Shown in pieces: positions 1 to 64,000 of a stretch of 64,000 nucleotides of DNA. Position 1 is the first letter of the stretch, and every line of letters begins with the position of its first letter. The notes under the pieces are model-generated. The model was not told where the DNA came from. It made no database searches and saw only the letters and a list, made by a program, of their open reading frames with translations. The DNA comes from Cellulosimicrobium protaetiae (GTDB lineage: Bacteria; Actinomycetota; Actinomycetes; Actinomycetales; Cellulomonadaceae): positions 3,844,001 through 3,908,000 of the forward strand of contig NZ_CP052757.1 of assembly GCF_009708005.2 (NCBI RefSeq), given 5' to 3'. A program made the position numbers and the translations under genes.

Positions 1-374
1 TCGGGGTCGCGCTGGAGCCGGCGGACGAGAGTGCCCGTGGTGACGACCTCCACCCGGGTGCGCCTCGACGTCCGCGACTCGCCCCGCACGGTGTAGCCGA
101 CGGTTCCCCCGAGGTCCTCCCCGAGCAGGGACGCGAGCCGGCGTGCCGCCGCCCGGGCCGCGAGACGCCGCGGCTGGGTCACGACGACCCGACCGTCCCG
201 GGCGCCCTCCAGGGCGGCCGCGAGCGCCGGCGGGACGAGCGTCGTCTTGCCGGTCCCGGGAGGCGCCTGCACGACGACGGCCCCCACCGCGTGCACGGCG
301 GAGACCACGTCGGTCAGGTGGCGCCCCACCGGCAGGTCGGGCGGCGCGGCGAGGAGTCGGGTGAGCGGATCCAC
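1..374 (-). CDS. hrpB: ATP-dependent helicase HrpB, N-terminal part (cut by window edge)
   Basis: The first 124 codons of a DEAH-type helicase run off the left end of the window. Seen: a GTG start at 374, then an N-terminal RecA-like domain with Walker A QAPPGTGKTT (about residues 34-43), followed by VVVTQPRRLAARAAARRLA, which matches motif Ia of the HrpA/HrpB group, and TGTLVRRL (motif Ic-like). HrpB proteins are ATP-driven nucleic-acid helicases of about 800 residues whose cellular role is poorly defined. The gene lies 68 bp downstream of def on the same strand, so it may be read from the glmM-def transcript. The DEAH box itself lies beyond the edge, so the choice between HrpB and HrpA rests on the N-terminal pattern. 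Confidence 0.85.
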   Translation of the reverse strand, partial: MDPLTRLLAAPPDLPVGRHLTDVVSAVHAVGAVVVQAPPGTGKTTLVPPALAAALEGARDGRVVVTQPRRLAARAAARRLASLLGEDLGGTVGYTVRGESRTSRRTRVEVVTTGTLVRRLQRDP

Positions 375-442
375 CCCGGTAGTCTCGCGCGGCGGACCGC
401 ACGGGCCGAACGGCGGGCCGGCCGCCGGGACCGCGACCGGTC

Positions 443-1084
443 CTAGCGAGCCCCGCCCGGGAGCCGCGCGACCCCGAGCGTGGACGCGAGGGTGCGCAGG
501 TCGGCCGCGTCGACGTAGAGCTCGCCGCGCAGGTGGTCGGTCTCGTGCTGGACGATCCTGGCCGGCCAGCCGGTCAGCACGTCGTCGAAGGGCTCGCCCG
601 CCTCGTCCTGCCCGGTGAGGCGCACCGAGCGGGCGCGCGTCCGCTCCGCCTGCCAGCCGTGCACGGAGAGGCACCCCTCGAAGAACGTCCGCGTCTCGTC
701 GCCGACGGCCTCGTACCGGGGGTTGACGAGCACCCGGAACGCCAGCGGGGGACGCTCGCGCTCGTCGTCCACGTCGGGCGTGCCCGGGTCCTCGACGACG
801 GCGACCGCCAGGCCGATCCCGACCTGCGGCGCCGCGAGGCCCACCCCGGGAGCGGCGTGCATCGTCGCGCGCATCGCGTCGAGGAAGCGCGGCAGCACGT
901 CGCCGAGCTGCCCCGCGTAGGGCACGGCCGGCGTGCGCAGCACCGGGTGCCCGGCCTGCACGATCGGGAGGACGCCGTCGTCGTACGTGTCGAGGAGCGC
1001 GACCACGTGCGCGCGCAGCGCGTCGTCGACCCCCTGCCGCACGCCCGTCGTCTCCCGGTCGGTCGTCGGTCCCGTCGCGCTCAC
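443..1084 (-). CDS. def: Peptide deformylase
   Basis: Removes the formyl group from the initiator methionine of new proteins. All three family motifs are present: [10 protein letters not shown] (residues 80-89), EGCLS with the metal ligand Cys138, and QHETDHL with His180 and His184 as ligands and Glu181 as catalytic base. The length of 213 residues is usual; about 40 residues precede the conserved core. The GTG start at 1084 overlaps the glmM stop (GTGA), so the two genes are translationally coupled. The following gene on this strand is hrpB. Function is well supported by motif; the exact N-terminus is inferred from the overlap. Confidence 0.93.
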
Positions 1085-2442
1085 AGCGCGAGCCGGTCCC
1101 GCACGACGCCCGCGAGCCGCGCCGCGACCGCGTCGGCCTGCTGCTGCGTCGCCGCCTCGACCATGACGCGGACGAGCGGCTCGGTGCCCGACGGGCGCAG
1201 CAGGACGCGACCCGTCTCGCCGAGGGTCCGCTCCGCGTCCGCGACGGCGGCCTGGAGCTCCTCGTCGCTCGACGCACGCGCCTTGTCCACGCCGGGGACG
1301 TTGAGGAGCGTCTGCGGGAGCCGCTGCACGACGCCCGCCAGGTCGGCGAGCTTCTGACCGGTCGCCCGCACGCGCGCCGCGAGCTGGAGGGCCGTGAGCA
1401 CGCCGTCGCCCGTGGTCGCGTAACGCGACAGCACGATGTGCCCCGACTGCTCGCCCCCGAGGCCGTAGCCGTGCGCCCGCATCTCCTCCAGGACGTACCG
1501 GTCGCCGACGGCCGTCTGGACGGTCGAGATGCCCGCGTCGCGCATCGCGAGGAGGAGGCCGAGGTTGCTCATGACCGTGACGACGAGCGTGTCGTGCGGG
1601 AGCGCGCCCTCCTCCTTCAGCGCGAGCGCGAGGACGCCCATGATCTGGTCCCCGTCGACGACCGTCCCGCCGTGGTCGACCGCGACGCACCGGTCGGCGT
1701 CGCCGTCGAACGCGACGCCGAAGTCCGCCTCGGACGCCACCACGACGGCCTGGAGCTGCTCCGGGTGGTTCGAGCCGCACGCGGCGTTGATGTTGCGGCC
1801 GTCGGGGCTCGCGTTGATGACGACGACGTCGGCGCCGGCCGCGCGCAGGGCCGCGGGGCCGACGTCGCTCGCGGCGCCGTTCGCGCAGTCGACCGCGATC
1901 CGCAGGCCCGCGAGCGGCTTGTGGTCCTCGTCGGCCCCGATGCTCGCCATGAGGTGCTCGACGTACGCGCCGCCGGCGCGCCCCGAGTCCGGGGAGATCC
2001 GGCCCACCGAGCCGTGCGTGGGCCGCTCCCACTCCTGCCCGATCAGGCTCTCGATCCGGTCCTCGACCGCGTCGTCGAGCTTGACCCCGCCGCGCGCGAG
2101 GAACTTGATCCCGTTGTCCTGCATCGGGTTGTGGGAGGCCGAGATCACGACGCCGAAGTCGACGTCCATGGTGCTCGTCAGGTACGCGACGGCGGGCGTC
2201 GGGAGTACGCCCACGTCCTTCACGTCGACGCCCGCGCTCGCGAGACCCGCGATGAGCGCCGCGCCCAGGAACTCGCCCGAGACCCGCGTGTCGCGACCCA
2301 CGACCGCGCGCGGACGGTGCCCCTCCTCCTGCCCGCTCCCGAGCACGCGCGCCGCCGCGACGCCGAGGTCGAGCGCGAGCTCGCCCGTCACGTTGCCGTT
2401 CGCCAGCCCGCGCACCCCGTCGGTGCCGAAAAGCCGTCCCAT
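1081..2442 (-). CDS. glmM: Phosphoglucosamine mutase
   Basis: Converts glucosamine-6-phosphate to glucosamine-1-phosphate, a step toward UDP-GlcNAc for peptidoglycan. The 453-residue protein begins [12 protein letters not shown], carries the phosphoserine loop ISASHNP (phosphorylated Ser103), the metal loop FDGDADR, and a C-terminal phosphate-binding loop LRPSGTEP. The ATG start at 2442 is preceded by AGGAAGG. An in-frame extension to 2529 exists but lacks conservation and is not used. The gene follows rplM-rpsI (147 bp after rpsI) and overlaps def by 4 bp. The rplM-rpsI-glmM order is common in actinobacteria and ties cell-wall precursor supply to ribosome genes. Confidence 0.95.
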
Positions 2443-2588
2443 GGAAAGTCCTTCCTCGACCGGCCGTACGTCGACCGTACGACCGCCTGCCCTGCCCCGC
2501 CCTCGGCGGGCTTGGTCACCGTCCCTCACAAACGACGTCGGCCCCGGTGGACGAGGTCCACCGGGGCCGACGAGCGCACAGCGCAGGA

Positions 2589-3077
2589 TCAGCGCTTGGA
2601 GTACTGCGGTGCCTTACGAGCCTTCTTGAGACCGGCCTTCTTGCGCTCGACGACGCGGGCGTCGCGAGTGAGGAAGCCGGCCTTCTTCAGCGCGGGGCGG
2701 TTGTGCTCGGCGTCGATCTCGTTGAGCGCACGAGCGATGCCGAGGCGCAGCGCACCGGCCTGGCCGGACGTGCCACCGCCGCTGATGCGGGCGACGACGT
2801 CGAAGCGACCCTCGACGTCGACCAGCTTCAGCGGGGAGTTCACGAGCTGCTGGTGGACCTTGTTCGGGAAGTAGTCCTCGAGCGTGCGCCCGTTGATCTT
2901 CCACTGCCCGGTGCCGGGGACGAGGCGCACGCGCGCCACGGCCTCCTTGCGGCGGCCCAGGGCCTGGCCGGGGGCGGTGATGCTCTGGCCGCGGCCCGTG
3001 GGGGCGGCGGACTCGGAGGTGTAGGTGCTGGGCGTCTCGTCGCCCAGGGTGTCGGTGTCGACGGTGGTCTCGGCCAC
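2589..3077 (-). CDS. rpsI: 30S ribosomal protein S9
   Basis: Small-subunit protein whose C-terminal tail reaches the P-site tRNA. The C-terminus is the typical basic tail ending in SKR, after [19 protein letters not shown]. The N-terminal 40 or so residues are acidic and Thr/Ser-rich, as in other actinobacterial S9 proteins. Start chosen: GTG at 3077 (reading VAETTVD) because GAGG lies 8 nt upstream; the longer reading from 3107 has no good ribosome binding site. The protein has 162 residues. It follows rplM by 44 bp in the conserved L13-S9 pair. Confidence 0.94.
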
Positions 3078-3121
3078 GGGTGTGTCCTCGCGTCTCTCTG
3101 TGCGCATCGCCTGGGCGGCGA

Positions 3122-3565
3122 TTACTGCGCGACCTGGGTGATCTCGAACGGCTTCGGCTGCTGCGCGGCGTGCGGGTGCTCGGCACCCGCGTAGACCTTG
3201 AGCTTGCCGAACTGGGCACGACCGAGGGTCGTCTTCGGGAGCATGCCGCGCACGGCCCGCTCCACAGCACGCTCGGGGTGCTTGTCGAGCAGGTCGCCGT
3301 AGGCGACGGCACGCAGACCACCCGGGTAGCCGGAGTGGTTGTAGGCCATCTTCTGCTCGCGCTTGTTGCCGCTCAGGGCGACCTTGCCGGCGTTGATGAC
3401 GATGACGAAGTCACCGCCGTCGACGTGCGGAGCGAAGGTCGGCTTGTGCTTGCCGCGCAGCAGGGTGGCCACGTGGGTGGCCAGGCGGCCCAGGACGACG
3501 TCGGTCGCGTCGATGACGTACCAGTCGCGCTGGACGTCGCCGGGCTTCGGGGTGTACGTACGCAC
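3122..3565 (-). CDS. rplM: 50S ribosomal protein L13
   Basis: Early-assembly 50S protein of 147 residues, the usual actinobacterial length. It starts [20 protein letters not shown] and contains [10 protein letters not shown] and [12 protein letters not shown]. The GTG start at 3565 has GAAGG 8 nt upstream; a longer frame back to 3661 is non-conserved leader sequence. It is first of the rplM-rpsI-glmM-def run. The 170 bp separating it from trhO upstream probably hold its promoter. Confidence 0.95.
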
Positions 3566-3735
3566 GGTCGTAGCCTTCGTTTCTGTCTCAGGATGTCTTC
3601 TTCGGCCGCTGAAGCGTGCGGCCGAGAGGGCAGGTCGTTGCGCGGCGGGCTCGGTCGACACCCGCTCCTTGGCCGGCAGCGAGTGGGCGCGCTAGCGACA
3701 CGGGCGTCGTGAGATGAGCACAACGACTCACCAGA

Positions 3736-4692
3736 CTACCCGCGGGGCAGGCCACCGGTCAAAGCGGCGGAGCTGGTAGGCGGGCTGGTAGGCAGGCCGG
3801 TGGCCGGGCGCTCGACGACGCACGTCTCGCACCGCGTCGAGCGCGCGACGTGCACGCAGTCCGGGCAGTACAGGCGCAGCGTCCGGCAGCTCGGGTCGGC
3901 GCAGTTCTCGTACTTCGCGGTGGCCGCCCCGCAGCCCGTGCACGCGCCGAGCGGGGTCGACCCCGGGCCGAGGTCGACGTGCATGCGCTCGTCGAACACG
4001 TAGAGCGAGCCCTCCCACAGCCCCTGCGACCCGAACGCCTCCCCGTACCGCACGACGCCGCCGTCGAGCTGGTACACCTCCTCGAAACCGCGTGCGGTCA
4101 GGAGCGCCGACAGCACCTCGCACCGCACGCCCCCGGTGCAGTACGTCACGACGGGCCGCTGCTTGAGGTCGTCGTAGCGGCCCGAGTCGATCTCGGCGAC
4201 GAAGTCGCGGGTCGTGGCGACGTCCGGGACCACCGCGCCGCGGAACCGACCGATCTCCGCCTCGAACGCGTTGCGGCCGTCGAACATCACGACGTCGTCG
4301 CCGCGCTCCGCCACGAGGTCGTGCAGCGCCTGCGGGCTCAGCCGCGCCCCACCACCGACGACGCCGCTCTCGTCGACCACGACCTCGTCGGGGACGCCGA
4401 ACGCCACGAGCTCAGGACGCACCTTCACGGACAGGCGCGGGAAGTCCCGGCCCGTGCCGTCGGACCACTTGACGTCGATCCCCTCGAACCCGGGGTACTG
4501 CCGCGTGGTCTTCACGTACTGCTTGAGGTCCTCGACCGTCCCGCCGAGCGTCGCGTTGATCCCGTGCTCGGCGACGATCACGCGCCCCGTGAGGTTCCAC
4601 CGCTCCCCCAGCGCCCGCTGCCAGAGCTGCACCGCGCGGGGGTCGGGCAGCGGCGTGAAGGCGTAGAAGAGCACGATCTTGTGGACGGCCAT
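3736..4692 (-). CDS. trhO: tRNA uridine(34) hydroxylase, rhodanese-domain protein
   Basis: Family member of TrhO (formerly YceA), which hydroxylates wobble uridine in tRNA with molecular oxygen (known for the family). Seen: an N-terminal acylphosphatase-like domain ([23 protein letters not shown]), a central rhodanese domain with active-site loop [11 protein letters not shown], and a C-terminal Cys-rich tail (ACTGCG, CADPSC, LYCPDC, CETC) likely to bind zinc. The length of 318 residues fits. ATG at 4692 is chosen; an in-frame GTG two codons upstream is also possible. It lies 45 bp downstream of the ABC-F gene, so the two translation-related genes probably form one unit. Confidence 0.88.
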
Positions 4693-4737
4693 GCCCACCA
4701 GGATAGGGACGGCGGCACCCGCCCCGGCACGCGGCGG

Positions 4738-6432
4738 CTACCGCACCCGCTGCACGCGCTCGACCTCCCACACCGGCTCGGGCGCCTCGACGACCTCCCC
4801 GTCGCCGCGGAACACCAGGTAGCGGTCGAACCCGCGCGCGAACCACCGGTCGTGCGTCACCGCGAGCACCGTGCCCTGGAACGCCGCGAGGCCGGCCTCG
4901 AGCGCCTCCGCCGAGTGCAGGTCGAGGTTGTCCGTCGGCTCGTCGAGCAGCAGCAGGGTCGCGCCGTCGAGCTCGAGCAGGAGGATCTGGAACCGCGCCT
5001 GCTGCCCGCCCGACAGGGTCTCGAAGCGCTGCTCCGCCTGGCCGACCAGCTCGTACCGGTCGAGCGCGCGGCTCGCGCCCTCGCGGCCCATGCCGGCCCG
5101 GTGCCCGTCGCCGCGATGGAGGATCTCCAGGAGCGTCCTCCCGCGCAGCTCCGGGTGGTCGTGGTTCTGGGCGAACCAGCCCGGCCGCACGCGCGAGCCG
5201 AGCACGGCGCGGCCCGTGTGCGCCACCGGGTCGGGTCGCACGCCGTCGGACGTCGCGGCGTCGGGCACCACCCCGGGCTCCGGGTCGGTGCCGCCCGCGG
5301 CGAGGAGGCGCAGGAAGTGCGACTTGCCCGACCCGTTGGAGCCCAGCACCGCGACGCGCTCCCCGAAGAACACCTCGAGGTCGAACGGCCGCATGAGCCC
5401 GGTGAGCTCGAGCTCGTGGCACGTCACGGCGCGCTTCGCCGTGCGGCCGCCCGTGAGCCGCACCGAGACACGCTGCTCGCGCGCTAGCACCTCGGGGCGC
5501 CCCGCCTCCTCGAACTTGCGCAGGCGCGTGCGCGCCGCCTGGTACCGGCTCGCGAGCCCGTCGTTGAAGGCCGCCTTGGTCTTGAGGGTGAGCACGAGCT
5601 CGCGGAGCTTGGCGTGCTCCTCGTCCCACCGCCGCGCGAGCTCGGCGAGCCGGTCGCGGCGGTCGGCGCGCGCCTGCGCGTACGTCGCGATCCCGCCGCC
5701 GTGCACCCAGACCGTGCCGCCGCCCGGCGTCGGCTCGAGCGTCGCGACCTGCGTCGCCGTGCGGGACAGCAGCTCGCGGTCGTGCGAGACGTAGAGGACC
5801 GTCTTGGGCGACGCGACCAGCCGCTCCTCGAGCCAGCGCTTGGTCGGCACGTCGAGGTGGTTGTCCGGCTCGTCGAGCAGCAGGACCTCCTCGGGCCCGC
5901 GGAGCAGCGCCGTGAGCGCCAGGCGCTTCTGCTCGCCGCCGGACAGCGTGCGCACGTCGCGCCACTGCGCCTTGTCGAACGGGACGGACAGGACCTCGTC
6001 GGTCACCTCGTCCCACGCCGCCTCGGCGTCGTAGCCCCCGACGTCGGCCCAGTCGACGAGCGCCTGGGCGTACCGGAGCTGGGCGGGCTCGTCGTCGACC
6101 GTCATGATGTCGTGCTCCGCCGCGGCGAGCTCGAGCGCCGCCTCCTTGACCGCGACCGGCGCGAGCTCGACGAGCAGGTCGCGGACCGTGCGGTCGTCGT
6201 CGATGCGCCCCACGTCCTGGCGCATGACGCCGAGGCCGCCGCTGCGCACGACCGCCCCGCCGTGCGGCGCGACGTCGCCCTTGACGATGCGCAGGAGCGT
6301 CGACTTGCCGACGCCGTTCGGCCCGACGAGCGCGACCCGCGCGCCGTCCGCGACGCGCAGGCTCACGCCGTCCAGGAGCGTGCGCCCGTCGGGCAGGTGA
6401 TACGTGACGTCGCTGAGGTCGAGGTGTCCCAC
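4738..6432 (-). CDS. ABC-F family ATPase (ribosome-associated)
   Basis: Two ATP-binding cassettes in one chain and no membrane segment, the hallmark of ABC-F proteins, which act on the ribosome (translation quality control or antibiotic protection). Cassette 1: Walker A GPNGVGKS (37-44), signature LSGGEQKR (163-170), Walker B VLLLDEPDNHLD. Cassette 2: Walker A GSNGSGKS (364-371), signature LSGGQQAR, LLLLDEPTDNLD. An interdomain linker (about 245-310) is rich in Arg and Leu and would form the helical arm that enters the ribosome. Length is 564 residues from GTG 6432. The subfamily (EttA-like or resistance-type) cannot be assigned by eye. It is co-directional with trhO. Confidence 0.9.
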   Translation of the reverse strand: MGHLDLSDVTYHLPDGRTLLDGVSLRVADGARVALVGPNGVGKSTLLRIVKGDVAPHGGAVVRSGGLGVMRQDVGRIDDDRTVRDLLVELAPVAVKEAALELAAAEHDIMTVDDEPAQLRYAQALVDWADVGGYDAEAAWDEVTDEVLSVPFDKAQWRDVRTLSGGEQKRLALTALLRGPEEVLLLDEPDNHLDVPTKRWLEERLVASPKTVLYVSHDRELLSRTATQVATLEPTPGGGTVWVHGGGIATYAQARADRRDRLAELARRWDEEHAKLRELVLTLKTKAAFNDGLASRYQAARTRLRKFEEAGRPEVLAREQRVSVRLTGGRTAKRAVTCHELELTGLMRPFDLEVFFGERVAVLGSNGSGKSHFLRLLAAGGTDPEPGVVPDAATSDGVRPDPVAHTGRAVLGSRVRPGWFAQNHDHPELRGRTLLEILHRGDGHRAGMGREGASRALDRYELVGQAEQRFETLSGGQQARFQILLLELDGATLLLLDEPTDNLDLHSAEALEAGLAAFQGTVLAVTHDRWFARGFDRYLVFRGDGEVVEAPEPVWEVERVQRVR

Positions 6433-6584
6433 GAGGCCATCGTCCCCCGGGCTGACCCGCCGGGTCACGCGGATTCCGCGCACCCCCGACCGCCCCGGCG
6501 TCGACCCGCCCTCGCCGGCAGCACGTCCGTGCAGGTCCGGCCGCAGATGCTGCGTCGGGCCGCGCGAGGTGCCACTGTGGACGC

Positions 6585-6986
6585 ATGAGCCAAGACACCA
6601 CCGGCACCAGCCCGGACCCGGAGACCGGCGCCGAGGGCGACAACGACCAGCTCCAGGCCGAGGACACGCTGCTCGACCGCGGCGTCGACGACGTGCTCGA
6701 CGAGGGCTACTCCCCGCCCGACCGCCCTCGGAAGAACCACCACGGCGAGACGCCGTGGGAAGAGGTGCACGGCGAGACGCTCGACCAGCGTCTCTCCGAG
6801 GAGGAGCCGGAGGACTGGGACCGCGACCCGCTCGACCGGCCGGACGAGACGCGCTCGGGCCGCCTCGTCGCCGACCCCGACGCGCTCGACGGCCGCCAGA
6901 ACGACACGTACGCGGACGACGAGGGCATCTCCGGCGGCGCCGCGGGCGCCGAGGAGGCGGCCGTCCACGTCGTCGAGGAGCCCTGA
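6585..6986 (+). CDS. DUF5709-like acidic protein
   Basis: A 133-residue soluble, very acidic protein with no signal or membrane segment. The pattern DDVLDEGYSPPDRPRK followed by GETLDQRLSEEEPE matches what I recall of the DUF5709 family, small actinobacterial proteins of unknown function. The rest is low-complexity Asp/Glu/Gly sequence, probably disordered. It is transcribed divergently from the ABC-F gene (152 bp apart) and convergently with truA. No function can be assigned. Confidence 0.75.
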   Translation: MSQDTTGTSPDPETGAEGDNDQLQAEDTLLDRGVDDVLDEGYSPPDRPRKNHHGETPWEEVHGETLDQRLSEEEPEDWDRDPLDRPDETRSGRLVADPDALDGRQNDTYADDEGISGGAAGAEEAAVHVVEEP

Positions 6987-6996
6987 GAGGCGACCT

Positions 6997-7024
6997 CCGC
7001 GCCGAGGGATTCCGTCCGGCGCGG
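6997..7024. terminator. Possible bidirectional hairpin between DUF5709 gene and truA
   Basis: A 7-bp GC stem (6997-7003 with 7018-7024) with a 14-nt loop lies between the convergent ends of the DUF5709 gene and truA. There is no U-tract; assigned mainly by position. Confidence 0.35.
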
Positions 7025-7068
7025 GGTGCGCCGCCCCGTGGATCACCCCGCACCGGGTGGAACAGCCG

Positions 7069-8043
7069 TCAGGACGGACCGGCCTCCCAGACGTCCTCCT
7101 CGTTGCGCACGGCACGGATCCGGTCGGCGCGAGCGGCGAGCTCGTCGTCCGGCGGGTAGGTGACCTCCTCCAGCACGAGCCCGTGGGCGGGGACGACGCC
7201 GGCGCCCGCGTCGCGCCGACGGCTCGCGAGGAGCTGCTCGGGCCAGTCGACGCCGCGCCGGCCCTCCCCCACGGCGAGCGACGCGCCGACCAGCGCGCGC
7301 ACCATGTTGTGGCAGAACGCGTCCGCGCGGACGTGCGCGACGACGAGGCCCGCGTCGGGCCCGTCGACGGGTCGGGACCATGACAGGTGCTGGAGCTCGC
7401 GGATCGTCGTCGCCCCGGGGCGCGGCTTGCAGAAGGCCGCGAAGTCCCGGACCCCGAGCAGCGGCCGGACCGCGGCGTCCATCGCCGCGACGTCGAGCGG
7501 GCGCCGGTTCCACAGCACCCACGCGCGCCGCAGCGGGTCGCGCTGAACCGGGTCGTCCGCGACCCGGTACGTGTACGCGCGGTGCAGGGCGGAGAAGCGC
7601 GCGTCGAACCCGTCCGGGGCCGGCGTGGCGCGGTGCACGACGACGTCGCCCGGCAGCACCCCGCCGAGCCGCGCGACGAGCGCGTCCCCGGGGGCGCGGT
7701 CGGAGCGCCCGGGCAGCGCCTCCCACTGGTCCCGCGTGAGGTCGACGTGCGCGACCTGGCCCCGCGCGTGCACCCCCGCGTCCGTGCGCCCCGCGACGGT
7801 CAGGCGGGGCGCCGGGCCGCGCAGGAGCGTCGCGAGCCCGTCCTCGATCGCCCCCTGGACGGTCCGCAGAGTCGGCTGACGGGCCCAGCCCGCGAAGTCC
7901 GTCCCCTGGTAGGCGAGGTCCAGGCGGACCCGCACGACGTCGTCGGGCAGCCCGTGCCGTGCCGTCGCCGCGGCGTCCGACGCCGTGCCCGCCTCGTCGG
8001 CAGGGGCGGGGGCGGGGACTTCGGGGGCCGGGGCGTCGCTCAC
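7069..8043 (-). CDS. truA: tRNA pseudouridine(38-40) synthase
   Basis: Isomerises uridines 38-40 in the anticodon stem-loop of many tRNAs. Seen: [15 protein letters not shown] near the start of the core and the catalytic loop GRTDAGVHA with nucleophile Asp88, then [11 protein letters not shown] and [10 protein letters not shown] toward the C-terminus. The 324 residues are a little longer than usual because of a 35-residue Ala/Pro-rich N-terminal extension. The start is GTG 8043, preceded by GGTGAA. In many actinobacteria truA directly follows rplQ; here two other genes separate them. It is divergent from the ROK kinase gene with a 62-bp gap. Confidence 0.93.
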
Positions 8044-8105
8044 GGGAGTTCACCGTAGTCGCCCGGCCGTGCGGCGCGCGCGCCGTCGTGCCTACGCTGC
8101 CGCCC

Positions 8106-8876
8106 ATGACCGGCGACCGAGCAGACCTCCGCACCCTCGCCGTGGACTGCGGCGGCGGGGGGATCAAGGCGAACGTGCTCGACGCGTCGGGCACCGCGCA
8201 CGCCGCCGCCGTCCGTGTGCCGACGCCCTACCCGCTGCCGCCCGAGCTGCTCGTCGAGACGATCGCGGAGATCTCTGCCACGCTGCCCTCCGCGGACCGG
8301 GTCACCGTCGGCATGCCCGGCATGATCCGGCGCGGCGTCGTCGTGCACACGCCGCACTACGTGACCCGCAGCGGCCCCCGCTCGCGGGTCGACCCGGCGC
8401 TCGTGGAGGCGTGGACGAGCTTCGACGTCCAGGCCTCGGTGGCCGCGCGCCTCGGTGTGCCCGCCCTCGTGCTCAACGACGCCGAGGTGCACGGCGCGGG
8501 CGTCGTCGCGGCGTCCGGGCTGGAGCTCGTGCTGACGCTCGGGACGGGTCTGGGCTCCGCGCTGTTCCACGGCGGGCGGCTCGCGCCCCACCTCGAGTGG
8601 TCGCGCGCGCCGGTCCGCCGCGGCACCACCTACGACGAGTACGTCGGCGAGCCCGAGCGGCGGCGGCTCGGCAACGGGCTGTGGTCACGGCGCGTGCTCG
8701 CGGTCGTCGAGGGTTTGCGGCCCGTCTTCTGGTGGGACCGGCTCTACCTCGGCGGTGGGAACTCGCGGCAGATCACCCCGACGGTGCTCGACCGTCTCGG
8801 CGACGACGTCGTCGTCGTGCCCAACTCGGCGGCGCTCGTCGGCGGGGCGCGCGCCTGGGACCTACCACCCGCCTGA
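8106..8876 (+). CDS. ROK-family sugar kinase, probably (polyphosphate) glucokinase
   Basis: A 256-residue ROK-type kinase. The phosphate-binding loop DCGGGGIKANVLD sits near the N-terminus, VLNDAEVHGAG provides the catalytic Asp, and LTLGTGLGSALF is the second ATP loop. The compact size and the DxGGxGIK form resemble polyphosphate glucokinases of actinobacteria, which phosphorylate glucose from ATP or polyphosphate; the donor cannot be told from sequence. The ROK zinc-binding Cys cluster is not seen, as in PpgK. ATG 8106 is chosen; a longer frame upstream overlaps truA and is unlikely. It ends 6 bp from the convergent hydrolase gene. Confidence 0.78.
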   Translation: MTGDRADLRTLAVDCGGGGIKANVLDASGTAHAAAVRVPTPYPLPPELLVETIAEISATLPSADRVTVGMPGMIRRGVVVHTPHYVTRSGPRSRVDPALVEAWTSFDVQASVAARLGVPALVLNDAEVHGAGVVAASGLELVLTLGTGLGSALFHGGRLAPHLEWSRAPVRRGTTYDEYVGEPERRRLGNGLWSRRVLAVVEGLRPVFWWDRLYLGGGNSRQITPTVLDRLGDDVVVVPNSAALVGGARAWDLPPA

Positions 8877-8882
8877 CGGCGC

Positions 8883-9707
8883 TCAGCGCCCGGGCACGCG
8901 GTCCTGGCGTGCCCCGGTGGCGTCGCCGACGACGAGGCCACGGTCGACGGACCGCGCGACCGCACGGTGCGCGTCGAGCAGGACCCGGTTGAACGCGACC
9001 GGTGCGTCGAGGCTCACGAGGTGCCGTGCGCCCGGGACCACCACCAGGCGGGCGGACGCTCCCCCGCGCCGGGCCGCCGCGACGAACCCCCGCTCACCGA
9101 ACCGGAAGTGGTCCCACCGGCCGTTGACCAGCCACACCGGCGAGTCCGTGGCGGAGAGCGCGGCGACGGGGTCGACCGCCTCGACCTCGCGCAGGATCGC
9201 GCTCATCACGTCGAGCGCGAACCCCCCGGCCGCGAGGTCCGCTGCGCCCTGGGGCGTCAGCGCCCGGTCGACGAGCGCCTGGTTGAGCCCCGCTCCCCCG
9301 TCGGGCAGCCGCTCGATGCCGCGGGCGACGAGGAGCCAGCCCCCGCGCAGCCGCGTCGCGGGCGGCGTGGAGCAGGCGGCCGCCACGAGCCCGACGACGC
9401 GCTCCGGGTGCCGCGACCGGGTCTCGATCGCGACGTAGCCGCCGAGCGACAGCCCGACGACGAGCGCGCACCCGCCCAGCCCGTCGATCCCGGTCACGAC
9501 GGCGTCCACGGCACCGTCCAGGGTGAACGCCTCCCCCCGCCGCGCGCCGTGCCCCGGCAGGTCCACGGCGAGCGCGTCGACGCCCGCCCGGTGCAGGGCG
9601 GCGAGCTGGTCGCGCCACATCGACCGCGACGTGCGCGAGCCGTGCACGAGGACGACGGGCGGCCACGCCGCCCGCCCGGTACCGGCGGTGGTGTCGCGGC
9701 AGGGCAC
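8883..9707 (-). CDS. Alpha/beta-hydrolase fold protein
   Basis: A 274-residue hydrolase of unknown substrate. Seen: the oxyanion strand VVLVHGSRTS, LAVDLPGHG, nucleophile elbow VGLSLGG with Ser87, a probable acid in VNGRWDHF and the catalytic His in GARHLVSLDAP. There is no signal peptide, so it is probably cytoplasmic. GTG 9707 is the start. It is transcribed away from the rplQ terminator and may have its own promoter in the 119 bp after it. The family covers esterases, lactonases and epoxide hydrolases. Confidence 0.8.
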   Translation of the reverse strand: MPCRDTTAGTGRAAWPPVVLVHGSRTSRSMWRDQLAALHRAGVDALAVDLPGHGARRGEAFTLDGAVDAVVTGIDGLGGCALVVGLSLGGYVAIETRSRHPERVVGLVAAACSTPPATRLRGGWLLVARGIERLPDGGAGLNQALVDRALTPQGAADLAAGGFALDVMSAILREVEAVDPVAALSATDSPVWLVNGRWDHFRFGERGFVAAARRGGASARLVVVPGARHLVSLDAPVAFNRVLLDAHRAVARSVDRGLVVGDATGARQDRVPGR

Positions 9708-9826
9708 CCGTCGACCCTAGGCCGCGGTGCGGTCGTGCGCGCGGCCGGAGGTCCGCCGTCGGGCACCCGGCGCTCCCCCGACCGGCACCACGTCGCCCGA
9801 TGCCGGGACAGCGTGTCCACCAGGGA

Positions 9827-9868
9827 CGCCGCAGGGCCCGGAACCCTACGGTTCCGGGCCCTGCGGCG
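9827..9868 (-). terminator. Terminator-type hairpin after rplQ
   Basis: A perfect 19-bp stem (9827-9845 pairing with 9850-9868) with a 4-nt loop lies 38 bp past the rplQ stop codon. It would end the infA-to-rplQ transcript. No U-tract follows, as is usual for actinobacterial hairpins. Confidence 0.85.
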
Positions 9869-9906
9869 TGGAGCCCCGGAGGACTCCGAGAGTCGATCGA
9901 GGAGGC

Positions 9907-10470
9907 TCAGGCCTCCTTCTTCTCCTCGGCGGCGTCCTCGACGGGCGCGTCCTGGACGTCCTCGGCCGGAGCGTCCTCGACGGCGGCGGGCGCGTCCTCG
10001 ACGGGCGCGTCCTCGACCGTCTCAGCCTTCTCGGCCGGCTTGTCCGCCTTCTTCTTGCTCGCCTTCTCCGCGGCCTTCTCGGCCTCACGGACGACGGCCT
10101 GCTTCGGGCTGACGGGCTCGGTGACGAGCTCGATCACCGCGAGGGGCGCGTTGTCGCCCTTGCGCGTGCCGACCTTCGTGATGCGCGTGTAGCCACCCTC
10201 ACGCTCCGCCATCTGCGGGGCGATCTCGGTGAACAGCGTGTGCACCACGGACTTGTCGCGCACGACGCGCAGGACGCGACGACGCGCGTGCAGGTCGCCA
10301 CGCTTGGCGAACGTGATGAGACGCTCGGCCACCGGGCGCAGGCGCTTCGCCTTGGTCTCGGTGGTCGTGATGCGGCCGTGCTCGAAGAGCTGGGTGGACA
10401 GGTTCGCGAGCATCAGACGCTCGTGAGCCGGTCCGCTGCCGAGCCGGGGGCCCTTGGCGGGGGTAGGCAT
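9907..10470 (-). CDS. rplQ: 50S ribosomal protein L17 with long acidic tail
   Basis: Residues 1 to about 120 are standard L17 ([20 protein letters not shown], then [19 protein letters not shown]), near the peptide exit tunnel. The remaining 65 or so residues are a low-complexity tail with repeated [13 protein letters not shown] units and a KKK cluster, ending EEKKEA. Total 187 residues against about 120 in most bacteria; many actinobacterial L17 proteins have such tails, with no known role. It is last in the rpoA operon, 74 bp after rpoA. Confidence 0.95.
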
Positions 10471-10544
10471 GGGATGTGCTCCTTGGGAAGTGTTCGCGCC
10501 GCAGGTGCGGACCCGGACGCGCTGAGGTGTCTAGAGCCGCAGGC

Positions 10545-11564
10545 TCAGTACTGCTGCTCGGTGTCCGAGAACGTCGCCTCGTCGTCGTCGCCGTCGTAGT
10601 ACGCGGCGGCCGACGGGTCGAAGTCGAGCGGCGAGTCCTTGAGGGACAGGCCGAGCTCGGCGAGCTTCTCCTTCACCTCGTTGATGGACTTCGCACCGAA
10701 GTTGCGGATGTCCAGCAGGTCCGCCTCGCTGCGTGCGACGAGCTCGCCCACCTGGTGGATGCCCTCGCGCTTGAGGCAGTTGTACGAGCGGATCGTGAGG
10801 TTGAGCTCCTCGATCGGCAGCGCCAGGTCCGCGGCCAGGGCCGCGTCCGTCGGCGACGGGCCGATCTCGATGCCCTCGGCCTCGACGTTGAGCTCACGGG
10901 CCAGGCCGAAGAGCTCCACCAGCGTCTTGCCCGCCGACGCGAGCGCGTCGCGCGGCGAGATCGCCGGCTTCGTCTCGACGTCCACGACCAGCTTGTCGAA
11001 GTCCGTGCGCTGCTCGACACGCGTCGCCTCGACCTTGTAGGTCACCTTGAGGACGGGCGAGTAGATCGAGTCGACCGGGATCCGGCCGATCTCCGCGTCG
11101 AACGACTTGTTCTGCGACGCCGAGACGTAGCCACGGCCGCGCTCGACGGTCAGCTCGATCTCGAGCTTGCCCTTGTCGTTGAGCGTGGCGATGTGCAGCT
11201 CGGGGTTGTGGACCTCCACACCCGCGGGCGGGACGATGTCCGCCGCGGTGACCGCACCAGCACCCTGCTTGCGCAGGTACATCACGACGGGCTCGTCGTT
11301 CTCCGAGGAGACGACGAGGTTCTTGATGTTGAGGATGACCTCGGTCACGTCCTCCTTCACACCCGGCACGGTGGTGAACTCGTGGAGCACACCGTCGATG
11401 CGGATGGAGGTGACCGCCGCGCCCGGGATGGACGACAGCAGCGTGCGACGCAGCGAGTTGCCGAGCGTGTAGCCGAAGCCCGGCTCCAGGGGCTCGATGG
11501 AGAAGCGCGAACGGTTCTCCGAGATGACCTCTTCGGTCAAGGTGGGGCGCTGTGCGATCAGCAC
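10545..11564 (-). CDS. rpoA: RNA polymerase alpha subunit
   Basis: Scaffold subunit of RNA polymerase, 339 residues. The N-terminal dimerisation domain is recognised by [20 protein letters not shown], and the C-terminal domain that binds activators and UP elements by [15 protein letters not shown] and [16 protein letters not shown]. An acidic tail ends the chain. The GTG start at 11564 has AAAGGA upstream; the longer frame to 11663 is leader. It sits between rpsK and rplQ without rpsD, a known actinobacterial arrangement. Confidence 0.96.
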
Positions 11565-11642
11565 TGGTGGTTTCCTTTCGGCGAGCGTCCGCCATATGAC
11601 GCTGCACGGTTCAAGGCGAGGTGCGCGCCTGCGGCACGCGGC

Positions 11643-11672
11643 CCCGGCCGGGACTCTGTCCACCCGGCCGGG
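11643..11672 (-). terminator. Inverted repeat in the rpsK-rpoA gap
   Basis: Two identical copies of the self-complementary decamer CCCGGCCGGG (11643-11652 and 11663-11672) can pair as a 10-bp hairpin with a 10-nt loop. It lies in the 216-bp leader between rpsK and rpoA, so it may lower transcription of rpoA relative to upstream genes or stabilise an RNA end. Confidence 0.5.
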
Positions 11673-11780
11673 AGGGGGCGTCGGCCCCGTCAGGAGGCGG
11701 CTGCCCCGTGACGGGCGCCGCCGACGGGCTCGGCCGGTCGGTGACCGGGCGGTCCGTCGGCGGCACGCCGACGACGAGGG

Positions 11781-12185
11781 TCAGACGCGACGACGCTTGG
11801 GCGGGCGGCACCCGTTGTGCGCCTGCGGCGTGACGTCCTGGATCGAGCCGACCTCGAGGCCGGCCGACTGCAGCGAGCGGATCGCGGTCTCACGACCGGA
11901 ACCCGGGCCCTTGACGAAGACGTCGACCTTCTTCATGCCGTGCTCCTGCGCCTTGCGGGCAGCGGCCTCGGCCGCGAGGCCGGCGGCGAAGGGGGTCGAC
12001 TTGCGCGAGCCCTTGAAGCCGACGTCGCCGCCGGAGGCCCACGCGATCACGGCGCCCGACGGGTCCGTGATCGACACGATCGTGTTGTTGAACGTGCTCT
12101 TGATGTGCGCCTGGCCGGCGGGGACGTTCTTCTTGTCCTTGCGGCGAGGCTTGCGCCCAGCGGCGGCGCGAGTCTTGGGAGGCAT
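11781..12185 (-). CDS. rpsK: 30S ribosomal protein S11
   Basis: Platform protein of the 30S subunit, 134 residues. Typical sequence: basic N-terminus, [37 protein letters not shown] and the Arg-rich end PPKRRRV. ATG 12185. It follows rpsM by 113 bp. Confidence 0.96.
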
Positions 12186-12298
12186 CTTTCGTTTCTCTCC
12201 TGGTCTGAGGTGGTCTGACCGCGGGGATCTCCGACCGGGACGACGTGGACCGTGCGGCCGACGTCAGCACCCGAGCGGGGCCCGCCCTGCGGACTGGC

Positions 12299-12673
12299 TC
12301 AGCGGGCCTTCTTCTTGCCGGCCACGGTGCGCTTCGGTCCCTTGCGCGTACGCGCGTTGGTCTTGGTGCGCTGGCCGCGCACGGGCAGGCCGCGGCGGTG
12401 ACGCAGGCCCTGGTAGGTGCCGATCTCGACCTTGCGGCGGATGTCGGCGGCCACCTCACGACGGAGGTCACCCTCGAGCTTGTAGTTGCCCTCGAGGTAG
12501 TCGCGGAGCGCGACGAGCTCGGCGTCGCCGAGGTCCTTCACGCGCGCGTCCGGGCTGATGCCGGTCGCGGCCAGCGTCTGCTGGGCGCGGGTACGGCCGA
12601 CGCCGTAGATGTAGGTGAGCGCGACCTCGAGCCGCTTGTCGCGGGGGAGGTCGACGCCGATGAGACGTGCCAT
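12299..12673 (-). CDS. rpsM: 30S ribosomal protein S13
   Basis: Head protein of the 30S subunit that contacts tRNA and the 50S bridge B1. 124 residues from ATG 12673 ([20 protein letters not shown]), with the helix-hairpin-helix [12 protein letters not shown] and basic end RTRKGPKRT. The open frame back to 12715 is non-conserved leader. A 239-bp structured gap separates it from rpmJ. Confidence 0.96.
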
Positions 12674-12741
12674 GTGCCTTTCGGCTCCTCGTGCTTCGTC
12701 GGAGGTCTGTCGCACCGCCCTCCCACGGGGAGCTCCGTGGG

Positions 12742-12805
12742 CCCCGGCCTCCGAGCCGGGGGTTCCCCTGCCTGTGGCGTTCTCCTCCCGGACTCGCGTC
12801 CGGGG
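12742..12805 (-). repeat. Two hairpins in the rpmJ-rpsM gap
   Basis: Stem 1 pairs 12742-12748 with 12755-12761 (7 bp, 6-nt loop). Stem 2 pairs 12788-12794 with 12799-12805 (7 bp, 4-nt loop). They sit 69-132 nt upstream of the rpsM start. They may be an attenuator or the leader of a separate rpsM-rpsK-rpoA-rplQ transcript; I cannot decide which. Confidence 0.45.
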
Positions 12806-12912
12806 TGCCGAGCAGGTTCGTGGTGGTGCGCTGGTGGCCGGCCGTCGTCGTGACGGGCGACCTGGTGATCACGGCCCCGAGAGGACCGTCACCCGTGGCG
12901 CAGGCGCGGGGC

Positions 12913-13026
12913 TCAGCCTTGGCGCTGCTTGTGCCGCAGGTTGTCGCAGATCACCATGACGCGACCGTGCCGGCGGATCACCTTGCACTTGTCGCAGATC
13001 TTCTTGACGCTGGGCTTGACCTTCAT
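12913..13026 (-). CDS. rpmJ: 50S ribosomal protein L36
   Basis: A 37-residue zinc-binding L36 ([19 protein letters not shown]) with the C-C-C-H ligand pattern (CDKC, then C in VMVICDN and H in LRHKQRQG), the zinc-containing form of the protein. It sits between infA and rpsM as usual. ATG 13026. Confidence 0.95.
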
Positions 13027-13121
13027 CTTCGTTCCCTCAGTGGTGCCCCGCCCCGGGCGCGACCGACGGGCGGTCCCGGTGACCGGGTGGCGAGGCGGGT
13101 GAGTGGGTGGACGCGTGGCGA

Positions 13122-13343
13122 CTACTTGTAGCGGTAGACGATCCGGCCGCGGGACAGGTCGTACGGGCTCAGCTCGACCACGACCCGGTCCTCGGGGAGG
13201 ATCCGGATGTAGTGCTGGCGCATCTTGCCCGAGATGTGCGCGAGAACCTTGTGACCGTTGGCCAGCTCCACGCGGAACATCGCGTTCGGCAGGGCCTCGA
13301 CCACGCTGCCCTCGATCTCGATGACACCGTCCTTCTTTGCCAT
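13122..13343 (-). CDS. infA: Translation initiation factor IF-1
   Basis: A 73-residue OB-fold protein that occupies the A site during initiation. It reads [20 protein letters not shown] through [16 protein letters not shown], essentially the actinobacterial consensus. ATG 13343. It is the first gene after the 311-bp gap following map and probably starts the infA-rpmJ unit. Confidence 0.97.
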
Positions 13344-13654
13344 GTCCTCCGCTAACTCTCGTCTGAACTGCTGGTACTCCCGCGCACGCCCGACCCGCGG
13401 GTCGTCCGATCGTGGGAGGTGCGTGGAGCCGCGTGCGGAGGTCGGTCGCCCGGGTCCCGAGGGACGGGGGCCGGATGAACGACGTGCACGGACTACACCC
13501 GACGGACCATCCTACGGCATCGGGCAAGAGTCGCGAAACCGTGGTGGGGCCCCGGACCGTGCGACGCGTCACTCCCCCCGCACGCCCCGAGCCGGCGCGA
13601 CCGATCGACCGAGAGACCGAGCGGTGGGATCGAGCCGTGGGATCGAGTCGTGGA
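13344..13654 (-). other. Intergenic region between map and infA with short direct repeats
   Basis: No gene is seen in these 311 bp. Next to the map stop there are two tandem copies of a 13-bp unit (13624-13636 and 13637-13649, GTGGGATCGAGCC and GTGGGATCGAGTC) plus a degenerate third. The region must contain the infA promoter and the map transcript end, but no convincing -10/-35 pair or long hairpin was found. Confidence 0.6.
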
Positions 13655-14491
13655 TCAGGCCGCGAGCGGCGCGACCTGGACGCCGAGCTGCGCAAGCTCC
13701 GCCGCCCCGCCGTCGGGCGCCGTGAGGACCCAGATGCCCTCGTCGAGGATCGCGACGCTGTGCTCCCAGTGCGCGGCGCGAGCGCCGTCGTCGGTCACGA
13801 CGGTCCAGTCGTCCTCGCACACCTCGGTGAACCGGTCACCGAGCGTCACCATCGGCTCGACCGCGAGGCACATGCCCGGACGGAGCCGGGGGCCCTTCTC
13901 CCGCGTGCGGTAGTTCGGCACGTCCGGCGGCTGGTGCATGGCCGACCCGATCCCGTGACCGACGTAGTCCTCGACGATCCCGTACGTGACGCCGTCGGAC
14001 TCCCCCGAGGCCCGGACGGAGTCCTCGACCGCGGCGCCCACGTCGCCCAGGCGCTCGCTCGTCGCGAGCGCGGCGATCCCCGCCCACATCGCTCGGCGCG
14101 TGGCCTCGACCAGGGCCACGTCCCGCGGCTCGCCCTCGCCCAGGACGAACGAGACGGCCGAGTCGCCGTGCCAGCCGTCGACGATCGCCCCGCAGTCCAC
14201 GGAGACGACGTCGCCCGCACGCAGCTCGCGCGGGCCGGGGATGCCGTGCACGACCTCGTCGTTGACGGACACGCACAGCGACGCCGGGAAGCCCTCGTAC
14301 CCGAGGAACGACGGGGTGGCTCCCGCGTCCGCGATCACGGCCGCGGCGAGCGCGTCCAGGTCGGCCGTCGTCATGCCCGGCCGCACCGCGTCGCGGACGG
14401 TCTCGAGCGCCCGCGCGACCACGAGGCCCGCGCTGCGCATGGACCGCACCTGGTCGTGCGTCTTGTACTCGATGCGTTCGCGACCGAACAC
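13655..14491 (-). CDS. map: Type I methionine aminopeptidase
   Basis: Removes N-terminal methionine from new proteins after deformylation. 278 residues from GTG 14491 with GGGGAG upstream. Metal-binding and catalytic positions are visible: Asp in [15 protein letters not shown], His in YVGHGIG, Glu in LAVEPMV and Glu in [11 protein letters not shown]. The N-terminus lacks a zinc-finger extension. It is 41 bp downstream of adk in the usual secY-adk-map order. Confidence 0.95.
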
Positions 14492-14532
14492 CCTGCTGCT
14501 CCCCAGAACCCTACGGACGTGCTCGCGCCGGC

Positions 14533-15144
14533 TCAGGCGACGAGCGCGGAGAGCGCGGAGACGATCCGGCCGGTGATCTCGTCGACGTCACCGATGCCGT
14601 CGACGCGGACGAGCAGACCGCGCTCGTCGTAGGCCGACGTGAGCGGCGCCGTCTGCTCGGCGTAGATGTCGAGGCGGCGCGCGATGGCCTCCTCGGTGTC
14701 GTCCTCGCGACCCTCGAGCTCCGCACGCTTCGCCAGCCGGGCGAGGAGCTCGTCGCGGTCGGCCGTGAGCTCCACGACGCCGTCGAGAACGACGCCCAGG
14801 TCCGTCAGGATCGTGTCGAGCTCGACGACCTGGGCAGCGTTGCGGGGGTATCCGTCGAGGATGAACCCGCGCGCCGCGTCGTCCTGGGCGAGACGGTCGC
14901 GCACCATCGCGTTCGTCACCGAGTCGGGGACGAGGTCACCCTTCGCGGTGTACTCCTGCGCGAGCCGGCCGAGCTCCGTCCCGCCCTTGATGTTCGCCCG
15001 GAAGATGTCCCCGGTCGAGATCGCGGGGATGGCGAGCTGCTCGGCGAGCCGGGCGGCCTGCGTCCCCTTGCCCGCGCCCTGCGGGCCCATGATGACGAGG
15101 CGCGCGGGACGCGAGGTGGACTGGCCGTCGGTGGCGTTGCTCAA
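14533..15144 (-). CDS. adk: Adenylate kinase
   Basis: Interconverts AMP, ATP and ADP. P-loop IMGPQGAGKGTQAARL lies about 20 residues in, NMP-binding ISTGDIFR follows, then GFILDGYPRN; the lid is the short form (ELEGREDDTEEAIARRL) without the zinc-binding insertion. The chosen start is TTG 15144, which overlaps the secY stop (TTGA) and has GAAGGG 8 nt upstream, giving 203 residues with an 18-residue leader before the core. An internal ATG at the P-loop would delete the first beta strand and is rejected. Confidence 0.93.
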   Translation of the reverse strand: MSNATDGQSTSRPARLVIMGPQGAGKGTQAARLAEQLAIPAISTGDIFRANIKGGTELGRLAQEYTAKGDLVPDSVTNAMVRDRLAQDDAARGFILDGYPRNAAQVVELDTILTDLGVVLDGVVELTADRDELLARLAKRAELEGREDDTEEAIARRLDIYAEQTAPLTSAYDERGLLVRVDGIGDVDEITGRIVSALSALVA

Positions 15145-16439
15145 CGGAGGAACCCTTCGTAGTGGCGCTGCTGCAGCTGGGAGTTGATCTGCTTGACCGT
15201 CTCCAGGCCGACGCCGACGACGATGATGATCGAGGAGCCACCGAACGGGATGTTCGTGCTCACGCCGAGCCCGATGAGGACCAGCGTCGGCAGCAGTGCG
15301 ACGAGCGCGAGGTAGATGGCACCCGCGGACGTGATGCGGGTGATGACGTAGTCGAGGTACTCGGCGGTCGGGCGTCCGGCGCGGATGCCCGGGATGAAGC
15401 CGCCGTACTTCTTCATGTTGTCCGCGACCTCGTCCGGGTTGAACGTGATCGACGTGTAGAAGAAGCAGAAGAACAGGATCATCAGCACGTAGAGCAGGAT
15501 GTGCAGCGGCGCGGCGGGGTCGGCCAGGTTCGTGCTGACCCAGACGACCCAGTCGGCGGTCTGGTCCCCGAACTGCGCGATGAGGCCCGGGACCGCGAGC
15601 AGCGAGGCCGCGAAGATCACCGGGATGACGCCGGCCATGTTGATCTTGATCGGGATGTAGGTGCTCGAGCCGCCGTACATGCGGCGCCCGACCATGCGCT
15701 TGGCGTACTGGACCGGGACGCGGCGCTGCGACTGCTCGACGAACACGACCAGGCCGATGACGACCACGATGACCGCGATCATGATGATGAAGTTCGTCGC
15801 ACCGTTCGCACCGCCGGCGATCGACCACAGGGCGGTCGGGAAGCTCGCGGCGATCGACGTGAAGATGAGGAGCGACATGCCGTTGCCGACGCCGCGCTCG
15901 GTGATGAGCTCGCCGAGCCACATGATGAGGCCGGTGCCCGCGGTCATGGTGATGACCATGAGCGCCATCGTCACGAAGCTGGCGTCGGGGATCACGTCCA
16001 CGGAGCAGCCCTGGAAGAGCAGGCCGTTGCGCGCCGTCGTGATGACGGTCGTGGACTGGAGGATGGCGAGCGCGATCGTCAGGTAGCGCGTGTACTGCGT
16101 CAGCTTCGCCTGGCCCGACTGGCCCTCCTTGTGGAGCGCCTCGAAGCGAGGGATCACGACGCGCAGCAGCTGGACGATGATGCTCGCGGTGATGTACGGC
16201 ATGATGCCGAGCGCGAAGATCGACAGCTGGAGCAGGGCTCCGCCGCTGAAGAGGTTGACGAGGCCGAGCAGGTCGTTGCCGTCGGCGGTCTCCGCGATGC
16301 ACTGCTGCACGTTGGGGTAGTCCACGCCGGGCGTGGGGATGAACGACCCCACCCGGAAGATCGCCATGATCGCGATCGTGAACAGCAGCTTGCGCCGCAG
16401 GTCGGGCGTCCGGAAAGCCCGGGCGAATGCGCTGAGCAC
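15141..16439 (-). CDS. secY: Preprotein translocase subunit SecY
   Basis: Channel subunit of the Sec translocon, 432 residues with ten predicted membrane helices. Family landmarks: IFRVGSFIPTPGVDY in the first helix region, a GVGNGMSLLIF loop, YYTSITFNPDEVADNMKK-type cytoplasmic region (here FYTSITFNPDEVADNMKK) and GIRAGRPTAEYL. The GTG start at 16439 follows AGGAGGATAG. It is separated from rplO by a strong hairpin, so it likely heads its own secY-adk-map unit. Confidence 0.96.
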   Translation of the reverse strand: MLSAFARAFRTPDLRRKLLFTIAIMAIFRVGSFIPTPGVDYPNVQQCIAETADGNDLLGLVNLFSGGALLQLSIFALGIMPYITASIIVQLLRVVIPRFEALHKEGQSGQAKLTQYTRYLTIALAILQSTTVITTARNGLLFQGCSVDVIPDASFVTMALMVITMTAGTGLIMWLGELITERGVGNGMSLLIFTSIAASFPTALWSIAGGANGATNFIIMIAVIVVVIGLVVFVEQSQRRVPVQYAKRMVGRRMYGGSSTYIPIKINMAGVIPVIFAASLLAVPGLIAQFGDQTADWVVWVSTNLADPAAPLHILLYVLMILFFCFFYTSITFNPDEVADNMKKYGGFIPGIRAGRPTAEYLDYVITRITSAGAIYLALVALLPTLVLIGLGVSTNIPFGGSSIIIVVGVGLETVKQINSQLQQRHYEGFLR

Positions 16440-16523
16440 CTATCCTCCTGGCCCGCCGAGGCGGGATGTCGTGTCGCCGGGAGGCCCGGCGAGGTGTGAC
16501 GCACGGCACGGGCGCCAAGAGGC

Positions 16524-16554
16524 ACCCTAGCCGTAGCGCCGCGTCGAACGGCAA
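16524..16554 (-). promoter_or_regulatory. Candidate secY promoter
   Basis: TTGCCG (16549-16554) and TAGGGT (16524-16529) on the minus strand are 19 nt apart, 85-115 nt upstream of the secY start and downstream of the rplO hairpin. Position fits; spacing is longer than ideal. Confidence 0.4.
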
Positions 16555-16700
16555 GTCGGTCCCGACGACCGGACGGACCGACCGTGGACCTGGGAGTGAC
16601 GGCCGTCACCCCGGGGTGCGGGGAGACAACCGTCGGAGAGTCTAACCGTGGGGCGCTGCCGGACGGACCACGGGTCGTGCGGGAGGACCTCCCCAGACGC

Positions 16701-16740
16701 GGACAGGGCCGACGGCGCGTGCGCGCCACCGGCCCTGTCC
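16701..16740 (-). terminator. Terminator-type hairpin after rplO
   Basis: A 10-bp perfect outer stem (16701-16710 with 16731-16740) encloses an inner GC hairpin, beginning 8 bp past the rplO stop. It would end the spc-operon transcript before secY. The rest of the 308-bp rplO-secY gap holds only the candidate secY promoter. Confidence 0.8.
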
Positions 16741-16747
16741 GGGGGTG

Positions 16748-17302
16748 TCAGTCCTCCGAGACCGAACCGCCGGCCGCGAGGATCTTCTCGCGGGCCGAGC
16801 CCGAGAGGGCGTCGACCGCGACCTCGAGCTTGACGGTGATCTCGCCCGTGCCCAGCACCTTCACGAGCTGGCCCTTGCGGACCGCGCCCTTCGCGACGAG
16901 GTCCTCGACGGTGACCTGGCCACCCTCGGGGTACAGCGCCGCGAGCTTGTCCAGGTTCACGACCTGGTACTCGGTGCGGAACGGGTTCTTGAACCCGCGC
17001 AGCTTCGGGAGGCGCATGTGCAGAGGCATCTGCCCGCCCTCGAAGCGCTCGGGAACCTGGTAACGAGCCTTCGTACCCTTGGTACCGCGGCCCGCCGTCT
17101 TACCCTTCGACGCCTCACCACGACCCACGCGGGTCTTGGCCTTCTTGGCGCCGGGAGCCGGACGCAGGTGGTGGATCTTGAGCGTGCCGCCGGCACCCTC
17201 GGTCTGCTTGCCGGACTGCGCGGCCTCCGCCTTGGCGGGAGCCTTCGCAGCGGCCTTCTTCTTCGGAGCCTCGGCGGTCTCCTTGGTGGCCTTCTCAGCC
17301 AT
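16748..17302 (-). CDS. rplO: 50S ribosomal protein L15
   Basis: Assembly protein of the 50S subunit. The core begins [20 protein letters not shown] and contains [21 protein letters not shown] 35-residue Ala/Lys-rich extension precedes it. ATG 17302 is chosen with AGGAGG 10 nt upstream; a GTG at 17308 that overlaps the rpmD stop is an alternative. 184 residues. Confidence 0.94.
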
Positions 17303-17304
17303 GG

Positions 17305-17487
17305 TCACTCGACCTCCTCAACGGTGACGAGGTGCGCCACCGTCGCGACCATGCCGCGGATCTCCGGGCGGTCCTCCTTCACGGCGGTGTCGCCGATCCG
17401 CTTGAGGCCCAGAGTGCGCAGCGTGTCGCGCTGGTTCTGCTTGCCGCCGATGGCGGACTTCGTCTGGGTCACCTTGAGCCTGGCCAT
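17305..17487 (-). CDS. rpmD: 50S ribosomal protein L30
   Basis: A 60-residue protein reading [20 protein letters not shown] and [15 protein letters not shown], the L30 consensus. Its ATG shares one base with the rpsE stop, so translation is coupled; rplO begins 3 bp after its stop codon region. Confidence 0.96.
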
Positions 17488-18143
17488 CAGGCGTTCACCC
17501 CCGCAGCACGGGCACGCAGGAGCGCGGCCGGGGCCACGTCCTCGAGCGGGAGACCACGGCGCGCGGCGACAGCCTCGGGCTGCTCCAGGTTGCGCAGTGC
17601 CTCGACGGTCGCGTGCACGATGTTGATCGCGTTGGACGAGCCGAGCGACTTGCTCAGCACGTCGTGGATGCCCGCGCACTCCAGCACGGCGCGCACCGGA
17701 CCACCGGCGATCACACCGGTACCGGGAGCGGCCGGACGGAGGAACACGACGCCGGCGGCGGCCTCACCCTGGATGGGGTGCGGGATGGTGCCCTGGATGC
17801 GCGGGACCTTGAAGAAGTTCTTCTTGGCCTCCTCGACACCCTTGGCGATCGCCGCGGGCACCTCCTTCGCCTTGCCGTAGCCGACACCGACGGTGCCGTC
17901 GCCGTCGCCCACCACGACCAGCGCGGTGAAGCTGAAGCGGCGGCCGCCCTTGACGACCTTGGCGACGCGGTTGATGGTGACGACGCGCTCGACGAAGGCG
18001 TTCTTCTCGGCTGCGTCGCCACGGCGACCGTCGCGACGGTCACCACGACGGTCGTCGCGGCGCCCCCCGCGCGCGTTCTGGTCGCTCGACTCGTTGGCGG
18101 CACCCGTGGGGGCGCCGGTGTTGCTGCGCTGCCCTGCAGCCAT
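17487..18143 (-). CDS. rpsE: 30S ribosomal protein S5
   Basis: 30S protein involved in decoding fidelity. The double-stranded RNA-binding core is clear ([57 protein letters not shown]). The first 45 or so residues form an Arg/Gly/Asp-rich extension ([19 protein letters not shown]) that looks disordered and RNA-binding. 218 residues from ATG 18143. Confidence 0.95.
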
Positions 18144-18183
18144 CAGAGAATCCTTTGCTTCCGTGTGGGGATGGTCGGCGTCG

Positions 18184-18555
18184 TCACAGGGACAGACCGC
18201 CCTCGCGGGCGCCGTCGGCGACCGCAGCGACCCGACCGTGGTACTTGTTGCCGCCACGGTCGAAGACGACGGCGTCGACACCCTTGGCCTTCGCACGCTC
18301 GGCGACGAGCTCGCCGACCTTGCGGGCCTTGGCGCTCTTGTCGCCGTCGAGCGCACGCAGGTCCGCCTCGAGCGAGGAGGCCGACGCGAGCGTCTGACCG
18401 ATCGTGTCGTCCACGACCTGGGCCGTGATGTGGCGCGTGGAGCGCGTCACCACGAGGCGCGGACGAGCGGCGGTCCCCTTGATCTTCTTGCGCAGGCGCA
18501 GGTGGCGGCGCTGACGCGCGACAGCCTTGCCCTTGCCGAGAACCTTCAGAGCCAT
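18184..18555 (-). CDS. rplR: 50S ribosomal protein L18
   Basis: 5S rRNA-binding protein, 123 residues: [20 protein letters not shown] near the N-terminus and [20 protein letters not shown] near the end match the family. It lies 2 bp after rplF and 40 bp before rpsE. Confidence 0.96.
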
Positions 18556-18557
18556 CG

Positions 18558-19094
18558 TTACTTACCAGCCTTTCCGACCTTGCGGCGGACGACCTCGCCG
18601 GCGTAACGCACACCCTTGCCCTTGTACGGCTCGGGCTTGCGGATCTTGCGGATGTTCGCTGCGACCTCGCCGACCTGCTGCTTGTCGATGCCGGAGACCG
18701 AGAACTTCGTCGGGCTCTCGACCGCGAACGCGATGCCCGCGGGCGGCGTCACGACGACCGGGTGGCTGAAGCCGAGGGCGAACTCGAGGTCCGAGCCCTT
18801 GGCCGTCACGCGGTAACCGGTGCCGACGATCTCGAGCTTCTTCTCGTAGCCCTGCGTGACGCCCTCGACGATGTTCGCCAGGAGGGTGCGCGTGAGGCCG
18901 TGCAGCGCGCGGGACTCGCGCTCGTCGTCAGGGCGCGTCACCACGAGGGTGCCGTCCTCCTGAGCGACCTGGATGGGGGCGGGCACGTTGTGCTCGAGCG
19001 AGCCCTTGGGGCCCTTCACGGTCACGAGCGCGCCGCTGATGGTGACGTCCACTCCGGCGGGAACCGGAACGGGGATCTTGCCGATTCGAGACAT
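18558..19094 (-). CDS. rplF: 50S ribosomal protein L6
   Basis: 178 residues from ATG 19094 ([20 protein letters not shown]). Two tandem L6 folds; the C-terminal signature [19 protein letters not shown] is intact. It sits close to the factor-binding site of the 50S subunit. An extended frame upstream to 19304 overlaps rpsH and is spurious. Confidence 0.96.
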
Positions 19095-19113
19095 GGCGTA
19101 TCTCCTTTCCGGA

Positions 19114-19512
19114 TTACCAGACGTAGGCGAGGACTTCGCCGCCCACGCCCTTCGTGGCGGCCTGCTTGTCGGTGAGCAGGCCGGAGGACGTGGACAGGAT
19201 CGCCACGCCCAGGCCGCCGAGAACCTTCGGCAGCTCGGTGGACTTGACGTACTTGCGCAGGCCCGGCTTGGACACGCGGCGCACGCCGGCGAGGCTGCGC
19301 TCACGGTTCGGGCCGAACTTCAGCTGGATGGTGAGGTTCTTGCCCACCTTCGCGTCCTCGACGCTCCAGCCGGTGATGTAGCCCTCCGCCTGGAGGATCT
19401 CGGCAATGTGCGACTTCAGCTTCGAGTACGGCATGGTCACCGTCTCGTGGTAAGCCGAGTTCGCGTTCCGCAGACGCGTCAGCATGTCTGCGATCGGGTC
19501 GGTCATCGTCAT
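19114..19512 (-). CDS. rpsH: 30S ribosomal protein S8
   Basis: 132 residues, [20 protein letters not shown] to [11 protein letters not shown]. Primary 16S rRNA-binding protein; in E. coli it also represses the spc operon, but whether that holds here is unknown. ATG 19512. Confidence 0.96.
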
Positions 19513-19594
19513 CGGGCTCTAGCCCTTCCTCGACGTGGTATCCGGGCGGGGACGCGTCGTGCGACACGCCCCGCCAGGACCTACGACGTAGTTG

Positions 19595-19780
19595 TTACCA
19601 GCTGCTCTTGGTGACGCCCGGAAGCTCACCACGGTGGGCCATCTCGCGCACGCAGATGCGGCACAGGCCGAACTTGCGGTACACGGAGTGCGGGCGACCG
19701 CACTTCTGGCACCGGGTGTAGGCGCGGACCGCGAACTTGGGCTTGGCGGCCGCCTTGTTGATCAGGGCCTTCTTCGCCAT
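19595..19780 (-). CDS. rpsN: 30S ribosomal protein S14, zinc-binding type Z
   Basis: A 61-residue short S14 with two CXXC pairs (CQKC and CRIC), the zinc-dependent form found in the spc operon of actinobacteria; a zinc-independent paralogue is often encoded elsewhere under Zur control. ATG 19780, directly after rplE. Confidence 0.96.
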
Positions 19781-19781
19781 G

Positions 19782-20351
19782 TCAGTTCTCCTTGAAGGGG
19801 AAGCCGAGACGGCGCAGCAGGGAGCGGCCCTCGTCATCGGTCGTCGCCGTGGTCACGATCGTGATGTCCATACCGCGGACACGGTCGATCTTGTCCTGGT
19901 CGATCTCGTGGAACATCGACTGCTCCGTGAGGCCGAACGTGTAGTTGCCGTGCCCGTCGAACTGCTTGGGCGACAGGCCGCGGAAGTCGCGGATGCGCGG
20001 CAGGGCGATCGACAGGAGACGGTCCAGGAACTCCCACATGCGGTCGCCGCGCAGCGTGACGTGCGCGCCGATCGGCATGCCCTCGCGCAGCTTGAACTGC
20101 GCGATGGACTTGCGGGCCTTGGTCACCTGCGGCTTCTGGCCGGTGATCGCGGACAGGTCGCGGATGGCGCCCTCGATGAGCTTCGAGTCCTTGGCGGCGT
20201 CACCGACACCCATGTTCACGACGATCTTCGTGACGCGGGCGACCTGGTTGACGTTCTCGTGCCCGAACTCCTCGCGCAGACCGGAGACGATCTCCTCGCG
20301 GTAGCGCTGCTTCAGACGGGGCACCTCGGGGGCGACGATCTCGGTGCTCAT
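19782..20351 (-). CDS. rplE: 50S ribosomal protein L5
   Basis: 5S rRNA- and P-site tRNA-contacting protein, 189 residues. Recognised by [35 protein letters not shown] and [20 protein letters not shown]. The ATG at 20351 shares a base with the rplX stop. Confidence 0.96.
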
Positions 20352-20692
20352 CAGATGTCCTTCCCGGAGCGCTTGGCGACACGCACGCGCACGGTGCGCT
20401 TGCGGCCGTCACGCTCGACCTCTTCGGTGCGGTACCCGACGCGGGTGCCCTTCTTGGTCTCCGGGTCGACGACCATCACGTTGCTGATGTGGATCGGGGC
20501 CTCGACGGTCTCGATCCCACCGGTCCGCGTGCCGCGCTGCGACTGGCCGACCTTGGTGTGCTTGGTGACGCGCTGGACGCCCTCGACGATGACGCGGTCA
20601 CGGTCGGTGAGCACCTCGAGGACGCGGCCCTGCTTGCCCTTGTCCTTGCCGGCGATGACGACGACGAGGTCGCCCTTCTTGATCTTGGCCAT
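20351..20692 (-). CDS. rplX: 50S ribosomal protein L24
   Basis: 113 residues with the N-terminal KOW motif [18 protein letters not shown]; an assembly-initiator of the 50S subunit. ATG 20692, 2 bp after rplN, TGATG overlap with rplE. Confidence 0.96.
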
Positions 20693-20694
20693 GG

Positions 20695-21063
20695 TCAGAG
20701 CACCTCCGGAGCCAGCGAGATGATCTTCATGAACCGCTTGTCGCGCAGCTCGCGCCCGACCGGGCCGAAGATGCGCGTCCCGCGCGGCTCGCCGTCGTTC
20801 TTGAGGATCACGGCGGCGTTCTCGTCGAACTTGATGTAGGAACCGTCCGGACGACGGCGCTCCTTGGCGGTGCGGACGACGACGGCCTTGACGACGTCGC
20901 CCTTCTTCACGTTGCCGCCCGGGATCGCGTCCTTGACGGTTGCGACGATGACGTCGCCGATTCCGGCGTAGCGACGGCCCGAGCCACCGAGAACGCGGAT
21001 GCAGAGAATCTCCTTGGCACCCGTGTTGTCGGCGACACGAAGTCGCGACTCCTGCTGGATCAT
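20695..21063 (-). CDS. rplN: 50S ribosomal protein L14
   Basis: 122 residues: [20 protein letters not shown] and [19 protein letters not shown] match L14, which lies at the subunit interface (bridge B8). It is the first gene of the spc block, 205 bp downstream of rpsQ across a strong hairpin, so it probably has its own promoter. Confidence 0.96.
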
Positions 21064-21198
21064 GTAATGAACTCCTGTCGTCGAGCCGGTTCTCGCGCGG
21101 GGCGAGCCTTGCCGAACGGATAGCTGTCAGTGCCGGGTCCCTCGCGGGTGAACCGGCCAGACCGGGCGGTGGACCCGCCCGACCTGTCCTCACTGGTT

Positions 21199-21216
21199 GC
21201 CGCACCGCGGTGCGGC
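21199..21216. repeat. Perfect 18-bp palindrome in the rpsQ-rplN gap
   Basis: GCCGCACCGCGGTGCGGC reads identically on both strands. It lies just downstream of the rpsQ hairpin in the direction of transcription and about 135 nt upstream of rplN. As RNA it has no loop beyond 4 nt. It could be a protein-binding operator or a second arrest hairpin. Confidence 0.6.
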
Positions 21217-21224
21217 ACGAGAGC

Positions 21225-21262
21225 GGTCGTGACGAGCGGGCCGGGGCCCGCCCGTCACGACC
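21225..21262 (-). terminator. Terminator or attenuator hairpin after rpsQ
   Basis: A 10-bp stem (21225-21234 with 21253-21262) continues into a 5-bp inner GC stem (21236-21240 with 21247-21251). It starts 6 bp past the rpsQ stop and separates the S10 and spc gene blocks. Confidence 0.75.
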
Positions 21263-21268
21263 GGTGGA

Positions 21269-21559
21269 TCACTTGGCCTTCTCGAGGATCTCCGCGAGGC
21301 GCCACCGCTTGGTCGCGGACAGCGGGCGGGTCTCCATGATGAGCACCAGGTCGCCCACGCCGGCAGAGTTCTGCTCGTCGTGCGCCTTGACCTTGCTCGT
21401 GCGGCGGATGACCTTGCCGTAGAGCGGGTGCTTGACCCGGTCCTCGACCTCGACCACCACGGTCTTGTCCATCTTGTCGCTCACGACGTAGCCGCGGCGC
21501 GTCTTGCGGTTCGCGCGCTCCTCGGCCGCCTCGGGCGCGTTCGTTGCGTTCTCGCTCAT
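21269..21559 (-). CDS. rpsQ: 30S ribosomal protein S17
   Basis: Primary 16S rRNA binder with an OB fold ([40 protein letters not shown]). ATG 21559 is preferred (GAGG 5 nt upstream), giving 96 residues; a GTG at 21574 that overlaps the rpmC stop is possible. The N-terminus carries an acidic 20-residue extension. Last gene of the S10 block. Confidence 0.94.
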
Positions 21560-21570
21560 TCCAGCCTCAC

Positions 21571-21807
21571 TCACTCGGCGCTCGGCGCGGTACGGATGCC
21601 GAGCTCGCGCTCACGCAGGATCGTGTAGATCCGCGCGATGTCGCGGCGGACGGCCTTGAGGCGCCCGTGGCTCTCCAGCTGGCCGGTGGCCGACTGGAAA
21701 CGGAGGTTGAAGAGCTCCTCCTTGACCTTCTTGAGCTCGGCGACGAGCGTCTCGTCGTCCATGGCGTCGAGGTCGACGGGGGCGAGCCCCTTCGTTCCGA
21801 TTGCCAT
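21571..21807 (-). CDS. rpmC: 50S ribosomal protein L29
   Basis: 78 residues from ATG 21807, overlapping the rplP stop. [20 protein letters not shown] and the following [13 protein letters not shown] are L29 signatures. L29 lies at the exit tunnel and docks trigger factor and SRP with L23. Confidence 0.95.
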
Positions 21808-22226
21808 CAGTTGCCACCACCCTCGCGCACCACGAAACGGCACTTCATCGGGAGCTTGTGGATCGCGCGGCGCATCGCCTCACGAGCCAGGTCCTCCGGG
21901 ACACCCGCCAGCTCGAAGACGATCCGGCCGGGCTTGACATTGGCGACCCACCACTCGGGCGAACCCTTACCGGAACCCATGCGGGTCTCGGCAGGCTTCT
22001 TGGTCAGGGGACGGTCCGGGTAGATGTTGATCCAGACCTTTCCGCCACGCTTGATGTGGCGGGTCATCGCGATACGAGCAGCCTCGATCTGGCGGTTCGT
22101 CACGTACGCCGGCTCGAGAGCCTGGATGCCGTACTCGCCGAACGCGATCTGCGTGCCACCCTTCGCCGCGCCGGAGCGCGACGGGTGGTGCTGCTTGCGG
22201 TGCTTGAGCCTGCGCGGGATCAGCAT
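21807..22226 (-). CDS. rplP: 50S ribosomal protein L16
   Basis: 139 residues, [19 protein letters not shown] start and [17 protein letters not shown]16 contacts the A-site tRNA elbow. It starts 3 bp after the rpsC stop. Confidence 0.96.
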
Positions 22227-22229
22227 GAC

Positions 22230-23075
22230 TCAGGCCTCCGTTCCGGTCTCAGGGGCCTTCGCCTCCGCGGCAGGAGCGGACTGCTCAGCCGCGGCAGGCG
22301 CCTCGGACCCGGAGGTCCGCTCGCCCGAACGCTCGGGACGACGGCCACCACCACGACGGTCGCCGCCACGCTCACCGCGTGGGCCACCACGGCCCTGGCG
22401 CGGAGCGGCCGAGGCCTGCTGCGCGGCGTACTCCTTCTCGGTGACGTCGCCCTTGTAGATCCAGACCTTCACGCCGATGCGGCCGAAGGTCGTGCGGGCC
22501 TCGAAGAAGCCGTAGTCGATGTACGCACGGAGCGTGTGCAGCGGCACACGACCCTCGCGGTAGAACTCCGAGCGGGACATCTCGGCGCCGCCGAGACGAC
22601 CCGAGACGGAGACGCGGATGCCCTTCGCGCCGGCGCGCTGCGCGGACTGGATGCCCTTGCGCATGGCACGACGGAACGAGACGCGGCTCGCGAGCTGCTC
22701 GGCGATGCCCTGAGCGACGAGCTGCGCGTCGGTCTCGGCGTTCTTCACCTCGAGGATGTTGAGCTGCACCTGCTTGCCGGTGAGCTTCTCCAGCTCGCCG
22801 CGGATGCGGTCCGCCTCGGCGCCACGGCGACCGATGACGATGCCCGGGCGCGCCGTGTGGATGTCCACGCGGACACGGTCACGGGTGCGCTCGATCTCGA
22901 CCTTGGAGATGCCCGCGCGCTCGAGACCGGTGCTCATGAGCTTGCGGATCTGGACGTCCTCGCGGACGTAGTCGCGGTACCGCTGTCCGGGCTTGGTGCT
23001 GTCGGCGAACCAGCGCGACCGGTGGTCGGTGGTGATGCCGAGGCGGTACCCGTGCGGGTGAACCTTCTGTCCCAC
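22230..23075 (-). CDS. rpsC: 30S ribosomal protein S3 with RG-rich tail
   Basis: mRNA entry-channel protein. KH domain [18 protein letters not shown] and C-terminal domain ending [13 protein letters not shown] are standard. From about residue 220 there is a 60-residue Arg/Gly-rich then Ala/Glu/Pro-rich tail ([20 protein letters not shown]) that is probably disordered. 281 residues from GTG 23075, which shares one base with the rplV stop (TAGTG). Confidence 0.96.
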
Positions 23076-23446
23076 TATCGGGCACTTCCCTTCGTGTTCT
23101 CACGCGGAGCGACGACCACGGTGATGTGGCTGGTGCGCTTGAGGATGCGGTTCGCACGGCCCTGGGCACGGGGGCGGAAACGCTTGAGGGTCGGGCCCTC
23201 GTCGACGAACGCCTCACGCACGACGAGCTCCTGCTCCTCGAACGCCTCGCTCGCGCGGTCGGCCTTCACCCGGGCGTTGGCGATGGCGCTCTCCACGACC
23301 TTGCGGACGGGCTCGCTCGCCGCCTGCGGTGCGAACTTCAGCACCGCGACGGCCTCGGAGGCCTGCTTGCCACGGATGAGGTCCACGACGCGCCGGGCCT
23401 TCTGGGGCGTGACACGGACGAACCGCGCCTGCGCCTTGGCTTCCAT
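23075..23446 (-). CDS. rplV: 50S ribosomal protein L22
   Basis: 123 residues from ATG 23446 ([20 protein letters not shown]). Its extended loop ([20 protein letters not shown]) lines the exit tunnel, where macrolide-resistance mutations occur in other bacteria; no such deletion is evident. It follows rpsS by 58 bp. Confidence 0.96.
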
Positions 23447-23504
23447 TGCTGTCCTGCCTTCTTGTCTCTTGACCGTCCAGGTCGTCACCAGACTGACCCG
23501 GGGG

Positions 23505-23786
23505 TCAGCGGCGACGACCCTTCTTGTCGTCCTTCACGTGGCCGCGGAAGGTCCGCGTGGGAGCGAACTCGCCGAGCTTGTGGCCGACCATCGACTCGGT
23601 GACGAACACCGGCGTGTGCTTGCGACCGTCGTGCACGGCGAACGTGTGACCGAGGAAGTCGGGCGTGATGACCGACCGACGGGACCAGGTCTTGATGACG
23701 TTCTTGGTCCCCTTCTCGTTCTGAGCGTCCACCTTCTTCTGCAGGTGGTCGTCGACGAAGGGGCCCTTCTTCAGGCTACGAGGCAT
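23505..23786 (-). CDS. rpsS: 30S ribosomal protein S19
   Basis: 93 residues, [20 protein letters not shown] through [18 protein letters not shown]. 30S head protein pairing with S13. It lies 15 bp after rplB. Confidence 0.96.
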
Positions 23787-23801
23787 GTCTCCAGGCTCCT
23801 A

Positions 23802-24638
<837 letters not shown>

Positions 24639-24669
24639 GGGGATCTGTCCTCAATCTGCTCTCGTCGGC

Positions 24670-24960
24670 TCAGCCGAAGATGTCGATCGTGCCCTCGCGG
24701 AGGGTGACGATCGCACGCTTGGTGTCCTTGCGCTTGCCCAGGCCGAAACGCGTGCGACGCGTCTTGCCCTTGCGGTTGATCGTGTTCACCGAGGCGACCT
24801 TGACCGAGAAGATCTGCTCGACGGCGATCTTGATCTCGGTCTTGTTGGCCCGCGGGTCGACGACGAACGTGTACTTGCCCTCGTCGAGCAGTCCGTAGCT
24901 CTTCTCGGAGACGACCGGCGCGAGGATCACGTCGCGGGGGTCCTTGGTCACGGTGGTCAC
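24670..24960 (-). CDS. rplW: 50S ribosomal protein L23
   Basis: 96 residues; [20 protein letters not shown] and [20 protein letters not shown] match L23, the docking site for trigger factor and SRP. GTG 24960 overlaps the rplD stop (GTGA). Confidence 0.95.
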
Positions 24961-25661
24961 TTCGCGGCCTCCTCGGCAGCAGTCTCGTCCGCCTCGGTGG
25001 AGGTGGCGACGGCCTTCGCGGAGCGACCCGTGGCCGGGCCCGCCAGGAACGCGTCGAGCGCGCCCTGCGTGAAGACGACGTCGTCGGAGACGAGCACGTC
25101 GTAGGTGTTGAGCTGGTCGGCCACCAGGAGGTGAACCTGCTCGACGTTCCGCAGCGACTTGATCGTCAGCTCGTCGCCACGCTCGGTGACGACGAGGACG
25201 TGCTTGCGCTCGGAGAGCTTGGCGAGCGTCGAGACGGCGGTCTTGGTCGACGGCAGGCCGTCGACGCCGAAGCCGGTCACGACGTGGACGCGGCCGTTGC
25301 GGGCGCGGTCCGAGAGGGCACCGCGGAGCGCGGCGGCCTTCATCTTCTTGGGCGTCCGCTGGTCGTACGAGCGCGGCGTCGGGCCGTGGACGATGCCACC
25401 CCCGGCGAACTGCGGCGCACGGGTCGAACCCTGGCGGGCGCGGCCGGTGCCCTTCTGCTTGTACGGCTTGCGACCACCACCGCGGACCTCGCCGCGGCTC
25501 TTGGTGTCGTGGGTGCCCTGGCGTGCAGCGGCACGCTGGGCGACGACGACCTGGTGGATCAGCGGGACGTTGAGCTCGACGTCGAACACCTCGGCGGGGA
25601 GCTCGGCGGTGCCGGCCTTCTTGCCCTTGGGGTCCAGCACGTCAACGGTCAGAGCGGACAT
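24957..25661 (-). CDS. rplD: 50S ribosomal protein L4
   Basis: Exit-tunnel protein with the loop [23 protein letters not shown] 25661 gives 234 residues and a 10-nt spacing from GGAG; GTG 25670, overlapping the rplC stop, is the alternative. The last 25 residues are an Ala/Glu/Thr tail. In E. coli L4 autoregulates this operon through an S10 leader; see the rpsJ leader entry. Confidence 0.95.
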
Positions 25662-25666
25662 GGTGT

Positions 25667-26329
25667 TCACGCTCCCTTCGCGGCGCTGCGCACGAGGACG
25701 ACGCCGCCCTTGGGGCCGGGAACCGCGCCCTTGACGAGCAGCAGACCCTTCTCGGCGTCGACCGCGTGGACGGTCAGGTTCTGGGTGGTCTGGCGGGCGT
25801 TGCCCATGCGACCGGCCATGCGCAGGCCCTTGAACACGCGCGACGGGGTCGAGGCCCCACCGATCGAGCCCGGCTTGCGGTGGTTGCGGTGCGCACCGTG
25901 CGAGGCGCCCACGCCGGAGAAGCCGTGGCGCTTCATGACACCGGCGGTGCCCTTGCCCTTGGTCGTGCCCACGACGTCGACCACGGCGCCGGCCTCGAAG
26001 GCCTCCGCGGTGATCTCCTGGCCGAGCGAGTACTCGGCGGCGTCGGTGGTGCGGACCTCGGCGACGTGGCGACGCGGCGTGACGCCGGCCTTCTCGAAGT
26101 GCCCCTTGAGCGGCTTCGTGACCTTGCGCGGGTCGATCTGGCCGTAGGCGAGCTGCACGGCGGCGTACCCGTCGGCGTCCGCCGTGCGCACCTGCGTCAC
26201 GACGTTCGTGCCGACGGCGACGACGGTCACGGGCACGAGGCGACCGGCCTCGTCCCAGAGCTGCGTCATCCCGAGCTTCGTGCCGAGCACCGCGGTGACC
26301 GGACGCGCGTTCTGCTGGGGAATAGTCAT
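25667..26329 (-). CDS. rplC: 50S ribosomal protein L3
   Basis: 220 residues from ATG 26329, preceded by [31 protein letters not shown] and [17 protein letters not shown] match L3, which reaches the peptidyl transferase centre. It starts 14 bp after rpsJ. Confidence 0.96.
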
Positions 26330-26343
26330 GATGTCCTCCAGCC

Positions 26344-26652
26344 TCAGAGCTTGATCTCGATGTTCACGTCCGCAGGCAGGTCGAGACGCATGAGCGAGTC
26401 GACGGCCTTCGGCGTGGGATCGATGATGTCGATCAGCCGCTTGTGCGTGCGCATCTCGAAGTGCTCGCGGCTGTCCTTGTACTTGTGAGGCGACCGGATG
26501 ACGCAGAAGACGTTCTTCTCCGTCGGCAGCGGCACCGGACCCACGACCGTTGCACCAGCGCGCGTCACCGTGTCGACGATCTTGCGCGCCGAGCTGTCGA
26601 TGACCTCGTGGTCGTAGGACTTGAGCCGGATGCGGATCTTCTGTCCCGCCAT
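26344..26652 (-). CDS. rpsJ: 30S ribosomal protein S10 (NusE)
   Basis: 102 residues, [20 protein letters not shown] to [12 protein letters not shown]10 also acts as NusE in antitermination and in NusG-coupled transcription-translation. It opens the S10 operon after a 490-bp non-coding stretch. Confidence 0.97.
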
Positions 26653-27083
26653 GGCGTCGTCTGACTCTCTCTCTCGAACCGCTAGCTGTCCGACCCCCGC
26701 GCTCGGGCGTGTCGCGTAGTCGCGACGCACCTGGGCGCACACGCCGAAGGCGTAGGGCCGTTGGATATGTGAACCACCGTCCGCACCGTGCTGACGCACG
26801 GGACAGCGGACCGGATCACAACGTTTGTGCGAGCCTGGCCGGAACGTGTGTTCCGCGGGGCGCTCGACCCATGTCGACACAGAGAGCTCAACCCGCAGAC
26901 CCGGGTCAGGAACCCGGGGCCCTGGTCCTCTGCACGAGGACCGGTTCAACACACTGTTCGACACATGAAAGAGCGCGCCCGTAACAGGCAACCTGAACAG
27001 TCTGCCACACGAACGGTGCGCAGGCCAAGTCGAGACCGGCCGGCAGGCTGTGACGGTCACCGCACGAACGGTCACCGCAGGCC
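26653..27083 (-). promoter_or_regulatory. rpsJ promoter and leader region
   Basis: No gene is seen between the tuf terminator and rpsJ. Close to rpsJ the minus-strand leader can form two short hairpins: 26711-26716 with 26721-26726 (6 bp, TAGT loop) and 26742-26746 with 26750-26754 (5 bp, 3-nt loop). Farther up, two direct copies of ACGGTCACCGCA start at 27053 and 27068 (15-bp period) and a related ACGAACGGTGCGCAGG lies near 27010. No clean -35/-10 pair was found. A long structured leader is compatible with ribosomal-protein autoregulation. Confidence 0.55.
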
Positions 27084-27115
27084 GAAGGCCCGGCCCCCGA
27101 GGGGACCGGGCCTTC
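27084..27115 (-). terminator. tuf terminator hairpin
   Basis: A perfect 10-bp stem (27084-27093 with 27106-27115) extends inward after one mismatch by four G-C pairs. It lies 27 bp past the tuf stop and ends the str operon. Confidence 0.8.
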
Positions 27116-27142
27116 GACGAGTGCTGCGGAGGCAGCGTCAGA

Positions 27143-28339
27143 TCACTTGAGGATCTTGGTGACGCGGCCCGAGCCCACGGTGCGGCCACCCTCACGGATG
27201 GCGAAGCCGAGGCCCTCCTCCATGGCGATCGGCTGGATGAGCTCGACCGTCATCTCGGTGTTGTCGCCGGGCATGACCATCTCGGTGCCCTCGGGCAGCG
27301 TGATGACGCCGGTGACGTCCGTCGTGCGGAAGTAGAACTGCGGACGGTAGTTCGAGTAGAACGGGTTGTGACGGCCGCCCTCGTCCTTGCCCAGGATGTA
27401 GACCTGCGCCTCGAAGTTCGTGTGCGGGGTGATCGAACCCGGCTTCACGACGACCTGGCCGCGCTCGACGTCCTCGCGCTTGATGCCGCGCAGGAGGAGA
27501 CCGGTGTTGTCGCCGGCCTGCGCCTGGTCCATCTGCTTGTGGAACGTCTCGATGCCCGTGACCGTGGTCTTCTGGGGCGCGCGGATGCCGACGATCTCGA
27601 CGTCCGAGTTGAGGTCGAGCGTGCCACGCTCCACCTTGCCGGTGACGACGGTGCCACGACCGGTGATCGTGAAGACGTCCTCGACGGGCATGAGGAACGG
27701 CTTGTCGAGCTCGCGGACGGGCTCCGGGACGTTCTCGTCCACGGCCTCCATGAGCTCGATGACCTTCGCGGTCCACTCGGGGTCGCCCTCGAGCGCCTTG
27801 AGGCCGGAGACGCGCACGACGGGAGCGTCGTCGCCGTCGTAGCCCTGGCCCGAGAGGAGCTCACGGACCTCCATCTCGACGAGCTCGAGGATCTCCTCGT
27901 CGTCGACCATGTCGGACTTGTTCAGCGCGACGAGCAGGTACGGCACGCCGACCTGGCGCGCGAGCAGGACGTGCTCACGCGTCTGGGCCATCGGGCCGTC
28001 GGTCGCGGCGACCACCAGGATCGCGCCGTCCATCTGGGCGGCACCGGTGATCATGTTCTTGATGTAGTCGGCGTGACCCGGGGCGTCGACGTGCGCGTAG
28101 TGGCGCTTCGGCGTCTCGTACTCGATGTGCGCGATGTTGATCGTGATACCGCGCTGCTTCTCCTCGGGAGCCGCGTCGATCTCGTCGAAGTTGCGCTGCA
28201 CGTTCGCCGGCAGGTCCGGGTACGTGTCCGCGAGCGTCTTCGAGATGGCCGCCGTCAGCGTCGTCTTACCGTGGTCGACGTGACCGATGGTGCCGATGTT
28301 GACGTGCGGCTTGGTCCGCTCGAACTTGGCCTTAGCCAC
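27143..28339 (-). CDS. tuf: Elongation factor Tu
   Basis: GTPase that delivers aminoacyl-tRNA to the ribosome, 398 residues. G1 GHVDHGKT (19-26), G3 DAPGH, G4 NKSD and domain-III end [13 protein letters not shown] are all present. GTG 28339 follows AGGAGG at ideal distance. The 127-bp fusA-tuf gap contains TAGGAT on the minus strand (28397-28402), a possible -10 for a tuf-specific promoter, without a clear -35. No residue change typical of kirromycin resistance was looked for beyond these motifs. Confidence 0.97.
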
Positions 28340-28466
28340 TGGGGTCCTCCTGGGACTTGGGTAGATGTGCCGAACGTTGCGAATGTCGACCGAAAGATCC
28401 TACATCCGCGGGGCGTTGCGGTTTCCTACAGGTTGATGGTTGTGCGGGTCTTCGACCTGTGGGGAC

Positions 28467-30569
<2,103 letters not shown>

Positions 30570-30644
30570 GGTCTGTTTCCCTCGCTAGGTGGGTTGAGTC
30601 GGGGGCGCTGCTCGGACCGGGGTGGCCGGCCGGAGACCCGCCGA

Positions 30645-30676
30645 CGGCCCCGGGGACCCTGAGGTCCCCGAGGCCG
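30645..30676 (-). terminator. Hairpin in the rpsG-fusA gap
   Basis: An 8-bp stem (30651-30658 with 30663-30670, CTGA loop) continues after one mismatch with 5 more pairs (30645-30649 with 30672-30676). It starts 10 nt after the rpsG stop. It may attenuate or serve as an RNA-processing or stabilising structure rather than a full terminator, since fusA follows. Confidence 0.6.
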
Positions 30677-30686
30677 GTCGGGCGGA

Positions 30687-31157
30687 CTACCAGCGGTAGT
30701 GGGCGAAGGCCTTGTTGGACTCCGCCATCTTGTGCATGTCCTCGCGACGCTTGACCGCGGCACCGAGGCCGTTGCTCGCGTCGAGGATCTCGTTCATGAG
30801 GCGCTCGGTCATGGTCTTCTCGCGACGGGCGCGCGAGTAGTCCGTGAGCCAGCGCAGCGCGAGGGTCGTGGCGCGCGCGGGGCGCACCTCGACGGGGACC
30901 TGGTAGGTCGCACCACCGACGCGGCGCGAGCGGACCTCGAGCGCGGGGCGGACGTTCTCGAGCGCACGCTTGAGGACGACGACCGGGTCGCCGTCGGTCT
31001 TCGCCCGGACGCCCTCGAGGGCGCCGTAGACGATCGACTCGGCGGTGGACTTCTTGCCGTCGAGCAGCACCTTGTTGATGAGCTGCGTGACGACGGGCGA
31101 CCCGTAGACGGGGTCGACGATGAGCGGCCGCTTCGGGGCCGGGCCCTTGCGAGGCAT
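30687..31157 (-). CDS. rpsG: 30S ribosomal protein S7
   Basis: 156 residues; [35 protein letters not shown] and [14 protein letters not shown] are standard. Primary binder of the 16S 3' domain. Its ATG shares one base with the rpsL stop. Confidence 0.97.
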
Positions 31158-31531
31158 CAGCTCTTCTCCTTCTTGGCGCCGTAGCGGCTGCGGGCCTGCT
31201 TGCGGTTCTTCACGCCCTGCGTGTCGAGCGCGCCGCGCACGATCTTGTAGCGCACACCCGGGAGGTCCTTCACACGACCGCCGCGCACGAGCACGATCGA
31301 GTGCTCCTGGAGGTTGTGGCCGACACCGGGGATGTAGGCCGTGACCTCGACCTGGGAGGAGAGCTTCACGCGAGCGACCTTGCGCAGCGCGGAGTTCGGC
31401 TTCTTCGGGGTGGTGGTGTACACGCGCGTGCACACACCGCGCCGCTGCGGGGAACCCTTGAGGGCGGGAGTCTTGGACTTCCCCGCCTTCGAGGTCCGCC
31501 CCTTGCGGACGAGCTGCTGGATCGTAGGCAC
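31157..31531 (-). CDS. rpsL: 30S ribosomal protein S12
   Basis: Decoding-centre protein, 124 residues from GTG 31531. [20 protein letters not shown], then [18 protein letters not shown] and [13 protein letters not shown]. The lysines at the two classical streptomycin-resistance positions (in PKKPNSA and GRVKDLP) are the sensitive-type residues. It heads the str operon, next to the bacteriocin islet. Confidence 0.97.
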
Positions 31532-31894
31532 TACGTCTCCGTGTCTTCTCGAGCTACCGGGGCTATCCCCGATGGTGGTCGTGCTGGCTGCTGGAGCCGA
31601 TCGCACGAGGCACCCGCAGCGCGAGACACGCTGCAGCAGCCACCTACCACCGGCTCGATGGTCCGTCGCCCGCCGACGGGCACGAGGCGCCGCCAGGACC
31701 GGGATCCGGAGTGCCCGGGCACTCACATCGGCCCGTCCGGAACCCGCTGCGCGGAGGTGGGAGCGATCGCTCGCTGACACCGCCCCGCCAGGGACATCAC
31801 GGAGGGCCCGACGGCGCGGGCACGGTTCACCAGGCTACCACAGTAGGCGGACTGACGCGCGGCCTGAGGGCGGGAACGCTCCGGCCCGCGCCGC
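31532..31894 (-). promoter_or_regulatory. Region upstream of rpsL (str promoter area)
   Basis: These 363 bp lie between the bacteriocin-islet permease stop and rpsL. No protein-coding gene is supported. AT-richer sequence near 31836-31850 contains TACTGT and TAGCCT on the minus strand, possible -10 elements, without a convincing -35. No strong hairpin after the permease stop was found, so read-through from the islet into rpsL is conceivable. Confidence 0.5.
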
Positions 31895-32959
31895 TCACCG
31901 GTCCTTGGCGTAGAGGAAGAGGTGTCGCTCGCGAGTCATCGACAGCCCGATCACCGTACCGAGCAGCGCGCCGAGCCCTGCCGGGATCGCGACGCGGGCA
32001 CCGAGCACCACGGCGAGCAGAAGGTCACCGGAGGGTCCGAGGACGAGCATCGCCGTGGCCATGCACACCACGAGAGGTGGGAGGACCCAAGCCGTCGCCT
32101 CGAGGAGCGACACCGAACAGAGGTCGGACCTGCGGACGCGGTCGTGCAGGGCCGCTGCCAGCTCGACCCGGCGGGCACGGACGGCGGCGATCCCGAGCAG
32201 CAGGGCGAACACCCCGGCGACGACGCCGCCGAACCGGGTGATCCGGTCCGCGAACCGGGCATGCCCGTCGAACCTGGCGCCGAGCGAGGCGTTGAGCTGT
32301 CCGACGGCCGGGTCGTCCGTGCTCTCGTCGGCCGGCAACAAGGTCGAGAACAGGAGCGTCTGGAGCCGCTCGTCCTGTGGCCAGACATCCACCCAGCACT
32401 CGTCGAACACGGCCCGATCACCGCCGGGAAGCACCGCCAGGTACCCGAGCCCCGACCGTCGGCCATCGACCGGATAGGGAAAGACGCCTGCCACGCGGGT
32501 CGGGCCCCCCGTCGTCTCCAGCACACCTCCCCGGAGCCTCCCCAGGGTGCGGGCAGCGTCTTCCGAGAGCACCACCCCGCCTCCCCGGTCGACGTCGGCG
32601 TGGACCACGGAGAGAAAGCCGTCCGTCGCGTACCCCACCGGGAGCGGAGCCCCGGGGAGGCTGGACGCCGTCAGCTTCTCCTGCGGGAGCGCCAGGGCTC
32701 CCGCGGCTCGCACCCCGGAGACCTGGCCGAGCGCCTCGCAGCGCGCGCCGTCGACCCGCCCGCTCGCGACGATCGTCATCGTCGACCCTCCTGCCTCCCG
32801 GAAGGCCGCCGCGGCGCTCTCGATGCTGCGCACCGCGAGGAGATCGGCTCCGAGCAGCACCAGGCAGACCGCCCCGAGCACCGACGTGAGCAGCACGCTC
32901 CGCGTGGTCCCGCTGAGGACGTTGCGCCAGACCTCGCGCAGGATCGCCGGGAGCGTCAT
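31895..32959 (-). CDS. FtsX/MacB-like ABC permease of the bacteriocin cassette
   Basis: A 354-residue integral membrane protein. One N-terminal helix (about 20-42, SVLLTSVLGAVCLVLLGADL), a large extracytoplasmic domain (about 45-245), then three helices (FGGVVAGVFALLLGIAAVRA; ATAWVLPPLVVCMATAMLVL; the segment around VAIPAGLGALLGTVIGL). That is the MacB/LolC/FtsX arrangement, in which the permease works with a separate ATPase and moves substrate from the outer face rather than across the membrane. Its ATG overlaps the ATPase stop (ATGA). In lactococcin 972-type loci a permease and ATPase of this kind accompany the bacteriocin and are thought to give immunity or export; that role here is inference. 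Confidence 0.82.
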   Translation of the reverse strand: MTLPAILREVWRNVLSGTTRSVLLTSVLGAVCLVLLGADLLAVRSIESAAAAFREAGGSTMTIVASGRVDGARCEALGQVSGVRAAGALALPQEKLTASSLPGAPLPVGYATDGFLSVVHADVDRGGGVVLSEDAARTLGRLRGGVLETTGGPTRVAGVFPYPVDGRRSGLGYLAVLPGGDRAVFDECWVDVWPQDERLQTLLFSTLLPADESTDDPAVGQLNASLGARFDGHARFADRITRFGGVVAGVFALLLGIAAVRARRVELAAALHDRVRRSDLCSVSLLEATAWVLPPLVVCMATAMLVLGPSGDLLLAVVLGARVAIPAGLGALLGTVIGLSMTRERHLFLYAKDR

Positions 32960-33579
32960 GTCGTGGCTCCGTCCCGGGCCTCGAACCTCGCGAGGTCGAT
33001 GTGATCGGTGCAGGCGTCGCGCGTGTGCTCGTCGTGCGTGGCGACGACCACGATCGTCGCGTCGGTCGCGAGCCGCCTGATCGCGTCGTTGACGCGCCGC
33101 GCCGTCGGGAGGTCGAGCTGCGCGGTCGGCTCGTCGACGAGGAGGAGTCCCGGCCGACCGGCGATGGCGCGCGCGAGCATCAACCGCTGCGCCTCGCCTC
33201 CGGAGAGCCGCCGGAACTCCTGTGCCGCGACGGACGACAGCGCGAACCGTCCCAGGATCTCGGTCGCCTCGCGCTCGGCAGTGCGTGGGTCGAGCCCCGA
33301 GGCCAGAAGGGGGAGCGTGACATGGTCGAGGGCCGTCCGCCGGGGCGTGCCGTGCGGGTTCTGGAAGACCCATCCGACGTGGCCGATCCCCGCACGACGG
33401 ATGGACCCCTCCGTCGGTTCGGACCATCCGGCGAGCAGGCTGAGGAGGGTGCTCTTGCCTGACCCGGAGGGACCGGTCAGGGCGTAGACGCGCCCGGGCT
33501 CGAGGCGAGCATCCAGGTGCCGGAACAACCACGGGCGGCCGGGGAACCGATGACCCAGATCATCGGTCTCTAGGTGCAC
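32956..33579 (-). CDS. ABC transporter ATPase of the bacteriocin cassette
   Basis: A 207-residue stand-alone ATPase: Walker A TGPSGSGKST (36-44), Q-loop WVFQNPHGTPRRT, signature RRLSGGEAQRLMLARAIAG, Walker B LLLVDEPTAQLD and the switch His in VVATHDEHT. The MacB/LolD subfamily is indicated by size and signature. The GTG start at 33579 lies 10 nt inside the end of the adaptor gene; the stop overlaps the permease start. The tight overlaps indicate one polycistronic message. Confidence 0.9.
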   Translation of the reverse strand: MHLETDDLGHRFPGRPWLFRHLDARLEPGRVYALTGPSGSGKSTLLSLLAGWSEPTEGSIRRAGIGHVGWVFQNPHGTPRRTALDHVTLPLLASGLDPRTAEREATEILGRFALSSVAAQEFRRLSGGEAQRLMLARAIAGRPGLLLVDEPTAQLDLPTARRVNDAIRRLATDATIVVVATHDEHTRDACTDHIDLARFEARDGATT

Positions 33580-34613
33580 GGCGTGCCTGGCGCCGGGTCC
33601 GTGTCCACGGTCGTGAGGGGGACCGGCCCGTCGACGACGACGAACGTCTGACCCAGCTGTGACCCGGCGATGCCTACCGTGCGCACCGCACCGTCGGACA
33701 GGACGCAGCCGCGACCGTCCGCTGCGCCGAACAGCGCGGACGGTGGGACGACCGACACCGTCTGCGGCGCAGCGAGCACGAGCTGGGCGGTCGGCGCACC
33801 GGCGCGGCCGGCGTCGCCGTCGTTGCTCGTCGGCTGGAGCGACGGCAGCGGGCTGAGCTGCACGAGTGCCGCAGGGTCGGAGACCGCGAGTGCGGCGTCG
33901 ACGGAGACGCTCGTCCCGTCGACGACCAGAACGCGACCGCCGGGAACCAGCCCCTCGGGCGGCTCCGCGACGGCGACGCTCTCGAGGTCGCCCGGGACCG
34001 AGGCCACCGGGTCCCCCGCCGAGACCGTGCTCCCGACCGTCGCCAGGCACTCGTTGACCGACGTCGACGGCGCGGGCAGCCACACGATGCGGTCGATCGG
34101 CACGCGGTCGAGAGCACCGGTCTTCTCGCCCGCCTGCTCGTAGAGGTCGCGCAGGGCCCGGAGCGCGGCCCTCCGCAACGGCCCCTCTGCGTCGACCTGG
34201 TAGCCGAGGCGCGCCAGCTCGGTCTGGAGTGCGGTGACGTCCTCCCCCTCGTCCCCGATGGACAGGTCGCGCCACAACGGCACCGATGTCGCCAGGCCGA
34301 CGAGCGGGGCGCCGTCCACCGTCAGCGCCGCCTTCCCCGACTCCATCGGCACACCGACCTTGCAGTGGGACGTCGTGACCCGGCCGGACGCCGGCGCGGT
34401 GAGCGCGAGGTCGTCGCCGCGCGACAGCCTCAGCTCGACCGGTCGCGGGTCGTCGAACTCCGCCTCTCCCACCGGGAAGTCGAGCGAGCGCTCAGGGGTG
34501 GCGACCGCCGACGGCGTCACCGGCGTCATGTACACGACGGCCCCGACCACGCCGAGCGCCGCGCACAGACATGCGCCCACGGCCGCGAGGCCGATCTTGG
34601 TCCACGAGGCCAT
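33570..34613 (-). CDS. Membrane-anchored adaptor with peptidoglycan-binding-like segment
   Basis: 347 residues; an N-terminal anchor (about 7-29, [20 protein letters not shown]), then an extracytoplasmic chain. A segment around LSIGDEGEDVTALQTELARLGYQVDAEGPL fits the PG_binding_1 fold (written in part only), and the flanking strands (LTAPASGRVTTSHCKVG; ATVGSTVSAGDPVASVPG) resemble lipoyl/barrel-sandwich halves of HlyD-type adaptors. Gram-positive adaptors with this composition accompany MacB-type transporters. It begins 4 bp after the lipoprotein gene and overlaps the ATPase gene. It probably links the transporter to the wall. Confidence 0.75.
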   Translation of the reverse strand: MASWTKIGLAAVGACLCAALGVVGAVVYMTPVTPSAVATPERSLDFPVGEAEFDDPRPVELRLSRGDDLALTAPASGRVTTSHCKVGVPMESGKAALTVDGAPLVGLATSVPLWRDLSIGDEGEDVTALQTELARLGYQVDAEGPLRRAALRALRDLYEQAGEKTGALDRVPIDRIVWLPAPSTSVNECLATVGSTVSAGDPVASVPGDLESVAVAEPPEGLVPGGRVLVVDGTSVSVDAALAVSDPAALVQLSPLPSLQPTSNDGDAGRAGAPTAQLVLAAPQTVSVVPPSALFGAADGRGCVLSDGAVRTVGIAGSQLGQTFVVVDGPVPLTTVDTDPAPGTPCT

Positions 34614-34616
34614 CGA

Positions 34617-35255
34617 CTACTGCTGCTGTTCCAGGATCCCCAGCGGGTCCACGGAGCACGACCGCAACGCCTCTTGGAGATCCGTCGGCAGTGCGCCGAA
34701 CTCGACGAACCGACCCTCGTTGTCCCGGGTGTAGTCCTCGGCGTCGTAGTCGGCGGGCACGACGCCGGCCGTGACCAGGCACTGCGCGCCGATGGTCGCC
34801 CAGTCGAGGTTCTCGGGGTTGATCCGCATGATGTCGTACATGGACCCGACGGCATCCTCGCCGCTGGTGGCAGAACACTCGTCGATCAGCGCGTCGCTCT
34901 CCTCCGGGTTCGGCGCGGGCGAGGTGGAGAAACCACCGTCAGGGTTGTAGCCCTTGAACGTGATCCCCTTGCCGGCGAGGCACGCCGTGAAGAGCTCGAC
35001 CATCTCAGCGTGCTCCGCGTCCGTGATCACGCTGTCGGCGAGGACACCGCGCGCGAAGTCCGAGTCCGTGTCCCGGTACGTCTGCGCGAACTCGGCGGCG
35101 TACGGGCCGGTGAACTCTGGCACGGGACCGTCGGTCGAGCCCGGCGGCACGTTCGCCGTCGCCCCGCCGTCCCCGCTACCGCCGCAGCCCCCGAGCACAC
35201 CGACCATGATCATCGACGCCGTCACGATGACGGCTCGACCCACGTACCTACGCAC
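34617..35255 (-). CDS. Putative lipoprotein of the bacteriocin cassette
   Basis: A 212-residue predicted lipoprotein: Arg-rich start, hydrophobic segment and lipobox LGGC with Cys24 as the lipidation site. The mature part is acidic and has several cysteines (ACLAGKG, DECSAT, AQCLVTAG, RSCSVDPLG) that could form disulphides. I do not recognise the family. GTG 35255 is chosen with a G-rich stretch upstream; TTG 35273 is an alternative. It follows the bacteriocin gene across a hairpin and precedes the adaptor by 4 bp. A surface lipoprotein in this place is a candidate immunity or receptor protein (inference). Confidence 0.72.
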   Translation of the reverse strand: MRRYVGRAVIVTASMIMVGVLGGCGGSGDGGATANVPPGSTDGPVPEFTGPYAAEFAQTYRDTDSDFARGVLADSVITDAEHAEMVELFTACLAGKGITFKGYNPDGGFSTSPAPNPEESDALIDECSATSGEDAVGSMYDIMRINPENLDWATIGAQCLVTAGVVPADYDAEDYTRDNEGRFVEFGALPTDLQEALRSCSVDPLGILEQQQ

Positions 35256-35297
35256 ACGCCCCCCAAAGAACAAACGTCAGAGACCCAGCACCCTCGC

Positions 35298-35332
35298 CTG
35301 CTGCGGGCGGCTCCAGCAGCCGCCCGCAGCAG
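35298..35332 (-). terminator. Attenuator-type hairpin after the bacteriocin gene
   Basis: A perfect 15-bp stem (35298-35312 with 35318-35332) with a 5-nt loop starts 6 bp past the bacteriocin stop and ends 42 bp before the lipoprotein start. It would let the bacteriocin message outnumber the downstream operon, or protect its 3' end. Confidence 0.8.
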
Positions 35333-35338
35333 CGCTGC

Positions 35339-35635
35339 CTACGCGAAGGCGTAGTGGCAGGAGTTACCGCCACCCGGGTTCGGGTAGATGCTGGAGTACG
35401 ACCACAGGCCCCCGGACTTCCAAGGGCTACGGACGAGCTCGTGCGGTGTCTTGACGCTCGACCGGTGAGTCTTGCTGGCGTGGTAGTAGTTCGACTCCAG
35501 GATCATCGTCGTGTACTGCCAGTACCACTTGCCACCGTCTCGGTACTCCAGCCCTGCAGCCGCCGGACCGGCGGTGCCGAGTCCCATACCCACGGCCAGG
35601 GCGACGGTGCACACCGCCGTGATGATCTTCCTCAT
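35339..35635 (-). CDS. Lactococcin 972-family bacteriocin precursor
   Basis: A 98-residue secreted peptide. Residues 1-27 form a Sec signal peptide (MRKIITAVCT, hydrophobic core, cleavage after PAAA), leaving a mature peptide of about 71 residues starting GLEYRDGGKWYWQY. The stretch ESNYYHASKTHRSSV (47-61) closely follows the pattern I recall for lactococcin 972 (SNYHHGSKTHSATV), and the Gly-Trp start and aromatic C-terminus fit. Lactococcin 972 is Sec-secreted, unmodified, forms a homodimer and blocks septum formation by binding lipid II. ATG 35635 has GGGGGA 5 nt upstream. There is one Cys (93) in the mature part. Family assignment is strong by motif; activity is inference. Confidence 0.87.
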   Translation of the reverse strand: MRKIITAVCTVALAVGMGLGTAGPAAAGLEYRDGGKWYWQYTTMILESNYYHASKTHRSSVKTPHELVRSPWKSGGLWSYSSIYPNPGGGNSCHYAFA

Positions 35636-35763
35636 GGCTGTCCCCCATCAGTCATGCGCCACCCCCATTGACGACGCGGAGCAGAGGCTAGCCCCGAGCC
35701 ATACCCGCCCCCCTGATGAGCTCACATCCTGGACAATCCAGTCGTCACCCCTGGTAGAAAGCA

Positions 35764-35805
35764 GGGGCGCGCGGCGTCGGCGAGAAGCCGTACGCCACGC
35801 GCCCC
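35764..35805 (-). terminator. rpoC terminator hairpin
   Basis: A long imperfect stem: 35764-35771 with 35798-35805, one mismatch, 35773-35777 with 35792-35796, and an inner 4-bp stem. It begins 17 bp past the rpoC stop and isolates the polymerase operon from the bacteriocin gene. The remaining 128 bp to the bacteriocin start should hold its promoter; TAGCCT near 35689 on the minus strand is a weak -10 candidate. Confidence 0.75.
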
Positions 35806-35822
35806 GCGCGGTGCTCGATCTG

Positions 35823-39704
<3,882 letters not shown>

Positions 39705-39820
39705 GTTGTCCTACTTCCTTCGCCTGCCGGGACCGGCCGTGGCCGGCCCCGACGCCAAAAAGACGGTTGGTGTGGGGGTCGTCGGTGGGAGCAGGGTGAC
39801 CCGCTCCCACCTGCCCGAGA

Positions 39821-43345
<3,525 letters not shown>

Positions 43346-43779
43346 GAGGGGTCCTTCCCTGCAGATCGAAAGAACGCTGCACCGCCGGGCTGGACACGAT
43401 CACCGCCGCCACGACACCTCGCGGACGCGCACGTACGTCGACGAGGGGGTCGGGGGTATATGAGATCGGGGGCACAGGACAGCGCAAAGCGTGAGCATAC
43501 CCCAAAGAGGCATCGCCATACAACCCCGGGGCGCGCTCCCCCGCCCGGCACGGACGCGGGGCGTCCCACCGGCACTCGCGCGGGCCTCGTCGCCCGCCAT
43601 CGACCCGTCGGACGGGTCGCGAACCTTGCTGGTGCCGACCTCGCTGTCCTGCGTCGTCGACCCGCACATGGTGGCACACTCGTGGCCGTTCCGTGAAGCC
43701 GGTGCGACCGCCCGGCTGCCCGACGACGTCCCGCACCCACCCTCCCGGCCCGCCCTCGCCGTCGGACGGCGGGAAGACG
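43346..43779 (-). promoter_or_regulatory. rpoB leader and promoter region
   Basis: No gene is supported between the rplL terminator and rpoB. On the minus strand TTGCGC is followed after 18-19 nt by the AT-rich TCATATA around 43456-43463, a possible rpoB promoter about 115 nt upstream of the start. A hairpin (43601-43608 with 43612-43619, 8 bp) lies farther up. A separate rpoB promoter downstream of rplJL is known in several actinobacteria. Confidence 0.45.
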
Positions 43780-43815
43780 ACGAGGCCCGCACCCCGGGTG
43801 GGGTGCGGGCCTCGT
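43780..43815 (-). terminator. Hairpin after rplL
   Basis: A perfect 16-bp stem (43780-43795 with 43800-43815) with a GGGT loop lies 41 bp past the rplL stop. It ends or attenuates the rplJL message before rpoB. Confidence 0.85.
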
Positions 43816-43856
43816 GCGGCGTGCTGGCCGGCCCCGTCAGGACGGGACCGGCGAGA

Positions 43857-44246
43857 TCACTTGAGGGTGACCGTGGCGCCGGCGCCCTCGAGGGCAGCCT
43901 TGGCCTTCTCGGCCGTCTCCTTGTTCGCGCCCTCCAGGACCGGCTTCGGGGCACCGTCCACGAGGTCCTTGGCCTCCTTCAGGCCGAGGGACGTGAGCGC
44001 GCGCACCTCCTTGATGACCTGGATCTTCTTGTCGCCGGCAGCCTCGAGGATGACGTCGAACTCGTCCTTCTCCTCCTCGGCCGGGGCGTCGCCCGAGCCA
44101 CCCGCGGGGGCGGCGACCGCGACGGCGGCGGGGGCGGCGGCGGTGACCTCGAAGGTCTCCTCGAAGGCCTTCACGAACTCGTTGAGCTCGATGAGGGTGA
44201 GCTCCTTGAACTGCTCGATGAGCTCGTCGGTGCTGAGCTTCGCCAT
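43857..44246 (-). CDS. rplL: 50S ribosomal protein L7/L12
   Basis: Stalk protein that recruits translation GTPases, present as dimers on L10. 129 residues: N-terminal dimerisation helices ([20 protein letters not shown]), an Ala/Pro/Gly-rich hinge (about 40-55), and a C-terminal domain with [23 protein letters not shown] 44246. Confidence 0.97.
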
Positions 44247-44360
44247 GATGGCGTTCCTTTCGGTCGGTGCTCGGCAGCGGCCCGGTGCGGGCCTGCCAGA
44301 AGCGGGGTGTGTGCTTGCGCTGCGTGGATCACGAGACCGGGGCGAGCCCCGGGCGCGGGA

Positions 44361-44891
44361 TCAGGCGGCAGCGCCCTCCGATTCCTGCTTCTGACGCAGG
44401 GCATCGATGACGCGGGCGGCCTGGGCGGTGTTCGCGGTGAAGACGTAGGCAGCCTGGAAGAGCTTGGCCTTCATCGCGCCGGCCGCCTTGGCCAGCAGGA
44501 CCTCGCGGGACTCGAGGTCCGCGAGCTTCGTGACCTCCGCGGCGGTCAGGGGGCGCCCGTCGAGGACACCGCCCTTGATGACCAGTGCGGGGTTCGCCTT
44601 GGCGAAGTCACGCAGACCCTTGGCAGCCTCGACCGGGTCCCCGGTGACGAAGGCGATTGCCGACGGGCCCTGCAGGTCGGCGTCGAGTCCCTCGACACCG
44701 GCCTCCTTGGCCGCGATGGCGGTCAGCGTGTTCTTCACCACGGCGTAGGTTGCGTTGCCGCTGAGCGACCGACGCAGCTGCTTGAGCTGCGCGACGGTGA
44801 GCCCGCGGTACTCGGTCAGCACGGCAGCGTTCGAGTCGCGGAACTTGTCCGAGATCTCGGCGACTGCGGCTGCCTTGTCCGGCCTCGCCAT
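44361..44891 (-). CDS. rplJ: 50S ribosomal protein L10
   Basis: 176 residues: [20 protein letters not shown] and the C-terminal L12-binding helix typical of the family, ending in an Ala/Glu tail. In many bacteria L10 (with L12) binds its own leader mRNA to repress rplJL. ATG 44891 has GGAAGG upstream. It is preceded by a leader of about 215 nt rather than by rplA, which is displaced 8.8 kb upstream. Confidence 0.96.
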
Positions 44892-45107
44892 GGCAATCCT
44901 TCCGGTGGTGGTACCACCGGCGTCCGTCCCGGAACGAGAAAGAGCCCCGCGCAGGCGCGGGGCTCGCAATCGCACGCACGGCGGGGCCGGGCGGACGTCG
45001 TCGATTCGCTACCTGCGCTGGCCTCCACCTCGTGGTGGGACTTCGATCCGTCACGTCCTGCAGACGGAGTCTGCGGGCAGCGTCGGACGACCGGCGGTCT
45101 TGGGTAC
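44892..45107 (-). ncRNA. Candidate L10 leader RNA
   Basis: From the predicted start site near 45107 to the rplJ start there are about 215 nt with no gene and a strong internal hairpin. Length and position fit an L10-binding leader, which represses rplJL when L10 is in excess. The conserved L10-binding fold was not modelled, so this is assigned by position. Confidence 0.5.
44942..44965 (-). terminator. Hairpin with U-rich tail in the rplJ leader
   Basis: A 10-11-bp perfect GC stem closed by a very small loop, followed on the minus strand by TTTCTCGTT. It lies 51 nt upstream of the rplJ start. It is one of the few hairpins here with a U-rich tail, so it may be a true intrinsic terminator acting as an attenuator, or the end of transcripts coming from the CHAT gene. 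Confidence 0.7.
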
Positions 45108-45113
45108 ACGCCC

Positions 45114-45142
45114 ATCGTACGGGACGTCGGCACGTGCTCCAA
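45114..45142 (-). promoter_or_regulatory. rplJL promoter
   Basis: TTGGAG (45137-45142) and TACGAT (45114-45119) on the minus strand with an ideal 17-nt spacer. It lies between the CHAT gene and rplJ, giving rplJL its own transcription independent of rplA. Confidence 0.72.
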
Positions 45143-45178
45143 ACCGCGGTCGTCCGCGACGGCATCTCCGCCGCACGG

Positions 45179-47752
45179 TCAGAGCACCAGGGGGCCGAAG
45201 CAGACGAGCGGGACGGGCTCGGGCTCGTCGGCGACGGCGCGGGCGAGCGCCGTCCCCGGCATCGCGCCGTCGCGCAGCTCGGCGTGGAGCGACGGCATGA
45301 CGCGCGCGGCGACGTCGTCGCGCAACGGGGCCACGCTCGCGACCACGGCGCGCGCGCCGAGCCGCAGCAGGACGCTCGTCAGGCCGAGCGACTCGCCGCC
45401 GATGCGCGGCGTCGAGAGCCCCACCTCGCACGCGGACAGGACGACGACGACGCCGTGCAGGTCGATGCCGTCGAGCTCGTGCGCGAACAGCGGCCCGTCG
45501 GCGAGCCGGAGCGAGGAGAAGAGCGGGTTGTCGGTCTCGTGCGTCCCGTGCGCCGCGAGGTGGACGACCCCCGCCGTCCGGAGCCCGTCGACCACGGCCT
45601 CGCACGTGGCGTCCTCGCCCGCGAGCGCGTCCGACCCCTCCCAGACGGACGCGACGAGCTTGGCCTCCGCGCTCGAGAACCGCAGCCCGGGGCCGGCGAC
45701 GACGAGCGCCTCGTCGGCGCGCCGTGTCGGTTCGCCGATCCGCAGGTCCACCCACGAGTTGGCCCACGTCCGCAGACCCCGACGTGACGGCAGCGACGCC
45801 CACGGGAGCGCGAGCAGCAGGTCGCGCGCCGCGACGTGCAGGTCGCCGTCCGCCTCGAGGGGTGCGACCAGCGCCTCGTCGAGAGCGGTCAGGGTGCGCG
45901 TGAGCGACGCGACGGCCGCCTCGCGCATCGGGACGGGGATGAGCACGTTCGACAGCACCGCGAAGTCGGCGCGGGCACGGCGTACCTGCTCGGCGACCGT
46001 CGTGCGCCGCGCGAGCCGCACGAGCCGCGTCCCCTCGGCGGAGACACGGACCGCGCGCACGTCGTCGCCGTCGAGCACGAGGTCGGCGACGACGGCGTCG
46101 GAGCCCGCCGCGGAGAGCCCCGCACGGAGGCGGCGCTCCGTCGCGGCGACCGGGGTCGCCGCCCCTCCGCCGTGCTGCCACGCGCGACGTCGGGCGTCGT
46201 CCTGCAGCCGACGCGCTGCCCGCAGGTGGTCCTGTCGTCGAGCGAGGTACGCCGGGTCCGAGGGGGCACCGAGAGCACGTGCCGCCTCGACCTCGCGACG
46301 CGCCGAGGCGAGGAGGTCCGCGAGGACCGGGTCCGACGGCGGTCGCACGCGGCCGGTGCCCGCGAACGCCGCACGACCGCGCTCGACCGCGTCGAAGATG
46401 GTCCCCGGTCGCCGCGTCCGGAGCGCCGCGTCCACGTCGACGTTGCCGAGCCGGACCCCGTGCACCGCCGACGCGGTCACGGCGTCCACGGAGCCGAGCC
46501 GTGCACGGTGCTCGGCGAGGGCGGACTGGCCGCGGCGCACGGCCCGGACGCCACCCCGGCGGTCCCCGGCCGCGAACGCGAGCTGGGCGAGCACGGCCTC
46601 GTGCTGCAGGCGCACGGGGAGCGGCGCCCGGTCGAGCCGTGCGGGGACGAGCGCGAGGACGTCTCGTGCGGCGGGCACGTCGCCCGCGGACACGAGCCAC
46701 TCGGCCGCTAGGAGCTGCGCCGGGATCGTCACGCCGAGTCCGGCGACGCCGCCGAGAGTTTCGCCCTCGCGCGCGAGGTCGAGAGCCCACGTGGCGTGGC
46801 GCCGTGCCGTCGTCGGCGTCACGGCGTCCGCGCGGTGCTCCGTGAGCGCCGCCTGCAGCTCGGCGACCCGGGCACGCAGCATCCACGGGGCGTTCCCGAG
46901 CCGGTCGAACCGGCGCGACGCCGACCGGGCCAGACGGCGGGCGTCGGCGTACCGCCGCAGACCGAGGACGACCCGCGACCGCACGAGCTCGACCTCGGCA
47001 AGGTCGCGCAGCATGCGGTACCGGGAGAGCTGCGCGCGCGCCTCCCCCAGCGCGTCGTCGGCCTCGGTCAGCAGACCGGCGTCGAGCAGCACCTGGGCGC
47101 GGTCGATGAGCCCGACGGCGGCGTGCCGGTCCGGCGCCTGCTCGGCGGCCTCGTCCATCGCACGGAGTGCGACGGGGAGATCACCACGGAGGTACTCCGC
47201 GTACCCCAGGTTGTGACGTGCCTTGGAGACGAGGAGGTCGTCCCCGAGGGCACTCCCCCGGCGCACGGCGTCGTCCAGGTCGCGGCTCGCTCCCTCCGCG
47301 TCGCCGAGCTCGAGGCGCAGCGACCCGAGGTTCAGCATGAGCACCGCGGCGTCGAGAGGGCGCGCGTCGTCGACGACGTCGACCGCCGTCTCCATCTCGA
47401 CGAGCGCCGCCGTGACGTCGCCGGACCGCAGCCGCAGGAGCCCGCGCTGCGAACGCACGACGAAGGCGAGCTCGCGCATCGCCAGCACAGCACCGCGTTC
47501 CTCGACCTCGGCGAGACGCTCGTACGCGCCGTCGACGTCGCCTGTGAGCTCGAACTCGGAGAGCGCAAGACCGAGGAGAGCGCGCGCAGCGACGTACGCG
47601 TCGCCCCTCCCCGCACCCTCGCCCGCGGCGTCGACCTCACGGACGATCTCCTCGAACGCGCGGCTCGCGCGGTGGTGCTGCCCACGTGCGTTGATCGCCT
47701 GCGCGGCAGCCAGACGGGAATCGAGCGTGGCCTGGCCGCTGCGCACCACCAC
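45179..47752 (-). CDS. TPR-CHAT caspase-like protease
   Basis: 857 residues without signal peptide or membrane helix. About residues 10-430 are helical repeats of TPR type (ALLGLALSEFELTGDVDGAY, NLGYAEYLRGDLPVALRAMD and similar), followed by a linker and a C-terminal CHAT domain (about 590-857). The catalytic dyad is intact: His735 in HLAAHGTHETDNPLF and Cys775 in VVLSACEVG. CHAT proteases are caspase relatives; TPR-CHAT proteins are known as effectors that cut a partner after activation (type III-E CRISPR Craspase, gasdermin-linked systems). Start is one of three consecutive GTGs at 47752 with GAGGTG upstream, 8 bp after the subtilase stop, so the two proteases are co-expressed. Target and trigger are unknown. 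Confidence 0.88.
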   Translation of the reverse strand: MVVRSGQATLDSRLAAAQAINARGQHHRASRAFEEIVREVDAAGEGAGRGDAYVAARALLGLALSEFELTGDVDGAYERLAEVEERGAVLAMRELAFVVRSQRGLLRLRSGDVTAALVEMETAVDVVDDARPLDAAVLMLNLGSLRLELGDAEGASRDLDDAVRRGSALGDDLLVSKARHNLGYAEYLRGDLPVALRAMDEAAEQAPDRHAAVGLIDRAQVLLDAGLLTEADDALGEARAQLSRYRMLRDLAEVELVRSRVVLGLRRYADARRLARSASRRFDRLGNAPWMLRARVAELQAALTEHRADAVTPTTARRHATWALDLAREGETLGGVAGLGVTIPAQLLAAEWLVSAGDVPAARDVLALVPARLDRAPLPVRLQHEAVLAQLAFAAGDRRGGVRAVRRGQSALAEHRARLGSVDAVTASAVHGVRLGNVDVDAALRTRRPGTIFDAVERGRAAFAGTGRVRPPSDPVLADLLASARREVEAARALGAPSDPAYLARRQDHLRAARRLQDDARRRAWQHGGGAATPVAATERRLRAGLSAAGSDAVVADLVLDGDDVRAVRVSAEGTRLVRLARRTTVAEQVRRARADFAVLSNVLIPVPMREAAVASLTRTLTALDEALVAPLEADGDLHVAARDLLLALPWASLPSRRGLRTWANSWVDLRIGEPTRRADEALVVAGPGLRFSSAEAKLVASVWEGSDALAGEDATCEAVVDGLRTAGVVHLAAHGTHETDNPLFSSLRLADGPLFAHELDGIDLHGVVVVLSACEVGLSTPRIGGESLGLTSVLLRLGARAVVASVAPLRDDVAARVMPSLHAELRDGAMPGTALARAVADEPEPVPLVCFGPLVL

Positions 47753-47760
47753 TCATCACC

Positions 47761-49554
47761 TCATGCGTCGTCACCCGGGGTCGGGACCAGACCCGTCGCC
47801 AGGGTAATGGACGGCCAGAGCCATGCGCAGCGTTCCGGCGCTCCCTTGCCCGGCTCCAGTGCACCCGGTTCGGTGGGGTCGTCGCCGATGCGCTCGAGGA
47901 GCGAGGCCGCGAGCTCACCCGCGAGGACCGGTGCGGCGAAGGACGTCCCGCTCCACGTCGCGAACCCACCCTGGAAGCCTTCGGGGTCGATCGTGGCTCG
48001 GAAGCCCGGCCCCCACAGCTCCTGCACGTGCCGCGACGGGGCGACGGCGCCGTCGATCGTCGGCGGGACCGTCGACACGAGCGACGCACCTGGCCGGGTG
48101 CAGGTGATCCACGGGCCGTCGTTGCTGAAGAGCGCGACCGTCTTGTCGGGGTTCTCGGCGCCCACGGTCAGCACGGGGGGCTCGTCCAGCCGGAGCGTCA
48201 CTCCCTCGAGGGGCACAGGAGGACTCACCTTCCGGTCGATCCGCGGCGCGAAGGCGGCCGGGTACGTCGGTCGCGTCTGGCCGTCGTTCCCGGACGAGAC
48301 GACGACGACGACCCCGTAGCGGCGCAGGGCTCGAACGAGCGCACCGAACGGGGCGTCGAAGTCGGCGTCCTCCGGGCGCTCGTGGTAGTAGCCGAGCGAC
48401 AGCACCAGGACGTCGATCGGTGCGTATCCCTCACGCCCGGACAAGCCGAGGACGTGCCAGAGCAGGACACGGCGCAGGGTCCGCAGGAGGTCGCGCTCCG
48501 GGACGACGCCAGACCCTCCGTAGAGCCGGGGCGCCAGGATCACGGCGTCCGGGCAGAGCTGGTGCACGAGCCCCGCGATGAAGGTCCCGTGGCCCGCCAC
48601 CGGGTCGAGCGGTCCCGTGAGGGGCGAGACCGACACGCCACCGATCTCCGGGTCCTCGTAGGGGTACTCCGTCGGAGGAAGCGTCGAGAGCGGCTGCCCG
48701 AGCAGCTCCGGGTCCCGCACCACGACGGCCCCGCGTGTCTCCAGGTCGTCGTCGAACCACGGATGCTCGCCGACGCCCGTGTCGAGGACCGCGACGACGG
48801 GCCGACGGACGCCGTCACCCGAGACGTAGGGGGTCTTGCCCGCGGTCAGCGTCCGGCGCGGCACCGGGCCGATCCAGCTCACCGGGGTCCGCCCGCCCGA
48901 CCCGGGCAGCGCGTACTCGGCCGTCCCCGCGGCGAAGGGATGGGGCTGGGTGTAGGGATGCGGCTGCGTGTACGGGTGGGGCTGGGTGTAGGGATGCGGC
49001 TGCGTGTACGGGTGCGGCTGCGTGTACGGGAACGGCTGCGTGTAGGGCTGACCGCCGATGAACGGCGTGGGCGCGATCATGTGGTCGAGGGCGAGCCGCG
49101 GGCTGCACCCGTCGTCGGGGCACAGCCGCCCGCGCAGCTCCTCGATCAGCCCCCAGGCGTCGGGGAGCGCACCCTGCCTGTCGTCGCGGTAGTGCAGGCG
49201 CACGGAGTAGCCGAACGTCTTGAGCAGGTCGCGCGTCGTCTCGGGGTCGAGGTCGGCCTCACGCACGAGCTCGGCGTCCTCGAGGCTCTCGTCCTGCACC
49301 TCGACCCGCAGTCCGCGGTCGGCCGCCGCGCGCTCGAGCCAGCGGAGCGAGCGGTTGCCCTCGCGGTCGAACGGCGACTCGGGGATGAGGATGCGGTCGC
49401 CGACGTACCACGTCGGGTGCGGGGACTGCTTCCCCGCACGGCGCTGCGCGCTGACCGGGTCGATGGTGCGCGTCCGCCACTGGAGCCGGTTCGGCCGGTC
49501 GCCGTAGTAGCCCGGGCCGGTCACGTCGACGGGGGGTTCGGGGGTCTCGCTCAC
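47761..49554 (-). CDS. Intracellular subtilisin-like serine protease (S8)
   Basis: 597 residues; no signal peptide, so unlike typical secreted subtilases. Order: N-terminal domain of unknown fold (1-165) beginning MSETPEPPVDVTGPGYYGDR, six PYTQPH-type repeats (170-205), then the S8 domain with Asp258 (VAVLDTGVG), His322 (GHGTFIAGLV), oxyanion Asn423 (SSGNDG) and Ser538 (GTSFAAP). All catalytic residues are present. GTG 49554 has AAGGAGG 5 nt upstream. It lies between a sigma-factor/regulator pair and the TPR-CHAT gene. The N-terminal domain may be an inhibitory or sensor part; this is inference. Confidence 0.88.
   Translation of the reverse strand: MSETPEPPVDVTGPGYYGDRPNRLQWRTRTIDPVSAQRRAGKQSPHPTWYVGDRILIPESPFDREGNRSLRWLERAAADRGLRVEVQDESLEDAELVREADLDPETTRDLLKTFGYSVRLHYRDDRQGALPDAWGLIEELRGRLCPDDGCSPRLALDHMIAPTPFIGGQPYTQPFPYTQPHPYTQPHPYTQPHPYTQPHPYTQPHPFAAGTAEYALPGSGGRTPVSWIGPVPRRTLTAGKTPYVSGDGVRRPVVAVLDTGVGEHPWFDDDLETRGAVVVRDPELLGQPLSTLPPTEYPYEDPEIGGVSVSPLTGPLDPVAGHGTFIAGLVHQLCPDAVILAPRLYGGSGVVPERDLLRTLRRVLLWHVLGLSGREGYAPIDVLVLSLGYYHERPEDADFDAPFGALVRALRRYGVVVVVSSGNDGQTRPTYPAAFAPRIDRKVSPPVPLEGVTLRLDEPPVLTVGAENPDKTVALFSNDGPWITCTRPGASLVSTVPPTIDGAVAPSRHVQELWGPGFRATIDPEGFQGGFATWSGTSFAAPVLAGELAASLLERIGDDPTEPGALEPGKGAPERCAWLWPSITLATGLVPTPGDDA
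48940..49047 (-). repeat. Six 18-bp tandem repeats inside the subtilase gene
   Basis: Encodes one PYTQPF and five PYTQPH units (residues 170-205). Units differ at synonymous third positions only, except the first. The array links the N-terminal domain to the protease domain and could vary in copy number by slippage. Protein repeat, not CRISPR. Confidence 0.92.
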
Positions 49555-49654
49555 GTGCTCCTCCTTGAGGGATGGCGTTCAGTCGGTGCCGCGGGCGTCG
49601 ACATCGACGAGCAGCGGCTCGCGCACGGGTGCGCGGAGAGGGATGGGTGCAGGA

Positions 49655-49698
49655 CGTCGTCGCGCCGCGGGCGAGGGGTCGCCCGCGGCGCGACGACG
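49655..49698 (-). terminator. Strong hairpin between regulator and subtilase genes
   Basis: A perfect 18-bp stem (49655-49672 with 49681-49698) with an 8-nt loop starts 1 bp past the stop of the regulator gene. No promoter is evident in the 100 bp between it and the subtilase start, so it may act as an attenuator that keeps protease expression below that of the sigma factor. Confidence 0.8.
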
Positions 49699-49699
49699 A

Positions 49700-50197
49700 C
49701 TACAGCTCGATGACGGGGGTGCTCACGGCGCCGGCGGCGCCGTCCGCACGGCGGACGACGAGGCTCGCCGGGCCGCGGTCGACCGCGTCGAAGGCGAAGC
49801 GTCCGTCGTCGTCGCTCGTCGTCTCGCTCACGCTGCCGGGGCGGTGCAGCTCGACGCGCAGCGCGGTGGCCGGGGCGGCCCAGCCGTCGATGCGGATGCG
49901 CCCGTCGTCGGTCGCCGACAGCGAGATCATGACCGTGACGGACTCGGACGTGAACGTGATGGTGCGCGCCTCGACGGGAGGCGCGTCGCCCCGCACGGAC
50001 ATCTCGGGGACCTGGACGTACTCCAGCTCCATGACCTCGGCCTCGAGGCCGGCGAGGGTGATCGCGAACAGCGACCGCTCGACGAGGCCGTCGGGGACGG
50101 GGTCGATCTCCTCCGCGATGCGCGCCAGCTCGGCGAGCAGCGCGAGGTCGACGGCGTCGAGCGGCTCGTCGGGGCTGTGCGTCGGCTCGGTGCTCAT
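49700..50197 (-). CDS. Sigma-factor-linked protein with carboxypeptidase-regulatory-like domain
   Basis: 165 residues. N-terminal half: a helical region (VDLALLAELARIAEEIDPVP, then DGLVERSLFAITLAGLEAEV); C-terminal half: a beta-sandwich pattern (ALRVELHRPGSVSETTSDDD, GRFAFDAVDRGPASLVVRR) like carboxypeptidase-regulatory/CnaB-type domains. There is no signal peptide. The ATG overlaps the sigma-factor stop (ATGA), so the two are made together. Such placement suggests control of the sigma factor, as an anti-sigma or co-regulator, or as a protease substrate; this is inference. It lacks the His-Cys zinc motif of classical anti-sigma factors. Confidence 0.72.
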   Translation of the reverse strand: MSTEPTHSPDEPLDAVDLALLAELARIAEEIDPVPDGLVERSLFAITLAGLEAEVMELEYVQVPEMSVRGDAPPVEARTITFTSESVTVMISLSATDDGRIRIDGWAAPATALRVELHRPGSVSETTSDDDGRFAFDAVDRGPASLVVRRADGAAGAVSTPVIEL

Positions 50198-50829
50198 GAT
50201 GCTTCCCACGATTCCCCCTGGTCGTCGATGATGTCGCGCAGCTTGGCGAGGCAGCGCCCGCGCGTGGAGCCGATGCTCCCCACCGGCATGCCGATGGCGG
50301 CCGAGATGGCCTTGTAGTCGGGTCGGTCGGCGAGCGACACGAGCCGAAGCAGCCGCCGGCAGCGGTCCGGCAGCTGGTCCAGCGCGGCCCACAGCGTGCG
50401 GTCGCGCTCGTTGCGGAGGACCTCGACGTCGGGCGTCGGGTCTCCGGACGGGAGCTCCGGCACGCCCTCGTCGGTGTCGTCGGGGAGCTCGGTCCGACGC
50501 CGCGCCTCGTCCCGGTGCTTGCGCACGGCCTCCCACGCGGCGCGCTTGGCCGTGATGAGCAGCCACTTCAGGACGGCGTGCGGCTCCTTGATCGTCATCG
50601 CGTTGCGCACGAGCGCGACCCACACCGTCTGGACGATGTCGTCGGCCTGCTCGCGCTCGACACCCTGGGCTCGCACCGTGTGCCAGAGCAGCGGCGTCGC
50701 CTCGCGGACGAAGTCGCCCAGGGCGTGGGGGCGACCGTCACGGTACTCGAGGAGCGCGAGCGCGCCCCGGTCCCCCAGGCTCAGGCCCGGTTCGTCGGTG
50801 TCCGCCAGCTCGTCGGTGGTTCTGGTCAT
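50194..50829 (-). CDS. Sigma-70-family (ECF-like) RNA polymerase sigma factor
   Basis: 211 residues with sigma region 2 (FVREATPLLWHTVRAQGVER, then QADDIVQTVWVALV) and region 4 (LDQLPDRCRRLLRLVSL, IGMPVGSIGSTRGRCLAKLR) and no regions 1 or 3, the ECF layout. ATG 50829 is chosen, but ATG 50868 fits the predicted promoter start site equally well. It heads the minus-strand module with the regulatory protein, subtilase and TPR-CHAT. No conventional anti-sigma gene is adjacent. It may drive this module or the divergent membrane genes (inference). Confidence 0.88.
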   Translation of the reverse strand: MTRTTDELADTDEPGLSLGDRGALALLEYRDGRPHALGDFVREATPLLWHTVRAQGVEREQADDIVQTVWVALVRNAMTIKEPHAVLKWLLITAKRAAWEAVRKHRDEARRRTELPDDTDEGVPELPSGDPTPDVEVLRNERDRTLWAALDQLPDRCRRLLRLVSLADRPDYKAISAAIGMPVGSIGSTRGRCLAKLRDIIDDQGESWEAS

Positions 50830-50894
50830 GGGGGGCACTGTCCTCGGCACGCTCGTCCGGTCAGGCATCAGCGGGGGGTCCCCGGAAATGCCTG

Positions 50895-50924
50895 ATTCTA
50901 GGGCCGGGCCGGTGGGGTCGACAA
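50895..50924 (-). promoter_or_regulatory. Promoter of the sigma-factor gene
   Basis: TTGTCG (50919-50924) and TAGAAT (50895-50900) on the minus strand with an 18-nt spacer. This looks like a housekeeping-sigma promoter, suggesting that the module is transcribed constitutively at some level. Confidence 0.68.
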
Positions 50925-51163
50925 CCATAATCACTGGTCACGCCCCTCTCGGCTCGCGCGGCTGGGTCCCATCTCGCTCCTTCGGCACACGGGCGGGAGC
51001 GTCGGGCCGACACTCCTCCACCGGGACGAGAGGGACGGATCGCCCGTCTGATACATCCCGCTCCGGGCGAGCTCCGCGCCGGAGGGACCCAGCCGGACGG
51101 CGCACCGCTCCGAACCAGGGGCGACGCGCGGAGAGCCCGCGCGACCACAGAGCGGAGAACCCC
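50925..51163 (+). promoter_or_regulatory. Divergent intergenic region upstream of DUF4383 gene
   Basis: Non-coding. It should contain the plus-strand promoter of the DUF4383 pair. TGATACAT near 51048 is the most -10-like stretch, without a clear -35. No strong inverted repeat was seen. Confidence 0.35.
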
Positions 51164-51571
51164 ATGACCTCGTCCCCGAACCGTCTGCTCGCGGCCGTCT
51201 TCGGCGCCGTCTACCTGCTGGTCGGCCTCGCCGGCTTCGTCGTCACGTCGGGCGTCGGCTTCGCCGCCACCGAGGGCCGCAACCTCCTGCTGTTCGAGGT
51301 GAACCCGCTGCACAACATCGTCCACCTCGGCATCGGGGCGGCGCTGCTGCTCGCGTCACGCAGCGTCCGGGCCGCGCGGGGCACGAACCTCACGATCGGC
51401 GCCGTGTACCTCCTCGTCGGAGTCGTGGGGCTGTTCCTCGTCGACACCGGCGCCAACATCATCGCGCTGAACGGCGCCGACAACGTACTGCACCTCGCCA
51501 GCGCGCTGCTGCTCCTCGGCGTGGGGCTCGCCGCGGACCGCGAGGACGCGGGCCGCACCGTCACGGCATGA
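51164..51571 (+). CDS. DUF4383 membrane protein
   Basis: 135 residues with four predicted membrane helices. FGAVYLLVGLAGFVV and FEVNPLHNIVHLGIGAALLL, then a second half repeating the pattern (IGAVYLLVGVVGLFLVD, NVLHLASALLLL), match DUF4383, a common actinobacterial family of unknown function. ATG 51164 has GCGGAG upstream. It overlaps the next gene by 4 bp (ATGA) and diverges from the sigma-factor gene. Confidence 0.85.
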   Translation: MTSSPNRLLAAVFGAVYLLVGLAGFVVTSGVGFAATEGRNLLLFEVNPLHNIVHLGIGAALLLASRSVRAARGTNLTIGAVYLLVGVVGLFLVDTGANIIALNGADNVLHLASALLLLGVGLAADREDAGRTVTA

Positions 51572-52122
51572 CGAGCCCCGTCCCCACCCGGCGCGTCGGC
51601 GCCGCGCTCGCGCTGCTCGGTGCCGGGATCGTCGACCTCGGGCTCGTCCGGGGCGGGTCCCCGGCACCGTCCGGCCTGCTCGCGCTGGCCACCGGGACGA
51701 CGGAGCTGGTCGCCGCGCTCGTGCTCCTCGCACGCCGACCGCGACCCGGTCGCCCGGCGGCGGTCCCGCGCCTCGGCATCGCCCTGCTCCTCGGCGCGAC
51801 CGTCGCCGGGGTAGCCGCCCCGGTCGCGTCCGGCGTGCCGCTCTCGGCGGGCGCGGCCGCCGCGGCCGTCCTGCGGGTCGCGACCGCATGCGTCCTCGCA
51901 CGTCCGGCGCGCGTCCCCGCCGACGGCGCCCCGGCGCGCGCCGGGGCGCGGCTCGTCGCGCTGTTCTCGGTCGCGGTCGTGGTCTCGGCGGTCGCGACGT
52001 TCGGCCTGGGCGGGACCGAGGCCGCGCAGCACGCCGTGCCGCACGGGGCCCACCTGCCCGCCCTGGGGAACCTGCCCGGCCACGGCGCGGGGCACCACGG
52101 CGAGTCCGGCGACGGTCCCTGA
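51568..52122 (+). CDS. Membrane protein of unknown function
   Basis: 184 residues; about four or five hydrophobic helices (VGAALALLGAGIVDLGL; ALATGTTELVAALVLL; LGIALLLGATVAGVAAPV; LVALFSVAVVVSAVATF) and a His/Gly-rich C-terminus (HAVPHGAHLPALGNLPGHGA, GHH) that could bind metal. No family recognised. Translationally coupled to the DUF4383 gene. Confidence 0.72.
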   Translation: MTSPVPTRRVGAALALLGAGIVDLGLVRGGSPAPSGLLALATGTTELVAALVLLARRPRPGRPAAVPRLGIALLLGATVAGVAAPVASGVPLSAGAAAAAVLRVATACVLARPARVPADGAPARAGARLVALFSVAVVVSAVATFGLGGTEAAQHAVPHGAHLPALGNLPGHGAGHHGESGDGP

Positions 52123-52133
52123 CACCTGCGCCG

Positions 52134-52153
52134 GGTACGAGTTCTCCCGTACC
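52134..52153. promoter_or_regulatory. Inverted repeat upstream of the chitinase gene
   Basis: GGTACG (52134-52139) and CGTACC (52148-52153) separated by 8 nt, 140 bp upstream of the chitinase start. Size and spacing would suit a dimeric repressor such as a chitin-responsive regulator; no match to a known operator was established. Confidence 0.35.
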
Positions 52154-52248
52154 GCGAGGCTCGAAGTTCCGGGGAATCCCTCATGTCGCGCGGCAGGCAC
52201 CAGGCCTAGCGTCGTGACGACCCCTGCACCCACCGCGGGTGCGGACCG

Positions 52249-52272
52249 GCGGGCCGCGACGTCGCGGCCCGC
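52249..52272 (+). repeat. Perfect 24-bp palindrome in the chitinase 5' leader
   Basis: The 12 bases 52249-52260 are the exact reverse complement of 52261-52272. The palindrome ends 8 nt before the GAGGAG ribosome binding site, so a hairpin here could affect mRNA stability or translation start, or it could be a protein-binding site. Confidence 0.65.
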
Positions 52273-52293
52273 CCGAGCACGAGGAGCACTTCC

Positions 52294-53589
52294 GTGAGAA
52301 CAGTCCTCTCCGGCCGCACGCGCGGCCGCACGGGGCGCGCGCTGCGCGCCCTCGCCACCGTCGTCGCCGCCGCGACCGTCGCCGCGGGCGGCGCCCTCGC
52401 CGCCGCGCCCGCGACCGCGGCGCCCGCGCCGGCCGTCGTCGCACCCGCGGCCGCGGCGGCGGGCAGCACGCAGTGGCTCACCGGCTACTGGCACAACTTC
52501 GACAACGGCTCGGTGACGATGCGCCTGTCGGAGATCCCGCAGGCGTACAACCTCGTCGCGATCGCCTTCGCCGACAACCTGGCCGGCACGCCGGGCGGCA
52601 TCACGTTCAACCTCTCGAGCGCCGAGCTCGGCGGCTACACGGAGGCTCAGTTCAAGGCCGACGTCGCGACGATCCGCGCGCAGGGCCGCAAGGTCGTGCT
52701 CTCCGTCGGCGGCGAGAAGGGCAACGTCGTCGTCTCCAACGCGACGGAGGCCAAGAACTTCGCGGACACCGCGTACGGGCTCATGCAGAAGTACGGGTTC
52801 GACGGCGTCGACATCGACCTCGAGCACGGCATCAACGCGACGTACATGTCGAGCGCGCTGCACCAGCTCTCCGCGAAGGCCGGCCCGGACCTGATCCTCA
52901 CGATGGCGCCGCAGACGATCGACTACCAGGCGACGAGCATGGGCTACTACCAGCTCACCCTGGCCATCAAGGACATCCTCACGATCGTCAACACGCAGTA
53001 CTACAACTCGGGCACGATGATGGGCTGCGACCAGAAGGTGTACTCGCAGGCCACGGTGGACTTCCTCACCGCGCTGTCGTGCATCCAGCTCGAGATGGGG
53101 CTGCGCCCCGACCAGGTCGGCATCGGTGTCCCCGCCGTGCCGAAGGCCGCCGGCGGCGGCTACCAGCCGCTCGCCAACGTCGTGAAGGCCGTCGACTGCC
53201 TCGAGGTCGGCACCGGCTGCGGCGCGTTCAAGCCGGCCACGCCGTACGGCAAGATCGGCGGCGTCATGACCTGGTCGATCAACTGGGACAAGACGAACGG
53301 CTACGAGCTCGCGAACGTCATCGGTCAGCGGCTCGCGAGCGGTCCGACCACGCCGACGGACCCCACCGACCCGACGGACCCGACCGACCCGACGGACCCC
53401 ACCGACCCGACGGACCCGACGGACCCGGGCACCTGCACCGCGCCGGCATGGTCGGCGTCCGCCGTGTACACCGGCGGCAACCGTGTCTCCCACCAGGGCC
53501 GCAGCTACGAGGCCAAGTGGTGGACGACGAACGAGAACCCGACGCAGAGCGGGCAGTGGGGGGTCTGGAAGGACCTCGGCACCTGCTGA
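52294..53589 (+). CDS. Secreted GH18 chitinase with C-terminal chitin-binding module
   Basis: Endo- or exo-acting chitinase, 431 residues. Signal peptide about 1-43 (RGRTGRALRALATVVAAAT, cleavage near ATAAP). GH18 barrel about 58-350: SVGG motif (137-140) and catalytic DGVDIDLE (170-177) with acid Glu177, plus MTWSINWD near the end. Linker of eight Thr-Asp-Pro repeats (355-378). CBM5/12-type module 381-431 with the aromatic AKWWT and W at GQWGVWKDLG. Glu177 and both Asp of the motif are present, so it should be active. GTG 52294 has GAGGAG 7 nt upstream. It supports chitin use by the organism; regulation may involve the inverted repeats upstream. Confidence 0.93.
   Translation: MRTVLSGRTRGRTGRALRALATVVAAATVAAGGALAAAPATAAPAPAVVAPAAAAAGSTQWLTGYWHNFDNGSVTMRLSEIPQAYNLVAIAFADNLAGTPGGITFNLSSAELGGYTEAQFKADVATIRAQGRKVVLSVGGEKGNVVVSNATEAKNFADTAYGLMQKYGFDGVDIDLEHGINATYMSSALHQLSAKAGPDLILTMAPQTIDYQATSMGYYQLTLAIKDILTIVNTQYYNSGTMMGCDQKVYSQATVDFLTALSCIQLEMGLRPDQVGIGVPAVPKAAGGGYQPLANVVKAVDCLEVGTGCGAFKPATPYGKIGGVMTWSINWDKTNGYELANVIGQRLASGPTTPTDPTDPTDPTDPTDPTDPTDPTDPGTCTAPAWSASAVYTGGNRVSHQGRSYEAKWWTTNENPTQSGQWGVWKDLGTC
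53356..53427 (+). repeat. Eight 9-bp repeats encoding the Thr-Asp-Pro linker
   Basis: Tandem ACC/ACG-GAC-CCG/CCC codons form the flexible linker between the catalytic and binding domains of the chitinase. Linkers of this composition are frequent in actinobacterial glycoside hydrolases. Confidence 0.9.
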
Positions 53590-53604
53590 CCTGAGCCGGG
53601 GACG

Positions 53605-53643
53605 ACGACGGCGCGGCACCCTCACCAGGTGCCGCGCCGTCGT
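53605..53643. terminator. Bidirectional terminator between chitinase and rplA
   Basis: A perfect 16-bp stem (53605-53620 with 53628-53643) with a 7-nt loop lies between the convergent ends of the chitinase gene and rplA, 15 and 40 bp away. Confidence 0.85.
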
Positions 53644-53683
53644 GCGTGGTGCGGGTGGTGGACCACCCGCGGGAGGACTGCCG

Positions 53684-54400
53684 TCAGGCGGCGTCGTCCT
53701 CGAGCAGCTTCGTCGTCTTGGACTGGTCCAGCGGGATGCCGGGGCCCATCGTCGTCGTCAGCGTGGCCTTGGTGATGTACCGGCCCTTCGAGGACGACGG
53801 CTTGAGACGCAGGACCTCTTCGATCGCCGCCGCGTAGTTCTCCACGAGCGCCTTCTCGTCGAACGAGACCTTGCCGATGATGAAGTGCAGGTTCGAGTGC
53901 TTGTCGACGCGGAACTCGATCTTGCCGCCCTTGATGTCGGACACGGCCTTCGCCACGTCCATCGTCACGGTGCCGGTCTTCGGGTTCGGCATGAGACCAC
54001 GGGGACCGAGCACCTTGCCCAGGCGGCCGACCTTGCCCATGAGGTCCGGCGTCGCCACGGCGGCGTCGAAGTCGGTGTAGCCACCGGCGACCTTCTCGAT
54101 GAGGTCGTCGCCGCCGACCTCGTCGGCACCGGCCGCACGGGCCTCCTCGGCCTTCGCCGCGTTCGCGAAGACGATGACGCGGGCCGTCTTGCCCGTGCCG
54201 TGGGGGAGGTTGACCGTGCCGCGGACCATCTGGTCCGCCTTGCGCGGGTCGACACCCAGGCGGAACACGACCTCGACGGTCGCGTCGTACTTCACGGTCG
54301 ACGTCTCCTTGGCGAGACGGATCGCCTCGAGCGGCGCGTAGAGACGCTCGCGGTCGATCTTCTCCTCGGCGTTGCGGTACGCCTTGCTGCGCGTTGCCAT
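53684..54400 (-). CDS. rplA: 50S ribosomal protein L1
   Basis: L1-stalk protein of 238 residues: [49 protein letters not shown]. In E. coli it represses its own operon with L11. Normally rplJ follows; here the next minus-strand genes are about 3 kb away (the sigma-CHAT module). Confidence 0.97.
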
Positions 54401-54485
54401 CTGCTTCTCCTTCTGCAGTCGTGGTCAGCGGGTCCGCGCGGACCCTGCCACCGTCGTCCGCAAGGTGCGGATCGACGTCGTGCCC

Positions 54486-54514
54486 GAGGCCGGCACGCGG
54501 TGCGTGCCGGCCTC
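54486..54514 (-). terminator. Hairpin in the rplK-rplA gap
   Basis: A 12-bp perfect stem (54486-54497 with 54503-54514) with a 5-nt loop in the 170-bp gap. It may reduce rplA transcription or host leader regulation. Confidence 0.6.
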
Positions 54515-54570
54515 AGTCCGTCCTCGAGCAGCCGTGAGGGCGCACCGGGGACGAGGTCATTGGGGGCTGT

Positions 54571-55002
54571 TCAGCCCTCGACCGTGATACCCATCGAGCG
54601 GGCCGTGCCCGCGATGATCTTCGACGCGGCGTCGAGGTCGTTCGCGTTGAGGTCCTCGAGCTTGGTCTGGGCGATCTCGCGCACCTGGTCGGCGGTGATC
54701 TTCGCGACCTTGACGGTGTGCGGCGTGGCCGAGCCCTTCTGCACGCCCGCGGCCTTCTTGATGAGCTCCGCGGCCGGCGGGGTCTTCGTCACGAACGTGA
54801 ACGAACGGTCCTCGTAGACCGTGATCTCCACGGGGATGACGTTGCCGCGCTGCGACTCGGTCGCGGCGTTGTAGGCCTTGCAGAACTCCATGATGTTCAC
54901 GCCGTGCTGACCGAGCGCGGGGCCGATCGGCGGGGCGGGCGTCGCCGCACCGGCCTGGATCTGGAGCTTGATGAGGCCGGAGACCTTCTTCTTGGGAGGC
55001 AT
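54571..55002 (-). CDS. rplK: 50S ribosomal protein L11
   Basis: 143 residues; [20 protein letters not shown] and [16 protein letters not shown] in the N-terminal domain, RNA-binding C-terminal domain with [13 protein letters not shown]. The thiopeptide-binding prolines are the usual ones. It is needed for stringent-response activation of RelA in other bacteria. ATG 55002. Confidence 0.97.
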
Positions 55003-55099
55003 GACTCTTCCCTGTCTTTCTTCTCGTGGACCGACGCCGTGGGCGATGACCCGGTTGCAGTACTGCGCTCACGCAGGAGCGGCGCGTGCCGCCCTCGCG

Positions 55100-55921
55100 T
55101 CAGATCTTGGCGACCTGGTTGAACGACAGCTCGACCGGGGTCTCCCGGCCGAAGATGGAGACGAGGACCTTGAGCTTCTGGTTCTCGACGTTGATCTCGG
55201 AGATCGTGGCGGGCAGCGTGTCGAACGGGCCGTCCGTGACGGTGACCGACTCGCCGACCGTGAAGTCGACCTCGACGGGAGCCTTCGCGGTGGCCTGGGC
55301 GGGCTTGCCGGGCTCCGGGGCGGGTGCCAGCATCGGCGCGAGCATCGAGAAGACCTCGTCGAGCGTCAGCGGCACGGGCTGGTGGGTGTGGCCGACGAAG
55401 CCGGTGACACCGGGCGTGTGGCGCACGGCGCCCCACGACTCGTCGGTGAGGTCCATGCGGACGAGGACGTAGCCGGGGATGCGCACGCGTCGGACGATCT
55501 TCTTCTGCGCGTTCTTGATCTCGGCCACCTCCTCCATGGGGACCTCGATCTGGAAGATGTAGTCCTCCATGTTCAGGCTCTGGATGCGGTTCTCCAGGTT
55601 GGCCTTCACACGGTTCTCGTAGCCCGCGTAGGAGTGGATGACGTACCAGTCGCCGAGCTGCGTGCGCAGCGTGCGCTTGAACTCCGCGACCGGGTCCTCG
55701 ATGACGTCGCCGTCCTCGTCGACCGGGCGCTCGTCCTCGTCCTCGGACTCGTCAGCGGCGAGCTCGTCGTCCGACGCGTCCTCGTCGTCCGAGGCGTCCT
55801 CGACCGTCTCGTCAGCCTCGTCGACCGCCGGGACGTCCGTGGTCTCCTCGACGTCGTCCTGGGCACCCTCGGGCTGCGTCGGGTCGACGTTCTCCGTCTG
55901 GTCCAGCGACTCCTGGGACAC
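55100..55921 (-). CDS. nusG: Transcription antitermination/pausing factor NusG
   Basis: 273 residues. The first 80 or so are an acidic, disordered-looking extension (many Asp/Glu with Ser/Thr). The NGN domain begins at [20 protein letters not shown]; the KOW domain contains [19 protein letters not shown]. NusG binds the polymerase clamp and links to Rho or S10. The acidic N-terminus is typical of actinobacteria and of unknown role. GTG 55921. It follows secE. Confidence 0.95.
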
Positions 55922-56038
55922 GAACGAACCTGCTTTCTGACGAACTGCTCGATGACTTCTTCTGGAAGCGCCGACGGCGCCCCGAGGGGCGCCGGCTGCC
56001 GTGGTGGGGCCCGGCGTGACCGGGCGGAGGTGCGCTCG

Positions 56039-56320
56039 CTAGCCGAAGACCCACATGACGGCCTTGCCGATCCCGAGGTCGAGAACGGTCACGAACGCCA
56101 TGACCACGACCACGAAGACCAGGACCACCGTCGTGTAGGTGATGAGCTCCGACCGCGTCGGGGTGACGACCTTGCGGAGCTCGGCGACGACCTGGCGCAC
56201 GAACAGGGCGATGCGCGCGAAGATGTTGGGCTTCTTGTCCGCGGACGGACCGCCCTTCTTCTTCACCTCGTCGGCGCGTGCGCCGCCTGCACCCACGGCC
56301 TCTGACGGCGATTCGCTCAC
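56039..56320 (-). CDS. secE: Preprotein translocase subunit SecE
   Basis: 93 residues with a charged cytoplasmic N-terminus, amphipathic segment RQVVAELRKVVTPTRSEL and one membrane helix (TTVVLVFVVVVMAFVTVL). GTG 56320 is preceded by GGGGAAG; longer readings run through the tRNA and are rejected. The secE-nusG order next to tRNA-Trp is conserved. Confidence 0.93.
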   Translation of the reverse strand: MSESPSEAVGAGGARADEVKKKGGPSADKKPNIFARIALFVRQVVAELRKVVTPTRSELITYTTVVLVFVVVVMAFVTVLDLGIGKAVMWVFG

Positions 56321-56426
56321 TCGTTCTTCCCCATCGCTCACGTACGGGACCTGCTCGAACCCTCGGTGCGACCCGGTGCCGGGCCGCGCGCGGTTCCCGG
56401 GAAGGTCCCACGAGAGCCACGCCGTG

Positions 56427-56499
56427 CAGGGTAGACAGGACTCGAACCTGCAACCTGCGGTTTTGGAGACCGCTGCGCTACCAATTGCGCCACTACCCT
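56427..56499 (-). tRNA. tRNA-Trp (CCA)
   Basis: A complete 73-nt cloverleaf on the minus strand: acceptor stem AGGGTAG/CTACCCT, D arm GCGC/GCGC, anticodon stem GCGGT/ACCGC with loop CTCCAAA (anticodon CCA at 56466-56464), T arm with TTCGAGT, discriminator G. CCA is not encoded. It lies upstream of secE and is probably cotranscribed. Confidence 0.96.
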
Positions 56500-56705
56500 T
56501 CGTGCTCGACGACGCCGTACGAGCCCCGGCCACGAGACGAGAACACGTCTCACGGGCGCGGACCAGCGTGGCGGGCGTCAACCACCGAGGGATCACTGTA
56601 CGCGACGCGAGGCCCCTGGTCGAACCGCCGTCCACCGATCGGTGGACACGAGGTCCGGACGAACGGCCGTCGCGGGCGAGAGGCCCGCGGGGACAGGCTG
56701 GTCCC

Positions 56706-57722
56706 ATGACGACGACACCCCATCTCACCGGCTCCCGTGCCGCCGGTCAGGGACCGAGCGGCCCGGCCGTGGACGTGCGCGGGCTGCGCAAGGCCTACGG
56801 CGCCAAGCAGGCGGTCGACGGTATCGACCTCCGGGTCGAGCGCGGCGAGATCTTCGCGGTCCTCGGACCCAACGGCGCCGGCAAGACGACGACCGTCGAG
56901 ATCCTCGAAGGGTTCCGCCGCCGCGACGCGGGCGAGGTCCGCGTGCTCGGCGAGGACCCGCAGACCGCGGGCCGCGCGTGGCGCTCGCGCATCGGCGTCG
57001 TGCTCCAGGACTCGCGCGACCAGGCCGAGCTCACCGTCGCCGAGATCGTCCGCCACTTCGCGACGTTCTACCCCGCGCCGCGCGACCCCGACGAGGTGAT
57101 CGACGCCGTCGGGCTGCGCGAGAAGGCCCGGACCCGCACGCGCCAGCTCTCCGGCGGCCAGCGTCGCCGCCTGGACGTCGCGCTCGGCATCGTCGGGCGT
57201 CCGGAGCTGCTGTTCCTCGACGAGCCGACGACGGGCTTCGACCCGCAGGCACGCCGCGCGTTCTGGGCGCTCGTGCGCTCGCTGCGCGAGGACGGCACGA
57301 CGATCCTGCTCACCACGCACTACCTGGACGAGGCCGCGCATCTGGCCGACCGTGCCGCCGTCGTGCGCGCGGGCGGGGTCGTCGCGCTCGACGCGCCCGA
57401 CCGCCTCGGTGGCCCGGACGCGCGCCGGCCGGAGGTCCGCTGGCTCGACGACGGCGCCTGGCGGTCGGAGCGCACCGACTCCCCCACCGCGCTCGTCGCG
57501 TCCCTCGCCGCGCGGTACGCCGGACCCGACGGCGAGGTCCCCGGCCTCGCGGTGACCCGCCCGAGCCTCGAGGACGTCTACCTCGAGCTTATCGGCGAGC
57601 CGGCCACGGCGCCCGCCGCCGCGCCTGCCCGCACGACCGCACACAGGTCCCTCGACGCGCCCGCCGAGGACCCCACGCCCGACGGCACGACCGCCGTCGT
57701 CCCCGAGGAGGCCCGCCCGTGA
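56706..57722 (+). CDS. ABC-2-type exporter ATPase
   Basis: 338 residues of the DrrA/CcmA-like group: Walker A LGPNGAGKTT (53-62), QLSGGQRRRLDVALGIV, Walker B LLFLDEPTTGFD, switch His in TTHYLD. An Ala/Pro-rich C-terminal extension follows the usual PSLEDVYLELIG end. It overlaps the permease start (GTGA) and likely forms a drug or lipid exporter; the substrate is unknown. It is the first gene of a plus-strand run that includes a two-component system. Confidence 0.9.
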   Translation: MTTTPHLTGSRAAGQGPSGPAVDVRGLRKAYGAKQAVDGIDLRVERGEIFAVLGPNGAGKTTTVEILEGFRRRDAGEVRVLGEDPQTAGRAWRSRIGVVLQDSRDQAELTVAEIVRHFATFYPAPRDPDEVIDAVGLREKARTRTRQLSGGQRRRLDVALGIVGRPELLFLDEPTTGFDPQARRAFWALVRSLREDGTTILLTTHYLDEAAHLADRAAVVRAGGVVALDAPDRLGGPDARRPEVRWLDDGAWRSERTDSPTALVASLAARYAGPDGEVPGLAVTRPSLEDVYLELIGEPATAPAAAPARTTAHRSLDAPAEDPTPDGTTAVVPEEARP

Positions 57723-58591
57723 CCACCGCCCCGACCGCCGCCCGGTCCACGCGCTCCGCCCGACCCGTGGCCCTTCCCGGCGCCGGCCGGCTGGGGCTCG
57801 AGCGCACCCGCGCCGAGCTGCACGCGTTCTTCCGCGAGCGCGACGCCGTGATCTTCATCTTCACGTACCCGCTCATCATGCTCGCGATCTTCGCGACCGT
57901 GTTCGACGGGCAGGACCAGGGCTCGGCCGCCTACTCCGTGCCGTTCGCGCAGTACTTCCTGCCCGGCATGATCGCGACCGGCGTCATGCTCACGAGCTTC
58001 CAGTCCCTCGCGATCTCCATCGCGGTCGAGCGCGACGACGGCTCGCTCAAGCGTCTGCGCTCCACCCCGCTGCCGCCGTCCGCGTACTTCTACGGCAAGA
58101 TCGGGCTCGTCCTGTTGACGTCGGTGGTACAGACGGGTCTGCTCCTTCTGCTCGCCGCGACGGTCTACGACGTCCCCATGCCGTGGGAGATGCCGGACGG
58201 CGGCGCGCGCCTCGCGACGTTCGCGTGGGTGTTCGTGCTCGGGTGCGCCACCGGCGCCGTGTGCGGCGTGGCGTTCTCGTCGCTGCCGCGGTCCGGCAAG
58301 TCCGCGACGGCGGTCGTCACGCCCGTCGTGCTCGTTCTCCAGTTCATCTCCGGGGTCTTCTTCGCGTTCTTCGCGCTGCCGTCCTGGATGCAGACCGTCG
58401 CGTCGCTGTTCCCCCTCAAGTGGATGGCGCAGGGCATGCGCTCGGTGTTCCTCCCGGAGCAGGCGGCGGCGCTCGAGCCGTCGGGGTCGTGGCAGCACGG
58501 CGCGACCGCTGCTGTACTGGTCGCATGGCTGGTCGTGGGGCTCGTGGTCGGTGCACGCTCGTTCCGGTGGCGGCGCCGTGACGACGGCTGA
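57719..58591 (+). CDS. ABC-2-type exporter permease
   Basis: 290 residues with about six membrane helices (IFIFTYPLIMLAIFATVF; FLPGMIATGVMLTSF; GLVLLTSVVQTGLLLLLAA; and three more), and VERDDGSLKRLRSTPL between helices, the usual ABC-2 signature region. Start GTG 57719 overlaps the ATPase stop; its end overlaps the kinase start by 14 bp. Confidence 0.88.
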   Translation: MTTAPTAARSTRSARPVALPGAGRLGLERTRAELHAFFRERDAVIFIFTYPLIMLAIFATVFDGQDQGSAAYSVPFAQYFLPGMIATGVMLTSFQSLAISIAVERDDGSLKRLRSTPLPPSAYFYGKIGLVLLTSVVQTGLLLLLAATVYDVPMPWEMPDGGARLATFAWVFVLGCATGAVCGVAFSSLPRSGKSATAVVTPVVLVLQFISGVFFAFFALPSWMQTVASLFPLKWMAQGMRSVFLPEQAAALEPSGSWQHGATAAVLVAWLVVGLVVGARSFRWRRRDDG

Positions 58592-59906
58592 GACGCCGCC
58601 ACCGGGCGGGGCGGCCGCCGGGGTGGTCGACGGGACGGCCGCCGACGCCGCGACCGCCGAGCTCGACGGCACGTGGGCCCGCGACGTGCGCTGGTGGGAC
58701 GTGGCGTTCTACGTCATCGTCGTGCTCAGCGCACTCGCGCTGCTCGCGGCGGGCGTCAGCGGGAGGGCGCTGCTCGTGTCCCTGGCGGCGGTCGCGACGA
58801 TCCTCGTGACCTACCTCGCCTGGGGGCGGCGGGCGGCGCGCACCCGCGACCAGGTGCCGGCCCACGTCTACCTCGTCGTCGCGATCGCGTGCACGCTCGT
58901 CGTCGTCGGGCAGGACGCGCTCGGCACGCTCCTGCTGTTCGCGGTGTTCACGCAGATCTGGATGCTGTCGGAGCACCTGTGGGCCCAGGTGGTGCTGTGC
59001 GTCGCGCTCGCGGCCGGCACGGCGCTCGCGCTCGCGTTCGACCCGCAGACGGGGCGGGTCGAGCCCGAGGAGCTCGCGAGCGCCGCGCCCCAGATGGGCG
59101 TCGCGCTCGCGTTCGCGCTGAGCCTCGGGCTGTGGACTGCGCACACGCTCCGGCAGTCGGAGCGCCACGCGCGGCTCGTCGACGAGCTGCGCGCCACGCA
59201 GGCCGAGCTCGGCCGGGCCTCGCACGAGGCGGGGGTGCTCGCCGAGCGCGAGCGCGTCGCCCAGGAGATCCACGACACGCTCGCCCAGGGGTTCACGAGC
59301 GTCGTCATGCTCGCGCAGGCCGCGAGCGCCGACCTCGACCGGGACGCCACCGACGCCGCGCGCGAGCGGCTCGCGCTCGTGGAGTCGACGGCACGCGACA
59401 ACCTCGCGGAGGCGCGCGCGCTCGTCGCCGCGTCGGCGCCCGCGCCGCTGCAGGGCAGCACGCTCGGGGAGGCGCTGCGCCGGCTCGTGGACCGGTTCGC
59501 GGACGAGACGGGCACGCGCGTCGAGCTCGCCGCGCCGGAGTCGCCGCGACTGTCGAGCGCGGAGGACGTCGTCCTGCTGCGGTCGGCGCAGGAGGCGCTC
59601 ACGAACGTCCGGCGGCACGCGGACGCGACGGCCGTGCGCGTCGAGCTCCGGCAGGACGCGGACGGGACGGTCCTCGAGGTGACCGACGACGGGCGCGGCC
59701 TGCCCGTCGACGCGTCGGGGTTCACGGAGGGCTACGGGCTGCGGGGCATGCGGGAGCGCGTGGCGGCGGAGGGCGGGCGCCTCGAGGTCGGGCCGAGGCC
59801 CGGGGGCGGGACGCGCGTCGCGGTCCGCCTGCCCGCCGGTACCCGCCCCGCCGACCCCGCCGGGGTACGGCCCGCGGCGACGTCGCGGACGGGAGGCCCG
59901 CGATGA
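58578..59906 (+). CDS. NarL-type sensor histidine kinase
   Basis: 442 residues. About five membrane helices in 40-190, then a HisKA_3 dimerisation domain with phospho-acceptor His232 (QEIHDTLAQGFTSVV) and a HATPase with QEALTNVRRHADAT and DDGRGLP. No large extracellular sensor domain; such kinases sense within the membrane. GTG 58578 lies inside the permease end. Coupling to the exporter genes suggests that it controls or senses through the exporter, as in LiaS/BceS-like arrangements (inference). Confidence 0.88.
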   Translation: MTTAETPPPGGAAAGVVDGTAADAATAELDGTWARDVRWWDVAFYVIVVLSALALLAAGVSGRALLVSLAAVATILVTYLAWGRRAARTRDQVPAHVYLVVAIACTLVVVGQDALGTLLLFAVFTQIWMLSEHLWAQVVLCVALAAGTALALAFDPQTGRVEPEELASAAPQMGVALAFALSLGLWTAHTLRQSERHARLVDELRATQAELGRASHEAGVLAERERVAQEIHDTLAQGFTSVVMLAQAASADLDRDATDAARERLALVESTARDNLAEARALVAASAPAPLQGSTLGEALRRLVDRFADETGTRVELAAPESPRLSSAEDVVLLRSAQEALTNVRRHADATAVRVELRQDADGTVLEVTDDGRGLPVDASGFTEGYGLRGMRERVAAEGGRLEVGPRPGGGTRVAVRLPAGTRPADPAGVRPAATSRTGGPR

Positions 59907-60571
59907 GCCCGGCCGGGAACGGCGTCGTGCGGGTCCTCGTCGTCGACGACCACCCGGTCGTGCGCTCGGGGATCATCGGCATGCTGGCCGCCGAGCCCGA
60001 CCTCGAGGTGGTCGCCGAGGCGGGCGACGGCGAGCAGGCGGTGGCGCTCGCGCGCGACCTGTCGCCCGACGTCGTGCTCATGGACCTGCGCATGCCCGTG
60101 CTCGACGGCGTCGGCGCGACGGCGGCGCTCGTCGGCGCCCCCGGCCGGGGCGCGGGGCGCGGCACCACACCGGCTCCGCGCGTCGTCGTGCTGACGACGT
60201 ACGAGACCGACGCGGACATCCTGCGCGCGGTCGAGGCGGGCGCGACCGGCTACCTGCTCAAGGACACGCCGCGCGACGAGCTCGTCGCGGGAGTGCGCGC
60301 CGCGGCGCGGGGCCAGACGGTGCTCGCGCCGAGCGTCGCGACCCGGCTCGTCACGTCGGTCCGCGGGACGGAGCGCCTCACCGACCGCGAGATCGAGGTG
60401 CTGCGCCTGGTCGCGCGCGGGCTGTCGAACGCGGCGGTCGGGCAGGAGCTGTTCATCGCGGAGGCGACGGTCAAGACGCACCTGCTGCGCGCGTTCGCGA
60501 AGCTCGGCGTGGACGACCGCACGGCCGCCGTGACGGTCGCGATGCAGCGGGGGTTCCTCCCCGGGGCGTGA
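59903..60571 (+). CDS. NarL/LuxR-type response regulator
   Basis: 222 residues: receiver domain with VVDDH, phosphorylated Asp61 (VLMDLRMPVLDG) and Lys in LLKDTP; C-terminal LuxR HTH (LTDREIEVLRLVARGLSN, EATVKTHLLRAFAKLGV). The receiver has an unusual Gly/Arg-rich insert (GAPGRGAGRGTTPAP) before the beta-4 strand. ATG overlaps the kinase stop (ATGA). Confidence 0.92.
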   Translation: MSPAGNGVVRVLVVDDHPVVRSGIIGMLAAEPDLEVVAEAGDGEQAVALARDLSPDVVLMDLRMPVLDGVGATAALVGAPGRGAGRGTTPAPRVVVLTTYETDADILRAVEAGATGYLLKDTPRDELVAGVRAAARGQTVLAPSVATRLVTSVRGTERLTDREIEVLRLVARGLSNAAVGQELFIAEATVKTHLLRAFAKLGVDDRTAAVTVAMQRGFLPGA

Positions 60572-60616
60572 CGTGACGTCCGGCGGTGACTCGGCCCAGC
60601 GTGACAGACTCCCCGT

Positions 60617-61636
60617 GTGCGAGACCTGGCGACGCTCCCCAAGGCCCACCTGCACCTGCACTTCACCGGGTCGATGCGCCCGGAGACGCTGCGCGACCTC
60701 GCCGCGCAGTACGGCGTGCGGCTCCCCCATGCGCTCGTCGACGGCGACCCGCTGCGGCTCCCGCCGACCGAGCGGGGTTGGTTCCGGTTCCAGCGCCTGT
60801 ACGACGCCGCGCGCGCGTGCGTGCGCTCGGAGGCCGACATGCGGCGCATCGTGCTGGAGGCCGCGCAGGACGACGCCGCGGAGGGGTCGGGCCGGCTCGA
60901 GATCCAGGTGGACCCGACGTCGTACGCGCCGTTCGTCGGCGGCATCACCCCGGCGGTGGAGATCGTGCTCGACGCGGCGCGGTCCGCGAGCGCCGCGACG
61001 GGGACGGAGGTCGCGGTGGTCGTCGCGGCGTCGCGCATGCGGCACCCGCTCGACGCGCGCACGCTCGCGCGGCTCGCGGCGCAGTACGCGGGCGAGGGTG
61101 CGGGCGAGGTCGTCGGGTTCGGCCTGAGCAACGACGAGCGCCGCGGGGACACGGCGGAGTTCGCGCGCGCGTTCGCCATCGCGCGGCGGGCGGGGCTCGC
61201 GTCCGTGCCGCACGGGGGCGAGCTGCTGGGGCCGGCGCACGTGCACGAGGTCGTGCGCGAGCTCGTCCCGGACCGCCTCGGCCACGGCGTACGGTCCGCG
61301 GAGGACCGGCGCGTGCTGGACGACGTCGTGGACCGCGGGATCGCGCTCGAGGTGTGCCCCGCGTCGAACGTCTCGCTCGGCGTCTACGAGGACGCGGGTC
61401 AGGTGCCGCTCGGGGCGCTGGTCGACGCCGGGGCCCGCGTCGCGCTCGGCGCCGACGACCCTCTGCTCTTCGGCTCGCGGCTCGTCGCGCAGTACGAGAC
61501 GGCGCGGCACGAGCACGGCTTCTCCGACGACGAGCTCGCCGGGCTCGCGCGGTCGTCGATCCGGGCGAGCCGCGCGTCGTCGGGCACGAGGCAGCGCCTG
61601 CTGGCCGGCGTCGACGACTGGCTCGCGGCCGGCTGA
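60617..61636 (+). CDS. Adenosine deaminase-family hydrolase
   Basis: 339-residue amidohydrolase. Metal ligands His11 and His13 (HLHLHFTGS), His199 in PHGGE with proton-shuttle Glu202, His223 in LGHGVR, and Asp280 in GADDP are all present. Canonical adenosine deaminases read HAGE and (S/N)TDDP here, so substrate may be adenosine, adenine or a modified purine; the name is by family. It would convert an amino purine to the oxo form plus ammonia. GTG 60617. It stands alone between two two-component systems. Confidence 0.8.
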   Translation: MRDLATLPKAHLHLHFTGSMRPETLRDLAAQYGVRLPHALVDGDPLRLPPTERGWFRFQRLYDAARACVRSEADMRRIVLEAAQDDAAEGSGRLEIQVDPTSYAPFVGGITPAVEIVLDAARSASAATGTEVAVVVAASRMRHPLDARTLARLAAQYAGEGAGEVVGFGLSNDERRGDTAEFARAFAIARRAGLASVPHGGELLGPAHVHEVVRELVPDRLGHGVRSAEDRRVLDDVVDRGIALEVCPASNVSLGVYEDAGQVPLGALVDAGARVALGADDPLLFGSRLVAQYETARHEHGFSDDELAGLARSSIRASRASSGTRQRLLAGVDDWLAAG

Positions 61637-61684
61637 CACCCGTTCTCTCATGTGCGTCTCATCCGCCTCTCGGATACTGAGGGC

Positions 61685-61981
61685 ATGACTCGCCGGACCG
61701 TCGCGTGGCTCGTGGGAGCGCTCGTGCTCGTGCTCGGGGGCGCCGCGGCGGCCGGCGCGATCGCGTCGCGCCCGGCGGACCGCGAGGTCGGGGGCGCCGT
61801 GGTCGTGACCCCGGCCCCCGCGACCCCCTCGGAACCGGGGACGCCGACGGCCACCCCCGATCCCTCGCAGCCGACCGGCCCGCCCGACGACGACGATGAC
61901 GACGACGACCGCGTCTCCCCCGCCCCGCCGTCGAGCGACGACGACGATGACGACGGGGACGACGACGGGGACGACGGATGA
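61685..61981 (+). CDS. Small membrane-anchored Asp-rich protein
   Basis: 98 residues: one N-terminal membrane helix or uncleaved signal (VAWLVGALVLVLGGAAAAGA), a Pro/Thr-rich stalk, and a C-terminus with two runs of Asp (positions about 69-76 and 84-98). The tail should lie outside the cell and could bind Ca2+ or other cations. No family recognised. Its stop overlaps the kinase start by 4 bp, so it may be an accessory sensor for that system (inference). Confidence 0.7.
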   Translation: MTRRTVAWLVGALVLVLGGAAAAGAIASRPADREVGGAVVVTPAPATPSEPGTPTATPDPSQPTGPPDDDDDDDDRVSPAPPSSDDDDDDGDDDGDDG

Positions 61982-63648
61982 GCGGCTCGCAGCGCCGCGC
62001 CGGGCTGACCGTCCGCACGCGCATGCTCGCCGCGTTCCTCGGCCTGTCCGCCCTGGCGCTCGCCCTCGCCGGAAGCGCCGCCTGGTTCCTGCAGCGCGGG
62101 CAGATCGACGACCGCATCGACGAGAGCCTGACCCGCAGCGCGAACGAGCTCGCGACGCTCGCGTCGTCGGGCGTCAACCCCGTCTCGGGCGAGCCGTTCA
62201 CGTCGCCCGAGGACGTCGTCGTCGCGTCCATGCAGCTGACCGTGCCCGCCCACCACGAGGGCGTCCTCGGGCTGCGTCAGGGCCGCACCCCGCTCGTCTC
62301 GCAGCAGGACGTCCGGCTGCGGCTGGAGGACGACGCCGAGCTCGTGGCCGCGGTGTCGCCGCTCGTGGGCGGCGACGACGTCGTGCTGCGCTCGCCGCGG
62401 ACCGCGACGGCCGACTACCGCGTGCTCGTCGCGCCCGTCCGGTCGGTCGGCGGCGGCCCGGCGGCCCCCGCCCAGGAGCCCGCCGCCCTCGTCCTCGCCT
62501 ACGACCGCTCGGCCGAGCACGCCGAGTTCGCGCAGGTCTTCCGGACGTACGCCGTCGTGGCGCTCGGCGCGCTCGTGCTCATCGGGGTGGTCGGGTGGGT
62601 CGTCGCCGGCCGCCTGCTCCAGCCGATCCGGACCCTGTCGCGCACGGCGCAGCGCATCGGCGAGACGGACCTGTCCGCCCGCATCCCCGTCACCGGCAAC
62701 GACGACCTGTCCGACCTGTCGCGCACGGTCAACGGCATGCTCGACCGGCTCGAGGGGTCGTTCGACTCCCAGCGGCGGCTGCTGGACGACGTCGGGCACG
62801 AGCTGCGGACGCCGCTCACGGTCGTCCGGGGGCACCTCGAGCTCATGGACCCGCACGACGCCACGGATGCGTCCGAGACGCGCGACCTCGCGCTCGACGA
62901 GCTCGACCGCATGAACCGTCTCGTCGACGACCTCGTGACCCTCGCGACCGTCGGGCGACCCGACTTCGTCCGTCCCCTGGACACGGACCTCGGCCGGCTG
63001 CTCGACGACGTGCACGACAAGGTCCGGACGCTCGGCGACCGGCGCTGGCTCGTCGACGCGCGCGCCGACGTCGCCGTGCGCGCCGACGCGCAGCGCCTCA
63101 CCCAGGCGCTCCTGCAGCTCGCGGCGAACGCCGTGAAGTTCTCGACGCCCGGGTCCGTCGTCGCGCTCGGCTCCGCGGTGTCCGACGACGGCGCGCGCGT
63201 GCGCGTGTGGGTCCGCGACGAGGGGGTCGGGATCGCGCCCGAGCAGCAGGGGCGGATCTTCGACCGGTTCGCCCAGGCGACGACGCCGGGCGCGGCCCAC
63301 CCCGAGGGCGCCGGGCTCGGGCTCGCGATCGTCGCGGCGATCGCCGAGGGCCACGGGGGCCGGGTGCACGTCGCGTCGACTCCCGGCGTCGGGTCGACGT
63401 TCACGCTCGACCTCCCGCTCGTCCCCGTCGAGGCGCTGTCCGGGCGCCCGGACGCGGCCGACGACGCACCCGGCGGGGACGCACCGGGGTGGGTGGCGCC
63501 GACGGCGCCGACCGTGCCCAGCGTGCCGTCCGCCGCCACCCCGCACCTGCCCCCGCCGCCACCCGGCGACGACCCGGGCCCGCCGCCGACCGGACCGACC
63601 GCCGGCAGGCCCCCGCACACCGACCCCGACGGAAGGACCACCCGGTGA
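61978..63648 (+). CDS. OmpR-family sensor histidine kinase
   Basis: 556 residues. Helix 1 (about 15-37), extracytoplasmic sensor domain (about 40-185), helix 2 (about 190-210), HAMP (about 211-262), HisKA with His274 (DVGHELRTPLTVV), HATPase with QLAANAVKFS, DEGVGI and GAGLGLAIV. A Pro-rich tail of about 75 residues follows the ATPase. ATG 61978 overlaps the Asp-rich protein gene; the stop overlaps the regulator start. The signal sensed is unknown. Confidence 0.9.
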   Translation: MSGSQRRAGLTVRTRMLAAFLGLSALALALAGSAAWFLQRGQIDDRIDESLTRSANELATLASSGVNPVSGEPFTSPEDVVVASMQLTVPAHHEGVLGLRQGRTPLVSQQDVRLRLEDDAELVAAVSPLVGGDDVVLRSPRTATADYRVLVAPVRSVGGGPAAPAQEPAALVLAYDRSAEHAEFAQVFRTYAVVALGALVLIGVVGWVVAGRLLQPIRTLSRTAQRIGETDLSARIPVTGNDDLSDLSRTVNGMLDRLEGSFDSQRRLLDDVGHELRTPLTVVRGHLELMDPHDATDASETRDLALDELDRMNRLVDDLVTLATVGRPDFVRPLDTDLGRLLDDVHDKVRTLGDRRWLVDARADVAVRADAQRLTQALLQLAANAVKFSTPGSVVALGSAVSDDGARVRVWVRDEGVGIAPEQQGRIFDRFAQATTPGAAHPEGAGLGLAIVAAIAEGHGGRVHVASTPGVGSTFTLDLPLVPVEALSGRPDAADDAPGGDAPGWVAPTAPTVPSVPSAATPHLPPPPPGDDPGPPPTGPTAGRPPHTDPDGRTTR

Positions 63649-64000
63649 GCCAGATCCTCGTCGCGGAGGACGAGACCCGCATCGCCTCGTTCGTGGCCAA
63701 GGGCCTGCGCTCCGCAGGCTACGCGAGCACGACCGTGGCGACCGGGCGCGAAGCGTTCGACCTCGCCAGCACCGGCGACTTCGCGCTGCTCGTGCTCGAC
63801 CTCGGCCTGCCCGACCAGGACGGCTTCACCGTGCTCCGCCGGCTGCGGGAGACGGGCAACGCCATCCCGGTCATCATCCTCACCGCGCGCACCTCGGTCA
63901 CCGACACCGTCGCCGGGCTCGAGGGCGGCGCCGACGACTACATGGCCAAGCCGTTCCGCTTCGAGGAGCTCCTCGCGCGCATCCGCCTGCGCCTGCGCGG
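63645..64000 (+). CDS. OmpR-family response regulator, N-terminal part (cut by window edge)
   Basis: The first 118 codons are a receiver domain: ILVAEDE, phosphorylated Asp52 (LVLDLGLPDQDGF), Thr in ILTART and Lys in YMAKPF. The DNA-binding domain lies beyond the window; OmpR/PhoB type is inferred from the partner kinase and the LARIRLRLR linker. GTG 63645 overlaps the kinase stop (GTGA). Confidence 0.88.
   Translation, partial: MSQILVAEDETRIASFVAKGLRSAGYASTTVATGREAFDLASTGDFALLVLDLGLPDQDGFTVLRRLRETGNAIPVIILTARTSVTDTVAGLEGGADDYMAKPFRFEELLARIRLRLR

Follow-up and report, generated by a model that had tools for sequence, protein, structure and literature searches.

An ECF sigma factor module with a zymogen-like subtilase and a TPR-CHAT protease in Cellulosimicrobium protaetiae: a possible protease-gated switch

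The sigma factor and protease locus

The window, the whole 64,000-nucleotide stretch of contig NZ_CP052757.1 that was analysed, comes from the soil actinobacterium Cellulosimicrobium protaetiae. In it, four neighbouring minus-strand genes encode an ECF-type sigma factor, a 165-residue protein (here called CPR), an S8 subtilase and a TPR-CHAT protease. The coordinates of all four genes were re-read from the sequence and agreed with the first-pass annotation, as did the 4-bp overlap of the sigma and CPR genes and the 8-bp gap between the subtilase and CHAT genes.

50895..50924, minus strand: likely sigma-gene promoter, TTGTCG-18-TAGAAT (sequence read by eye)
50194..50829, minus strand: ECF-type sigma factor, 211 aa (TIGR02937, Sigma70_r2)
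49700..50197, minus strand: CPR, putative sigma partner, 165 aa (AF2 model)
49991..49993, minus strand: codon of CPR Arg69 (aligned relatives)
49655..49698, minus strand: 20-bp inverted repeat in the CPR-subtilase gap (repeat analysis)
47201..49699, minus strand: exchangeable cassette, reaching from near the CPR stop across the subtilase to about CHAT codon 180 (DNA identity against L073/L074)
47761..49554, minus strand: S8 subtilase, apparently of zymogen type, 597 aa (Peptidase_S8; model match to pro-subtilisins)
49075..49422, minus strand: prodomain-like N-domain of the subtilase, aa 45-160
48877..49059, minus strand: disordered hexapeptide-repeat linker of the subtilase, aa 166-226 (repeats, pLDDT <50)
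47776..48867, minus strand: subtilase catalytic domain, D258/H322/S538 (Peptidase_S8, alignment, model)
45179..47752, minus strand: TPR-CHAT protease, 857 aa (PF12770)
47201..47752, minus strand: hypervariable N-terminal TPR part of CHAT, aa 1-184 (identity by subtilase type)
45233..45895, minus strand: CHAT caspase-like domain, H735 and C775 (Pfam, alignments, profile match to solved chains)

The earlier description of the module as compact holds for the overlap and the 8-bp gap; CPR and the subtilase, in contrast, are set apart by a 145-bp gap, which holds an inverted repeat with perfect 20-bp arms and a 4-nt loop. A similar stem was seen by eye in several Cellulosimicrobium, and the repeat is a possible attenuator. 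Pfam confirmed rplA and rplJ on either side of the module; the interval between them also contains genes for a GH18 chitinase and a DUF4383 protein, plus one further frame. This position, which had been described as an insertion, is not peculiar to this genome: rplJ lay beside the module in 37 of 40 family loci, rplA and rplJ were both within the slice in 34 of the 40, and both were present in 69 of the 80 loci picked on CPR (best 80 of 260). Since the two genes are kept around the module in relatives, the position is old and does not represent a fresh insertion.

The sigma factor matched TIGR02937 at 71.8 bits (cut-off 42.9) and Sigma70_r2 at 30.9 bits, over the cut-off of 24. By eye, TTGTCG-18-TAGAAT is of primary-sigma type, and it is likely to be a housekeeping-type promoter of the sigma gene. 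It was kept, again by eye, in most of 18 aligned upstream stretches (19 were attempted and L083 was dropped), with L089 lacking it, and no ECF-type autoregulation site was seen by eye upstream of the sigma gene.

CPR matched CarboxypepD_reg at 25.7 bits, below the cut-off of 32.3. Its AF2 model (mean pLDDT 82.7) consists of a helical hairpin (aa 15-61), a disordered linker (aa 61-74, pLDDT <50) and a beta-sandwich (aa 79-165); a fold search returned weak matches, mostly of the Ig/FN3 type and none at E <= 0.001. The published reading as a carboxypeptidase is not supported by this modelled hairpin and beta-sandwich architecture, nor by Pfam or NCBIfam, which gave no peptidase match. No known anti-sigma family was matched in Pfam and NCBIfam up to an E value of 1. 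Within the variable linker Arg69 is nearly invariant, being Arg in all 40 aligned rows and in 80/80, 37/41 and 18/22 rows of three wider sets, and from the alignments it is proposed as a cleavage or contact point. The residue was also retained in sigma-CPR pairs with no CHAT or subtilase detected beside them; in eight of the nine genomes carrying such a pair, a CHAT was found elsewhere in the genome.

The subtilase matched Peptidase_S8 at 57.6 bits (cut-off 21.8), and the TPR-CHAT protein matched PF12770 at 92.2 bits (cut-off 24) and TPR models under their cut-offs. The claim that both proteases keep their catalytic residues extended to relatives, with D258, H322 and S538 present in all 37 aligned rows and H735 and C775 in all 45. 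In larger sets of matches above 100 bits, window included, Asp and His were present in 114 and Ser in 113 of 116 subtilase rows, and His and Cys in 143 of 147 CHAT rows; every exception was a gap, in a frame split or cut by a contig end.

No signal peptide was seen by eye in the subtilase. Its model matched pro-subtilisins, with a prodomain-like N-domain docked on the S8 domain; at the level of sequence and model it has both the D-H-S triad and the docked prodomain of an S8 zymogen, and it looks like a zymogen whose prodomain is tied to the protease by tandem repeats. These are PYTQPH-type hexapeptides, with DNA repeats at 48936-49047. Periodic repeats were found in 81 of the 95 subtilase linkers of at least 30 aa, their units varying freely and rarely containing Arg or Lys, and 18 of 116 subtilase rows, including those of Promicromonospora, had a repeat-less linker of 14 residues.

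The CHAT protein has a CHAT domain with its catalytic His and Cys behind TPRs, and so belongs to the TPR-CHAT class in the wide sense. The NCBIfam Csx29 model matched weakly at residues 730-820 (23 bits against a cut-off of 300). Against solved structures, the CHAT profile matched chains named 'CHAT domain protein' at E values of 2e-4 to 2e-3, which we take to be Csx29 entries. CHAT was found in all 17 genomes of the genus, including that of C. protaetiae.

Conservation of the gene set and block exchange

Co-occurrence was assessed mainly in 80 named loci chosen on CPR alone (best 80 of 260), in which sigma was present in 80, TPR-CHAT in 79 and the subtilase in 64. Two other families of the order contributed 40 loci, of which 38 had all four genes; phylum-wide, the slices held sigma in 18, CHAT in 12 and a subtilase match in 11 (one of only 22 bits) of 20 loci. 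The four homologues thus occur together in near relatives, as the first-pass check had asked, and less regularly farther out. The 16 loci without the subtilase all belonged to Cellulomonas, which indicates that sigma, CPR and CHAT form the core and that the subtilase is an exchangeable add-on. In four genomes without a local subtilase, three had no family match anywhere and one had weak partial matches, so CHAT must have another input there.

Sigma and CPR stayed together even in loci whose slice yielded neither a CHAT nor a subtilase match (L187, L192, L194, L195 and L200). Co-variation was measured in Cellulosimicrobium (n=14), Promicromonospora (n=10), an Isoptericola set (n=11) and all loci (n=60), sets that overlap in that the last contains the other three. 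Controlled for the CHAT protease domain, sigma and CPR identities co-varied with partial r of 0.63, 0.59, 0.81 and 0.56, and the two proteins probably form a pair. L184 carries two CHAT-subtilase sets, each with a CPR, and a single detected sigma with a third CPR, and L181 carries two genes each for CPR, CHAT and subtilase with one sigma; these counts fit CPR being a partner of CHAT as well.

When the window was compared with L073 and L074, sigma and CPR were 83-97% identical in DNA; identity fell to 45-75% over most of the cassette and returned to 83-94% between the 47100 and 46200 rows. Among 14 Cellulosimicrobium-clade sequences, identity of CHAT residues 5-184 was 62-76% within and 26-46% between subtilase types; from residue 395 the gap was 0-5 points, except for 13 points at 485-514. 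In Cellulosimicrobium, then, the subtilase and the first 180 or so CHAT residues vary in step as one block, and there is little difference in sigma, CPR or the protease domain of CHAT. Relatives seem to swap the subtilase together with the CHAT sensing end as a unit, with the switch itself little changed. A single Cellulosimicrobium clade was rejected by the subtilase alignment (AU p 4e-94; the tested group was named after the first tree had been seen).

The hypervariable part and the repeated replacement of the subtilase would be unusual in a core stress switch. Nevertheless, the reading as a conventional regulator of envelope or proteotoxic stress that plays no part in defence is to be taken seriously, although we do not regard it as the probable one: the module lies beside ribosomal protein genes, CHAT is present throughout the genus, the promoter is of housekeeping type, and padloc matches were weak and confined to single proteins (for example BovA at 20.1 bits and the subtilase at 21.9 bits).

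After control for the CHAT protease domain, the subtilase co-varied with the CHAT N-terminus in the Cellulosimicrobium, Promicromonospora, Isoptericola and all-loci sets (partial r 0.86, 0.95, 0.64 and 0.71; permutation p 0.001). The corresponding values were 0.03, 0.06, -0.14 and -0.15 for CPR and -0.06, 0.01, -0.02 and -0.10 for sigma. Coupling was strongest in Promicromonospora, where linkers lack repeats, and the repeats are therefore not needed for it. The ratio of N-terminal to protease-domain divergence in CHAT was 4.16 in the Cellulosimicrobium clade (15 sequences) and 6.64 in Promicromonospora (11 sequences), in both of which the subtilase precedes CHAT; it was 1.36 in the 16 subtilase-less Cellulomonas, 1.78 in 10 second CHAT copies of Promicromonospora and a mild 1.69 in Isoptericola-type loci, where the subtilase is present.

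Because the subtilase and the CHAT N-terminus are adjacent in the DNA, linkage alone could couple them, and the block may be no more than a footprint left by recombination tracts that lie between conserved flanks, without any functional contact. Consistent with this, the CHAT middle (residues 180-590) also co-varied with the subtilase (partial r 0.54, 0.87, 0.68 and 0.39), as strongly as the N-terminus in the Isoptericola set. In 31 loci with the separated order subtilase-sigma-CPR-CHAT, subtilase-CHAT coupling was weaker (0.50, or 0.40 with more controls); the subtilase co-varied there with CPR at 0.43 and with sigma at 0.19, and since CPR couples about as much, this control does not single out CHAT. 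Synonymous differences were raised in the subtilase: between the window and L072, which share a subtilase type, dS was 0.47 for the subtilase, 0.13 for CPR and 0.21 for sigma. Against a footprint, the far end of the block falls inside the CHAT gene, between about residues 184 and 395, rather than where one gene meets the next; second CHAT copies, and CHAT proteins of loci without a subtilase, have a calm N-terminus; and window and L072 differ by dN 0.20 and dS 0.47 in the CHAT N-terminus and by 0.032 and 0.33 in the rest of CHAT. This dN excess is itself inconstant, the ratio of N-terminus to rest being at least 1.5 in four of eight same-type pairs with a full N-terminus and 1.1-1.3 in the other four. 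Taken together, these comparisons lean slightly towards the subtilase working with the TPR end of CHAT, and a footprint without contact appears the lesser possibility.

Proposed mechanism

We tentatively read the module as a soluble protease-gated ECF sigma switch, in which the subtilase acts on CHAT, CHAT cuts CPR and sigma is freed; its binding and cleavage steps and their order are those that we infer. CPR would be the cognate regulator of sigma, holding it by the helical hairpin, and the flexible linker would join this hairpin to a beta-sandwich docked on the CHAT protease. The subtilase, made as a zymogen, would be the input. It, or a piece freed by its self-processing, would engage the variable N-terminal TPRs, and CHAT so engaged would become active and cut CPR, perhaps in the linker at Arg69, upon which sigma would be released or destabilised. 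We put cleavage of CPR by CHAT at about even, a place for the subtilase upstream of CHAT at somewhat below that, and a cut at Arg69 itself as rather doubtful.

The cascade might also run in reverse, with CHAT initiating and cutting the subtilase linker, the active subtilase degrading cell proteins as terminal effector, and the sigma-CPR pair controlling expression of the response. The modelled disordered linker of a zymogen-like subtilase would be a natural activation site, and the co-variation could reflect substrate recognition. This order is unlikely, however, given the scarcity of Arg and Lys in freely varying repeats, the retention of sigma, CPR and CHAT in the 16 subtilase-less loci among the best 80 of 260, a co-variation that, controlled for the CHAT protease domain, peaks in three of the sets at the TPR end of CHAT, and the housekeeping look of the sigma promoter. 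Direct destruction of sigma by the proteases, which would keep the system off with CPR as adaptor or chaperone, was put forward for ECF54 (PMC8999054, section 3.3), but is improbable here in view of the lack of subtilase-sigma co-variation in the family and the lack of a peptidase match or modelled peptidase fold in CPR, whose counterpart is counted as a protease in that section.

Comparison with known systems

The subtilase resembles pro-subtilisin E (3whi), Pro-S324A/L349A (3wiu) and PCSK9 in its modelled docking of a prodomain-like N-domain on the S8 domain. It differs from pro-subtilisins in having no signal peptide, as judged by eye, and in that most relatives carry short tandem repeats where prodomain and protease join. 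The anti-phage S8 peptidase IteS/IetS is also a subtilase; model matches to it were very weak (12 bits against 900, and 14.8 bits), and the listed genes of the rplA-rplJ interval include no partner ATPase.

Primary sources on the ECF54 group are reportedly Casas-Pastor 2021 and Huang 2015. By gene context the locus shows an ECF54-type neighbourhood; the model protein of that group is SFT86700.1. As far as its ECF54 passages go, PMC8999054 describes a conserved neighbourhood with carboxypeptidase-type, subtilase and CHAT proteins and proposes proteolytic control, so that both the association and the proteolysis idea are already published. In that account the carboxypeptidase-like protein is one of the proteases and sigma is their object, whereas CPR shows no peptidase fold; here, moreover, relatives can lack or exchange the subtilase, and CHAT is hypervariable at its N-terminus. 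The anatomy of CPR with Arg69, the zymogen-type subtilase with its repeat linker and the block exchange in Cellulosimicrobium are new. They make the published suggestion directly testable, through one residue and natural sensor-cassette swaps.

Type III-E CRISPR has a TPR-CHAT protease whose target is an inhibitor of a sigma factor: Csx29 cuts the two-domain protein Csx30, whose N-terminal domain binds an ECF sigma (as described in the relevant parts of PMC10028731). The present module, like Csx29/Csx30/CASP-sigma, pairs a protease of the TPR-CHAT class with a protein whose two domains are joined by a flexible linker, and has an ECF sigma gene alongside; CPR is likened to Csx30 by domain layout. 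Like Csx29, CHAT has the conserved His and Cys, and in 139 of 147 rows the Cys is followed by an acidic residue. According to the same source, the site at which Csx29 cuts Csx30 is a small loop within the C-terminal domain and not the interdomain linker, and the parallel therefore does not favour Arg69. No RAMP match (PF03787; RAMP as in Cas7-11) was found in the C. protaetiae genome by a search that, as a control, gave matches in 4 of 14 genomes, and no spaced CRISPR array was present at 43000-56000, where direct repeats were judged by eye to be the subtilase linker, low-complexity sequence and two-copy chance pairs.

A zymogen-type subtilase would here stand in place of the RNA-guided activator. 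Speculatively, and with less confidence than in any of the steps proposed above, the module may correspond to the protease arm of Craspase, but without CRISPR: the subtilase zymogen (with a repeat linker in most relatives) would be swapped along with a hypervariable TPR sensor, so that a conserved core of sigma, CPR and protease would keep being fitted with new recognition ends, in the manner of receptors for innate immunity or self/non-self discrimination. If the module works like the type III-E arm, the exchange of subtilase and TPR end points to the site of signal entry, and the same logic exists without CRISPR.

Conservation and setting of the module

All four genes placed in this minus-strand module by the first-pass annotation were found where it had put them, family profile matches agreed with the protein families assigned, and its observation as a whole holds.

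45179-47752, minus strand: TPR-CHAT protease (CHAT)
47761-49554, minus strand: subtilase
49655-49698: perfect 20-bp inverted repeat
49700-50197, minus strand: CPR, the 165-residue putative sigma partner
50194-50829, minus strand: ECF-type sigma factor
51049-51054: GTATCA hexamer upstream of the sigma gene
52294-53589: GH18 chitinase with a CBM5/12 module, within the rplA-rplJ interval
53684-54400: rplA

Between rplA and the sigma gene lay the chitinase, often present in the rplA-rplJ interval of relatives too, a DUF4383 protein and one frame without a Pfam match. The hexamer was identical in all 18 upstream stretches aligned (L083 dropped) and may belong to the promoter of the divergent DUF4383 gene. 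Inspection by eye revealed no conserved ECF-like promoter upstream of the sigma or subtilase gene, and ECF-type autoregulation of the module was rejected on this ground. The inverted repeat falls within the 145 bp separating CPR from the subtilase; a similar stem, with changed bases in both arms, was seen by eye in several Cellulosimicrobium. Among the matches listed, the closest named relatives of the window CPR and subtilase were C. cellulans and C. funkei.

In two protein searches the 120 best matches were listed, out of 163 and 1430 respectively, and 64 and 75 rows were taken into models. A CHAT match was present in 57 of 99 genomes, including 17/17 of the genus (own genome counted), and 40 of the 57 were taken as CHAT-picked neighbourhoods. 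CPR was present in 40/40, the subtilase in 36/40 and sigma in 39/40; the exception, L070, is a slice starting behind sigma, and L186 from the same genome shows the gene. The module adjoined rplJ in 37/40 loci and had both rplA and rplJ in 34/40; a contig end marks the start of one locus (L034), and two slices start behind rplA. Among the best 80 of 260 CPR-picked loci, sigma was found in 80, CHAT in 79 and the subtilase in 64; the only CHAT-less locus (L123) is where a contig ends, and all 16 loci without the subtilase were from Cellulomonas. Both ribosomal protein genes were present in 69 of these 80 loci, one in 10 and neither in 1. The neighbourhood check proposed in the first-pass annotation, co-occurrence of homologues of all four genes, bore out the association: of 40 loci from two further families within the order, 38 had the full set and 33 the gene order subtilase-sigma-CPR-CHAT.

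Phylum-wide, CPR was detected in 26 of 396 genomes, of which 20 were taken for loci, two (G000, G076) were already in the set and four (G277, G330, G180, G455) were left out. The 20 loci contained sigma in 18, CHAT in 12 and a subtilase match in 11 (one very weak). Ten neighbouring frames from the eight loci without detected CHAT or subtilase, one at a contig end (L189) and two also without detected sigma (L188, L198), gave neither a CHAT nor a subtilase match against Pfam. Distant CHAT proteins (~31-41% identity) occurred in G091, G064, G074 and other relatives. Sigma matched 5 of 72,556 plasmid records, all at <60% identity.

An exchanged block of subtilase and CHAT N-terminus

The window was compared at DNA level with two records titled C. 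cellulans, L073 and L074. Identity was 83-97% over sigma and CPR, dropped to 45-75% in a block that runs from roughly the end of the CPR gene across the subtilase as far as CHAT codon ~165, and was 89-90% in the stretch that follows; against L074 the drop begins slightly later than the CPR stop. Over 62 loci, subtilase identity was <65% in 12 of the 56 pairs with >80% identity in the core (sigma, CPR and CHAT). By the three core proteins the genus forms one clade together with L085 and L078, whose records are titled Oerskovia flava and Sphaerisporangium, respectively. The subtilases of this clade fall into three lineages (A, B and C, represented by the window, L074 and L080), of which two group with subtilases from Oerskovia or Isoptericola. 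A single subtilase clade for these members, a group named after the first tree had been seen, was rejected by the AU test. The module of L078, titled Sphaerisporangium cinnabarinum, closely resembles that of Cellulosimicrobium funkei L077 (sigma and CPR 99%, subtilase 97%), and the assembly is probably mislabelled or contaminated.

The type of the hypervariable CHAT N-terminus (CHAT-N, residues 1-184) follows the subtilase type. Identities between L073 and L079 were 67% in CHAT-N, 87% in the subtilase and 72% in the rest of CHAT, and between L073 and the window 31%, 49% and 91%, respectively. The effect of subtilase type on CHAT peaked at residues 5-184, with 62-76% identity within types and 26-46% between, and from residue 395 on amounted to 0-5 points except for 13 at 485-514. 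Subtilase lineage A holds two further CHAT N-types (L075, L076).

Partial correlations, controlled for the CHAT protease domain, were calculated for Cellulosimicrobium, Promicromonospora, the Isoptericola set and all 60 loci (split frames in L083, L104 and L126 and the cut L113 and L123 left out), and are given in that order. Values for the subtilase were 0.86, 0.95, 0.64 and 0.71 with CHAT-N, 0.54, 0.87, 0.68 and 0.39 with the middle of CHAT, and 0.03, 0.06, -0.14 and -0.15 with CPR; sigma and CPR gave 0.63, 0.59, 0.81 and 0.56. With L104, whose CHAT is split, retained, excess CHAT-N divergence was 4.16 in Cellulosimicrobium, 6.64 in the first and 1.78 in the second Promicromonospora copy, 1.69 in Isoptericola and 1.36 in subtilase-less Cellulomonas. 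Tandem CHAT pairs stood behind one subtilase in L094-L096, L098, L100-L103, L105, L107, L109 and L111, and in the Promicromonospora loci measured only the first copy had a hypervariable N-terminus.

The coupling of the subtilase to CHAT-N could be a product of linkage. In 31 of the 33 loci of order subtilase-sigma-CPR-CHAT (L209 and L234, both cut, left out), where the subtilase lies apart from CHAT, the coupling was 0.50 and the CPR-subtilase value was close to it, at 0.43, so an effect of linkage may still contribute.

Between the window and L072, which share a subtilase type, dN was 0.20 in CHAT-N vs 0.03 in the rest of CHAT, and dS 0.47 vs 0.33. Among 11 hand-picked pairs, three with <80 codons of CHAT-N were uncounted; in the eight usable pairs the CHAT-N to rest dN ratio was at least 1.5 in four and 1.1-1.3 in four. 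For sigma and CPR, only values from window pairs were retained, since in several pairs the frame of one or other gene starts too far upstream. From this pattern, the variety of CHAT-N looks mostly imported by exchange, with faster change in some pairs.

Domain anatomy and unusual loci

In the subtilase model an N-domain (~45-160) is joined to the S8 domain in an arrangement like that of pro-subtilisin E (3whi) and likewise resembling the Pro-S324A/L349A entry (3wiu) and PCSK9. The junction is a disordered linker in which a hexapeptide, PYTQPH in the window, is repeated in tandem; units in relatives, not all known to belong to such a module, were PYSTPL, PYTTPL, PFTSH, PYVAH, NPFTESHG-type and PYMGGG-type. 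Among 116 subtilase rows (window and split frames counted in), 95 had a linker of at least 30 residues, 81 of these being periodic relative to shuffles; 18 had a 14-residue linker and three were too short or cut for the periodicity test. The repeats mostly contain an aromatic or large residue. Subtilases prefer such residues, and the composition would suit self-processing by a subtilase.

The CPR model comprises helices at 15-31 and 38-61, a stretch with pLDDT <50 at 61-74 and seven strands from 79 on. Linker residue Arg69 was present in 40/40 rows of one set and 80/80 of another, and in the aligned column of 37/41 (40 loci from the two other families plus L200) and 18/22 more distant rows; in the eight distant rows off the column an Arg adjoins it, as judged by eye. 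In the 64-row alignment A1 it fell in the class of at least 90%, not invariant. The reading that Arg69 marks CHAT only was rejected, because the residue is also conserved at loci without a detected CHAT in the vicinity. Fold searches with the beta domain gave weak matches only (best E 6.4e-3).

Two loci carried arrays with one detected sigma gene each: L181 (6-18 kb) with two CPR, two CHAT and two subtilase genes, and L184 (2-15 kb) with three, two and two, as if several protease sets fed one sigma. CHAT frames appear split in L040/L073 (near the C-terminus), L104, L126 and L134, and subtilase frames in L083 and L126, through either sequencing error or decay.

Proposed order of action and comparison with known systems

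The association of sigma, CPR, subtilase and CHAT is already known, the likeness to the sigma group ECF54 being one of gene context. In its account of ECF54, a 2022 review (PMC8999054) gives carboxypeptidase, subtilase and CHAT proteins as the conserved context and states that proteolysis had been proposed for that reason. Since no peptidase match was found in CPR, the printed "carboxypeptidase" probably refers to its regulatory-like beta domain. No description of an exchangeable subtilase/TPR cassette was found in the open-licence PMC literature searched; within that scope, what is new here is the internal architecture of the module, an exchangeable subtilase with a hypervariable CHAT end.

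Because, within the family, sigma covaries with CPR and the subtilase with the TPR end of CHAT, the subtilase being coupled to neither CPR nor sigma, sequence covariation would put CHAT between the subtilase and the sigma-CPR pair. In type III-E CRISPR, according to PMC10028731, the TPR-CHAT protease Csx29 contacts the activator complex through its NTD, its TPR and the first part of CHAT, and its substrate, Csx30, through the second part of CHAT. By analogy with this layout, the subtilase may be the input to CHAT and CPR its target. Given the absence of the subtilase from the Cellulomonas loci, CHAT must have another input there. A RAMP protein was not found in the window's own genome. PMC10028731 places the Csx30 cleavage site in a loop of the C-terminal domain, outside the Csx30 linker, unlike the hypothetical cut in the CPR linker.
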